Origin: Henricia sp. BOLD:AAB3569
Lineage: Eukaryota > Echinodermata > Asteroidea > Spinulosida > Echinasteridae
Assembly: GCA_037783545.1 (NCBI GenBank)
Contig: JBBELK010000364.1
Location: 496,001-560,000 of the forward strand
Length of the DNA stretch: 64,000 nt
Direction of reading: 5' to 3'
The notes beneath the pieces were generated by a model. It saw nothing but the letters and a program-made list of their open reading frames with translations, did not search any database and was not told the origin of the DNA. Of the stretch, positions 1-64,000 are shown in pieces (the first letter of the stretch is position 1; each line of letters opens with the position of its first letter). The position numbers and the translations under genes are program-made.

Positions 1-383
1 TTGCTTAATCATAACAAATGACACATCGTAAAGAGGAATAACAGGGCTTTCCAATGATATAAAATTAAAGGAAAATTATTTTGCAACAAGAGAGAAATCG
101 ACAGTCAAACTTGACTTTCCGGAAATGCTTCAAAATGTCACACACATAGGTTTATTTAAACATGTCCAGTTTACGTGATCACTAAATGGGTTGACAGGAA
201 AATTTCCACATGTTTAGTTTTATTAGAATGTAAAATGTTACAGCAAAAAAATTGCAGATTTGATCAGGAAAAACCCAAAATTTACGCAAAAAAATGTGAC
301 TTATTCTAAAATGAGTTGGATGTTGCACAGCCCGAGTCAAGTTTTTGCAAGTATAACTGGAAATCAGTGGCGGTTCTAGGGTT

Positions 384-632
384 ATGGACATTTCAAGCAC
401 TACCCAGATAGTGCCTGGATCCACTGCCAATTTCTAGTCATGATCACAAAAACCTGGCCCAGGCTCATGGACATTTCAAGCACTACCCAGATAGTGCCTG
501 GATTCACTGCCAATCTCTAGTCATGATCACAAAAACCTGGCCCAGGCTCATGGACATTTCAAGCACTACCCAGATAGTGCCTAGATCCACTGCCGATTTC
601 TAGTCATGATCACAAAAACTCAGCCCAAGCTG
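384..632. repeat. 83-bp tandem repeat, three units
   Basis: ATGGACATTTCAAGCACTAC recurs at 384, 467 and 550. The units are highly similar. Confidence 0.9.
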
Positions 633-1603
633 TCGGACACATTTTTCAAAAACACAATTACATTTTTTGGCCAATCCTCCGGTTTTCTGATGATCATGAT
701 TGAGTACTGAATTATTTCCTCATAAAACCAGGTTAATTTAGTTCAACTTTGAAAATGCACACAAACTTGTTTATGGTTTTTCAATGACTATCAATTTATA
801 GACCTTAAGAATTAAGGGTTTTTTCCCTATAAAAAAAAACAAACTAAATTTAAGAATTTGCTTAGAATTTTTTTTTTAGCCATTCTCGTGTTTTGAGCAC
901 AAACTGCATGTTACACATTTCATTTTCCACAAAAAAGAAAAGGTAAATTCATGTGGCGTGGATTGCATTTGAGACAATAGAGAGGTTTCGCAAGGTGAAG
1001 AATACGAATACGGATAACGGTAACCGTTCACGTTGATGCGCTTACTGAACTGGGGTGTGACTACGTGCATACATTCATCTGCTAAATATGCTCTGCCCTT
1101 GGCTTTTTTTGCAGCAGGTTTTCCTCACTTTCACGTGGGAATGATTCATTAAATTCGATCGGTATTCATGGAAGATACATCACAAAGAAACAAAATGCAT
1201 AAAACTTATTAATCCATCACGGAAAAAGCGAAAAATCTGCATAACCGGTATCCGTTTTTATGCTACGCGTATGGAGGACGATAACCGTTGTTCACGCATA
1301 TGAAAACATGTGTACTATATACGGTAACGCGTCACGAGACGCGCATAAAGTCATGACGTATCGGTATCCGTGACAGTGCGAAAACCTCCCTAATGATTAG
1401 TTCTAAACATGGGTTCTCTCCACCCAGGAGTAAATGGGTACCTATAAGGACAGTGAATGTTGATATGTTTGCTGGAATACATGTATTATAATGGCAGACA
1501 GTTCATGTTGTAACATGCAGTTTGTACTCCAATTTTAAACCACTTCAGCAAGTAAATTCATTCCCTTCGCACATATGCAATAAGTAAAGTTTGTTTAATC
1601 TAC
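633..1603. other. no gene seen
   Basis: AT-rich sequence with repeated ATAACCG/GTAACCG words near 1010-1370. No ORF of note and no recognised repeat. Confidence 0.5.
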
Positions 1604-1840
1604 ATGCCAAACATATTTGATTTTGTGCTGTACATTTACCAGCATGTCTGAATGAAAATTGTGGCCATGCACAACATGGAACCTTCCGACTTTTGACACA
1701 GATATGTTTTGCCAAACATATTTAATCTACGTATATCGGTATGCCAAACATATTTGATTTTGTGCTGTACATTTTCCAGCATGTCTGAATGAAAATTGTG
1801 GCCATGCACAACATGGAACCTTCCGACTTTTGACACAGAT
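1604..1840. repeat. 100-bp direct duplication (1604-1703 and 1741-1840)
   Basis: Two copies start at ATGCCAAACATATTTG, 137 bp apart, with essentially a single mismatch. Confidence 0.9.
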
Positions 1841-2075
1841 GAGTAGGTGAAGTCTGTACGATGTATGTATTCATGTAGCCTTTTTGCAAATTCAACTTGA
1901 TGTGCACAGGTTTCAGGATGATATACGGATACAAATACATTGCTATATTTTCTTCTTTAATAGCATAGTGCAGGTAATTTGCAGAATGAGTTATAAGTAT
2001 CGTGGCAGTTTGGGTCATTAACTTACAAACTTCAGGTGGAAACACCCGAAGGTTGTGGTTTTCAGACTACTTGAG

Positions 2076-2245
2076 GTACTTGTGCCCTTGAGCAAGGTGC
2101 TTTACCCCAATTGCTTCATCCTGTGGATGGGATGTAAGGCCCTAGGTCCAGTATTGTGTAATGCATCTTAAAGATCCTAGAACATTCTTTCGGAAGAGAA
2201 GGGGAATTTTCCCAATGTCTCTGGCTCAGCCGCCACTTGCCGATC
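2076..2245 (+). repeat. SINE body fragment
   Basis: Contains TGCCCTTGAGCAAGGTGCTT, then GGATGGGATGTAAGGCC and TAAAGATCCTAGAAC, the body order of the widespread deuterostome tRNA-SINE. The tRNA head is missing or decayed. A shorter, more decayed relative lies near 2740-2800. Confidence 0.6.
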
Positions 2246-4353
2246 TATGTATCAATATTGAGGTGGTTCGCATTGAGATGTCAAGAGACATGAAATGCAC
2301 TATTAAAGGACACCAGAAATTTATCAGTAAATTTATTTGTGTACACTGATTTTTCCACTGATTTCTCAAGCAATGAAATTGCGAAAAGGCCAATAATTTA
2401 GTTATTTTCCTAACTTAATTAGTTTTAAAATTATCAAAAACTAATGGTTTCCGGAAAATGCAGGTATTGATTTTCATCATCTCTCAAGCCAAGTTTCTTT
2501 CATGTCACTACAGGGCCACATATTCCAATTTTGTTTTAGTTTTAGTTTTAAATTTGGCCGGTTAGTTCTTTCGTTCAAAATATACGTGGGGTTCATTACC
2601 ATGCACGGACACCCAGGATTTGCCTTTTTATGATCAATAAACCAAGTAAAAACACAAAAAAATGTCTGGGCCAATTTTAATATGAAATTTAGATATCCAA
2701 ACAGTCAAGTGTCATGTACTCAATACCTTGGTTAATTCAAAAGGTTGTAGATGTGCCTTTGGGCAAGGCATTTTACCATGAATTGCCTCTCCACACAGAA
2801 CAATATATAGGTACCTACATGTACTTTGGTGGTGAATGTATAAAACTCCAGTACTATTTATATCATTAACATCAACCTAAGAATTGCATGCCCAGATATT
2901 CATGGTAAAATTGGCTCCAAGCTCAAACAATGCATCTTTAAAGTTACAATAGAGGCTATATGATACTTACATTTAAACTCATGGACCCTTGGCTGGTGAT
3001 CAAAAACCTGAGGAGAAAAGACAAAGTATTGCTGTTAATAAAATAAATAAAAGGTTCCCAAAACCCTAACCATGATCATTCAAAATGGCCTCATTTTGTT
3101 GAATTATTGTTTTGTGGTAATTGTAATTGTTTCTATGTGGATTAAATAAGAGAATTCTAGTTAAGAGTTGAGAAGTTAATCAGAATTGTTTTCCTTTAAA
3201 ATAACTTATGTCGCGCTTACGCAATGTATTTTCAATGTATAAGGAAAAAAATACCGGGAATTATTCCCAGTTGTCCGATGGTTTAGTGCAGGAAAGCTTA
3301 TGTGATGTCCGACTTGTAAATTCTTTCCAAAATTACACTATCCACTATAAAATTCATGTTTCGGTAAAAGTTGAGAAGATGATCCGAATTTGTTTTGGTA
3401 TGAATTCCGTTCACTGGTTGCCACTGACACGCCATGTGTTAAATCTATGGAACAGGGCAGTATTTTCAAGTACATTTTTGAATGTCTGTTACTGCACAAT
3501 TCACTTCCCTTTCAAATATTTTGATGGTTATTAAGTCATAAGGAGAATAAGTGGCAGCCAGTAAACAGAATTCTTTCCTATTTTACTTAAATACCTGCAT
3601 TATTTCATTCATCTTCCGCTAAAAAAGTGAAATTTTGTTGTGAAAATATTATTTTATCCTAGCTGAATAAAAAAAAGTAATTTTTTTCGTTTAGGTTGAA
3701 CAAAGATTTAAAGGAAATTACCTCTTGGAATCAACAGATAATCCAATTCTAAGATATATACTTTCCAGTTTACACATGCAATTTTGTCGCAAATGTTGCT
3801 TTTCTAAAGAAAAATGACATTTTCTTCTTCAAAAATTGCATTTACATGTAGTTTGTGCACAAGATGAACCGCATGTACGCTTGCATGCAGCGGCCTCTAT
3901 TGTCGCGCTTACTCGCTGTGATTTTGTCTTACTCTCTGCAGTACCGGTAGTTTTATTATTTATTTATCTCAGAAATGCAACATTTCCGACAAAAGTGCAA
4001 GTGGGAAGTATATCTTAAAATTGGATTATCTATTGAAATTATCTATAATTTCCTTAACATCTTAATTGTTCAACCAAAACGAATAAAATAACAAAAAACC
4101 TTAATTTTGTTAATGAAGTCCATAAGACTTGTACAAAGAGTTGAAAGTGCAGGTATTAAAGTAAAATCTTTCAGGAATTTCTTCCAATTAAGAGTTTTAA
4201 CAGATCCGCAATTTACCTTTTCCAAGAAGCCGCCGTCATACGGTAGTACACGACTCCATCCTGAAAGCGAAAACAACAATCAGATTAGAAGGATGGTTAC
4301 TTGATTAAGCCCCATTATAAGCAAGGAATCATAAGTTCATTTCACTCAACCCT
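2246..4353. other. no gene seen
   Basis: AT-rich sequence without supported coding potential; one decayed SINE body near 2740-2800. Confidence 0.5.
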
Positions 4354-4503
4354 AGACAAGGTTACCTCGGCTCGAAATTTTTCATGTGGTAATCTTTTAG
4401 TTTTAGACAAGGTTACCTCGGCTCGAAATTGTTCATGTGGTAGCCTAATCTTTTAGAGATTACCACATGAAAAAATTCGAGCCGAGGTAACCTAAGCTTG
4501 TCT
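4354..4503. repeat. foldback repeat
   Basis: AGACAAGGTTACCTCGGCTC followed by GAAATTTTTCATGTGGTAATC occurs twice in direct orientation and once inverted at 4456-4503. The segment can therefore form a long hairpin. Confidence 0.85.
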
Positions 4504-4947
4504 AACCATAGAGCAAGGTACTGTTCCTTGCTGACTATGGTCTAACTGCTTTACAGTCACTTCGCCCCATTTCCACTTCGCCCCATGTCAGTTCGCCCCA
4601 TACCACATCGCCCCATCGCCCCGTTACCACTTCGCCCCATTGCCACTTCGCCCCGTTACCACTTCACCCCATTGCCACTTCGCCCCACCTATGCTATTTA
4701 GCCGGCAGTCAGTAAACAAAAAAGGAAAAGAGTAGGCCTAATTAACTATACTGCGCCACTGGTTTTATGAATTGATGTGTAAAAAAACACGTCTGTAATT
4801 GATCACGTTGAAATGACGTCACTGTCTACAAATTGCCACGTGCATCATGATTTTGAGCATTTTTTTGTGTCGCGCATCGGTTGCGCCGTATTTCGAACAA
4901 ATTTCGAACAACACGCTAGCGTGCACGTTTAGATAACTGTTCCAGGT

Positions 4948-5064
4948 TGTGCGTGCGCGTACTTTATGGCGTTTATTTAATACGCAGCAGCATTTTCCTA
5001 CAGACGCCATCTTCGTAGGAAAAATGCTACTGCGTATTAAACGTATAGAGTACGCGCACGCACA
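4948..5064. mobile_element. palindromic MITE
   Basis: Arms TGTGCGTGCGCGTACT and its complement enclose AATACGCAG(C/T)AGCATTTT-type arms with a short loop near 5000. Confidence 0.7.
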
Positions 5065-5185
5065 CGCTGAAACATGTTCCAAACGCGCGCGTGTTGCTCG
5101 AAAATTGTATGCAACTTGTGTTTTAGAAAGAATAGCAGATATTTGTAAAATACACAAATTGGCAAATTGTTATGCTAAACAGCTT

Positions 5186-5362
5186 TATGAAATAGACTGC
5201 CGAAGTGAATACGTCACCTTTAGTTGGTTGCCTAGGCAATTGGATCTAAACAAAAAATCACTCAACCGTGTCCCAGTGCTTTTCCAATGGTACTTTTCCC
5301 GACGGCCATGATAGTTTAGATCCAATCATCATGGCAACGCACGTCACACTTCGGCAGCTCCA
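5186..5362. mobile_element. palindromic MITE
   Basis: ACTGCCGAAGTGAATACGTC and GTTTAGATCCAA arms recur inverted at 5313-5362. A relative lacking the right arm lies at 7438-7560. Confidence 0.6.
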
Positions 5363-5408
5363 GCTGGCCCAAAGGTCAATAGGTCCAACAAGATTTAATT
5401 TTCATCCA

Positions 5409-5529
5409 AGGCTCGTCAGCAATGCGCGCGCGCCAAATTCGTGCCACGAAATACGCAGCTCCATGCCTTTGCTATGGAGCTGCGTATTTCGTGGCACGAA
5501 TTTGGCGCACGCGCATTGCTGACGAGCCT
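5409..5529. mobile_element. near-perfect palindromic MITE
   Basis: About 55-bp arms start AGGCTCGTCAGCAATGCGCG and meet at a short loop (TGCCTTTGCTAT region). A second copy with a truncated right arm is at 57538-57625. Confidence 0.85.
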
Positions 5530-6012
5530 GTGCCTTTAAGCCGAATTTGAGTGCAGTTAATTAAAGCAAGAATTAAAGTTGACATGTTTTTGTTTTGTTT
5601 TTTCTTTGTTTAGTTTGCAAGCAATCAAAAAATAAAAATCTGAAATCCAATTTTAATACGCTTTTTTTGCCCGTTTTCCAAACGCCCTGTATAGTGTTGT
5701 TAAAAAGTCATTCAGGAACAAATACAGGAAATCAAAATACCATCCTCGCCAGTTAAAATTGTCTTACTGCCAAATTCATATTTCACTGGGGTGTTATCGT
5801 GTCATAGACTAAAGGAAAACAGTTTGCTAAAAGCTGTGAGAACTTGCCCCGACTGAATCATTCAAAAAGTGGACGCTAACAAATGAGACCTCACTTTCAA
5901 ATGAGATCTCAACGAAAAAATCCACGAAGTGGTAATGGGGCGAAGTGGCATTGGGGCGAAGTGGTAATGGGGCGATGTGGTATGGGGCGAACTGACATGG
6001 GGCGAAGCGTCC

Positions 6013-7054
6013 GACAACCGTACAACTCAACCCACGTATTTTAAATCCCGAACCCCACATAACTATACTTTCATGACTTTTCCCTTCTTCAAGCATGTCG
6101 AGTAGGTAAAAGACCCAGAAAAACTTTAATCTTTACCATTCCCACACAGCATGAAAACATAGGAATAGGATAACCGTTACAATCGTAGTTTACGTACCTA
6201 AACATCCCACTAGCGTAGATTGTCGAGGACGTCCCGTATCATCACCAGCATCTTGACCGGCCGTCGGCAGGATCGCGTCTGTTGCAAAATCTACCTGCTG
6301 CTTCCACGGTTCATTGCGTCCGGAATGCGGTGCGCATGGTTACGTAACCGAAGAATGGAAACGCGGGCTTGGCGACTCTGGACAGCATTTTTGGAATCGA
6401 TTCCGATTCCGATTCCAATCGATCGCAATTCTAGCTAGCCGGAATCGATTCCATAAGTGGCACTGAGCGGTACTTAACGTTTATGATATGATTATCAGAA
6501 CCAAGCCGAGTACTTCAGAATCTTCAGAAATTTGTTATACTGCATGAAAACGCCTGGAGGGGCTTTCTAAACATGCAAAACCCCATCTTCCTTTCGCAAG
6601 AGTCTTTGCTGCACACCGGAAACTGATCGGTAACTCGGTGTGCAGCGTGCAGCAAAGACCCTTGCGAAAGGAAGACGGCAAAACCCGTGTATTTTGGTTC
6701 CGGAATTTCTAAGAATCGGCATTCGGCAACCTATCACTGGTGATCGAATCTAGATAAAAGGAATCGATTCCTGAAAATTTGGAATAGTGACTCAGATTCT
6801 TAAAGTGGAATCGATTCTACTCGACTCCAGCGTGGAATCGATTATACTCGACTCCAGCATGGAATCGCCCAAGCAGAATCTGAGAGTACACCTGTTCCTA
6901 TCGTTATTTAACATCTTAGGAATGTATATCAGCACGATGTGGCAGAGGGTATGCCCCTCCCCCTACCATTGTTCCCCCAACGTGTCTCAAACATCCAAGG
7001 AATTCCTTTGTTTTTAGGGGAGTGTGTGTGTTAACAGATAGGGAAGGGAGTGTT
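6013..7054. other. no gene seen; GAATCGATTCC-rich stretch and a hairpin
   Basis: Repeated GGAATCGATTC words lie at 6390-6450 and 6730-6870. The hairpin at 6584-6678 is listed separately. Confidence 0.5.
6584..6678. mobile_element. hairpin MITE
   Basis: Arms CATCTTCCTTTCGCAAG and TGCTGCACACCG are inverted around a short loop. The same arm ends, TTTCGCAAGGGTCTTTC, reappear at about 8094 and 11385-11405. Confidence 0.75.
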
Positions 7055-7400
7055 AATATAAGGGGAGCTCGGAGAGGGGTTTGGGGTGGGGGAAGGGGGG
7101 TGGGGGAAGGGGGGTGGGGGAAGGGGGGTGGGGGAAGGGGTGGGTGAAGGGGGTGCTTGGGGGAAGGGGGTGGGGGAAGGGGGTGCTTGGGGAAGGGGGT
7201 GGGGAAGGGGGTGCTTGGGGGAAGGGGGTGGGGGAAGGGGGTGCATGCTTGGGGGAATTAAGGGGGTGGGGGAAGGGGGTGCTTGGGAGAAGGGGAAGGG
7301 GGTAGGGGGTGGGGGAAGGGGGTAGGGGGTGGGGGAAGGGGGTGGGGGAAGGGGGTGGGGGAAGGGGGTGGGGAGGGGTAGGGGTGGGGGAGGGGTCGGA
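7055..7400. repeat. G-rich minisatellite (GGGGGTGGGGGAA units)
   Basis: About 345 bp of G runs on the + strand at very high density. It yields spurious ORFs in several frames. Confidence 0.95.
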
Positions 7401-7689
7401 TCCGTTTGTCACATATCGTGCTGGATATAGTGTGGGGTTGATAGACTACCGAAGTGAATACGTCATCTTTTGTTAGTTGCCTAGGCAATGGCTCTACACT
7501 AAAAATCACTGAACCGTGTTCCTGTGCTTTTGAAATGGTAATTTTTCCAACGGTCACGGTGTTCGACCCCTAGCTCGGGATTAAGTGTTATGGCCCGGTC
7601 GCTTAATTTTTTTTTACACCACTAGCTGCGATCGAGGGGAGAACAATATGGGGTTTGTACCTTTTAGCGTCTTGAGAGGAGACTATATA

Positions 7690-7722
7690 ATAGGTTAGGG
7701 TTCAGGGTTAGGGTTTAGGGTT
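7690..7722 (+). repeat. short interstitial telomere-like tract
   Basis: Four GGGTTAGGG/GGGTTCAGGG-type units, imperfect. Confidence 0.5.
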
Positions 7723-8093
7723 GTTTATTTAGGCGTGACATAATTGAATAAACCATACCACACCATAGGCCACGCGCCAGATGAAGGCCGTTAAAGAAAA
7801 GTTTTCAGTAAAAAATGGGTTTTGTTTGTCTGTTTTAACTTTATAGCAATCATACAATACCTCCCAAAAATAATATCGACGGGGAATTTTTTTAAAAGGC
7901 AATCCTATGCAGTTTGGATGTGGAAGCAAAAAGGTGAATTACGTTTGGAACCAGATAAATTATTTTGCAAAACATCGGTCGATCTATTTCCGGCGATATC
8001 CTTAAAATATATACAGATATTTGAGAACGTGAAATTTCTTAAGTTATGGTAACGAGAAAAATTTGACAGACAATAAAATATCAAAATCTCAAT

Positions 8094-8250
8094 TTCGCAA
8101 GGGTCTTTCTAGTCTTGGCCCAAGACTACTCTAGTCGATATTGGTTTGTGTACGCGTTGGCCATATAGTGCGCCCTCTTGCAGCACTAACGGACCAGTCT
8201 TTGCTCACTAGAGTAGTCTTGGGAACTTCTCCCGGAAGGTTTAACTTTTT
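8094..8250. mobile_element. short inverted-repeat element related to 9290-10030
   Basis: CCCAAGACTACTCTAGT recurs inverted about 105 bp apart. The two halves match, in reverse, the two ends of the longer element at 9290-10030, so this looks like its internally deleted form. Confidence 0.6.
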
Positions 8251-8333
8251 CTTTGTTTTTGCCTAGGCTTTCCTAGGGAACCAATCAGCGAGTGACCCAA
8301 ATACAGCAGAGCGTGGGAATGCAGCGAGCGACC

Positions 8334-8991
8334 TAGACTGGTTCCCGCTCCACATATTACAACGACTGAATATGAGGACCGGCTACTGTCGTGTTTAAAA
8401 TAGCACTTTAAGCATTACGTCATGCATTTATTTTTAGGAGCACATAACCGTTAATTTTCAAAGCGCGCGCGCTGCGCGATATGGCATGAGTGTACAACAA
8501 TTTGACAGGGGTTATTCTATATTTGACCAATACAAACTTAATATATTAACCTTAAAATATTAAATATGCCCATTTTAATCATGTAGGCTAGCATCAAAAA
8601 GAAAATTCTAGAAAATTCAAACCTTGTCTGCATCACCGAGTGAGCTCCATATTGTACATGAGTTTAATCTGCTGTTGCAATCCCGTAACTATAGCCATTC
8701 AAACGGTTGTTTGTTTCTTCCTCCATGCCGTAACTATAGCCATTGCGTAGTTTTAAATCCGTGGCATCACCATAAATACACACGCAGCGGCACGCGTACG
8801 TGCACGCGATGTCAATTCAAATTGTACCCGACGATTAACGGTAACGTCCGGACGACCGGACGTGCATTCGGGTAACTTCGGGAACCTTCGGAAAAAGGAG
8901 GAATTCCTCCTGTTTCAAAATGGCGAAATTGACGGCTGCCGGACCTTAAATTCAGTCTAGTCAAAGAATTTTTGGTCCGGGTACCAGACTA
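8334..8991. mobile_element. non-autonomous DNA transposon with 9-bp target duplication (copy 1)
   Basis: Ends TAGACTGGTTCCCGCTCCA and TGGTCCGGGTACCAGACTA form imperfect inverted repeats. CGAGCGACC directly flanks both sides (8325-8333, 8992-9000). The length is 658 bp, with no ORF of note. Confidence 0.85.
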
Positions 8992-9289
8992 CGAGCGACC
9001 CAAATACAGCGTATACAGTGTAAGGCGGCTTACAAGAATCATCGAACATGACCGTTTTATCGTTGCTAATATTTTCGGTGGCATAAGTTTCTTGGCAAAT
9101 GTTTGCGAATATATTTACAAACATGTTTGCAAAGGCGTATGACATCGCAAAATACATTTGTTAATGAAGATAATTGCGACATTGTAAATATTTGCAAAGA
9201 TATCTGTGATATGCCATGTCCCTTGTACGTGTGCCTTCATAAAACCCTCTGCAGCTATTTACATAAAACGGTACCGCCCCCAATGCTGA

Positions 9290-10030
9290 ACTTCCGGGAG
9301 AAGTTCCCAAGACTACTCTAGTGAGCAAAGACTGATCCGTTAGTGCTGCAACATCCTGAGATCTCAGGGAATGTCTACTCTGCAAAGCGACGTAACAATA
9401 CCCTGAGGAAATACACGCAAATCTGTGGAGCGAGCCGGCTGTTGTCTTGAGCCAACTCACGCCCGAGTCATTTTGATGTAATTTAATCAATTCGGTCATG
9501 TTATGCTGAAAAGAAACAATTTCTATACTTTCCAGAAATTGTATTGGGTTCTGTTCCATATGACTGTCGAGTCCCATTCCTACCAAACTTTCAAACGACG
9601 AACCTTATTTACTCCGCAGTTTTTTAAATTAATAACAGGGATGCATGCTGACGAATGTAATGGAACGGATTCCCCAGTATGCTTTAAATAGCAGCCAATC
9701 GTCGACTCGGACAACGGCCAGCATTACCGAGTACATGTATCACATGCATGTACGGTGTTTACAATCTGCGCGCGTTACATTTGAATGCCTGCAATCGTGC
9801 TGCATGATGCACGACAGGCGTCCTGATTGGTCCAGCAGAGGCGACAAGATTTCTGTCGCTAGTCCCACCGCCAAATGGGGCCTTTTTCAACAGGGCCACT
9901 GTACGCAGGAGTTAGGGAGTGCGTTAAAGGGGCACTGTTGCAAGAGGATGGTGCTGCAAGAGGGCGCACTATATGGCCAACGCGTACACAAACCAATATC
10001 GACTAGAGTAGTCTTGGGCCAAGACTAGTA
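9290..10030. mobile_element. inverted-repeat DNA element (about 0.7 kb)
   Basis: Ends CCCAAGACTACTCTAGTGAG and CGACTAGAGTAGTCTTGGG are inverted. The subterminal sequences match 8119-8240. There is no transposase. Confidence 0.6.
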
Positions 10031-10661
10031 CCTCGCTTGCCAAGAACCTTGCTGCATCGACTGGGTCTGAGCTGTATTACATACAGGCCTAGGGCTGTTC
10101 AACCAATGAGAGACAAGATATCTTTTGACCTGTATCTTTTGACCTCTTAATGAGCCGTTTTGAACAATCATCTCGCGTGTTGTTTATCTCGCGACATCGT
10201 AGCCGCAATTACCACAATTTGTGTGGGGGAGATCTTTTATGTATGTATATCATTTTATCTTGCACGCAGTATAAATGTTCGTAACTGAAGGAATACTTAC
10301 TATATTTCGCTAAAAGCTAAACGCAGAATCTCTGAATAAAGATAGGCCTATTAAAAAGCGCCTTTACAATGACTGTTTATTTAAACATTGGACCCCACCC
10401 CCTAGTAAAAGTGGACGCTACCACTAAACGGAGCGAGGCGCGTGATTGGCTCTTGCTGTTGGCAACAGCGTCCTAGCTATGATGCATTTTGAATGTCGCG
10501 CTATACGTGCTACGTGCACATCGGGCCTATCGGCACTGCATGCGATGACCGAGAAACATGCGCTGCGCGTGATTGGTCAGTTGCGATCCCTGTCACTGGC
10601 TAATCAATATTCATATATATTCCTCAATACAGCTCATACCCAGTCGATGCAGCAAGGTTCT

Positions 10662-11352
10662 TAGACTGGTTCCCGCTCCACATATTACAACGACTGAATT
10701 ATGAGGACCGGCTATGTCGTGTTTAAAATAGCACTTTAAGCATTACGTCATGCATTTATTTTTAGGAGCACATAACCGTTAATTTTCAAAGCGCGCGCGC
10801 TGCGCGATATGGCATGAGTGTACAACAATTTGACAGGGGTTATTCTATATTTGACCAATACAAATTTTAATCATGTAGGCTAGCATCAAAAAGAAAATTC
10901 TAGAAAATTCAAACCTTGTCTGCATCACCGAGTGAGCTCCATATTGTACATGAGTTTTAATCTGCTGTTGCAATCCCGTAACTTAACTATAGCCATTCAA
11001 ACGGTTGTTTGTTTCTTCCTCCATGCCGTAACTATAGCCATTGCATAGTTTTAAATCCCTGGCATCACCATAAATACACACGCAGCGGCACGCGTACGTG
11101 CACGCGATGCATAAAAGGAAGCACTTTTGTGTGCGCTGCGGACTGACTGGATGTCAATTCAAATTCTCGAAACAATGACGAATTGTACCCGACGATTAAC
11201 GGTAACGTCCGGACGACCGGACGTGCATTCGGGTAACTTCGGGAACCTTCGGAAAAAGGAGAAATTCCTCCTGTTTCAAAATGGCGAAATTGACGGCTGC
11301 CGGACCTTAAATTCAGTCTAGTCAAAGAATTTTTGGTCCGGGTACCAGACTA
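10662..11352. mobile_element. non-autonomous DNA transposon with 9-bp target duplication (copy 2)
   Basis: Close relative of 8334-8991 with the same ends, but independently inserted: CAAGGTTCT flanks both sides (10653-10661, 11353-11361). It interrupts an inverted-repeat arm whose partner is intact at 10029-10080. Confidence 0.85.
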
Positions 11353-12189
11353 CAAGGTTCTTGGCAAGCGAGGTACGAGTGCAGGAAAGACCCTTGCGAA
11401 AGGAAGATGATTATAAACCAAAAGAAAGACATCAAACTCATCGGAATAAATTTCAGCTTTGACAAATGTACCACTTTAAAAAAAAAACATGAAAATCCAT
11501 ATGCATTTTCCTGGTCTTGGCGGGGTGTTTCAAATATTCGTTCTCAGTTGATCGGGTACTATATGTGGCTTGCGTCATATGTGGCGCACATACGGCGTGT
11601 GCGCGAGATCCATAAAAAATGCATCGCGTTGGAACACGCACACGGAGTACACAGCGCACATGCATTTTGGACCGCGTAGATGCGAACCAAAAATAAGTAA
11701 ATCGTTTGCAAACGATCTAAATAATTTCATCTTTACGGATTATTTTCTGGTAAAATTATACCATTTTGAGCGAAAACCTTTCATTGGATAGTTGCTATTA
11801 ATTCAATCTTTACTTTCAGAACTTTTCCTCTGTAAACTCGTCGATTACTTTTTGGGTCATTGCAAATGATCCACTGCGGGCCTTTAACGGCGAGTCACCC
11901 TTGCGCAGGCCCCATAACCTTTATTTCTGACCTTCATTCGTCGCGTAGCCTATGGTGTGGTACGGTTTATTCAGTGACGTAGGATAAGTGTATTTCTCTT
12001 TACGTCTCTGAATAAACAAAGGAGAAACGGTTATCATCGCGCACGTGTCTCTCATCACGTGATACACATCACGTGATTAATAGCTGGGTGCTACCTAACT
12101 ACAGTCTGGTACCCGGACCACAAAGTTTTGACTAGACTTAATTATTCAGTCGTTGTATGTGGAATATGTGGAGCAGTATGGCGTGTGAA

Positions 12190-12470
12190 CCGTTGCAATA
12201 TTTGATAATGCACAAATATATGTGCGATGTTAAATATACATGTGCGATGTTTGATATATATGTGCGATGTTAAATATATATGTGCGATGTTTTTTCATAT
12301 GTATGCGATGTTGAAAATATATGTGCAATAATTTGACATATATATATGCAATGTTTTTTCATATGTGTGCGATGTTAAAAATATATGTGCAATAATTTGA
12401 CATATATATGCAATGTTAAAAATATATGTGCGATATTTCGACATATATGTGGGATATTTCAATGTGTGGG
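12190..12470. repeat. ATATATGTGCGATG satellite
   Basis: Irregular repeats of ATATATGTGCGATGTT and ATATATGCAATG words. Inverted-orientation copies occur at 14935-15021, 15353-15560, 30194-30391 and 30724-30775. Confidence 0.9.
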
Positions 12471-12837
12471 GTCGCGGTGTTTGTGATATGTGGGTATGAT
12501 CTTTCATAGATTGGTTCCCGATCCCTATAGATGGGTTCGCTTATTGCGAAAGTGTGGAATATGTGGACGGGAACCGGTCTATTCTCCTGTGTGGAATATG
12601 TGGACGGGAACCAGTCTAGATATTTTAATGTACATGCTAGACTGGTTCCCGGTCCACATATTCAACATACAACGACTGAATAATTCAGTCTATAGTCAAA
12701 ACATTTTTGTTGTTGTTGTATATTTTATGGCATCTTCGGCAACTAAGGCCCTTTATGCCATCAACTATACGGTTTTAGCTTTATTAACTATACTATATTA
12801 TCAACTTGAGATGACGAAGAAGGAGTTGCAGTTTTAG

Positions 12838-12993
12838 AAGTGGGAGGAAAACCCCCAGAGAAATGCCCCAGGAGAAAACCCACTCGGTCAAGTAGGGACT
12901 GCAAACCCAATCCACATACACGCCCCGGATTCGAACCCGGGACCCCAGAGGTGAAAGGCGAGGAAAGAACCCGTACGCCAACTCGACCGCCCC
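12838..12993 (-). repeat. tRNA-derived SINE-like repeat
   Basis: On the minus strand GGCGGTCGAGTTGGCGTACG (box A-like) is followed by GGGTTCGAATCC (box B), then a body with repeated TGGGTTTTCTCC-type words. It sits inside the composite element at 12.1-13.0 kb, so it inserted there or travelled with it. Confidence 0.6.
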
Positions 12994-13183
12994 CAAAAAC
13001 ATTTTTGGTCCGAGTACCAGACTAGGTAGCACCCAGCTATGAATCACGTGGTATCACGTGATGAGAAACACGTGCGCGATGATAACCGTTTCTCCTTTGT
13101 TTATTCAGAGACGTAAAGAGAAAAATGGGTTTTGTTTGTGTATTTTAACTTAGCAATGAAAATAGCGTCCAAAAATAATATCT

Positions 13184-13242
13184 GCTCAAAAATGTGATCT
13201 GGACACGCTCCTTTAAAGGAGCGCCAGATCACATTTTTGAGC
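13184..13242. repeat. 59-bp hairpin
   Basis: GCTCAAAAATGTGATCTGG pairs with its complement around CGCTCCTTTAAAGGAGCG. Confidence 0.8.
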
Positions 13243-13249
13243 CACCCAT

Positions 13250-13560
13250 TTTTCCCATGGTAATTGAGATTTTGATATCTTATTGTCTGTCAAATTTGTT
13301 TCGTTACTATTAAGAAATTTCACGTTCTCAATCTGTATATATTTTAAGGATATCGCCGGAAATAGACCGATGTTTTGCAAAATAATTTATCTAGCTGGTT
13401 CCATAGAACAGTGCAGTAATTCACCTTTTTGCTCTCACATCCAAACTGGGGTTTGCATTAAAAAAAATTCCCCGTCGATATTATTTTTGGGAGGTATTGT
13501 ACGTATGATTGCTAAGTTCAAACAGACAAACAAAACCCTTTTAAACTGAAAACGCTCCTT
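13250..13560. repeat. dispersed repeat, inverted copy of 7780-8095
   Basis: Shared words in reverse orientation include TATCGCCGGAAATAGA, TTCCCCGTCGATATTATTTT and GGGAGGTATTGTA. Confidence 0.75.
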
Positions 13561-13711
13561 TAACGGCGTGTTTCTCATCACGTTATACACATCACGTGAT
13601 TAATAGCTGGGTGTACGCACATATATTGAAAGATCATGCCCACATGTCACGTCTCCTGTGTGGAATATGTGGACGGGAACCAGTCTAGGACACCGCACAC
13701 ATATTAAAGGC

Positions 13712-13774
13712 TAGACTGGTTCCCGTTCCCTACGAAGTATCCAGACGTAATATATTGGGACGGAAACCAGTCTA
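13712..13774. mobile_element. 63-bp mini-element with 9-bp target duplication
   Basis: Starts TAGACTGGTTCCCGTTCCC and ends GGGACGGAAACCAGTCTA, so it is little more than two inverted ends. ATTAAAGGC flanks both sides (13703-13711, 13775-13783). Confidence 0.85.
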
Positions 13775-13807
13775 ATTAAAGGCGACCCCAACTATGTATG
13801 TACATAT

Positions 13808-14895
13808 TGTTATTTTTACGGCTTCCGGAAATGCTCGAAAGCTAGATGGAAAGTTAGGCACAATTTTACACACATATGCCGCGCTTTTTCAATGATTTTG
13901 TACCATCGTTAAAGGGAAAAATTCCTCATTTTTTCCCTTTTAATCAGTGAGAACAAAGATTTGGTCAGGGGAAAACCTCAGCCCAATTACATTTTTTAAA
14001 GGATAGATCAAAAAATAGGCACAAATTCTCCACGGTGTATGTTACACGATCAGAAACATTTTGTCTTTATTGGAAACCATGATATACCATTTTTGCACGG
14101 GTAATTGCGGGGTTGTCTTTTAACAGAATTTCTAAAACGCCAGATGAACGAACAAAAACGCAAAACGCAGAAATCACAACAACGAAGACAATTATCTCTA
14201 TTTTTGATGGGTGATAATCTTTATTTAATTCCTTCTTGCTCTAAAACTCCCATGTTCTATTACAAAAAGTCAAATTCACACGTTTTTCTTCTTAAGACGA
14301 CAAATGTTCTTAGATTGTAAGGAGATTATCTTAATTATCAGAAAATCATACCAGAAACAATGCTTTTTACAATATTTCTATGTTGTAATATAGAAACTGG
14401 GATTTAAAAATTACCCCTCGCGAATTCACCCCTCGCAAATCATATCCAACTGTACAATGAATAGCGAACTGGGTTTATAAAAACTGTGTGCAAGGGGCAC
14501 CGATTGGCAACCCTCGCGAATCATAAATTTAATTGGGTTGAGGTTTATCCTGACCAAATCTTTCGGGGCGCTGTAAGGGGCCCTGATTGGCACCCCTCGC
14601 GAATCATAGCCCACTGTACAATGGATAGCGAACTGGGTTTATAAAAACTGTGTGCAAGGGGCACCGATTGGCAACCCTCGCGAATCATAAATTTAATTGG
14701 GTTGAGGTTTATCCTGACCAAATCTTTCGGGGCGCTTATAAAATAAACTTGAGGATATTCTTTACAGATTAGAAGAAAACAATTGTGCAATTTTTCCTTT
14801 TTACGATGGTACAAAATCATTTGAAAAGCGCAGCATCTATATGCCTAACTTTTCATCTAGCTTTCGATCATTTCCGGAAGCCGTGAAAATAGCAG
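13808..14895. mobile_element. 1.1-kb inverted-repeat DNA element with internal 164-bp duplication
   Basis: Arms of about 125 bp (13808-13940, 14770-14895) start ACGGCTTCCGGAA and contain AAAGCTAGATG and GATTTTGTACCATCG. The interior (14413-14738) holds two copies of a 164-bp unit with CCCTCGCGAATCATA words. Confidence 0.75.
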
Positions 14896-15021
14896 CCCGA
14901 AATTCGTGCTAGGTTCCGGCTGGTGAAATATCGCACATATATTTTTAACATCGCATACATATGAAAAAACATTGCATATATATGTCAAATTATTGCACAT
15001 ATATTTTTAACATCGCATACA

Positions 15022-15352
15022 AACTGCCTTTCCCGTATTAGGGCGACCGGTTATGGGTAAAAAAGGCGTATTAGGACGACCGACCGCATTAGGGCGACCG
15101 ATAGCCGGTCGTCCTAACGCCAAGTGCTTCAAAAACCATCTTTATTAGGTCAAAAACCATTTTTATTAGGTTTCTCACCATTTTTATTAGGTTTGTAACC
15201 ATTTTCGTCTAGGTTGAAAGACATTTTTATGAGAACTTTAAGTCGACAAAATGGGTGTCAACGGCAGAGTTTCTTGCCGACAAATTTGCCGTTTTAGTGG
15301 TTCCCCAGAGCACTCTTCCCAAAACGGTCGTCCTAATACGGGAAAAGTAGTT
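15022..15352. mobile_element. 331-bp MITE in the ATATATG satellite (copy 1)
   Basis: Ends TTTCCCGTATTAGGGCGACC and GGTCGTCCTAATACGGGAAA are inverted. Internal CCATTTTTATTAGGT units repeat several times. It has a near-identical partner at 30392-30723. Confidence 0.8.
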
Positions 15353-15613
15353 ATTTAACATATGAAAAAACATTGCATATATATGTCAAATTATTGCACA
15401 TATATTTTCAACATCGCATATATATGAAAAAACATTGCATATATATGTCAAATTATTGCACATATATTTTCAACATCGCATACATATGAAAAAACATCGC
15501 ACATATATATCAAACATCGCACATATATGTCAAACATCGCACATATATTTGTGCATTATCGAATAGTGCAACGTTCCACATGCCATAGAGCGGGATGGTC
15601 TAGGTGCTACCCA

Positions 15614-15673
15614 CTATTTGCACCACTCCTAAACGTTAGAGGGCGACGGCAACTATCAGTCAGAGATTTTAAC
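15614..15673. repeat. 60-bp perfect direct repeat, left copy
   Basis: Begins CTATTTGCACCACTCC and ends AGATTTTAAC. It is identical to 25575-25634. Confidence 0.95.
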
Positions 15674-18600
15674 TGGAACGCGGAGGACGTCTCTCTGTAG
15701 GTCTCCGGGAATTTGGAACAGCAGCCACCGGGAAATCCAAAGGGCGTAACCGATAAGTTTTAGTATAGTAATGGTGGTGGTGTTTTTAAAAAAGACAATT
15801 TCTGGATAATATTAGTGAGATATTTTGGAAATTGTGTGAGGTTTTATTGAATTTTCGGTGCCGATATCGGTTTTGTACAACGTTGGTGAGGGTTGCTTTT
15901 ACCGTAGCACCAAACTACGGTCTCTGCCCTTTCGTTTTATTTCCCGGTATTGATTACGCTACGGGAAAATGTCGGTTAATCGTGTGGTTTTCCATGCGGC
16001 TTTGGGTATTATTATGCACGTTATTGGTTTGAAAATTGCATGCAATTCGTGCAGGTCTGTTGGGAATGCACCCCCCCCCCCCCTTTGTTCTTCGCGTTGT
16101 TTTCTTGCATTCCGCTCTACAAAATTTGCATACCAATGGGGTGCACAATTGCGGTGCATTCGAAATCGTGGCACGTAGCGCATGGCTTTGACGAACTCGG
16201 CACTACACGGCAAGTGAAAGAATCGTCAATGGTGGTGAGTACGGCAAAAATGAGGAGTTTGCCCTGTCAAGACTATTTTTGTAAAGGTGTCCCTTTCAGT
16301 GCTGAAACCCCTGTTCCGCACAAATGTTGCCTTGTTATGGGGTTTTCTCTTTTCTGCCTAATGGGAAAATTAGTGTTGGCATTGAAGTAAAATCTTACCA
16401 TGTTGCAGTTATATTTGCAGTTGTTTTTTAGTTTGTTTGTATCTCGGGAAGAATTTTTCATTTGACCGCGGCATGTTTTAACATGCGGTCATAACAAGGC
16501 AGACTCGAGGCGGTCACGTGTAAAATTATTCCCCTGTTTCATCCGCCGATTTTATTTCTAGACACCAATTAATGATACAAGTAATTGGGGAAAGAATTGA
16601 GAAGTTGACCATGGCCTCGGGCCCTGTGAACAGACATTTGGGACAGGCTGAAATGTCTAGGTGTTTTATCCAAAATCAAATGTTCCCTCTCGAACATTGA
16701 CCTTTCTTTCAATCCTTCGCTTGCAAAAAAAAAAAAAAAATGCTTGATGAATCATTTTAAAGAAATGTCTGAGCAACTTCTCAAACTCTTACTGTGAGTT
16801 TGCTCAATTAAATGCTCGTCCATACTCGGCTCGTCGCATGGTTACATTTGACTGAGACTTCCCTTGCCTCTCAAAGGTTTGGTTTTCGCCATATTAACTG
16901 GAGGCGGTCATTCGTTACGCATCAAATGTTCCTCTTCTCAAAATTCAGTTTTAAAAGGGATTTGCGAAATGGCCAAAGACCTCGTTAAATGTTTCAAACT
17001 GAAAAATCACGGTATTTGCCCTAACTAGGTATGGACATTTCACGGAAAGTGCCGTTAATATATATATTCTGCAGCAGAGTCTGTCAGAACAATTTTCATC
17101 GCGTTGTGAGATTACATGTAGTTGGAAGGATTTCCTTTGAAAAAAAAAAGGCCTATATATGGCGATTTTCCTAAGTTTTCGGTTGTTTTACCTTTCGTAG
17201 ATAAGGTTATGTTAACGCAGATGTATTGGGCCCGTTATTGGAGTACAAGTGAGTTTAAGGAGGTGGCTAATGGGTGTCCAATAGTTAATTCAATTTTAGT
17301 AGACGTGTGCAATCGTGAGTGGTCCTATGCGATGTAGGTTAAAACAGAGCATACATGAAATGAGTAGCCCTATTTTAGTTGAAGTATAGTATCAAGCCGT
17401 AGACCGTACATACGTAACCCCGACAACATACCGTAAGGGGTAATTAGTGAGTACGATGGGGACAGTTTGTGAAATGACCGTCAACACTGGAATGGTGTAG
17501 ACATTTTGCGGTTTTCCTGTAAATGCATTTACACGCAACCGTTAATTGCGGCAGAAGGGTGGCAACTTTCGGGCATTTATTTACATAGCAGGATTAGTGT
17601 CGTATTTTGGGCGAAATAGGCCTAAATAGTTTGAGCCGATTATGTAAGTAGTTTCAGCCGAAGCAGTAATTTGAGGCAATTTGATGTTGTATGATTTCAT
17701 GCAAGTTTTCTACTTTACCGATACAGATTCCCATATTCGGAGTCTCGCCCTACCCATGACACTGGATTCTACGTCCATCACCCTGAATGAAGAGACAAGA
17801 TAGAGGGCTTCTTCTCGAGCGGTGACACAGGGTGACAATTAGGCGTCAAAGTGTGGCAGGTCCAAAACATACTGGGTGCTTACTCGGCCTTGGTGTCGAA
17901 AAGAAAATACAAAGTGTTTTGTGTGGGTGTGTTGAGTTATTCCACGGTGGTTTTTTGCGCAACGTACCTTAATAGCGCAGGTTCCTTAGCAGGAGTATGT
18001 CCCAAGTCCCCGTGGTCATGCCTTTTGGTTTAGTTTGGGTATTTGGTACCAAGAAAAGGCCCCGAAATACGGTTAATTCATATAAATGTGTTTTAGACAA
18101 TATATTGAGCCCCATTGATTTTAAATGCCAATAAAAGTGACCTACCTGGTTATCGAATTATTGTGTTTTGATTTTCAACGGAGAATACCTTGGGATTTGT
18201 ATTTAAAAAAAAAAAAAACATACAAAAACACACACATTTAAACTTACAGGATAATTACCGTGCGGTACATTTGATATGCATTTTGATATCATCGCAAAAT
18301 GTTCAGCCCGCAAGGAAGCATGTTTCAGATAAGTCTGGAAGTACTGTCGAGGACGGGGGTCTCGGTTTTCTTTTTAGGGGTGAAATTTGCAAAGTGGCGC
18401 ATGACAGTTGGTGTCAGCCGCCAGGGAGAGAGATCTGCTACACTAACAGTAGTGGTGTTTTAAGGTTGAATATCAGGCCGTGTTCGTATTCGCGCGTCAA
18501 TCGTGGAGGACGGCGATAAGTTAGCGTTTCAGCTCGTCAACCGCCCCTATGGCCATGCATTACCAGAGCGTGTTTTCACATTCTAAGGTGTCTAGTAGCC

Positions 18601-20734
18601 ATGTAACATGTTAGCGCGGCAATATTCATAATTCGTTTGCATCATGGCTAGGAACGTTGAGCTGGTCACGGTGATCGGCGCACCGCGCTCGTTTAGTGGT
18701 AGCATACATTTTGTTTTAACCAGGGATCTGTTTTGAAAAACAGTCGCAGCATTTTCATATTGAATATCCTTAGTCGGATGAGCTGCGGTTGATTTTAGCG
18801 AAATGTAGTGGTCTTCTTCAGTCGCGAACACTTGTACTGCGTATATAAGTGTTCTCCCATAGGAATTGTGGGAGTTTTCAGCTGCGATTTTAAATAAATC
18901 TTTTGATAAATTTCGGACCAACGGAGAGGTTAGTTGTATTGTATGTGTGTCCCATTTATAAATTGAGTTATACTGGTAGGTTTACTGCTTGAGGCAATCT
19001 ATTCGCAGGGGCAATTTCATGAAAATGTGACGAGGGTTGGTGAGACCCCGTATCTCAGATATCCGCGTCCGGTTCTGGTGTCGGGCTGCGTAGCCAGTGG
19101 TGTACATGTAAGTAACCAACAGGACGTCGGCGAGGCTAATTGTTTCCGGTCCGTTCCCGGCTGCCTCTGCCTGTCACCGTTTGTGAACCGACCAGTCTGG
19201 TTACCGACGTGATATAAAGTCACTGACTCGCAATACTCCGGTGAAAACTTGAGGTTGCAGGTTCGAGAACCGTCTGGGGGCCTGTGCCTTAGAACAGGGC
19301 GCTTTAGCGCGTGTGCTCCATCCTTCGGATGGGATGCGCAGCTGTTGGTCTTGTGTGTTAAGAAACGCACTTTGGTGATCCCAGAGCATTATTTGGCGAA
19401 TTCAAGTGGCGGACGCTTGTATGGCACATGTCTGCACTGGGATGCTCCTGGTGCTGTTGCCATTAGCGTTGTCGATGCCATCAGAAGATCACCGGTACCA
19501 TTTCGCTTCAGCCAGGGCCCAGTTTCATTGAGCCGTTTGAGCGCTGGCTGAGGGCGTGTGCTTGCTGTGGCAGAAAGTTTAGGCCTTTTTGCAACCGCGG
19601 CGTGCTTGAGTGTGCGCGCGCTTGGGAACCGTCATTGTTGCGTCACTAGCTTGGTTAAGGCACGTTTTCAGTTTCTTACCATTAACGATGTCTATGAGAT
19701 GTCCTGATGCTCGGTTAACGGAACGTGGGCGGTTGAACGGCTCTATAAATTTGGCCCCAAGTGGCCGCCTCGCTTGGGTGCCGATCCTGTCGGCGGTTGG
19801 ATTGTGGCATTTCCCCCTGGCAGCTCCCCCTATGTCGCCGGGGTTAGCGAGGTAGTTGGGATTGGGCGTCTTGCCCACGGACGAAAGTGGGGCTTTGACC
19901 CACATAGCCCTTCGATCACGAGCACGGTTGTGTGTCTGCGGGACGCCTCGTGCTCCCAACGTCTCTCGTGAAGAGCTGGATAGGTAAGACTTGAGGCTGT
20001 GCATGGTGGTATCAACGCGTGTATGGGCTTACGGTAGCACCATGTGAAACTCTTTTGACTCGTGATGATGCAGGGCTATAAGTACTGGTTGAGGTCATTC
20101 AGTGTACAATGTGTGCACTGAAGCGGAATGGCTTGGATTGATGAGGCGTGGTTGTGCTTAGGATCATAATCTTGTGGTTGGCTGTGGTGTGCTTATTGCC
20201 TTTTCCTCGTAGGTTTGCTAAGGCTTGCGAGCGAATGCAATGGGCACTTTGGATAAATCCTTGGTTTCAGTGCCAAAGTTTTATATGACTGGTCTCTATT
20301 TGAGGTCCGCCAATGCGCGGAATCTACGCTTTGTGAGAGAATGTCCATTTACCGGACGGGTTTACCTCTGTTTTGATACCGAAGGTCTTTATTCAAGGGA
20401 ATTTTACCTTTTCGCCTGGTGTTAACGGACATGGTGCATGCGCCAATCTCAAGTCTTTTGTTGCGTTGATAGTTTTAGCGCGGATTTCAAATAGGGGAAG
20501 AAACCTTAAGATTCCCAAATTTGAAAAGCAACAGATGGTTTCACATGTCGTATACACATAGCGCACCACGGTGGCATCTCATGGCCTAGGTCTAAGGCCT
20601 TAAGAATTTGTCCCTTTTGGCATTGTGCGGTACACCTATTCCCGCCCTTTTGTAATAATTCGGGCTGGTTACCGGAGATTTCGCAAGGGGATATCTCGTT
20701 ACCAGGGCCAGTGAGTAAGAGCCGCAGGTTTGGC
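15674..20734. other. no gene seen; left part of the block between the 60-bp repeats
   Basis: Mixed-composition sequence with short ORFs only, a C run near 16068-16082, a 27-bp hairpin GACCGC...GCGGTC at 16464-16490, and the SINE at 19.2 kb. No domain is recognisable in any frame I read. Confidence 0.4.
19205..19400 (+). repeat. tRNA-derived SINE
   Basis: Box B-like GGTTCGAGAACC is followed by a body with TTCGGATGGGATGCGCAG, TTGGTCTTGTGTG and AGAGCATTATT. This is the same body plan as the fragment at 2.1 kb but with its tRNA-like head retained. Confidence 0.6.
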
Positions 20735-21254
20735 CGTGTCGAGGATAGAGACCCAGCTTTTGCCATGTGAGGGGAAGAGCCCAAGGTTTTGCCGTGTGTC
20801 TGAGGGGAAAAGCCCCAGGTTTATAGACAGATAGATGGATTGATTAAACATTATTTTCCCACCCGGGAAAATCCAGTCGGCCTGTACCACAGATTTGAAA
20901 TATTACACTATGTATTTGTAATACACACTATCATAAAGGAAAATTACTCAAATTGCTTATTAGCCGCGTGAGAGAAAAATCCCTAGGCTACGGTTGGCCG
21001 TGTGAGGGGGAAAAAGCCCCATGTTTGGCCGTGTGAGGGGAAAAAGCCCCATGTTTGGCCGTGTGAGGGAAAAGCCCAAGGCTATGGTTGGCCGTGTGAG
21101 GGAAAAGGCCCCATTGTTGGCCGTGTGAGGGGAAAAAGCCCCATGTTTGGCCGTGTGAGGGGAAAAAGCCCAAGGCTATGGTCGGCCGTGTGAGGGGAAA
21201 AAGCCCCATTGTTGGCCGTGTGATGGGAAAAAGCCCCATGTTTGGCTGTGTGAT
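20735..21254. repeat. 30-bp minisatellite (GGCCGTGTGAGGGGAAAAAG), left part
   Basis: Units of about 30-40 bp contain GGGGAAAAAGCCCC, interrupted by about 135 bp of other sequence at 20826-20964. It continues at 23200-23610 after an inserted element. Confidence 0.9.
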
Positions 21255-23199
21255 TAGTCTAGGCCCTAGACGGTCATTATGTGTTGGATACCCGACTGCC
21301 GCAAGAGGGCGTAATCACGCAATAGACTCGTTCGTTGTCCTATCACCATATCGTTTTGTCAAAATGACCGTCTAGGGAAACTCGTAAAATCTCCCCCCCG
21401 AAACAGGGGGGAAATTTGTGCGCATGCGTTAGTTTTGTATGCAGATACGGGTAGATTTTCCTTAACGCACGCGCAGTTAAGAGCAAATAGCCTGGTACAT
21501 GCACCGTACGTTCGGCGCTTATCGTCTTGATTTGAAAATTTATTGTTGTTTTGCAGGCGCCGTGGTTGATTTAACCGGTAATGGTACGCGTTGTTGATTT
21601 CGCCGGGTGGCTCGCGCGGTTAATTCCGGGTAGGCGAAGACTCTTTGCAACGGACGGGTGGCGAAGCAACATAACCTGGCCGACGTTGGCGGTTAGGCTT
21701 CGGTCGGTCTGAAAAATACCCCGGGAAAAAATACTTAGGGAAAAATCCATCTAGACCGCACGAGTTTTGAATTTTGCATAGAGTATAAAGCCCGACTAAA
21801 AACAAAAAGGATTTTCAAAAAAATAAAAAATTATATATCGGCCCGATAAGTGAGAGCCCCAAAATAAAATTTTAAAATTTCTATCTTCAGTTAAAACCAT
21901 TTTCACACAACAGACAAGTTGCAACAGCTATCAAAGATACTTTTGTTGCAAAAATTCATCAAGCAGTTCCTGTTTTATGCTTGTTAAAATGTGCCAAATT
22001 TACGTGCGGAATCGTCAATAAAAAAAATAGACAGCGACTTCATAAATTGTGATGTGATTTTGGTGATATTTTGGGGCGGAAAATCTCACCACTGCACAGG
22101 TGGATTTGCGTGATATTTGGCACAAAGTACAAAAAAACCAGCCCCAATAGGCCTGTACCAAAAATAAATCAGAGGCTGGCAGATTAAATGACAGAAACTA
22201 AAGTGCAATTTCACGCAGCAGTCTATCAAGCTTGCAAACTTCGGTTACGGATTTGACCAAGTTGAAGTCATAGTGTCGCGACTGCACGACTGATGATGTC
22301 ACGGATTTCAAAGCCCCTAGCATAGGCCTAAGGATTTATGTTATGACAGTGCTATTGCTGGTTTTAAGTTGACATTTTGAAAACCCACTGGGAGGGAAGG
22401 GGAATTTATGTCACGGAAAACTTTTTCTCTCTTGTCGATCCTATGTTTTTGTGCCCGCACGCGGCGAGCCGCCCGGTGTGCAGTATTTGCTTTTTGCTAG
22501 TTCCTTTCTTCCAGATTTCGTTAAGCATGGTGTGAGCGATTTTCTCTGTTATGGGATGGTAAAATGAAATGTTTTGTGTATCTGTCATATATTCCAGATT
22601 ATTTCCGAAGATGTTGTTGTAGTAGATTGAATGGCACGTATCGGCATATTTTCCGAAGATTTCTGAGCCATGGAGATTTAGGCCAATAAACTGTTCAACA
22701 CACGATCAAGCTATACGGCAACAAACAGTGTTCTAATTTCACCCGGTTTTTTTTTTCATTCCAAAAAAATGTACAGCTTGAAAGATTATTTTTCCGAACC
22801 GGCGGGTTTTAAACTGGCGAATAGGTTCAACTGTGTCCTCGATTATCTGTGGAACAGTACCTATCATTTGCAATGTCCTATACAATTGTATTTCCAACAA
22901 AATCTCTAAATTGCCGTGTCGAAATCGTAAGGTTTGCCGAGGGCATTACGATTTTTCCAGCCCGCGGCTTCCCCGTGCAGTCATGCCACGATGTGAGGAC
23001 ACAGGGGACTAGACATCGTGCATACATGCATAGTAAGCAGGCGACAGTGCGCTCTGCATAATATTATGCATAACAGGTGCGCGCGCACGGCGCTGTCACT
23101 ACGAGATTCCCTAGACGTTGTTATTGACTGTCTCGCGGCGATCGGTTTTCGGGACGGACGTTTAAAACGAAACAATAACAACGTCTAGGGCCTAGACTA
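21255..23199. mobile_element. 1.95-kb DNA transposon with 9-bp target duplication
   Basis: Both ends read TAGTCTAGGCCCTAGACG inward. CTGTGTGAT flanks both sides (21246-21254, 23200-23208) and is part of the minisatellite unit, so the empty site is known. No transposase ORF is seen. Confidence 0.9.
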
Positions 23200-23610
23200 C
23201 TGTGTGATGGAAAAAGCCCCATGTTTGGCCGTGTGAGGGGAAAAAGCCTCATGTTTGGCCGTGTGAGGGGAAAAGCCCAAGGGGTTGGCCGTGTGAGGGA
23301 AAAAGCCCCATGTTTGGCCGTGTGAGGGGAAAAAGCCCCATTTTGGCCGTGTGAGGGAAAAGCCCAAGGCTATGGTTGGCCATGTGAGGGAAAAAGCCCC
23401 ATGTTTGGCCGTGTGAGGGGGAAAAAGCCCCATTTTGGCCGTGTGAGGAAAAAAGCCCAAGGCTATGGTTGGCCGTGTGAGGGGAAAAGCCCCATGTTTG
23501 GCCGTGTGAGGGGAAAAGCCCAAGGCTATGGTTGGCCGTGTGAGGGAAAAGGCCCCATGTTTGGCCGTGTGAGGGGAAAAACCACATTTTGGCCAGTGAG
23601 AGTAAGACCT
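23200..23610. repeat. 30-bp minisatellite, right part
   Basis: The same units as 20735-21254, resumed after the inserted element. Confidence 0.9.
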
Positions 23611-25574
23611 CCATGTTTAACTCGTGTTTGACGCGAGAGGAAGATCCCCGAATGGGACAAGCTTACCGGTTCATACGACTGGAGTAAATCCCCGAGTGTC
23701 CATATATAGGGTCAAGCAGTTGCTGCCCTTCCTGGAGTACAGGTCAGCCCATCCCAAGTCTTTCCTTCAACGGTGTTTACAGTCGCCCCAAATATTCACC
23801 GGTGCACTTTTTACACCTTGGTGAGGTGAATTATTTTCCAGGGACACGATGCGACGGGATGACAGTGACCAGATCGATGGGAAGAGCCCCGTATGTCGTA
23901 ACATGACAAATGCAGTCACCAGGTGGTGATATTAGAGAAGTTGAAGAGCCTCAAAACTGAAGTATAAGGTACAGGCTCCAGATTGTCGCAAAGAGGGAAA
24001 AGCCCAAAGTGCACTTTAAGTGGTACATCGGTTCAGCATAACAAACATAGGGATATACACCCAGTAATTTTGAGAACACTTAGCTAAACTTAGGTAACTC
24101 CGTCACCAAGTGATAGCGGGTATAATATAAAAGTGTGAGCTAAATTTGCATTGCGAATAACCTGCGTTTTGTAGAATCCCAGCGCAACGCGTGCAATTAC
24201 CCTGGGTTTTGACTAACGGTCTCGCAGGCGAAACCGATCGGTGGTGTTGATGTCGGCAATGAAGGGCTCCGCATTGGAATTAAATATACAAATACCCCCA
24301 GATTGCATACAAAGCGGGAACCCCAATATAGGGGGCAGGCGCAAGAGGAAAGGCGCTGCCACTAAGCAGTGCCCAGGCGAAATACCAAGTAGCCGCGAGG
24401 GTTCGATGTGGAAGTAGATCCCTGAATTAAGGGTTCAGAGAATTGGCACGGCATGAAAGGGAAAACCCTGCAATATGTGGCTTGACCATGCAGTTATCGA
24501 GTGGTAACATTAGTTGGGTTGGGGCTTGCAAGTACAAGCACCGCAGTCAAGCAGAATCGAGCCTCGTTCCCTCTCGCGTCGCTCATTATGTTCGTGGCGA
24601 TTGGAGATATAATGGTAAAAGATGGGTGAAGTATGATTTTAAAAAAAACAAACAAAAAAAAACAAAAAAAACATTCGCTAGCAAGAACATAACGGAGTTG
24701 CTTTGCATGTCATTTGCGGCATTTGTAGCAAATTTTGTTTGAGTCAAGAGCTAGCGTCACTGTTTAACATGTAATGTTCTCTTTTGTTTTAAACTATAGG
24801 TTCCCTCTACGCCTGAACAGCGCCCTCTTCTGTTAGCAGAATGTTCAAACAGAAGAGTCATTTTCTTTCTCAAGAAAATATTGAGCCTGCCCTTTGCGAC
24901 AATTTAATCTTTTAGTTCATATTCAGAACCAAGTGGGTTTTAGTTTCCTTTAACAAAACCTTGGTCCAAGAAATGATGGATTCACGAGGCATAAGCCTTC
25001 GGTTACGGTTCTCTCGGGGGTATATAAAACTATCGTAGTGAATTCGTCGCTCCTGTCTTTGTTGTCCAGACTATAATTCTGCACCATCTTGTAACGACCC
25101 TCGACAACTCGCGGTTCGCATAGCAATTTCAATGTCCCGGGGGATTGGGGTAGTACTGGCGTTGCAGATGCAGGTCAACCTGACCTATACCAGGCCAACT
25201 GAGAGCATCTTGTGCGTTTTAATCCACCTCAGATGTTTATATTCAATGTCTGTGGAAGATTCGAGTTCTTTGATTACACGAGTAGTGGTGTTTGTAGCTC
25301 GAAATAAACCATTCATTGATAATAAAATGTTTTGTATTGAAATTCCAATAAGTTCCAAGTGTCATCTCAGTAAAGCATGGTCGAAAATAACATGTGCTTT
25401 TGTACATGTATAACGTAGCGGATTTGTAAGCAGAACTGCTGGCATACGGCATGATGCGTATCCTCTCATCATTCCCAGTCAATCACGGTTAATCCGTTCG
25501 TTTAGCGGCAAATCCCTCGAAGGACTATTCATAGAACATGTTTTATTTGTCACACACCCCCTTTCCGCATCACC
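23611..25574. other. no gene seen; right part of the block between the 60-bp repeats
   Basis: Contains decayed relatives of the GGGAAAAGCCC minisatellite words, an A-rich run at 24640-24670 and a TATATAAAA motif at 25020. No supported coding region. Confidence 0.4.
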
Positions 25575-25634
25575 CTATTTGCACCACTCCTAAACGTTAG
25601 AGGGCGACGGCAACTATCAGTCAGAGATTTTAAC
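25575..25634. repeat. 60-bp perfect direct repeat, right copy
   Basis: Identical to 15614-15673, in the same orientation, 9,961 bp away. Confidence 0.95.
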
Positions 25635-25731
25635 CGAGAAGAAGGTGTAAGGAGCGTAAGTATGGTGCAGGTACGTGTAAGAAAAACAAAGGAGGTAAGT
25701 TGGACTCCCTTTTCTCCCCGCCCTCCCGCCC

Positions 25732-27086
25732 GCGCATTTTTTTTTTACACCACTGCGAGGGGTAATCCTTCGTTACAGTGCACGTACAAAGACTACGAAA
25801 AAGTCGCGCATGCGTAATAAGCCAATGATTGCAAACCGCGTGTCACGTCTGTCGACCGACGATGATACCGGTGACTTTTCACCACAGAAAAAAAATGAGG
25901 GGTACGTAGCCGATCTTGGCTTCGAGATCTTGTATGCAAAACATAGTTTAATGATACTACACGTAGGCTGAACAATATGTGTTCCCTGTGAAAGTCTTCT
26001 ATATTTTCCCACCCTCAACGGGGTTTTTCCATATCAAATATGCACCTACTAACTGACATGACTGATGCTTTAATTTACTGGGTAATTTTAAAGAATTTTA
26101 CAATTCTCAACATAAGAATTCCTGGAGTTTAATTTAGAAGAAGTGATTGAAAAAGTGTCTGGAGGGAACGTTTGAAAAGTGCTTCAAGGGGCAAATTATA
26201 GTGTTTAAAAAAAAAGTAATAAACTAAGTGTTTCGAAAGAACGACCGAAACGCGTGTTTCGAAAGAACGATCGAAACGTCGTTTCGAAAGAACGATCGAA
26301 ACGTCGTTTCGAAAGAACGATCGAAACGTCGTTTCGAAAGAACGATCGAAACGCGTGTCGAAAGAACGATCAAAACGTCGTTTCGAAAGAACCATCGAAA
26401 CGTTTAGAAATAATTAACAATCAAAACGTTTCGAAAGAACGATCAAAACGTCGTTAACGTCGTTTCGAAAGAACGATCGAAATGTTTCGAAAGAATTAAC
26501 GATAGAAACGTTTCGAAAGAACGATCAAAACATCGTTTCGAAAGAGCGATCGAAACGTCGTTTCGAAAGAGCGATAAAAACATTGTTTCGAAAGAACGAT
26601 CGAAACGTCGTTTCGAAAGAACGAGCGAAACGTCGTTTCGAAAGATTTATCGAAACAATCGAAACGTGTTTCAAGGGAAAGAAGAAAAAAACGTTTTGGA
26701 AACGGAGTTACCTTAAATATACATGGAGGAAGGAAATGCATTAGGCCTATGGGCTTATACAAAGTTTGGGGACTGTTGTCGATCGATGGTGTTTTTTATT
26801 TACAAAAATATTTCACCATTCATTCAACATAAAAAACATCCACTGATCCTTTGGCTGATATTTTTTTAATATGTATGCAGTTCTTCTTTTTTTCCCTTTC
26901 TAATCAATCATGAAATGTATCTTATTATAATACATGTACAGTACGTACGTACACAATCTACATGCACATGTACAGCGCATTGTATAGCAAATGTATACGT
27001 ACGGGGAACTTTAGTCTCTTCACCAGCAGTGAAATGGTGCGTTTTCTGCCGAATTCCCCTCGCAGTGGTGTAAAAAAAAAATGCGC
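25732..27086. mobile_element. 1.36-kb DNA transposon with 9-bp target duplication
   Basis: Inverted ends start GCGCATTTTTTTTTTACACC and continue ACTGCGAGGGG. CTCCCGCCC flanks both sides (25723-25731, 27087-27095). It contains a 25-bp minisatellite and no transposase. Confidence 0.85.
26225..26660. repeat. 25-bp minisatellite (GTTTCGAAAGAACGATCGAA)
   Basis: About 17 units containing the self-complementary words TTTCGAAA and CGATCG. Open frames across it are repeat artefacts. Confidence 0.9.
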
Positions 27087-27372
27087 CTCCCGCCCCTTCA
27101 TTTTGCACTCATTACGTACTCGAGCTCCAGTCTCTACTCGCAAAGCTTTTCTTATCCAGTCCTAAATCATAGGGACTGGAGCCCGAGACGTGAATGGAGT
27201 AATGCAGATAGTATACAATTCCGTTTACGCACATACATTGAAAGATCTACTACTATACTGGTTCCCGTCCACATATTCCACACTTTCGCAATAACCGAAC
27301 CAATCTATAGGGATCGGGAACCAATCTATGAAAGATCATGCCCACATATCACGAACACCGCGACCCCACACA

Positions 27373-30193
27373 TAGTCTTGATGCAAGACCGAATTTACTG
27401 TTAGAGTTCGCGATCTCCACATTGCTCATTTTAGCCGCCAGAGGGCGTACCTACACTTACAACGTGAACTCGAAAACTCGCGGTCTTGATTACTCCGTAA
27501 GAAAAAAGTTCGATAACCTTTATGGAAGCACATGAATAATTAAACAGCAAGGTCAAAAATTATGGGCGCCTGCGTAGAAGAGAAAGCGATGCCTCCATAA
27601 ATAGGTCATGTGGGATGGTAACTTGCGTGTGCAGTGATTCACCGTGCCGCGCGAAAATGATATCGGGCCGTTTTCGTGCAGTGACCGTGGTGCATGGCCT
27701 GCCGAGAAGCGGCATTTCTCGGTACGAGTGCGCGCCCAGCCCAGCCCGGTGACTTCCTGTCCCCGGCCGGGGGTGCCTGTCCGTGTAGATTAAGACCCAA
27801 TGCCATGGCCAAAACATTGAACAATGTTGGACAACAGTGGGAAAAAATCTAAAAATCATGAAAATTTCTCTCTCTTAGTTTTTACACCATGGTTTTTACA
27901 ACCACACTAACATTTTACATGGTTTTATAACAATGGAAATCCATGCTGCATATGGGGGCCTAAAATCAGACATGTCATAATTTTATTTCTCATTTTTATC
28001 ATCAAACTTGTTCTAACATGCATTGTTTATTTTTCATTTAATACAAAATAAAGACGTTTATAGTGGTCGGATATGGCATTCAACCTAAAAATTCAAATTA
28101 TTTCTGCACTTGAAGCGAAATATTGAACGAATAAATCAGACAATGTTGACGAACATTTCTTTGGACAATGTTGGACAGAAGTGGGTAAAATTTAAAAATC
28201 ATGAAAATTTCTCTATTATTTTTCACACCATGGTTTTTACAACCAAACTAACATTTTACGTGGTTTTATAACAATGGAAATCCAGGCTGGGGGCCTAAAA
28301 TTAGACATGTCATAATTTTATTTCTCATTTTTATCATCAAACTTGTTCTAACATGCATTGTTTATTTTTCATTTACAGAATCATGATAAAGACGTTTATA
28401 GTGGTCGGATATGGAATTCAACCTACAAATTCAAATTATTTCTGCACTTGAAGTGAAATATTGAACTAATGAATCAGACAATGTTGACGAACATTTCTTT
28501 GGACAATGTTAGACAGAAGTGGGAAAAATTTGATGAAAATTTCTGTATTATTTTTCACACCATGGTTTTTACAACCAAACTAACATTTTACGTGGTTTTA
28601 TAACAATGGAAATCCAGGCTGGGGGCCTAAAATTAGACATGTCATAATTTTATTTCTCATTTTTATCATCAAACTTGTTCTAACATGCATTGTTTATTTT
28701 TCATTTAATATAAAATAAAGACGTTTATAGTGGTCGGATATAGAATTCAACCTAAAAATTCAAATTATTTCTGCACTTGAATTTAAATATTGAACTAATG
28801 AATCAGACAATGTTGACGAACATTTTTTTTTTAGTTAACCAAACTGTGCAAATTTCCTTCAAGGGCTTCTGTCCTATCTACAAAGTAGTTTGCTGTTGTT
28901 CCCTGGAATTCGTAAAAACAGCTTCATATCCACAAAATTAATGGGCCTTCTCAAAGCATTCTCCTCAAAGCACTGAAAAGGGTGAAATTTTAAACATTTA
29001 GTAAACTAATAAACATCAAATTTAAATTTGTTCCATTAAACGTTATTCCAGTATATTTTCGGAGGCTTATGCTAGCAGGTTGCTCTAATTAATTTTCTGC
29101 AATTCTGCTTGCTGTAAAAACAAAAACATGCACGAAGAATCGGAAAAAAAGTATTGTTTTAAATAGGCCGTAAAAGGTCGATCCTTGGGTCACAACAATT
29201 TGCCTTATTTTTTGTTGGCCTAAATGAAAATCAAATGGGTCATATTTGACTTTAGAAAATGTACAATTACTTTTGTAAAACCATGTGGCTTTGAGAGACT
29301 CCTTTCAACATTAAACTTACAAAAATTTAATAAGGGCATTTTGAAATTTTTTAAAATCTGCCCAACAATTTATAATACTTCAAACATTGTGTACAAAGCA
29401 TGTGATAGTGAGTGAAATTAGTAGTTTTTAAGAAAGTGGGTGGTTCTTCACTCAGATTAATTCATATCTGAACTAACTGATGCTTGCAAGTCATTTTAGG
29501 GAAAAATAGTAGTGGATAACTTCTCTGAAATCGTTTAGCACTTTTTTTTTTACCGAAGCCAATAATATGAAAAGCATGCCATAGTATAGAGGAGAAGTAA
29601 ACAATCACAGTCGTTTTCTTCCTCCATGCGTAAGCGATGAAAAAAAATCGTGACCAAGCAGAAAATGCCCTAAGAAAATCTCTAATGCCAGTCTTTGATA
29701 ACACCCGACCGTAGACCCGTTCACGGGTCTAACCCGACCGTACGAGCAACGCAGGCCGGCAAGCGGCAAGGCCCGGACTCGACGCGACGGTACAGGTAAG
29801 CCACTGAGTGCAACGCGCAAGATAGCTTTGTCCGTCCGTGGACAACGTGTTTGCCTCATATCATGTTTGCCTGCTGACTGCTGATCGATCGATCGATCAG
29901 CGACTGGAAAAGCAGCGACATTTGTATGCACTGTCCTGTCCAGTGTGTTGTGTACTCTGGGTACCAGACAGACCAGAGCTGTTGTAAATTATGGAAATTA
30001 GATGACGTCACGCATTTCAACGTGTCACACAAAGGTATGCCAGGAATTCGCTCGGTATTTTGCGAGCGATTTATACGGAATATGAAAGACTGTCTTTTCG
30101 ACTGTATTTCAGGTGCGCCCTCTGGCGGCCAATGGTGAATAGTCTATGTACATCGTGTATTGCGCGCAAAAAGGCAGTCTTTCCGATAGACTA
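27373..30193. mobile_element. 2.8-kb DNA transposon with 9-bp target duplication
   Basis: Ends TAGTCTTGATGCAAGACCG and, inverted, TAGTCTATCGGAAAGACTG agree at 14 of 19 positions. CCCCACACA flanks both sides (27364-27372, 30194-30202). The uninterrupted target sequence is visible in the related satellite element near 12455-12480. An inner inverted pair (GCCGCCAGAGGGCG) lies near both ends. No transposase. Confidence 0.85.
27817..28830. repeat. 330-340-bp tandem repeat, three units
   Basis: ACCATGGTTTTTACAACCA recurs at 27886, 28228 and 28559. It lies inside the 2.8-kb element. Confidence 0.9.
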
Positions 30194-30391
30194 CCCCACA
30201 CATTGAAATATCCCACATTTATGTCGAAATATCGCACATATATTTTTAACATTGCATATATATCAAATTATTGCACACATATTTTTAACATCGCATACAT
30301 ATGAAAAAACATTGAATATATATGTCAAATTATTGCATATATATTTCAACATCGCATACATATGAAAAAACATCGCACATATATATTTAAC
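30194..30391. repeat. ATATATG satellite
   Basis: CACATATATTTTTAACATCG and ATATGAAAAAACATTG words, as at 14.9 and 15.4 kb. Confidence 0.85.
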
Positions 30392-30723
30392 AACCTGCCT
30401 TTCCCGTATTAGGGCGACCGGTTATGGGTAAAAAAGGCGTATTAGGACGACCGACCGCATTAGGGCGACCGATAGCCGGTCGTCCTAACGCCAAGTGCTT
30501 CAAAAACCATCTTTATTAGGTCAAAAACCATTTTTATTAGGTTTCTCACCATTTTTATTAGGTTTGTAACCATTTTTGTCTAGGTTGAAAAACATTTTTA
30601 TGAGAACTTTAAGTCGAAAAAATGGGTGTCAACGGCAGAGTTTCTTGCCGACAAATTTGCCGTTTTAGTGGTTCCCCAGAGCACTCTTTCCAAAACGGTC
30701 GTCCTAATACGGGAAAAGTAGTT
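30392..30723. mobile_element. 332-bp MITE in the ATATATG satellite (copy 2)
   Basis: Only a handful of differences from 15022-15352, again embedded in the same satellite family. Confidence 0.8.
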
Positions 30724-30775
30724 ATCAAACATCGCACATATATGTCAAACATCGCACATATATTTGTGCATTATC

Positions 30776-31914
30776 GAATATTTTACCCGGATGTACCGGT
30801 AAAGTTGCGTCCCCCTATATTATTGGTAAAATCTGTAACCGAAGTTCACAAGTTTGATGGCCCGCTACGTGAAATTGCACTGTAAATCATGCCACCTTTT
30901 GTTTCTGTCATTTGATCTGTCAGGCTGATTTCTTTTTGATGCAGGTCTAGCCAGTTCGGAGTTTTGACTGCGCATGCGTCTCCCGACTTTGGTTTGAGAT
31001 AAACAAAACGGTATGCATATGTGTTTATCTCAAATGACCTTTGACACAACTCATACTAGGGCCTTGCGCGCGCGAGATTCCGAACTGGCTTATTGACCCC
31101 CTTCGAACATGTGCAAATATGCCATTTTGAGAGTCAAATAATGCCGAGTCATTGTGGAAGCGATATGCGTGCGTGCGTGCTGTGCATCTCTGGTAGGCGT
31201 AACGTGGTTTAATCATGGTTTAATTCACCAATGCAATGGGAGCCTTAGCATTGCGCGTTACGCACACTGTGGACACACACAACACGCACGCACATTGCTT
31301 CCACAACGATGCGGCATTATTTAATTGACTCCCAAAATGACGTCATTGGCACGAGCTCAATAGACCATAGATTGGTTCCCGATCCCTATAGATCGGTTCG
31401 CTTATTGCGAAAATATAGGGATCGGTAAAGGGCAGCCATGACGGGCAGAATTCTGCCCGTCACGTGGTTATTATTATTATATATTTTAAAGTAAGTGCGC
31501 AGATTTTGCATTGACATTTGTAACTTGGCCGTGCGTGTCGAACATATCCAATTATGTAAATAAAGTACATTGCCTAAATCAAAGGCTTGGCCAATTTTTA
31601 AATATAAAAAACACAATGCGCACGCGCAAAGACGACCAATTACAGATCAAGATGAAGCGCCCTTTACCTGTCCTTATATTCTCCTGTGTGGAATATGTGG
31701 ACGGGAACCAGTCTACTTTTTATTATGCATATGTTTGCTTGTTTTAATACTCTTATTCAAGTTTTATACCTTATGCCATCTTTTTTTTAATCCCGAGATT
31801 TCTTTTTTTATCGTTAATCCTTTTTATCCGGGGAGTGATTTTATACGGACCTTAAGGTCTTGTTCACGACCCTTGACTGTGTCAAAAATTAAATAATAAT
31901 AATAATAATATTAA
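30776..31914. other. no gene seen; fragments of TAGACTGGTTCCC-type elements
   Basis: TAGATTGGTTCCCGATCCC near 31368 and GGACGGGAACCAGTCTA ending at 31715 are element ends without matching target duplications. A perfect 22-bp palindrome, GACGGGCAGAATTCTGCCCG plus TC, lies at 31439-31460. Confidence 0.5.
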
Positions 31915-32308
31915 TAATGTCGTCATCCCGTAATATATTATCTCGGGATGTAGACATCCTGCATTTCGGATGACGTCATCCCGTGATAAAATATCTCGGG
32001 ATGTCGTCATCCTATATATATATATTTTTGATGTCGTCTTCCCGTGATATTTTATCTCGGGATGTTGTCATCCTGTTATAAATTATCTCGGGATGTCGTC
32101 ATCTCACATTTCCGATGTAGTCATCCCGTAATACGTTATCTCGGGATGTCGTCATCCTACATTTCGGATGTCGACATCCCATAAACAATTATCGCGGGAT
32201 TTCGTCATCATACATTCTGGATGTCGTCTTCCTCAGATACTGATCACGGGATGACGAAATTTTGCGCTGAATATGTTGTCATCCTGCGATAAATTATCAC
32301 GGGATCTC
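31915..32308. repeat. satellite of alternating palindromic CATCCCG/CGGGATG units
   Basis: TCATCCCGTGATAAATTATC and TCGGGATGTCGTCATCC units repeat about seven times, each pair being roughly self-complementary. Confidence 0.9.
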
Positions 32309-32403
32309 AACAAGTCGGAAGGCATTTCCAGAGCGCCGTAACAATGTACTACGAGTTGACGCCTGAACTGGAATCTTTGGAAACTGCTACAGAGGAAGAC
32401 TAA

Positions 32404-32544
32404 AGCAGGCCTCCCACTGTGCCATTTTTGCCACGATTCCTCTACGAATTGGTACGATTATCGGAGACTGCCTATAGACTCTACACACAATCTTACCCAA
32501 TCGTAGCTAATTCGTGGCAAAAATCGCACAGTGGGAGGCCTGCT
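32404..32544. mobile_element. 141-bp MITE with TAA target duplication (Harbinger-like)
   Basis: Inverted ends start AGCAGGCCTCCCACTGTG and run about 33 bp. TAA flanks both sides. A 3-bp TWA target is typical of PIF/Harbinger. Confidence 0.8.
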
Positions 32545-32547
32545 TAA

Positions 32548-33849
32548 TACGGGCCGAGAAACACGATGCTGCAAGACTTCGCTATCAAACTTTATTCAGC
32601 TAGCATAAAACCTAAAAGCACTACTGCCAAACACACATTAGACATGTACATCATAAAAGTGAATTGACGCTTAATTAAAAAGGAAAGTATACTGTATACG
32701 CCGTCACAATATCACTAAAAGTATTTGTGCATACGTATATCATCCTGAGTATACATGTATATATTTTTATATAATAAATCGCGTTAAAAACCCTGGTTAA
32801 TGCAAATACATTTATATATTTATATAAAGTGAAAGACGTGGCTGTTCCTATAAACCGCAATAACGAACGGGATCAAATTTAAACGGCCGATTATTTGTAC
32901 ATACTGTACGTAACGATATGCCCATCACTTTTACCTGGGTACAAATGTGCTAAGAGAAATTTGTGACCAAACTGTCCGTGTACTAAAATGTATGAAAATA
33001 CACAAAACAGTGAAAACAATCCAAACAGTCGAACATTCCGATGCGATCAGCTGCAGATTTGTCAGAAATTGATGCTTAAAGTTCATGGCTTCATAATGTG
33101 GCCTGAGCCTGCCAATAAATGACAAAAATTAGCAAAAAAGTAGGCATACTGCTCATACCTCTACAGTACATTGTAATTGTGAATCTGAACTGAACTGAAT
33201 CAATGAATGTCAAAAAAAACAGTGCCTTTCTTCGGGATTTCATCAGCAAAAAAAACAACTGAACCAAGTTGAATAAACATTAAAGATATCCCGATAAATT
33301 GAACACGTGGTTAAAATGATAAAATGAGTATGGAAATTGCTTAAAACATAATCAATCGGTGTATGGTGATGAACCGTTTCCTCTAAAATGACCGAATGGT
33401 CTGTGGGATTGACATATTTTGAGTCAATATTTTCAGTACACCTAAAAAGCTTTAAAAATACATGTACGAAGCATTTTTTTCATTACGATCTACAGGAAAG
33501 TTTGCCTTAATATTTATAAATGCAATGTATTATTATTATTATGTATTATATTTCCAAGAAAACAATTTCATTTCCTTCCAAAAGCGTAAACACTATTTGT
33601 ATTATTGATTTATTATTTTGTTAAACTACATTAAAATCTAACACTAAAGTACCCAACGTTTTACTTAGACACAGTAAAAAACTTTAAAATCAAAGATGTT
33701 AATTGTAACAGCCTGAAAACACGGTGGACAATGCCACAATAGCAATGTTAGAATTTAAGGCATATTTTGCTTATATACACATGTATGTATATAAGTTTTG
33801 CTACAACATAACATCTCTTCATTTTCATGATCAATCCGATTGATTTAAT
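32548..33849 (-). other. 3' UTR and downstream AT-rich sequence
   Basis: An AT-rich stretch directly after the stop codon, with no ORF and no obvious repeat. It probably contains the 3' UTR, followed by intergenic DNA. Confidence 0.4.
33609..33614 (-). terminator. candidate polyadenylation signal (AATAAA)
   Basis: TTTATT on the + strand reads AATAAA on the gene strand, about 235 bp past the stop codon. It is the first consensus hexamer downstream. Another lies near 32,589, so the 3' UTR could be longer. Confidence 0.4.
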
Positions 33850-34082
33850 CTAATGCATCAGCTTAATAATATCGTCCTGGCGTTTCTTACGCAGTAAGAG
33901 ACGCATGAAAGCATAAGCCATCACCATAACGACCAAAGCTAGAATACCAATCACGGCAACCATTGTCCAGTGCATGCCAATGTTCTCCCTGCTCAATTGG
34001 GCAATGCCGCGCTGCATCCAGTCATCCGGGTTTGGGTTCATCAGGCCACTTGGGTGGTGTTCCTCTGCATTTGCGTCATTGT
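33850..34082 (-). CDS. terminal exon: transmembrane segment and cytoplasmic tail
   Basis: This exon opens after TTGTTTACAG with two bases of a split Asp codon and runs 76 codons to TAG at 33850-33852. An acidic, proline-rich juxtamembrane part is followed by about 23 hydrophobic residues (from MVAVIGILALVV to MAYAF) and a short tail containing RLLLRKKRQDD. The basic stop-transfer run after the span predicts a type I topology. The tail has no recognised signalling motif. Confidence 0.8.
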
Positions 34083-37000
34083 CTGTAAACAAAACACAGT
34101 GCTTCATTATTTACCACACGCAGTTAACCACAGAAACTTTATGGGTCTTTCTATAAATTAGGGGTCCAAAAGTGTGACATTTAGTATCCCCCGTTACACC
34201 TGATGTGGGTTTTTTCGTACAAAAATCATTAAAACTATTTTGTATGAATTGTACTTTGTGTACTCACTCTTTGAGATGGAAAGTATTTAAAGAATGTGTC
34301 CTGAATTCCTAAGCAGTAAACCAAACTTTAAAAAAATACTGTTGCTCTAGTTCCTAAATGCATGTAAATTACTCTTTCAAGTATTAAAAGTGAAGATCTG
34401 ACTCCATATTTCTATGATGCTCATAACATGTCCGTGTATGCATTACAGAAAGAGTGCATCATACTTCCTCAAATTTACAAAACATATTCTTCTGAACAAA
34501 GCACTTAAGTACATGTACTAGTACCAATATATTTGCACCCTGAATTATTTCATCAGGAGAAAAATGTGCTGTTTTGGGGCCCCGATATGGACCCTTGGGG
34601 TGTAAAGGGTTATATAAACAAACCAGATAGAAAATGAGTTTTTTTTTCATATTGATGTCTTGGAACAAAAAAGGGAACACAAATATGGTAACTAAAACAA
34701 TGATTTCTAACAAACTATGCAGAACTTAAAGGTAGTATACACCATTTGCATTGACCAAGTTATTATATAAAAAAGAAGTGAGGCAAATTAGCTACATGTA
34801 GCATTTGCTGAAACTATGAGCACCATCTCAGTAGTTTTAGAGAAGTGCAGTTTCATCCCGATTTAGAATATTGTTGGATGACAAGAACATACATAGGAAC
34901 AAGGGATGCATTCCAAATATGCAAAAACTGCTGATGTTTTCAATGTTTCCAACATCAGACAAATGCACAAAAACGCTGTAATCAGTGGCAAACATTGGTA
35001 ATTTGTTGCAGTAAAGCAAAGCACAGCCCTGATGACTCTGAATTGTTTGACTTACCCTCAACACAACGAATGAATTCCACGGCTTCAACCCTAATGGAGA
35101 TGCATGTACGATTGTTGGGGCAGGAATTAGTGCGGCATGGTGACCTTACCACGTCTGCATGAAAGAACGGCAAACAATTTAAGAAGATCCTATACTGGCA
35201 ACAATGTGTTAAAACTGCAGCAAGAGAGAAGCATTATGTACCCGTTTGTACATGCAATCAAAATGTTCTAGTAGGAATGGGAATTTCTGTTCAGAATACT
35301 TTGCCTTTGAAAAACTGCAAAAAAAATTCACTTCTGTGTGTTCTATACCCATGGCACACTGCCGCTAGTCCCCCATATAGTTTGCCGTCTGGGTCTCCTA
35401 TACCCATGGAACTTTGTCTCTGTAACTACCAGCCACCAACTGACACGCATCAATGCACACGCACAGCACTACCCTCTCTTGTGGGGTCATACTAATTACA
35501 GTCAACCACCGTCTTTTTATTTTAACATGTTTAATGAGAAATTAGCCAATTCTAACACAATGACAAAGAATTTCCGCATTTAAGATGTAAAATCTGCCTT
35601 AAAATGAAAGAATAATGTAACTTTTTTCACGATGTTGCTTTGCGCGATGGAAATAACTTTTGTTTTAAACACCAGTTGGAAATGAGCTTGCATTTATGAA
35701 ATAACCATTTTTATAACTTAAATGCAAAAGAATTTGTTAAATGCAAAACAGTTATCAATAAAAACAGTTTTGTAGTTGTAATTACAGGTGTTTGGATTGG
35801 CTATATGGGTCACACTCATCAAAACTGAACTTGAATTTACTGGACATATTCAAAGGGCCCTTCAATTTAGAAAAACATTGTTTTTTTACCGTCGGTCAAT
35901 ATTTTTATTCTTAGTACCTGGTTTTTAGCACGATCTAATCTTACTACCCTTGCTGTTGCTACAAATATAACAGACATGAGTTTTTCCCATGTGCAGTTTC
36001 TCTTTTGACTTCTTTGCCTCTTCTTCTTGCCTCTTTCATCTTCTCCTTTTCCAAGAAGAATATGAAAACAAACCTTCACTATCACTGATTTTTTTTCTCC
36101 GTATTTTCCCTACCTTTATTTTTTCCTAAAATGTGTTTACCTAAGTACCCTCCCCCCACCCCCATACTGAGAGTGTCCCCAATTGCTCTTGGTTTTTTGT
36201 GAAAATTGCATTGAAAAAGTCTCAAGACCGGATCTAAATGATCATGCCAAAGATCTGCCAAAACTAGAATGTACAAAGTGAAAAGTACTTACCAAGCTCA
36301 TGGGTGTCTCTTCGGCGACGAACTTCAAGAAAATAACAAAAAGTATAGTAAGGAAATATCAAAGAATTATCTGAGATTGCAATAGACCATTATCACGGTG
36401 TGGCCATCTTCTTCTTTCCCCTACTAAAATGAACGTAACCAAGTCGAGGCTTGCAGGAAAAATATTTTGACCCAGTGTTGAAATTGAAGATTTTCATTGC
36501 AAAACGCAATAAACGCCCTATCAAAAAATTAAGATAATGGTGTCAGTACATTCTCAATTGGTGGTCCTATACATTTGTCAAATAGATTATTGGCAAATTG
36601 TGTTATATCCCACAAAAAATTGTTATACTTGGTGGAATTTGCTGTTGACTGTAGTGCTTAGTTGTAATACAAAAATGGCAGTTTTCTACAAATACCAAAA
36701 ATGGATACATGTGTGCATCACATTGGCACACGCGTATCGTGATCAAGCAAACACGCAGCATGGATAGTGATTCTCTCAAAACAACAACAGGAGATTACAT
36801 GCGCTATCACGTGGTCACATGGTCACACAGACACACTATGGAAACAAGACAAAGATGGCCGCACAGTGATAAAGGTCAACAGACTGCTTTCTGTGTCTGA
36901 CATGCACTCTGTGGGTCATTCTTCAGTAAGTGTCTATTTTTGGCCTTAAAAACATCGTGAAAAAAAAGTATTTTAAGAATTTTGATTATTTTTAGTGGAA

Positions 37001-40000
37001 CATGATCATTAAGGTACACAACAACTATAATTAACGTTCGGCACAATCTTTAGGGGAGTTTTATTTAATTTCATTAACATTACATTTTCAGTGTTGTAGC
37101 ACGGGAAAAATGTGCCAAAATCATATCCGTCACACTTTCGTGACGGAAATGACAAATTTTGACATTGACTTCGTAAGCTGAGTAAATTCAAACAAGAGAA
37201 TTTAAAGTTTAAACATAGAATAACAACCAGTGAACAGAGGGCTTCGAACAGAATATAACGCAACTTATTGTCCTCATTTTATTGCCATTATTGGCAAATG
37301 AAAATGCGGGGAAAAAAATCAGATTTGACGCTCCAAAATATCGTGGCGGAGATGACCCAAAATGCCAAAACAATCATCTCCGTCACGGCAAAAAGTGATG
37401 GAACTGACTGTGACGGATATGACTAAATAAACAATTAAACTTTTATAACACCATCCACATTCTGTTTGAAGCCCAAATACCACAGAAGCCTGGAAGTTTG
37501 CACAATTGTGATCGTTTTCATGAATACTTTTTAAGATTAAAAACACAAATAAGATATGTTATAAAGCGTTCGGAGATGACGTTGAATAAAGGTACTACTG
37601 TAATTTTTTTAGAAAGTCCACAATTCCTTGGCTATTACGGGTTGCAGTTTTCTTTATTAGATTATTTCATGCTCTATAGGCTCTGAGGTATCCGATGGAC
37701 TAATGCAAGTCTTGTTCATGGCCAGTTCTCTATCAGATATGATGCTCCAAAATATCGTGACGGAGATGACCAACAATCCAGGGACACGATTTTTGACTCT
37801 TAAAATGTCGGACTTCATGCAAATATGGTTTAATGATGTAATTTTCAATTTTGCATTTGGGGGAAACCAACTATACTTGGCTTCTGGTAGTATAATTATC
37901 TTAAAATTATCTTAAAATTATGGCAGTGGAGACATTTTGAGAGACACCACCGGGACATGCATTTTTTGGGTTTTTTTAAGGTTCACCGTAAAAAATAAGC
38001 ACCTTGTCGATTGTTTTTGAAGAATTTTTACCACTGCATATAATGAGAAATATGTTAAAGACTATTTAACCACTTAAAAATAAGATTGTCATGGTATAGT
38101 TTTTGAGATGTAGCATCTCAAAGTGTCTGGACACGAAAATAGACACTTACTGAAGAATGACCCTGTGACGTCACACATCACAACATCCAGGAAACCGTTC
38201 AAATACCAGTTACTAACCAGTACAGTGCAACCAAAACAATCCTCTATTAAAGGTAGTTGAATGATTGGTAAACTATTACAAATAGTTTTATCCCACTGTG
38301 TGATTGAAGATATGCATGATTAAAACCAACCTGAGCAAAAAACCAGCTCCGTACTTCGTCTAACTTTTAAGTCAAAAAAGGGTTTGCAGTCATTTCGCCC
38401 CAAAACCACTTCGCCCTCAACCATTTCGCACTGAACCACGGCCTGTGGTTTTGGGGCGCAAGGCATTTGGGCGATGTAGTGTTTGGACGAAGTGATTTGG
38501 GGTGAAATGGCACTGGGGTGAAATGGCACTTGGGCGAATTGAGTTTTCGTCTCATGAGACGAAAATTAATTGTTTTACTCATTTCTCAAAGACTATAGCA
38601 CTTCAGACAAAACCATTTCAGGGGAATTTTTCTACTGTCATCATGTTTATATTGTGTAAGTTAGGCGTAAATCTGTGAACATTTCTGATTTTTGAGATTA
38701 CCAATCATGTATACTGCCTTTAATGATGAGGTCGCATGTCAAATCGTCTTTGAATTGTGACCTTTGGCACATTACCAAACCAAATTTATGCAAAACAGGA
38801 TGCGCGCACATAACGACGACCAATTTTCAACAGAGGGCAGTTTAGCACATTGTCTATAGACCCTTTGCACAGGCGGCCACGACAGGGGCAGTCACATATT
38901 GTCACTGTGCGTCATGCACGAGTAGGCACTATGTGGATCTTACTACTGTCACATAATTTAAATATAAAAACCTGCCCCATGTCATGGCCGCCGGGGCAAA
39001 GAATCTAACAGAAATATTCAACACACACTTACCAGCGGGGAAACACATGGATTCGTTGTTTCTGTAGAAGCACTCCAGTCCCACAGGGCATACATTTGGT
39101 ACGAGACACGGGTTAACTAAGAGAGGGAAAAACAAGGTAACAGACAATACACTATTATAAAATAAATACAATAGGATCTACTTCAAAATAAAATTCAAAA
39201 AGGTTTTTACAAGTTGAGTGCATGCTCAATCATTTGAACGTATCGCAACGCGTGTGTGAGGCATCTTCAAATGAAAGTACGCTGTTGAGTATTTTTTACG
39301 TGTGTTCATGTGCGTCTATTTGTGCATGCGTGTACGCGCGTGACCGTTGACCACCAAACATTCCCGGATGTTTTACTTCACGGAAAGCAATAATACCATC
39401 ACATGTAAGAACAAGCCTTTATGTGGAACACGTTTGGGTATACAATTATGTAAACAAATGTATGATGCTACATGTAGGCTTACATGCCAGTCTTACTACA
39501 GCACCTTCTATTGAAATCATGCTAGTCATTGTGCAAACTATACATGTTTTGCATAAATTTGCTCAAGAAACAATGCGAAAGGTCACGTCACTCAAAGCCG
39601 ATATGACTGGCAACCTCATTCCAAACACAATTTTTTTTTTTTTGCGATTGGCCTACATTTAGCTTCATACCGTTGAGCCCATTATACACAACAATGCAAG
39701 AAAACCCCAAGTGAAAGATGAATTTAGAAAAACCCAAGTGCTATCATCATCAGGGCCTAATTTCATGGAACCTGTTAGCACAAACATTTGTTTAGCACAG
39801 AATTTCTTTGCTCTGTAAAATGGGTTACCAGCCAAAATTGTATGTCAAATTGTACTTTTAGGAAAAGGAGCAAAATATCAGTAAATACACATCACATACG
39901 ATTTTGGCCGGCAACCCATTTTGTAAAATAAGCCAAAGAAATTCTGTGCTAAACAAATTTTTGTGCTAACGGGTTTCATGAAATTGGCCCCAGGCCATTT

Positions 40001-43000
40001 ATATGATCTGGAATGGGGTGTTTCAAAATATACATGTAAAATTTCTTTAAAAATTTCAATTTACTGGAAATAACCATATCTCTACAGATTTTGAACCAGT
40101 GTGGTTTCTATAAATAAACCTCACTTTTCCTAATCTTACCGAATTGGCAGAAGTCTCCAACAAACATATCCATAGGGCATGTGCAGACAAAGCCGGCCGT
40201 GTTGGCAGGATCGAGAGAACATATGCCATTATTTTGACACGGATTGGGAGAGCAAAGACTGCCAACTGAAGATGGAAAAATCATTACGCAATAGTTAATG
40301 CTCACTTCAACAACTTACACATTACAAAGAAAAATTACCTGCCTGTCCCAGTGCCCCCAAATGTGTGATTTTGCATTGAGGCTACCATTGTCCTGTAAAA
40401 CCAATCCCTTTGTGTGCAAACAAAATGTTGGTTTGACAATAATAGCTGTCAACAAAAGTAATTAGTTGGCTACATATCACATGGCTGCAAATAAACGCCA
40501 TTAGCCTACCAGGGTCTTTTTGCACCTGAGATAATGTTTTTTTACAATTTGTTCCAAGTTATAAAAACCTCCCAGTGCAAATTTTCCATATGGCATTATA
40601 TAAGGGCAGACACTTTGGTTTGCAAAGATGATAGACTGCAGAAAATAAAAAAAAAAACATTTAAAAAAAACGTCTTTACTAATTTAGTCCACTTTTGTTC
40701 ACAGCTGATCAACCCATTTCCCAACAAGCCTTAGCACTAAACGTTTTCTATAAATACACCAGTTAGATTTTCCCTCGCCTTCTAAACTGAGAACAGCAAC
40801 AATAATATAATGGTATGGGACTGTTGGGGCTACATGTACATGTATTACCTGAAATTTTAGCAAAAAAATCCTACGGGATAACAGCATTATTTCTTTAAAA
40901 CTTTTTAACTTGTTTACTCTGGTACCTTTTTCTTCACAGCTAATTGATCCATTGCCCAACAAGCCTGAGCGCTACTCAATTTCATGAGTTTTTCCACAAA
41001 TTCACAAGATGGATTTTCTTGACCCTCTCAAACTGATAATATGGGACTGTTTGACTATTACCTGCTGAAATTCGGACAGGGATAGTGCATTGGGCTGTGG
41101 CACCGTTGGTAGCTGTTGCCTCTACTCGAATATTCCGAGTGGTTGATCCACTTGCAGGAACAAATGTGTTGTAGTTCCCTTGGAACTGCTGTTGAAATTG
41201 GTTGAAATACAGGAAGTTGACATTGTTGAAACCTGCAGGAACTGCTGGCTGTGGTATTGGCACAGACACAGATGCATCAGGTTGTCCAGATGCAGTAACT
41301 TGATTCACGCAGGTGATTTGGAAACTTTGTACTGGGAAAAATCGAAACAAAACAACACATTACCTGTAACACCAGTAATACTGTTACAAGCCTACATTTG
41401 TACATGAAACCAGAAGACTGTGTGTGATACATGTATACCTGTGTACAGATGCAAATTTGGAAATGACCATTATACAGACACATTTTGGAGTCTTTGATTA
41501 GTACGACATTGCAACATTTGTACACGTGACCCATTCTACAAAAGATCTGTCAGATGTCGCACAGACTGGACCAAGGTTTTGCAAGCACAATTAGAAATCT
41601 AGGTATAGGTTAAAATGAGATGCACCATGTTGCTGTGAAAGTTAGGACATATTGAACATATCTTACGTTTGGTGAAATCGAACCTAGGACTGGTCACTAC
41701 TATACTTAAAAACGAGTAACTCTTCCCGAAAAAAATATTGGCCTTTTGTGGAATCGACTGCAGGCAATTTAAACTCCAACTTCAACTACATTGTACAAAC
41801 TAAAACTTGACAACTACATACTCATTTAGTAGGCCTACATGTATATTACGTCCGGACACTACATGCGCTGAGAAAAATAAGGGTGTTTTGTGGATTTCCA
41901 GATGGTACGTGCAGTGCATGGCGTGATGTCTGGGTCTTTGTTATTGTTTAGTGGAGCTGTTTGCGCTGTAATATAATATTTAAAACGACCGCAATGTTGT
42001 GTACATCGGTTTATTATTGCCAAAAATAGGTGCCTGGTCAGTCTAGGTGGAGGGGGAACTGAAGACCCCAAGGGGTCATCCAAGGGTCAACAAATTTAAA
42101 CCCCATCATTTTCCCATATTTTAATAGTTTAACCACAAATTACCGCGACCACAAATTACCGCGGCCGCATCCCCCACCACCCCCAAATGATACTTTGTAC
42201 CGCATTATTTCTTTAAAACTTTTTAATTTGTGTACTCTGGTACCTTTTTCTTCACAGCTAATTGATCCATTGCCCAACAAGCCTGAGCGCTACTCAATTT
42301 CATGAGTTTTTCCACAAATTCACAAGATGGATTTTCTTGACCCTCTCAAACTGATAATATGGGACTGTTTGATTATTACCTGCTGAAATTCGGACAGGGA
42401 TAGTGCATTGGGCTGTGGCACCGTTGGTAGCTGTTGCCTCTACTCGAATATTCCGAGTGGTTGATCCACTTGCAGGAACAACTGTGTTGTAGTTCCCTTG
42501 GAACTGCTGTTGAAATTGGTTGAAATACAGGAAGTTGACATTGTTGAAACCTGCAGGAACTGCTGGCTGTGGTATTGGCACAGACACAGATGCATCAGGT
42601 TGTCCAGATGCAGTAACTTGATTCACGCAGGTGATTTGGAAACTTTGTACTGGGAAAAATCGAAACAAAACAACACATTACCTGTAACACCAGTAATACT
42701 GTTACAAGCCTACATTTGTACATGAAACCAGAAGACTGTGTGTGATACATGTATACCTGTGTACAGATGCAAATTTGGAAATGACCATTATACAGACACA
42801 TTTTGGAGTCTTTGATTAGTACGACATTGCAACATTTGTACACGTGACCCATTCTACAAAAGATCTGTCAGATGTCGCACAGACTGGACCAAGGTTTTGC
42901 AAGCACAATTAGAAATCTAGGTATAGGTTAAAATGAGATGCACCATGTTGCTGTGAAAGTTAGGACATATTGAACATATCTACGTTTAGTGAAATCGATC

Positions 43001-46000
43001 CTCGGATTGGTCACTACTTAAAAACGAGTAACTTTTACCGAACAAAAATATTGGCCTTTTGTGGAATTGACTGCAGGCAATTTAAACTCCAACTTCAACT
43101 ACATTGTACAAACTAAAACTTGACAACTACATACTCATTTAGTAGGCCTACATGTATATTACACAATCATGTCCATCCTTGCTTCTTTAAATGAGAAACG
43201 TTTGCATAACGCTTTTCATTACACGTCTCTGGCCAAAATAATTAAATTGATTAAAGATGTTATGCCGTGGAGAGATGAATTATATTTATTTTTGCATTTT
43301 TCTATTCTTTGCTTTATTAATTATTGATATCTTATCGTTTTAAATTTTATATTATTTAAAAAAGTGAAAATTTAGGCTTATTTCCAACCCATGATTTTGC
43401 TCTTTCCTGAAAACTGTCGAAATCTCGCCGCTGCGGGCAGCAAACAGATTTGGCCCAATTCGTGATGTCATTTCACGGACACCTTTTTAGCCAAAAATAA
43501 ATAGTTCCGGCTCGCGCACGATATCACTCCGCGCCAATACAATAGTCTGGTGCCGCACACATTGTGTGATAGGAAACCTGTGTTTGGTCTTGATCCCACC
43601 GCTATGGCCGGGATTATTTTTGGGAGGCAGCGAACGTACACCTCACTGTGCACATTCATCAGTACCGTACCGAGTGCTTTGTGAATTACACGCCGAACGA
43701 ACGGCCCGCCAGCCAGTAGGGTTTCAGCGAGTGCGCGCTGGACATTCTCGTAAACTTGTTACATTGCATTCTTGACACAGTCACATCACAAAACTCCCCC
43801 AAAACACTGCTGGATAAATGTTCTGTGTTGGGATTAAATTTAACATCCACAAGTATTATTAAATGAAGAGGAAAGAACGGGTCTAAGTTTTTACATCAAA
43901 CGGAGATTTTAGGGTTTGGTTTTCGCCTCAACAACGTACCGTAAGTTCATGGTAAGTTTTACACGGCACGGACTTGCAGTTTCGGCCGCGCCAGAAAAGG
44001 ATGAATATAAATTCCACATTTACATGGTCTAAAAATGTAGGCAATCGGCTCAAACAAACATGGTACATTTGCCATGAAAACCTCTACGGACAAAATCATT
44101 ATTGACGAAAAAGGGTTGAGAAAAAGTTGAGAGAAAAAAGAAAAGAAAGACGAGGCAGTATCCTGTTGCCGACTTCGGTCGTCGATTGTAACACCGGCAT
44201 GACCGGATTCGCGTTGTTCTCGGATTTCTTTCCTGGTTAATTCCGGCTCAAACTGATACGGTTCAACCGTAGGAAATTCACTGGATGGTTCTTCATCGCT
44301 GTCTTCATGAAATAAATGCAATGAGCAAGAAAAAAACATCGCCATCTTCATCGAAAAAAAATGTCACGACTGGAGTCACTTAATTGTCGACATGGTGTTG
44401 CAAAACGCCACGTTGTAGAATAACAACAAACAGCTGTCGGCAGGACGCGTCCGTAAAATGACGTCACGATTCCGTGGAATTTCCTATGTCAAACTTTCAG
44501 GCCCGACGGCTGTTGTTCAGATTTTGCTTTGAGTTTGGTCTGAAAAATGGGCTAAAAAGTGCCCTTGTAAAAAAACATTCGCACAGTCATTTTTTTCTAA
44601 ATGGTTTTTCTGGCATAATTAAATGTATTTAATAGTTTAATGTGTAATTTTGGTAATTTCATCTCTCCACGGCATAACATCTTTAAGAAGCAATCCAACA
44701 ATAGGCATTTGAACAATACATGTAGGTTTTGAACAACATGATTTTGAACATTAAGCACTTTAACAATAAGCATGTCTCACTCTGAAGAATTATTGCTCAC
44801 AACCAACTTTTGTTCAACTAGTTTTTATTTTAAAGAATAAAGCTGGTTCATTGTTATTTCACTATGCGGAAATTGCTGAAATTATTGAGCTTATTTATTT
44901 ATATACCACATCCAACAGCGGAGGGACCGCCAATTACAGGAATGGGAGCAAGTGTGGTTGAGTGCCTTGCTCAAGGGCACAGGTGCCACAACCCGTCACG
45001 GCCAGGAATCGAACCTACATTGTAGTACTAACACAGGAACTTAAGTTCGACGCACTAGACCGCTCGGCCATAACACCCCACACTTATTACTGTAACACAA
45101 CGTTTTAAAAACAGTGTTGAGTATTTTTCAAGACAGATTACATGATTGGACGACTTTTAAAACAGGAACAACATCATAACATTAAACTAAAGAATAATGT
45201 TGATAAACTGCATTGAGGGAATTTCAGTCACACGGAATAATATGTCAGAAAACGTTACAAATCCATGCATGGTTTTTGTGTTGAATGAATGGTAGAAAAA
45301 TTGTTTGCAAACAATTTAAAAAAAAACCTTCAGTTGGCAATTTTAATATCTCACAAAAATACCATTTACAAAACAATCATGTCGTGTTATTACCACCGCT
45401 ATCAACAGTTTTTCTCTTGTCAACTCATGAAGTAAAATGTTGTGTCACTGCAAATGATGTATTGGGGCTTCAACAATAAACTGCATCCAACCAAGGCAAA
45501 AATGACAGTGCTTGAATGAGACATACCTGGTGGGATGTTGCATGTATTTCCTGTGAATCCATTGATGCATTGACAGGTGAATGTCGAACCGGAGACTGTG
45601 CAGCCACCTCCATTCTGGCATGGGCTACCTGAGCATGGACCTGTATTGGAACCAAATGCAATTGGCAGAACAAAATCACTTTTTAATTTGGTTGTAATTT
45701 GTAAATCGTGTAAATCGTTTCAACAGACCAAACAAACGACCTGTTTTTTATATGCAATTAATATGACACATTCATTTAACATCCTCGGAACCGATGTAAT
45801 AATCACTATATTTGCCATAACTAATGTACAGTCGCTGCTGTATGATATTTGAGCCCGCTCAGTGGTTGAGTGATAAGACCTCCATGGAGGTTAGACCTCT
45901 CTTCATGATAGGCCATCAGTGTAGCCAATTGGTTGGCAGGGATTTGCCCCACTGCATTGTTGGAAAAAGAGAGGCAAACACGAGATTGTTGTGGTGCTCC

Positions 46001-49000
46001 AGCCGGATGCCCAGATGGATTAGTCGGTAAAGCAATTGGCCATGTAAGCCAAGGACCTGGGTTCAAATCCTAGTCGGGGCACTGCAATTTTCTTGGGCTG
46101 GGCTGGGATGGGTTGGTTAAGTTCAGGCTGGGCTTCAGGGTTTGGGGCTAAGCTGGGAGGGCTTCGGCGTGGGATGGGATGGCACTGCAATTTTCTTGTG
46201 TTTCTCAATTCATCTTTAAAAAATATCTCTGGTTCAGCAGTGAAACATTTTTTAGCGACATGTTCTTTGGTTTAAAGGGACACACAGGCTTTGTTGGGCT
46301 CGAAATAGACCTATATAGTGACATTATTCTGAAGAGCTTTCAAGAGTAAATTAGATATATTGAAAAGACGCCGTCAAGTATTTTCAGAAACCTTGTCCAC
46401 AGAGGTATTGAAATCAGGTTGTCTGCACTTTGCTTGGCGGTGGGTTGACTCATGAGGGCGCTTTTCAAAATGGCCACCATCATACATGTATATTGCTGTA
46501 GTTCATATATAGACAGGTATATTTATGGGAAAAAGTACCCTTAACCCCCAATCAATTCGAACAAAAGGTTTCTCAACAGTTTCTGGTCCTACTGAATGTG
46601 GTGATAACATGTCATGCCACCAATCACCGGAAATGGGTGAAATCTCGGTCAATTCTAAGATGGCCGCTGTTAATTGACCTTAAAAATCGCTGAAATGGCT
46701 GTAACGTCTTTAATAGTTGGATTAGAGCAGTGATTTAAATGTCCAACCTAGGGTTTTCAGGGCCAGGGAATTCACTGGTATCCATTAAATTTCATGAGTT
46801 TTTCCACAAATTCACAAGATGGTTTTTCTTCCCCCTCTCAAACTGATAATATGGGACTGTTTGATTATTACCTGTTGAAATTCGGACAGGGATAGTGCAT
46901 TGGGCTGTGGCACCGTTGGTAGCCGTTGCCTCTACTCGAATAGTCCGAGTGGTTGTAATTCCACTTGCAGGAACAAATGTGTTGTAGTTCCCTTGGAACT
47001 GCTGTTCAAATTGGTTGAAATACCGGAAGTTGACATTGTTGAAACCTGCAGACACTGCTGGCTGTGGTATTGGCACAGACACAGGTGCACCAGGTTGTCC
47101 AGATGCAGTAACTTGATTCGCGCAGGTGATTTGGAAATTTTGACCTGGGGAGAATCGAAAAAAAACCAACACATTACCAGTAACACATAAAAATACTGAT
47201 ACAAGCCAACATGTACCGGTACATAGAACCAGAAGATTGTGTGTGATACATGTAAAAGTTAACATTTGTCAGTGTTTTCCAACTATAAAATTTAAAGCAT
47301 GGCGGCAGGGTACAGAACATGATTGCACATGTACACGTATGGACATGTATATACACATGTATACATATGTACATGTATATTACATGTAAACAAACATGAA
47401 AAATACATGTATGCACGTGTATGTGGAAGGAAAAGTATCCCAAAAATTGGGTAGGGCAAACTTTTTTCATCTCGGCAAACTGCCGGCGGTCAAATCACCA
47501 CGTGATTTCTTTCAAAGTTTCGACAAAGATACAGGGCTTCAAAACCAGTTTAATTTTCAATAAGTACACTATGTACCTTTTTATGAACGTGGATAATTAA
47601 AAGAATATTAAAACATGATCATCGGAAATGAAGGCGAGCCAACAAATAACATGTTTTCCACGGCTTCACGACAGCAGCGCGGCCGGCCGATCAACGGAGC
47701 CTCGCCAGACCGTCACGCACAAGACACGGTACGCAGGTAAGCTAGATTGTGCATGGCTGCAGGGGCCAATTTCATAAAACATGTTACGCTTAATCAAAAT
47801 TTTTGATTAAGCATAGCACGAATATTCGCTCAAGCAAGGGCCTATTTCATAAAACTTGTTGTTCTAAGCGCGCGTAGAGAGTGCGCGCGCAACGCTGTCG
47901 TCTGTTTTGTTCGAACGCGTTCATCGTCTGCTTTCATAAGTCAACGGCAACATTTTCGAAGTACCATCATTGGTTATGTTTCCATTTTGGGATGATTATC
48001 ACTACCACAGAAGACCCTTGCCTGTCGCTGACTGGAATATTTCAACAACAGCTGAAAGTTGTGTATCTGTTGGAAAATGTGTCTCGAATTTTGCCGAGAA
48101 TGGCGAAGAAAAAAGATGGCGTCACGTTAGCAAAAATTCGGTAGGTTAGCATGCCGTTTGGTTTGCTAGTGCTTAAACAGTTTTATGAAATGGAGAGAGT
48201 GCTGCTTAATCAAAAATCGGGTGCTAACATGTTTTATGAAATTGGGCCCAGGTCACATGGCTGGGCGACTAGACTTGCACGAGTCCATGCTGCGCTTCGC
48301 GCCTGGCTATTTTAAACGCGCGGTTCTTTTAGTTTTATTCAACATTTTCACACGTTACTTTTTTATATTTTTATGTTACCTATACATTTGAATAAAAATA
48401 GCATTGCGGTGGCTTTTACTTTTTCAGCTTTCTATTTCGTAAAAACCCCGGTTAAAAACTAAACTGTTGAACCTCAGCCAGAAGAGGGCACCCTTCCATG
48501 CTAGATTCTGCTAGATTTACGTCTTTGGATAGCGCTAGTCGATCACGTCTAGATCCTGCACGGCTATCTAGCTGCGCCCGGCCGTACGATACACCACCTG
48601 CACCATATCCGCCTACCGGCCGATCAAGCTGCCAAGGTATTTTCGTATGATTCGAAAAACACGCTGTCCGTTGTTACGGCTGCGTATTAGTGCTTTGAAC
48701 TTCGGCATTTCGGATGCACTTGTGCTTCAGTTATTAATCTGAGTGATTTTTCGTAGCATGGCAGTGACTTTTTAAGCATGGCGGCGAGATTTTAAACGTT
48801 TTTTTTGTTTTTCTGTTCATCATGGAGGTGTATGTGTCTACAACACCATCACAACTTATTTTTCACAAAAAATCGACAGCCTTTTGCTTAAAACGTAAAG
48901 CATGCTGTTCCGGCCCTCTTCACCCAAAATTCTTAAACGCTCGAGGTCACTTGGCTTGTTTATCAACAGGGTTTTGACGTCATCCTGAGAAACATACAAA

Positions 49001-52000
49001 ACGGTCTGTGTAGTATTGAATGGAAAATACACGAAGTGAATGTTTATCATGCCTGTTTTGTCCTTGTAATTCAAAATACAAACGTGAAAAACACTTCATG
49101 TAATATGACAACAATCTACTATTACCTGTTTTGTGAAAAAAACGATGAAATTGTGGCTCACAATGAAGCTCTTTTGAAGTAAATACTGGTGCATTGCGAC
49201 GGTGGTTTTGTCACGGAATGAACAGCATGGTACGGTTCCCTGCGGGCATAGTTCCCACGTGTATGAACATCGGCCGTACAAGTTATAGAATGAGCGACTC
49301 ATTTTTATCTCTCTGTTTTTTTCATAGTGTCTGGTAAAACATACAACCACGCAGCTACATATGTACTCGGCATATTTCTGGCTTTTTGACCAACAAAATT
49401 CTTAAAAAAACACCATCTAACAGAGACGGTTTTCCAAGTTTTTTGCGTGTAAACGTATGGAGCTAACAATCGTGTTGACTTCTCTTTCTCAGGATTGCGT
49501 CACGGGGTCACGCGCATATCATGAATACCTAATAAGCGTTTAAGAAATCTCAAAAATCTCATTTTCGAAAAGCGCACTTTTGCTTGCAATTTATCCACTT
49601 AAAACCGACAATTAAAAAATAATAAAAATCCACGTCGGCAAGAGGGATGTTTGGACTATCGAAAAAAGCCTAAATGCTGGATTTTCGTCAAGGGGGATTC
49701 TTCCTCTTTAAGCATGGCGGGATTCCGATTTCAAAAATTTGTCCTGTGACCCATTCTACAAAAAAAATCTGTCAGATGTCGCACAGACTGGACCAAGGTT
49801 TTGCAACCACAATTTGAAATCTAGGTATAGGTTAAAATGAGATGCACCATGTTGCTGTGAAAGTTAGGACATATTGAACATATCTACGTTTAGTGAAATC
49901 GATCCTCGGATTGGTCACTACTTAAAAACGAGTAACTTTTACCGAACAAAAATATTGGCCTTTTGTGGAATTGACTGCAGGCAATTTAAACTCCAACTTC
50001 AACTACATTGTACAAACTAAAACTTGACAACTACATACTCATTTAGTAGGCCTACATGTATGTTACACAATCATGTCCGTCCTTGCTTCTTTAAATGAGA
50101 AACGTTTGCATAACGCTTTTCATTACACGTCTCTGGCCAAAATAATTAAATTGATTAAAGATGTTATGCCGTGGAGAGATGAATTATATTTATTTTTGCA
50201 TTTTTCTCTTCTTTGCTTTATTAATTATTGATATCTTATCGTTTTAAATTTTATATTATTTAAAAAAGTGAAAATTTAGGCTTATTTCCAACCCATGATT
50301 TTGCTCTTTCCTGAAAACTGTCGAAATCTCGCCGCTGCGGGCAGCAAACAGATTTGGCCCAATTCGTGATGTCATTTTACGGACAACTTTTAAGCCAAAA
50401 ATAAATAGTTCCGGCTCGCGCACGATATCACTCCGCGCCAATACAATAGTCTGGTGCCGCACACATTGTGTGATAGGAAACCTGTGTTTGGTCTTGATCC
50501 CACCGCTATGGCCGGGATTATTTTTGGGAGGCAGCGAACGTACACCTCACTGTGCACATTCATCAGTACCGTACCGAGTGCTTTGTGAATTACACGCCGA
50601 ACGAACGGCCCGCCAGCCAGTAGGGTTTCAGCGAGTGCGCGCTGGACATTCTCGTAAACTTGTTACATTGCATTCTTGACACAGTCACATCACAAAACTC
50701 CCCCAAAACACTGCTGGATAAATGTTCTGTGTTGGGATTAAATTTAACATCCACAAGTATTAAATGAAGAGGAAAGAACGGGTCTAAGTTTTTACATCAA
50801 ACGGAGATTTTAGGGTTTGGTTTTCGCCTCAACAACGTACCGTAAGTTCATGGTAAGTTTTACACGGCACGGACTTGCAGTTTCGGCCGCGCCAGAAAAG
50901 GATGAATATAAATTCCACATTTACATGGTCTAAAAATGTAGGCAATCGGCTCAAACAAACATGGTACATTTGCCATGAAAACCTCTACGGACAAAATCAT
51001 TATTGACGAAAAAGGGTTGAGAAAAAGTTGAGAGAAAAAAGAAAAGAAAGACGAGGCAGTACCGAGGCAGTGTCCTGTTGCCGACTTCGGTCGTCGATTG
51101 TAACACCGGCATGACCGGATTCGCGTTGTTCTCGGATTTCTTTCCTGGTTAATTCCGGCTCAAACTGATACGGTTCAACCGTAGGAAATTCACTGGATGG
51201 TTCTTCATCGCTGTCTTCATGAAATAAATGCAATGAGCAAGAAAAAAACATCGCTATCTTCATCGAAAAAAAAATGTCAACACTGGAGTCACTTAATTGT
51301 CGACATGGTGTTGCAAAACGCCACGTTGTAGAATAACAACAAACAGCTGTCGGCAGGACGCGTCCGTTAAATGACGTCACGATTCCGTGGAATTTCCTAT
51401 GTCAAACTTTCAGGCCCGACGGCTGTTGTTCAGATTTTGCTTTGAGTTTGGTCTGAAAAATGGGCTAAAAAGTGCCCTTGTAAAAAAACATTCGCACAGT
51501 CATTTTTTTCTAAATGGTTTTTCTGGCATAATTAAATGTATTTAATAGTTTAATGTGTAATTTTGGTAATTTCATCTCTCCACGGCATAACATCTTTAAG
51601 AAGCAATCCAACAATAGGCATTTGAACAATACATGTAGGTTTTGAACAACATGATTTTGAACATTAAGCACTTTAACAATAAGCATGTCTCACTCTGAAG
51701 AATTATTGCTCACAACCAACTTTTGTTCAACTAGTTTTTATTTTAAAGAATAAAGCTGGTTCATTGTTATTTCACTATGCGGAAATTGCTGAAATTATTG
51801 AGCTTATTTATTTATATACCACATCCAACAGCGGAGGGACCGCCAATTACAGGAATGGGAGCAAGTGTGGTTGAGTGCCTTGCTCAAGGGCACAGGTGCC
51901 ACAACCCGTCACGGCCAGGAATCGAACCTACATTGTAGTACTAACACAGGAACTTAAGTTCGACGCACTAGACCGCTCGGCCATAACACCCCACACTTAT

Positions 52001-55000
52001 TACTGTAACACAACGTTTTAAAAACAGTGTTGAGTATTTTTCAAGACAGATTACATGATTGGACGACTTTTAAAATAGGAACAACGTCATAACATTAAAC
52101 TAAAGAATAATGTTGATAAACTGCATTGAGGGAATTTCAGTCACACGGAATAATATGTCAGAAAACGTTACAAATCCATGCATGGTTTTTGTGTTGAATG
52201 AATGGTAGAAAAATTGTTTGCAAACAATTTAAAAAAAAACCTTCAGTTGGCAATTTTAATATCTCACAAAAATACCATTTACAAAACAATCATGTCGTGT
52301 TATTACCACCGCTATCAACAGTTTTTCTCTTGTCAACTCATGAAGTAAAATGTTGTGTCACTGCAAATGATGTATTGGGGCTTCAAGAATAAACTGCATC
52401 CAACCAAGGCAAAAATGACAGTGCTTGAATGAGACATACCTGGTGGGATGTTGCATGTATTTCCTGTGAATCCATTGATGCATTGACAGGTGAATGTCGA
52501 ACCGGAGACTGTGCAGCCACCTCCATTCTGGCATGGGCTACCTGAGCATGGACCTGTATTGGAACCAAATGCAATTGGCAGAACAAAATCACTTTTTAAT
52601 TTGGTTGTAATTTGTAAATCGTGTAAATCGTTTCAACAGACCAAACAAACGACCTGTTTTTTATATGCAATTAATATGACACATTCATTTAACATCCTCG
52701 GAACCGATGTAATAATCACTATATTTGCCATAACTAATGTACAGTCGCTGCTGTATGATATTTGAGCCCGCTCAGTGGTTGAGTGATAAGACCTCCATGG
52801 AGGTTAGACCTCTCTTCACGATAGGCCATCAGTGTAGCCAATTGGTTGGCATGGATTTGCCCCACTGCATTGTTGGAAAAAGAGAGGCAAACACGAGATT
52901 GTTGTGGTGCTCCAGCCGGATGCCCAGATGGATTAGTCGGTAAAGCAATTGGCCATGTAAGCCAAGGACCTGGGTTCAAATCCTAGTCGGGGCACTGCAA
53001 TTTTCTTGGGCTGGGCTGGGATGGGTTGGTTAAGTTCAGGCTGGGCTTCAGGGTTTGGGGCTAAGCTGGGAGGGCTTCGGCGGGGGATGGGATGGCACTG
53101 CAATTTTCTTGTGTTTCTCAATTCATCTTTCAAAAATATCTCTGGTTGAGCAGTGAAACATTTTTTAGCGACATGTTCTTTGGTTTAACACAGGCTTTGT
53201 TGGGCTATTTTGGGCTCGAAATAGACCTATACATTATTCTGAAGAGCTTTGAAGAGTAAATTAGATATATCCTGAAAAGACGCCGTCAAGTTTGGTCGTT
53301 TTTAAGCATTTTAAAAAAATTCAAGGTCACGTGACTTTTTGGAACCAGATTCTGGTTCCGAAAAGACACGTGGTCATGTGAGTTAATTGTATTTCCAGCC
53401 GTAGGAACCAGCGCGAAGTGCGAGTTGCTTTTGTCATTCGCGGTTGGTTTCTCTTATTGTTGGAAAATAATGTCCTACGAACACTATTAGAGGGTGGGCT
53501 CTCCCAACCCCCCATCCCTCCCCCCAGGGGGATTTTTGCAGACAAGTATTTTCAGAAACCTTGTCCACAGAGGTATTGAAATCAGGTTGTCTGCACTTTG
53601 CTTGGCGGTGGGTTGACTCGTGAGGGCGCTTTTCAAAATGGCCACCATCATATATTGCTGTAGATCATATATAGACGGGTATATTTATGGGAAAAAGTAC
53701 CCTTAACCCCAAATAAATTCGAACAAAAGGTTTTTTCAACAGTTTCTGGTCCTACTGAATGTGGTGATAACATGTCATGCCACCAATCACCGGAAATGGG
53801 TGAAATCTCGGTCAATTCTAAGATGGCCGCTGTTAATTGACCTTAAAAATCGCTGAAATGGCTGTAACGTCTTTAATAGTTGGAGTAGAGCAGTGATTTA
53901 AATGTCCAACCTAGGGTTTTCAGGGCCAGGGAATTCACTGGTATCCATTAAATTTCAATCGAACCTTCCACAAACAATAAAAGCCTAAAACTCGAAATGG
54001 CGGTCATATTAGGCATAGAATGGATAGATCCAGGGGTAGAAACAATAATTTCCCCATCTGCTGATGTCAGATGTAGTCTCTTTTATCGGTCAGTAATTTG
54101 CATAACCGTGATACCGTCCTGTGGCACGCCTGGCTGCATCAGCCACCGTACGGGTGCGCCACTCTACCAGAATTACCTCCCTGACAACCTATATGTTTTT
54201 GAGACGCGACTTTCAGGTCAGCTCATCCCACGCAGGTGTAATCATCCCAGCCTAAAGCCTTCCCAACCCAGCTAGTGGCCAACCCAGCCTAAAGCCGTCC
54301 CGGCCCAGCCCATGGCCAACCCAGCCCGAAGCCATCCCATCCCAGTCCAGCCCATACTAATTAAAGCCCAAAAGCAAACCCAGCCCGACCCGAAGCCATC
54401 CCAGCCCAGCCCGAGGCTGCTGCCAGCCTGAAGCCCCGCCCAAATCCCTCCCAGGCCAGCCTGAAGCGGCCCAAAGCCCTCCCAGCCCAGCTCAAAGCCC
54501 TCCCATCCCAGCCCAAAGCCGCTTCCTATCCCAATCCAAAGTCTTCCCAGCCCGGCCCGAAACTTTCCTAGCCTGGCCCGAAGTCCTCCCAGCCCAGCCC
54601 GAAACATCCCAGCCCAGCCTGATCGAGGCCCGCCCAGCCCAGCCTGAAGCCCCGAAGCCGCGCCCAAATCCCTCCTAGCCCAGCCTGAAGCCCCGAAGCC
54701 CAGCCCAAATCCCTCCCAGCCCAGCCCAAAGCCTTCCCATCCCAATTCCCAGCCCGGCCCGAAGTCCTCACAGCCCAGCCCCAAGGCCCTCCAAGTCCAT
54801 CCTGAAGCCCTGAAGCCCAGTTAAACCCATCCCAGACCATCCTGAAGCCCTCCCAGCCCAGCCTAAAGCCCTCCCAGCCCAGCCTAAAGCCCTACCAGCG
54901 CAGCCTAAAGCCCTACCAGCCTAGCCTAAAGCCCTCCCAGCCTAGCCTAAAGCCCTCCCAGAAACATCCCAGCACAAAGCCATCCCAGCCCAGCCCGAAG

Positions 55001-58000
55001 CCCTCCCAGCCCAGCCCAAGGCCCGCCCAGCCCAGCCTGAAGCCTCGAAGACCCGCCCAAATCCCGCCCAGCCCCTGAAGCCCAGCCCAAACCCATCCCA
55101 GACCATCCTGAAGTCCTCCTAGCCCAGGCTGAAGCCCTCCCAGCCCCGCCTAAAGCACTTCCAGCCTAGCCTAAAGCCCTCCCAGCCCAGTCCGAAACAT
55201 CCCAGCCCAGACCGAAGCCCTCCTAGTCGAGCCCGAAGCCCTCGCAGCCCAGCCCGAAGCCCTCACAGCCCAGCCCGAAGCCCTCACAGCCCAGCCCGAA
55301 GCCCTCACAGCCCAGCCCGAAGCCAGCCCAGCCTAAGCCATCCCATCCCACGCCGATACGAAGCCCTCCCAGCTGAGCCCGAAACCCTGAAGCCCAGCCC
55401 AAAGCCATCCCAGCCCAGCCCAAAGCCATCCCAGCCCAGCCCAAAGTCATCTCAGCCCAGGTCAAAGTCATCTCAGCCCAGGTCGAAGTCATCTCAGCCC
55501 AGGTTGAAATCCTCCCAGCCCAGCCCGAAGCCCTCCCAGCTCAAACCCATCCCAGAGCAGCCTGAAGCCCTCCCAGCCCAACCCAAAGGCCTCCCAGCCC
55601 AGCCCGAAACACCCCAGCCCAGACCGAAGCCCTCCCAGCCCAGCCCGAAGCCATCCCAGCCCAGCCCGAAGCCATCTCAGCTCAGCCCTAAGCCATCCCA
55701 TCCCACGCCGAAGCCCTCCCAGCTTAGCTCCAAACCCTGAAGCCCAGCCTGAACTTAACCAACCCATCCCAGCCCAGCCCAAAGTCATCTTAGCCCAAGT
55801 CGAAGCCCTGCCATCCCAGCCCGAAGCCATCCCAGTCAAGCCCAAAGCCATCCCAGCCCAGCCCAGCCCCAACTCACCCCAGCCCACCCAGTCCAATCCA
55901 TCCCATACCACTGGTGATTTATGATCGCCATCATCATGAGTTCGTGGCTTTTATCATTTGTTGGGTTTAATTTTTTTATAATCAGTGAATTGCCTTACCA
56001 TGAAACTCCCATGGCATTTAAATCATTGTTCTACACCAAATATTAAACTATAACTATTTTGAAGGTCAATGGCGAGCATCTTGGAATTGACCCAGATTTC
56101 ACCCATTTTCAGTGGCTTGATTTTAGTAGACTTTTCCTGTTATTTACCACCAGAAACCGTTGAAAGAATTTTGCTAGATTTTGGGGGGTGGGGTGCATTG
56201 TGCTATATTTACCCGTCTATTGGCCACAGTACCCCACAAAAGGCACAGTATACGACTCGTGGTGGCCATTTTGAAAATGGTTTAAATTAATGGCGGTATT
56301 TTAGATTACAATTTAGGTTTGATTATCCTACATCATTATATGTATGTCAACAGCATCAACTTCTATAACACAAATATGGGTATAGAAACCAAAATAACTT
56401 TTGCTTAATGAAGCTGATAAATTGGATAAAAAATTTTGACGGGCGGCCATTTTGAAAATGGTGGAAATTAATGGTACCTATTTCAAATAACCACCTTGAT
56501 TTGATGATCCTACGTAATAAATAACCACACCACAGGCTTCCTTGACCCAGAAAACATGGGTGTTGCCACCAAAATCAAGTATGTATGGACATGCGAGCCT
56601 AAGACATGAGCTGGAGCAATTCTGACTGGCGGCCATTTTGAAAAGTACCCCCACGTGTCCACCCACCACTAGGCAAAGTGCAGACAACCTGATTTCAATA
56701 CCTCTGTGGACAAGGTTTCTGAAAATACTTGTCTGCAAAAATCCCCCTGGGGGTGGGGGGGGGGGGGGATGGGGGGTTGGGAGAGCCCACTGTCTAAAAC
56801 CATACATGAATGAATGAATGAATGAAAATAATAACATCCGTCATCCGTGCTTCTAGGTCGCAGGATATCGTCGAAAAACTACCTAAGTTTTGTCAACTAA
56901 TCTATCCAGAGAGGACATGATCGACAGCAGGTCTGTTGAAAACATCAACACATGCGTCTGCATCAAAAATTGTGGATGGTGTGTTTTTATTACTAGTACG
57001 GTTTGTCCCCAGTACCCCAGCTTCATTTACGTGAATTGCTACACAGCGTTCTCGCGCCCAGACTATGTTGCATATTTGGTGACTCTTGGTGGCGCTACTC
57101 CCCGTGATCTCGGTCGGGTTCCTGTGAGCTCAGTGCAGTGAGACACAGTATATGAATGGGCACCAGTCTTTTCCATGTCCGGACAAGTTCGTAACATTTG
57201 TCAATGTCGATTAGTTCAAAAATGGGTCATTAAAAGTCTTTTTCTTTCAAAGTAGAAATTATGCTACAACTACATGTATTAGCATTATGAAATATAGTCG
57301 GAAAAGCAAACTTTAGTACTATTTTAAATTCGGGTATAGAAGCAAAACAGCGCGATTTCGGTTTGTGTCACTATTTACGGTCAAGTCATTAAATTACTCT
57401 AAAATTTTCATCTAAATATTTGTAATTTTTTTTCTTTTCTTGTCATGAATATTATTTTTGGAAGGTATTTTATATAATTGTTAAGTTAAATCTAGATCGA
57501 ATTTCCAGAAAATCTAGACATCCTCCTTCAAAGGCAGAGGCTCGTCAGCAATGCGCGTGTGCCAAATTCGTGCCACGAAATACGCAGCTCCATAGCAAAG
57601 GCATAGAGCTGCGTATTTGGTGGCCTATTTGTGATACAGAATGCATACACAATAAAAAAGAATGCCCTTTCGTGAATTTGAATTGAGTTCGAGGATGTCT
57701 GTCCAAATTCATACGACAATGAGCGTGTAATCCTCAAAACCGAATAATGATTTTGCGAAATTGGCCAGGAAAACCTATACTATGTAATTACATAACAGGA
57801 AAAACAAGGAAAAATAAATAAAAATGACATACCCAATTGGCAGTTGTCTCCGGAATATCCAAGGAGACATTGGCAAAAGAATGTATTTCCATTAACACTG
57901 CATGTGCCTCCATTTATACAAGGATTGTTGCTACATGGGACAACGGTACCCTCTGAAAAGGACAAAAATGTACATGCATCAATAACATTGCAAGATTTTG

Positions 58001-61000
58001 AAATGTTCCTGTGTAACCGTGAAAAATAACACACATGATGGGGTACCGTGACCATGTGGTTTGGGCTGTTGACTTGCAACATCTGAGTGAAAACTCGGAC
58101 TGAATGTCAAATGCCTTGGGGGTGGGACGAAGCTAATAATCAGCTTGAAATGAAATATTTTTTACTGCATGACCAGATGACTGAGCAGAAATTGTCCACA
58201 GCGCTGCATGTGCAGGACTAGTACAGTATGCAATGGGTAAATTTGGACGATAACATACAGGGGCAACAGTCAAAATAGAGTTCTAAACTTGCATCAGCCG
58301 ACACATTTCCTATGAAATTAGCCTTGAAACCGAGTCAAAACCAATTTCTACACTCAATTGGTTTTGCATTAAAACGGAATTTCAACAAAGCAAGAAAGTG
58401 CCAAAGTTTTCTTGCGAGATTTTAATGGGAATTCAATGTTAAACCAAACAATCTTTGTTTGTACCTAAATGTTTTGCATGTGCATAATATTTAGTATAAT
58501 TAGTGCAATTGCACCAGTGTGTTACCTGAGACAGTTATGGTACTAGTGCAAATGTGGGTATTTCCTCCAAATGTTGAATAGACTGTAATGGTTCTGGTTT
58601 CTGTTCCACTCCGAGGAATGACGACTTGATATGAATCAGGTGCAAATATTTGTGTAGTTCCTTCAAAGTACAAAAACACAACTGTAGCCTGTGGGGCTCC
58701 AACGGCTGTTGGCTCTTGTATATTGACAAAGACAGTTGACCCAGCATTTCCTGTGGCAGTTGGCGGATCACTGCAAATGATCCTAAGGCCTAGAAATATT
58801 TGGGAGAAGAAAAAAAAGCAATGTCAGATTCTCACATAACTAGTTAAAAGTTACAATTTTTTGTTGCCTCTAATTTGCATGGATGAGTCAAAACAGACCT
58901 TCATGATACCTACCAAGCTTTATGATACCTATTTACTCTACCTTCTGTAAATTGAAAGTAGTCAAGGCAAAGTGCGGGCCTGCCAATAGACCAATCCAGT
59001 AAGCTCCGCCCATTCTGGAATAAATCAATCACAGCCTCAGGTTGAAGTAACCAAAAAAGTGGATCTCCATTTTGGTGACCCGAGTCCTCAAAATTTTGTG
59101 CACAGAGATACGGCAAACTGCAGTACGAGTGACGCAAAAACACAATAAACATGATTTTTATCAGCGCCCAGGACCCTAGCCAGTTTTCATACATTCATAA
59201 ATACTTGTGTAAATCGGTAAAACTCACCAAAATTAGCTGGTCGTTTTGCCATATTTTGCATTCACTTTCCTACACCGCGTTCTAGATGTGCTGTTTTTGT
59301 TCGATCGAAAATAGCCCAACTGCTGGAGTTGAGTTGTTCGATTGCGTGCGTTACGCGTAAAGCTAGTGTGTTGTATGTGCACGCACATTAACGGATACTT
59401 GTCACAGTGCACATTTTGCTTTCCAGTGTGCAGTTTCTGTGTGCGTGAGCGTGTTCCATACACGCTGACCAGGGCGCGGGCATGGCCGGAAAGCAGTAAG
59501 CAAAATGTTATGTTGCCACGCGACTCCACTGCACACGTGTCTCGCATGTGTGCGGTGTTGCTAGGCAATTGCTAAATGGGCAGGGCTTACTGGATCGGTC
59601 TATTGTACCAAGTACCAGAGAGTGGGTGCAAGTGTCGGAGGATGTTCATATTTTTTCATCAAGCTTTAAGCTTGTTCCCATTGAACTTTTACTTCTGCTA
59701 CCTTTAGGGAACATTCCTGTGTAATTTTACCGTGCATTCCTATTAGCCATTTGTTTTCAGTGCCCATGCGGACAGTTGCCGTGACCCCACTTTAAACTTT
59801 CCCTGTGCAAGCATGTTATTTACTGTAGGGTCCAATACGTTTACAGTGCAAACCTTTTCCCAATGGACTAAATACAACCAATTATTATTATTATTTCTAG
59901 ACCTGCTTACAACATTTCAAGATTTTCCAACATGAAAAAACCGCAATATTGCTGATTTTTAAATTAGAAAAATTTTCTCTTAATCCAGTGACCAGGACAT
60001 TGTAGACATTTTTAACATAGCTTTGGAAAAATGCTGATTATACCACGCTTGTAAATCAAGTCTTGAAAAAGCAATTTTCAATTTATAAAGTTCATAAATT
60101 GTTGTAAGTTCCACTATCCTGCGAGTGAAACTATAAACATATCAGACATATTCATGACTGCCTATTTTATAAATCAAATAAAGTATACCTGTTGGTGGGA
60201 TTGTGCATGTAAGTCCTGTGAATCCATTGATGCATTGACAATTGAATGATGAAGAACCAACATTTGTGCAGACACCTTGATTCTGGCATGGGTTGGACGA
60301 GCATGGACCTGGCAAACAAGAAAACATTTGATAATGAGCTTAGAGCCACTTTTGTGTGTGTATGTGTGATTTTTTTTGCATGATGGTGCCTTCAATAAGC
60401 AAATCCACCTTCATTAAAGGGGCTGTGTCACGGTTTGCGCATGCGCAGCAAAACTAGCCCAACTTTTATACGTTTCGTCGCTCAGGTTTTGCATATATCC
60501 TATTCAATCTTGGCTATCCCTTATAATTTTAGTAATTCTAGCAGTGGTGTACTTGTGAAAAAGTTAAATTAGTGCTCTTTTCTTGAGAATAGATGGCATA
60601 ATATAGGCCTACTTTATCACACATTTAGCAATGCTCGTGCAGACTTTTTTATCCCATACATGACATGCACGCACGCGCACACACATTGAATGTAGCCTTT
60701 CTGCGTCAAACTCTTGGTGGCGCCAGTGCTGTGAAATGCCCAAATGGTCCAAATCCCAAGTCCCAATTCAAGACAAGTGTTTATGAGCAGTTCCTAATTA
60801 AATTCTCAATTTAACTCTCAGCTTTTTAGAAGTAAGGCAGAACAAAAGGAGATAGTGGAATTTTATTTATTTTTAGTCAGGCCAGTACCTTATCTATCTT
60901 TCAAGAGAACAAAGCAAAAATGTGTGCATGCCTTCGAGAAATTGCACAAAATCACCATTTTGGCTGGTTCCATGGTTATATTTAATGGTCCTAATACCAC

Positions 61001-63518
61001 AGCAGTCTCTTTCCCACAAAATGAAAAAAATGCATGTGCCATGTGCACACATAAAAGGCTCTCCAATCAAATGTTTGATTGAAATTTTGGGACATTACAA
61101 ATCCTATATACATGTACAGTCTTTAATTAAAGTACATGTACAACACTTATGAGCAAGTTTGAATCACGACCATACATCGACTATTTCCAACAGAATGCAG
61201 TCTAGTCAATGATAGTTAGTCATGTCTGGTCGACTATTTGGACACAGTTATGCTGCTCACTGGTACCCATCAAGCATTGAGTTAATGCAGCGATTTGCAC
61301 GGAACCAAGTGACTAACCAAAGTCATTCACATTTGCACGTTAGTGTAAATGTGTGTTGCCAGGATGGCGTTCGACCAGTGGTTGACTGTAGTCGTGAATC
61401 GAACTTGCTCCATGATTTCATAGGGCCACCTGCACAAACTTGCAGCTCTTGATTCAAAAATAAACATATTTCCAGACCCGCTTACAACATTTCAAGGTTT
61501 TGCTACATGAAAAAGCCGCAAGTTCCTGATTTTTAAATTACAATAATTTTCTCTTAATCCATGTAATTTATTAGCACTGTATGCTCAGTTACCAGGACAT
61601 TATGTGGACATTATTAACATAATTTTGGAAAAGTGCTGATTATACCATGCTTGTAAATCTTGTCTTGAAAAAGCAATTTTCAATTAAAATTCAGAAATTC
61701 TGTTGGAAGTTCAACTATTGTTCTGCTAGTGAAACTATAAACATATCAGACATATTCATCACTGCCTATTTTATAAATCAAATAAAGTATACCTTGTGGT
61801 GGGAATGTGCATGTAAGTCCTGTGAATCCATTGATGCATTGACAATTGAATGATAAAGAACCAACATTTCTGCAGACACCTTGATTCTGGCATGGGTTGG
61901 ACGAGCATGGACCTGGAAAACAAGAAAACATTTGATAATGAGCTTAGAGCCACTTTTGTGTGTGTATGTGTGATTTTTTTTGCATGATGGTGCCTTCAAT
62001 AAGCAAATCCACCTTCATTAAGGGGGCTGTGTCACGGTTTGCGCATGCGCAGCAAAACTAGCCCAACTTTTATACGTTTCGTCGCTCGGGTTTTGCATAT
62101 ATCCTATTCAATCTTGGCTATCCCTTATAATTTTTTAGAAATTCTGGCAGTGGTGTACTTGTGAAAAAGTTCAATTAGTGCTCTTTTCTTGAGAATAGAT
62201 GGCATAATATAGGTCTACTTTATCACACATTTAGCAATGCTCGTGCAGACTTTTTTATCCCATACACGACGTACACGCACGCGCACACACATTGAATGTA
62301 GCCTTTCTGCGTCAAACTCTTGGTGGCGCCAGTGCTGTGAAATGCCCAAATGGTCCAAATCCCAAGTCCCAATTCAAGACAAGTGTTTATGAGCAGTTCC
62401 TAATTAAATTCTCAATTTAACTCTCAGCTTTTTAGAAGTAAGGCAGAACAAAAGGAGATAGTGGAATTTTATTTATTTTTAGTCAGGCCAGTACCTTATC
62501 CATCTTTCAAGAGAACAAAGCAAAAATGTGTGCATGCCTTCGAGAAATTGCACAAAATCACCATTTTGGCTGGTTCCATGGTTATATTTAATGGTCCTAA
62601 TACCACAGCAGTCTCTTTCCCACAAAATGAAAAAAATGCATGTGCCATGTGCACACATAAAAGGCTCTCCAATCAAATGTTTGATTGAAATTTTGGGACA
62701 TTACAAATCCTATATACATGTACAGTCTTTAATTAAAGTACATGTACAACACTTATGAGCAAGTTTGAATCACGACCATACATCGACTATTTCCAACAGA
62801 ATGCAGTCTAGTCAATGATAGTTAGTCATGTCTGGTCGACTATTTGGACACAGTTATGCTGCTCACTGGTACCCATCAAGCATTGAGTTAATGCAGCGAT
62901 TTGCACGGAACCAAGTGACTAACCAAAGTCATTCACATTTGCACGTTAGTGTAAATGTGTGTTGCCAGGATGGCGTTCGACCAGTGGTTGACTGTAGTCG
63001 TGAATCGAACTTGCTCCATGATTTCATAGGGCCACCTGCACAAACTTGCAGCTCTTGATTCAAAAATAAACATATTTCCAGACCCGCTTACAACATTTCA
63101 AGGTTTTGCTACATGAAAAAGCCGCAAGTTCCTGATTTTTAAATTACAATAATTTTCTCTTAATCCATGTAATTTATTAGCACTGTATGCTCAGTTACCA
63201 AGACATTATGTGGACATTATTAACATAATTTTGGAAAAGTGCTGATTATACCATGCTTGTAAATCTTGTCTTGAAAAAGCAATTTTCAATTAAAATTCAG
63301 AAATTCTGTTGGAAGTTCAACTATTCTTCTGCTAGTGAAACTATAAACATATCAGACATATTCATCACTGCCTATTTTATAAATCAAATAAAGTATACCT
63401 TGTGGTGGGAATGTGCATGTAAGTCCTGTGAATCCATTGATGCATTGACAATTGAATGATAAAGAACCAACATTTCTGCAGACACCTTGATTCTGGCATG
63501 GGTTGGACGAGCATGGAC
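33850..63518 (-). CDS. 3' part of a type I membrane protein gene with EGF and HYR-like modules (15 exons, 5' end outside the window)
   Basis: Fifteen exons with GT/AG borders chain in frame on the minus strand, all internal ones phase 1-1. Transcript-order intervals are 63518-63399, 61912-61793, 60308-60189, 58789-58526, 57952-57833, 52553-52440, 47144-46872, 45640-45527, 42649-42380, 41331-41062, 40265-40140, 39116-39033, 36322-36293, 35154-35056 and 34082-33850. The conceptual product is about 784 residues: six-cysteine EGF modules and HYR-like beta-sandwich modules, two short Cys-rich modules around an RRRR linker, one membrane span and a basic tail. EGF plus HYR architectures are known in echinoderm and other deuterostome adhesion or matrix proteins; the role here (adhesion or recognition) is inferred. 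Any symmetric exon could be skipped without breaking frame, so the splice form is unproven. I do not recognise a named orthologue. Confidence 0.75.
35056..35154 (-). CDS. short Cys-rich juxtamembrane exon
   Basis: A 99-bp phase 1-1 exon (33 residues) with acceptor TTCATGCAG and donor GTAAG. It reads DVVRSPCRTNSCPNNRTC, then VEFIRCVE. Four cysteines have spacing similar to the Cys-rich exon at 39 kb, so the two may be related stalk modules. The NRT sequon could be glycosylated. Confidence 0.7.
36293..36322 (-). CDS. 30-bp micro-exon with a polybasic linker (possible proprotein-convertase site)
   Basis: A 30-bp phase 1-1 micro-exon between TTTTCTTGAAG and GTAAGT encodes VRRRRDTHEL once the split codons are joined. 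RRRR followed by Asp fits a furin-type cleavage consensus (R-X-R/K-R). It would separate the EGF/HYR ectodomain from the membrane-anchored stub. It is short enough that chance is possible, but borders, phase and joined codons agree with both neighbours. Confidence 0.6.
36385..36877. mobile_element. intronic MITE
   Basis: Inverted ends GACCATTATCACGGTGTGGC and, reversed, GACCTTTATCACTGTGCGGC, both followed by CATCTT. Confidence 0.7.
36913..38163. mobile_element. 1.25-kb intronic inverted-repeat DNA element
   Basis: A perfect 28-bp inverted repeat starts GGGTCATTCTTCAGTAAGTG at both ends. The interior repeats TCCAAAATATCGTG(A/G)CGGAG at about 37330 and 37745. No transposase. Confidence 0.8.
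38388..38545. mobile_element. palindromic element of TTCGCCC repeats
   Basis: Left arm words CATTTCGCCCCAAAACCACT and TTCGCCCTCAACC face GTGGTTTTGGGGCG and GGGGTGAAATGGCAC. It is related to the terminal arrays of the element at 4556-6012. Confidence 0.7.
39033..39116 (-). CDS. short Cys-rich (partial EGF-like) exon
   Basis: An 84-bp phase 1-1 exon (28 residues) with acceptor CTCTTAG and donor GTAAGT. It reads NPCLVPNVCPVGLEC, then NNESMCFPA, so only four cysteines are present. The spacing resembles the first half of an EGF or a stalk-type Cys-rich module. An N-linked glycosylation sequon (NES) is present. Confidence 0.7.
39752..39993. mobile_element. palindromic MITE (CAATTTCATGAAACC family)
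   Basis: Arms GGCC(T/A)AATTTCATGGAACC and GTTAGCACA are inverted over about 100 bp. The end sequence resembles that of 47762-48250. Confidence 0.75.
40140..40265 (-). CDS. EGF-like exon
   Basis: A 126-bp phase 1-1 exon (42 residues) with acceptor CATCTTCAG and donor GTAAGA. It reads VGSLCSPNPCQNNGIC, then FVCTCPMDMFVGDFCQF. Six cysteines are in EGF order, with a slightly longer Cys3-Cys4 loop than the other modules. It is the last full EGF module before the membrane. Confidence 0.85.
41062..41331 (-). CDS. HYR-like module exon, duplicate 2
   Basis: A 270-bp phase 1-1 exon, near-identical partner of 42380-42649, with two conserved cysteines and the HYR closing strand. Its donor codon joins the next exon as GTT, giving VGSLC at the start of the following EGF module. 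Confidence 0.8.
42380..42649 (-). CDS. HYR-like module exon, duplicate 1
   Basis: A 270-bp phase 1-1 exon (90 residues) with acceptor TTCCCAG and donor GTAATA. It reads VQSFQITCVNQVTASGQPD through to TRNIRVEATATNGATAQC and TIPVRISA. It differs from the exon at 41062-41331 by a single residue (Val for Phe in the YNT-VPASG segment). The flanking intron is duplicated with it. Confidence 0.8.
43255..44682. mobile_element. TTAA-flanked inverted-repeat DNA transposon carrying an exon-like ORF (copy A)
   Basis: The terminal inverted repeat begins AGATGTTATGCCGTGGAGAG at both ends and extends at least 25 bp, with TTAA directly outside each end (43251-43254, 44683-44686). TTAA targets are typical of Kolobok and piggyBac superfamilies. 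The interior is CpG-rich and holds a minus-strand acidic ORF. No transposase is visible, so the element is non-autonomous or has captured a gene fragment. Confidence 0.75.
44145..44351 (-). CDS. exon-like acidic ORF inside the TTAA element (possible first exon of a P2X7-tail-like gene)
   Basis: The frame opens with ATG at 44351 (MKMAMFFSCS) and reads HEDSDEEPSSEFPTVEPYQF, EPELTRKEIREQRES and RSRQQDTA before becoming low complexity. From memory, an acidic lead followed by PYQFEPE resembles the N-terminus of the multicopy invertebrate proteins that share the P2X7 ballast domain. I could not find the Cys-rich remainder of that domain nearby. The region upstream is CpG-rich with a TGACGTCAC motif near 44459. 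The 3' border is uncertain. Confidence 0.3.
44890..45080 (-). repeat. tRNA-derived SINE, copy A
   Basis: On the minus strand the head reads ATGGCCGAGCGGTCTAGTGC (box A, Ser/Leu-type) with box B GGTTCGATTCC 50 bp later. The body contains TGCCCTTGAGCAAGGCACT, a motif shared by many deuterostome and fish SINEs. Confidence 0.75.
45527..45640 (-). CDS. EGF-like exon in duplicated block A
   Basis: A 114-bp phase 1-1 exon with the same sequence as 52440-52553 (six EGF cysteines, NGFTGNTC ending). The acceptor is AATACAG and the donor GTATGT. In transcript order it sits between the HYR exon at 47 kb and the HYR pair at 42 and 41 kb. Confidence 0.8.
46009..46081 (+). repeat. tRNA-like SINE head (Thr-UGU-like), copy A
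   Basis: This 73-nt segment folds as a near-complete tRNA. It has an acceptor stem with one mismatch, a 5-bp anticodon stem around loop CATGTAA (anticodon UGU), a 5-bp T stem with TTCAAAT loop, and a box B (GGTTCAAATCC). The D stem is degraded. A GC-rich GGGCTGGG segment follows directly, so a SINE or tRNA pseudogene is more likely than a working tRNA. Confidence 0.6.
46872..47144 (-). CDS. HYR-like module exon
   Basis: A 273-bp phase 1-1 exon (91 residues) with acceptor CCCCAG and donor GTAATA. It begins GQNFQITCANQVTASGQPG and ends TIRVEATATNGATAQC then TIPVRIST, the HYR closing-strand pattern. It has one more residue than the paired copies at 41 and 42 kb and about ten amino acid differences from them. 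It is an older paralogous module in the same protein. Confidence 0.8.
47762..48250. mobile_element. inverted-repeat element (GGGCCAATTTCATAAAAC ends)
   Basis: GGGCCAATTTCATAAAACAT at the left and its complement at the right, then GCTTAATCAAAA words inverted inside. CATGGCTG occurs just outside both ends, but the offset differs, so a target duplication is unproven. Confidence 0.6.
48856..49302 (-). CDS. candidate small two-exon gene, unrecognised
   Basis: Exon 1 (49302-49126) starts MSRSFYNLYGRCSYTWELC and ends FFTKQ before a GTAATA donor. A 63-bp intron ends TTACAAG. Exon 2 (49062-48856) reads DKTGMINIHFVYFPFN and ends LSIFCEK-stop. Both borders are phase 0, giving 127 residues in frame, while the intron contains a stop. 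I recognise no domain. It lies in the unique sequence between the two 4-kb duplicates, within an intron of the surface-protein gene and on the same strand. It could be chance. Confidence 0.25.
50159..51595. mobile_element. TTAA-flanked inverted-repeat DNA transposon (copy B)
   Basis: The same element as 43255-44682, carried by the 4-kb segmental duplication rather than by independent insertion, because flanks and TTAA sites are shared. Its length is 1,437 bp. Confidence 0.75.
51044..51270 (-). CDS. exon-like acidic ORF, duplicate in copy B
   Basis: The counterpart of the ORF at 44145-44351, with the same peptide through RSRQQDTA. It differs by one residue near the start (I for M after MK) and by an 11-bp insertion just after the conserved part. 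Preservation of the peptide reflects the recent segmental duplication and is not independent support for coding. Confidence 0.25.
51803..51993 (-). repeat. tRNA-derived SINE, copy B
   Basis: The same SINE insertion as 44890-45080, duplicated with the 4-kb block. Confidence 0.75.
52440..52553 (-). CDS. EGF-like exon in duplicated block B
   Basis: A 114-bp phase 1-1 exon (38 residues) reading GPCSGSPCQNGGGC, then FTCQCINGFTGNTC and NIPP, with all six EGF cysteines. It is identical at protein level to the exon at 45527-45640 because both lie in a duplicated 4-kb block. If the duplication is real, the protein carries two identical EGF modules separated by one HYR module. If it is an uncollapsed haplotype, only one exists. 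Confidence 0.75.
52922..52994 (+). repeat. tRNA-like SINE head (Thr-UGU-like), copy B
   Basis: Copy of 46009-46081 carried in the second 4-kb duplicate, with the same GC-rich continuation. Confidence 0.6.
53292..53547. repeat. 256-bp segment present in duplicate B, absent in A
   Basis: Bracketed by CAAGT on both sides. Its right part plus flank also occurs inverted at 56636-56796, so the segment-containing junction exists elsewhere in the window. Confidence 0.8.
54245..55895. repeat. 1.65-kb GC-rich minisatellite (AGCCCAGCCCGAAGCCCTCCC-type units)
   Basis: Imperfect units of roughly 20-22 bp built from CCCAGCCCGAAGCC words. Long open frames in it (for example 170 codons on the minus strand) are low-complexity artefacts. 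The right end (about 55690-55790) is the reverse complement of the GC-rich segment beside the tRNA-like repeats at 46.1 and 53.0 kb. Confidence 0.9.
56636..56796. repeat. dispersed repeat, inverted relative of 53480-53650
   Basis: Shares GACAAGTATTTTCAGAAACC, GGGCTCTCCCAACCCCCCA and the downstream TTTTGAAAA/GGCC words in reverse orientation, around an expanded G run. Confidence 0.8.
57538..57625. mobile_element. truncated palindromic MITE
   Basis: Same left arm as 5409-5529. The loop is in the opposite orientation, and the right arm stops after about 25 bp. Confidence 0.8.
57833..57952 (-). CDS. EGF-like exon
   Basis: A 120-bp phase 1-1 exon with acceptor TTTTCAG and donor GTATGT. It reads EGTVVPCSNNPCINGGTC, then FFCQCLLGYSGDNC, a complete six-cysteine EGF module with the usual GYSGDNC end. 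The split first codon joins the preceding HYR exon as GAG (Glu). Confidence 0.85.
58526..58789 (-). CDS. HYR-like module exon
   Basis: A 264-bp exon (88 residues, phase 1-1) with acceptor ATTTCTAG and donor GTAACA. It starts LRIICSDPPTATGNAG and ends with the HYR-type closing strand pattern GTETRTITVYSTFGGN then THICTSTITVS. Two cysteines, one near the start and one near the end, fit the hyalin-repeat fold, which is Ig/FN3-like. It shares spacing with the HYR-like exons at 41, 42 and 47 kb but is clearly more diverged. The frame has no long ORF of its own because there is no internal start near the exon's 5' end. Confidence 0.75.
58984..59605. mobile_element. 622-bp intronic inverted-repeat element
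   Basis: CAATAGACCAATCCAGTAAG at the left and, inverted, CAATAGACCGATCCAGTAAG at the right; arms run about 31 bp. The CG-rich interior contains no supported gene. Confidence 0.75.
60189..60308 (-). CDS. EGF-like exon, copy 1 of the 1.6-kb tandem array
   Basis: A 120-bp phase 1-1 exon encoding GPCSSNPCQNQGVC, CTNVGSSSF and TIPPT around six EGF cysteines. It differs from the other two array copies at several residues (T for R, S for L, I for F, T for Q), so it is the oldest or outgroup copy. The donor is GTATAC and the acceptor follows TTGCCAG. Confidence 0.85.
61793..61912 (-). CDS. EGF-like exon, copy 2 of the 1.6-kb tandem array
   Basis: A 120-bp phase 1-1 exon with the same borders as its neighbours and all six EGF cysteines. 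It reads CRNVGSLSF in the middle and ends TFPPQ. It lies 1,606 bp from the downstream-coordinate copy, and the surrounding intron is also nearly identical, so this is a recent unequal-crossover duplicate (or an assembly duplicate). Confidence 0.85.
63399..63518 (-). CDS. EGF-like exon, copy 3 of the 1.6-kb tandem array
   Basis: A 120-bp exon (40 residues, phase 1-1) with acceptor AG before GT-CCA-TGC and donor GTATAC. It reads GPCSSNPCQNQGVC, then NCQCINGFTGLTC, giving six cysteines in EGF order. There is no Asp/Asn pattern ahead of Cys1, so calcium binding is not indicated. The encoded peptide is identical to that of the exon at 61793-61912. Confidence 0.85.
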
Positions 63519-64000
63519 CTGGAAAACAAGAAAACATTTGATAATGAGCTTAGAGCCACTTTTGTGTGTGTATGTGTGATTTTTTTTGCATGATGGTGCC
63601 TTCAATAAGCAAATCCACCTTCATTAAGGGGGCTGTGTCACGGTTTGCGCATGCGCAGCAAAACTAGCCCAACTTTTATACGTTTCGTCGCTCGGGTTTT
63701 GCATATATCCTATTCAATCTTGGCTATCCCTTATAATTTTTTAGAAATTCTGGCAGTGGTGTACTTGTGAAAAAGTTCAATTAGTGCTCTTTTCTTGAGA
63801 ATAGATGGCATAATATAGGTCTACTTTATCACACATTTAGCAATGCTCGTGCAGACTTTTTTATCCCATACATGACATGCACGCACGCGCACACACATTG
63901 AATGTAGCCTTTCTGCGTCAAACTCTTGGTGGCGCCAGTGCTGTGAAATGCCCAAATGGTCCAAATCCCAAGTCCCAATTCAAGACAAGTGTTTATGAGC

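Follow-up and report, generated by a model that had tools for sequence, protein, structure and literature searches.

AcademH is the helicase-encoding lineage of the Academ superfamily, known from animals and fungi (Kojima 2020, as cited in the accessible part of PMC10045372), and the same part describes its elements as producing target site duplications of 9 or 10 bp. Mutator-like elements duplicate 8-11 bp, with 9 bp for Rehavkus, according to the accessible part of PMC6446971. The duplications of Merlin elements are given in the accessible part of PMC8101967 as 8 or 9 bp, and their ends as beginning with GG. No terminal sequences of AcademH were found in the accessible parts of PMC6446971, PMC8101967, PMC10045372, PMC10799480, PMC12730594, and PMC12210899. 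The likeness to AcademH drawn below concerns duplication length and the helicase, as described in the accessible part of PMC10045372.

The window analyzed here is a stretch of 64,000 nucleotides from Henricia sp. BOLD:AAB3569, taken from an assembly of 740.7 Mb in 2,104 contigs. Six insertions had been reported in it by the original prediction, each with an exact 9-bp duplication, and all six sets of coordinates and all six duplications were found to be right. Five of the insertions were TAG-ended, as had been claimed, and the sixth carried an end unlike TAG, referred to here as GCGC. The features are as follows.

8334..8991, no strand assigned: TAG-ended non-autonomous element of the family "TAGACTGGTTCCCG", 658 bp, with the duplication CGAGCGACC at 8325-8333 and 8992-9000.
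10662..11352, no strand assigned: second copy of the family "TAGACTGGTTCCCG" (as 8334), 691 bp, with the duplication CAAGGTTCT.
13712..13774, no strand assigned: TAG-ended miniature element, 63 bp, with the duplication ATTAAAGGC.
21255..23199, no strand assigned: TAG-ended non-autonomous element, 1,945 bp, with both ends TAGTCTAGGCCCTAGACG and the duplication CTGTGTGAT.
25732..27086, no strand assigned: GCGCATTTT-ended (GCGC) non-autonomous element, 1,355 bp, with 31-bp ends and the duplication CTCCCGCCC.
27373..30193, no strand assigned: TAG-ended non-autonomous element, 2,821 bp, with the ends TAGTCTTGATGCAAGACC and TAGTCTATCGGAAAGACTG and the duplication CCCCACACA.

The element at 27373 contained three inner 332-bp repeats, and the GCGC element contained inner 25-bp repeats. 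The insertion at 21255 was located within a tandem array with units of 29-30 bp; by eye, its duplicated 9-mer carried unit variants that occurred on both sides but were lacking in most units of the array. A scan of the window for TAG(A/T)CT...AG(A/T)CTA pairs 60-12,000 bp apart, which took in 26 starts and 32 ends, revealed five pairs flanked by duplications of exactly 9 bp; all the remaining pairs had 0-4 bp, and none had 5-8 bp or more than 9 bp. A blind scan of the window for inverted ends with a duplication of 6-12 bp returned 27 rows, three of which had 9 bp (13712, 21255, and 25732). The other 24 had 6, 8, or 11 bp, and most of these we interpret as tandem arrays and fold-backs. In five block-shuffled controls, only one row appeared in total, with 6 bp, and none with 9 bp. 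The elements at 8334, 10662, and 27373, the two ends of which differ in each case, were missed by the blind scan.

The absence of a transposase from the insertions, also part of the original prediction, was supported: all of them looked non-autonomous and contained no long open frame. The Pfam scan covered nine of the 53 ORFs of at least 55 aa, drawn from four of the window elements (8334, 21255, 25732, and 27373), and no domain was detected in these nine at an E value of 1. One other ORF of the window gave a sub-threshold Pfam match with an E value of 0.24. Longer copies of the 21255 family, assessed by the length of their open frames and by their similarity to the 2-kb element, contained nested inserts or deletions. 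A copy of 5.7 kb was rejected as an autonomous element, being the 2-kb element with an inserted fold-back and having no open frame above 164 aa. Four further copies (2.7, 2.3, 1.2, and 0.5 kb) were rejected with no open frame above 150 aa, and two miniatures of the family likewise had none above 150 aa.

The duplication length was then followed through the genome. First-look candidates numbered 2,695 for the 8334 family, 1,827 for the 21255 family, and 744 for the 27373 family, and the copies taken were the best-matching 8 of 55, 12 of 78, and 12 of 102 match rows, respectively. Seven extra pairs with the 21255 end, picked by length from the list of end-pattern matches, were added. Contig C476 is a co-linear copy of the window, so matches on it are not independent; the window copy and its C476 twin were counted once, and the insertions found at 10662 and 13712 in the window were added, which gave 38 distinct TAG insertions. 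The duplication was exactly 9 bp in 32 of them, 10 bp in one, and 9 bp with a mismatch in one, whereas two had no duplication and two had no recognizable pair of ends. By family, six of the eight 8334 loci had exactly 9 bp, one had 10 bp, and one had 8 of 9 letters equal; fifteen of the 19 loci of the 21255 family had 9 bp, with two pairs lacking a duplication and two loci lacking a recognizable pair; and eleven of the 12 loci of the 27373 family had 9 bp. One locus of the last family (L029), scored at first as having no duplication, showed 9 bp beside a shifted right end when it was scanned again. The original prediction had named variable target lengths as a refuting result, and beyond the single 10-bp copy and the single mismatch these were absent. 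TAG elements nested in one another, with their duplications intact, were seen at three loci (L020, L026, and L027).

The ends of the elements at 8334 and 10662 were TAGACTGGTTCCCGCTCC and TAGTCTGGTACCCGGACC, and those of the element at 13712 were TAGACTGGTTCCCGTTC and TAGACTGGTTTCCGTCC. The frame TAGTCT-N7-AGAC was fitted exactly by four of the ten TAG ends in the window, the others being variants of it. This frame occurred at 9,753 places in the genome (4,904 + 4,849) versus 1,817 (753 + 1,064) for the reversed control, counts that are inflated because palindromic sites are read on both strands; among 100 places listed, 16 rows were two readings of 8 sites. These 100 places, all on C1 and C2, contained 45 distinct 7-bp cores, and the core GGTTCCC of the 8334 family was present in the exact frame at four of them. 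The self-complementarity of the 45 cores was 1.38 of 3 pairs versus 0.92, a value reached by none of 5,000 column shuffles, and when the two-strand twin was removed the 44 remaining core types gave 1.34 versus 0.90, again reached by none of 5,000 shuffles. These values only suggest a dyad with its centre ten bases from the terminus, since the excess weakened to 1.05 versus 0.79 in the 20 cores at least 3 letters apart, where 333 of 5,000 shuffles reached it. The five TAG-ended insertions look like cut-and-paste transposons that are non-autonomous and form a single end-type group. We know of no described superfamily to which TAGTCT-N7-AGAC ends could be matched.

A further TAG end, TAGTCTTGGTGCAAGAC, was found at 507 places genome-wide (262 + 245), with 0 in the control. 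Among 100 of these places listed, 34 neighbouring inverted pairs were called from end positions and spacing; 12 of them spanned 0.13-0.35 kb, 17 spanned 1.2-2.7 kb, and the long ones comprised three of 6.6-6.7 kb and two of 11.1-11.5 kb. The long ones are C71:621992-628648, C71:710742-717427, and C2:203810-210388 in the first size group and C71:748878-759955 and C121:995469-1006986 in the second. These five long TAG-ended elements had been listed before the helicase search, and a helicase was picked for that search because AcademH encodes one. Domain searches of the genome returned 19 MULE (PF10551), 20 Merlin (PF12762), 5 PF20700, 62 DUF6589, and 50 DEAD-helicase matches. One of the 50 DEAD matches, C71:622366-622779, was located 374 bp inside the TAG-ended element C71:621992-628648, against an expectation by chance of 0.003 DEAD matches in the five long elements, or about 0.009 when the four domain families are taken together. 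None of the 19 PF10551, 20 Merlin, or 62 DUF6589 matches lay inside the five elements, and the PF20700 matches lay outside them, on C871 and C921. A DEAD match was present in only one of the five; 49 of the 248 DEAD candidates were scored, so the absence of further matches means little.

Helicases were also found beside DUF6589 genes. A DEAD match was present within 12 kb at 10 of 43 DUF6589 loci, convergent in all ten and at distances of 4-11 kb, where 0.07 pairs were expected; no MULE or Merlin match was paired with a DEAD helicase within 12 kb. Some of the ten loci may be allelic contigs, since C175 and C256, C109 and C131, and C1720 and C1852 were alike in position and score, which leaves perhaps seven independent pairs. 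The matches of the paired helicases ran from profile position 2 or 3 to position 132-163, and one internal stop was present in six of the ten. The C71 match covered positions 2-133 with one stop, and the helicases at C685:58843-59256, C1691:105904-106317, and C1078:57080-57493 had exactly the same footprint; no DUF6589 match lay within 12 kb of any of these four. For two end types, with 557 and 507 places, the first 100 listed of each included no pair that flanks a DUF6589 match. No helicase-DUF6589 pair was observed between TAG ends, and the core of the helicase-bearing C71 element differed from the cores of the window families.

We take DUF6589 to be an Academ-type transposase domain. A search of the accessible literature returned no paper naming both DUF6589 and a transposon. 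The explanation that we favour, and hold to be somewhat more probable than its denial, is that the helper of the TAG group is an element of AcademH type. It would encode a DEAD/SF2 helicase and, in convergent orientation, DUF6589 as the probable transposase and would act on TAG ends with a 9-bp stagger; the GCGC element would be moved by another enzyme. The helicase gene would lie near one end of the helper and the convergent DUF6589 gene towards the other. The helper enzyme would recognize the TAG end, the most exact form of which reads TAG(T/A)CT-N7 followed by AGAC with a 7-bp core differing between families, and would cut the target with a stagger of 9 bp (rarely 10), which gap repair would turn into the duplication. 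Both genes would then be parts of TAG-ended elements, DUF6589 would be the transposase and of Academ type, and the helper would act on the window families, a dependence that we infer from the end frame and the stagger being common to them. The fit to AcademH comes from the helicase, the 9-10 bp duplications, and the many gene-less relatives: TAG copies had duplications of 9 bp (once 10 bp), and a DEAD-type helicase match lay inside one TAG-ended element, although no genes were found in the TAG members of the window. Membership of the TAG group in AcademH is thus a probable reading and not an established one.

A wider form of this explanation, put forward tentatively and with much doubt, is that TAGTCT-N7-AGAC marks a large helicase-assisted lineage, in which near-dyad half-sites would frame a swappable 7-bp core that sets specificity, and one two-gene helper type would give rise to thousands of gene-less satellites within one eukaryote genome. 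To our knowledge, satellites with swapped cores derived from one helper type have not been described for Academ. If the favoured explanation is right, it would provide the helpers, ends, and target rules of a less studied eukaryotic transposon lineage. Several thousand repeats of this genome could then be classified more easily, and TAGTCT-N7-AGAC with a 9-bp duplication would serve as a short signature for finding the lineage elsewhere.

The alternative that survives best, although we consider it unlikely, places the TAG group with the Mutator-like elements (MULE, Phantom, or Rehavkus), to which the original prediction had pointed; the helper would be a divergent or intron-split MULE transposase missed by PF10551 and PF20700. 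MULE genes are present in this genome (the 19 PF10551 and 5 PF20700 matches, from searches in which all 56 and 5 candidates, respectively, were scored), the 9-bp duplications fall within the 8-11 bp range and agree with the 9 bp of Rehavkus cited above from PMC6446971, and the TAG group has many gene-less copies. Against it, no MULE gene was found within TAG ends in the regions read or mapped, the five long TAG-ended elements included. The 19 MULE loci, read over 3.2-3.3 kb and extended to 9 kb in six cases, contained no TAG pair with a 9-bp duplication, even with one mismatch allowed in the duplication, and no TAG pair was seen in two MULE loci followed further out. The PF20700 matches on C871 were tandem copies with a unit of 4.24 kb, and the parts of one such unit that were read contained no TAG pair. 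A TAGTCT at the border of a MULE alignment was considered as an element end and rejected, being located beside a 172-bp difference between two copies.

It is also improbable, in our estimate, that an undescribed superfamily moves the TAG group and that the C71 helicase is a passenger or a chance neighbour. In its favour, the five long TAG-ended elements yielded no transposase domain, and TAGTCT-N7-AGAC matches no described superfamily known to us. The single helicase found where so few were expected by chance argues against it, as does the recurrence of helicases with a similar footprint beside DUF6589 genes.

A Merlin-like origin, with an IS1595-type transposase, appears very improbable. Twenty PF12762 matches were found, ten of them in open frames above 340 aa, and the TAG copies had duplications within the 8 or 9 bp given for Merlin in the accessible part of PMC8101967; the ends described there begin with GG, whereas those of the window begin with TAG. 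The one of the 20 loci that was read (3.1 kb) contained no TAG pair, and none of the 20 matches lay inside the five long elements.

The GCGC-ended insertion belongs to a separate system and would be moved by a different enzyme, one that uses GC-rich targets centred on C-S-G. Ten further copies, of 356 candidates, were read, and the duplication was exactly 9 bp in nine and absent in one. In the target 9-mers of these nine copies and of the window copy, position 4 was C and position 6 was G without exception (ten of ten), and their G+C content was 81%, versus 48% for 31 TAG targets and 41% for the window. At their outer positions, the 31 TAG targets slightly favoured G or C (41 of 62, p about 8e-5 relative to the window composition), and they showed no central motif comparable to C-S-G. 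Since the end and the target motif differ, the 9-bp stagger common to both does not unite the GCGC element with the TAG group. The original grouping of all six insertions was thus supported for the five TAG-ended ones and unsupported for the GCGC element, and its proposal that one helper serves all six families, for which the common stagger speaks, is scarcely credible beside the unlike ends and the C4/G6 core confined to the GC-rich GCGC targets. The window contains two neighbouring systems that differ in target preference, and a common 9-bp duplication alone makes no single family. Within the GCGC family, the end rows were alike at 100% over 31 bp, whereas the interiors of most copies were 80-90% alike; three of the ten copies had small changes within the first 16 bp, and one copy besides the C476 twin was 99% alike in its interior.

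Among the genome loci read, TAG-ended elements, the gene-less insertions with TAG(T/A)CT ends and 9-bp target duplications, were found inside other TAG-ended elements at L020, L026, and L027, with a 9-bp duplication for each, and the elements may have an insertion preference. At G000:C1:2425935-2452825 of the 740.7-Mb assembly, the end TAGTCTCACCTCAAGAC recurred on one strand with a spacing of mostly ~4.3 kb, and this region was perhaps a tandem array based on a TAG-ended element. In the window, two inverted repeats, perhaps fold-back structures, enclosed TAG insertion(s) at the start of the series:

Window 8158-9979, inverted repeat with palindromic borders of 6-8 bp
Window 7971-13374, inverted repeat with palindromic borders of 6-8 bp

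Inspection by eye revealed an inverted duplication at 12050-13060, both arms of which shared one flank, GGTGCTACC and its complement, and carried 8334-type end fragments, with several broken TAG ends surrounding it.

MULE, PF20700 and Merlin transposase domains were among those searched genome-wide as helper candidates. The MULE-domain stretches L054 3843-5948 and L055 3988-6088, located on separate contigs, were 97.7% identical over 2.1 kb, and no clear end pair was found at either. A Mutator-type gene with a PF20700 hit occurred as tandem copies with a unit of ~4.24 kb at G000:C871:237800-249085, and the portions read contained no TAG pair, that is, two inverted ends that could bound one element. 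At L067, an open frame of 383 aa encoded a Merlin transposase. Repeats with GCGGGCCTCCCACTGTGCGATTTT-like ends were observed in its flank, and these ends resembled those close to window 32413.

The GCGC family (window 25732-27086), previously read as a separate system, had GC-rich target 9-mers with a C-S-G core, and the element contained ~17 copies of a 25-bp repeat.
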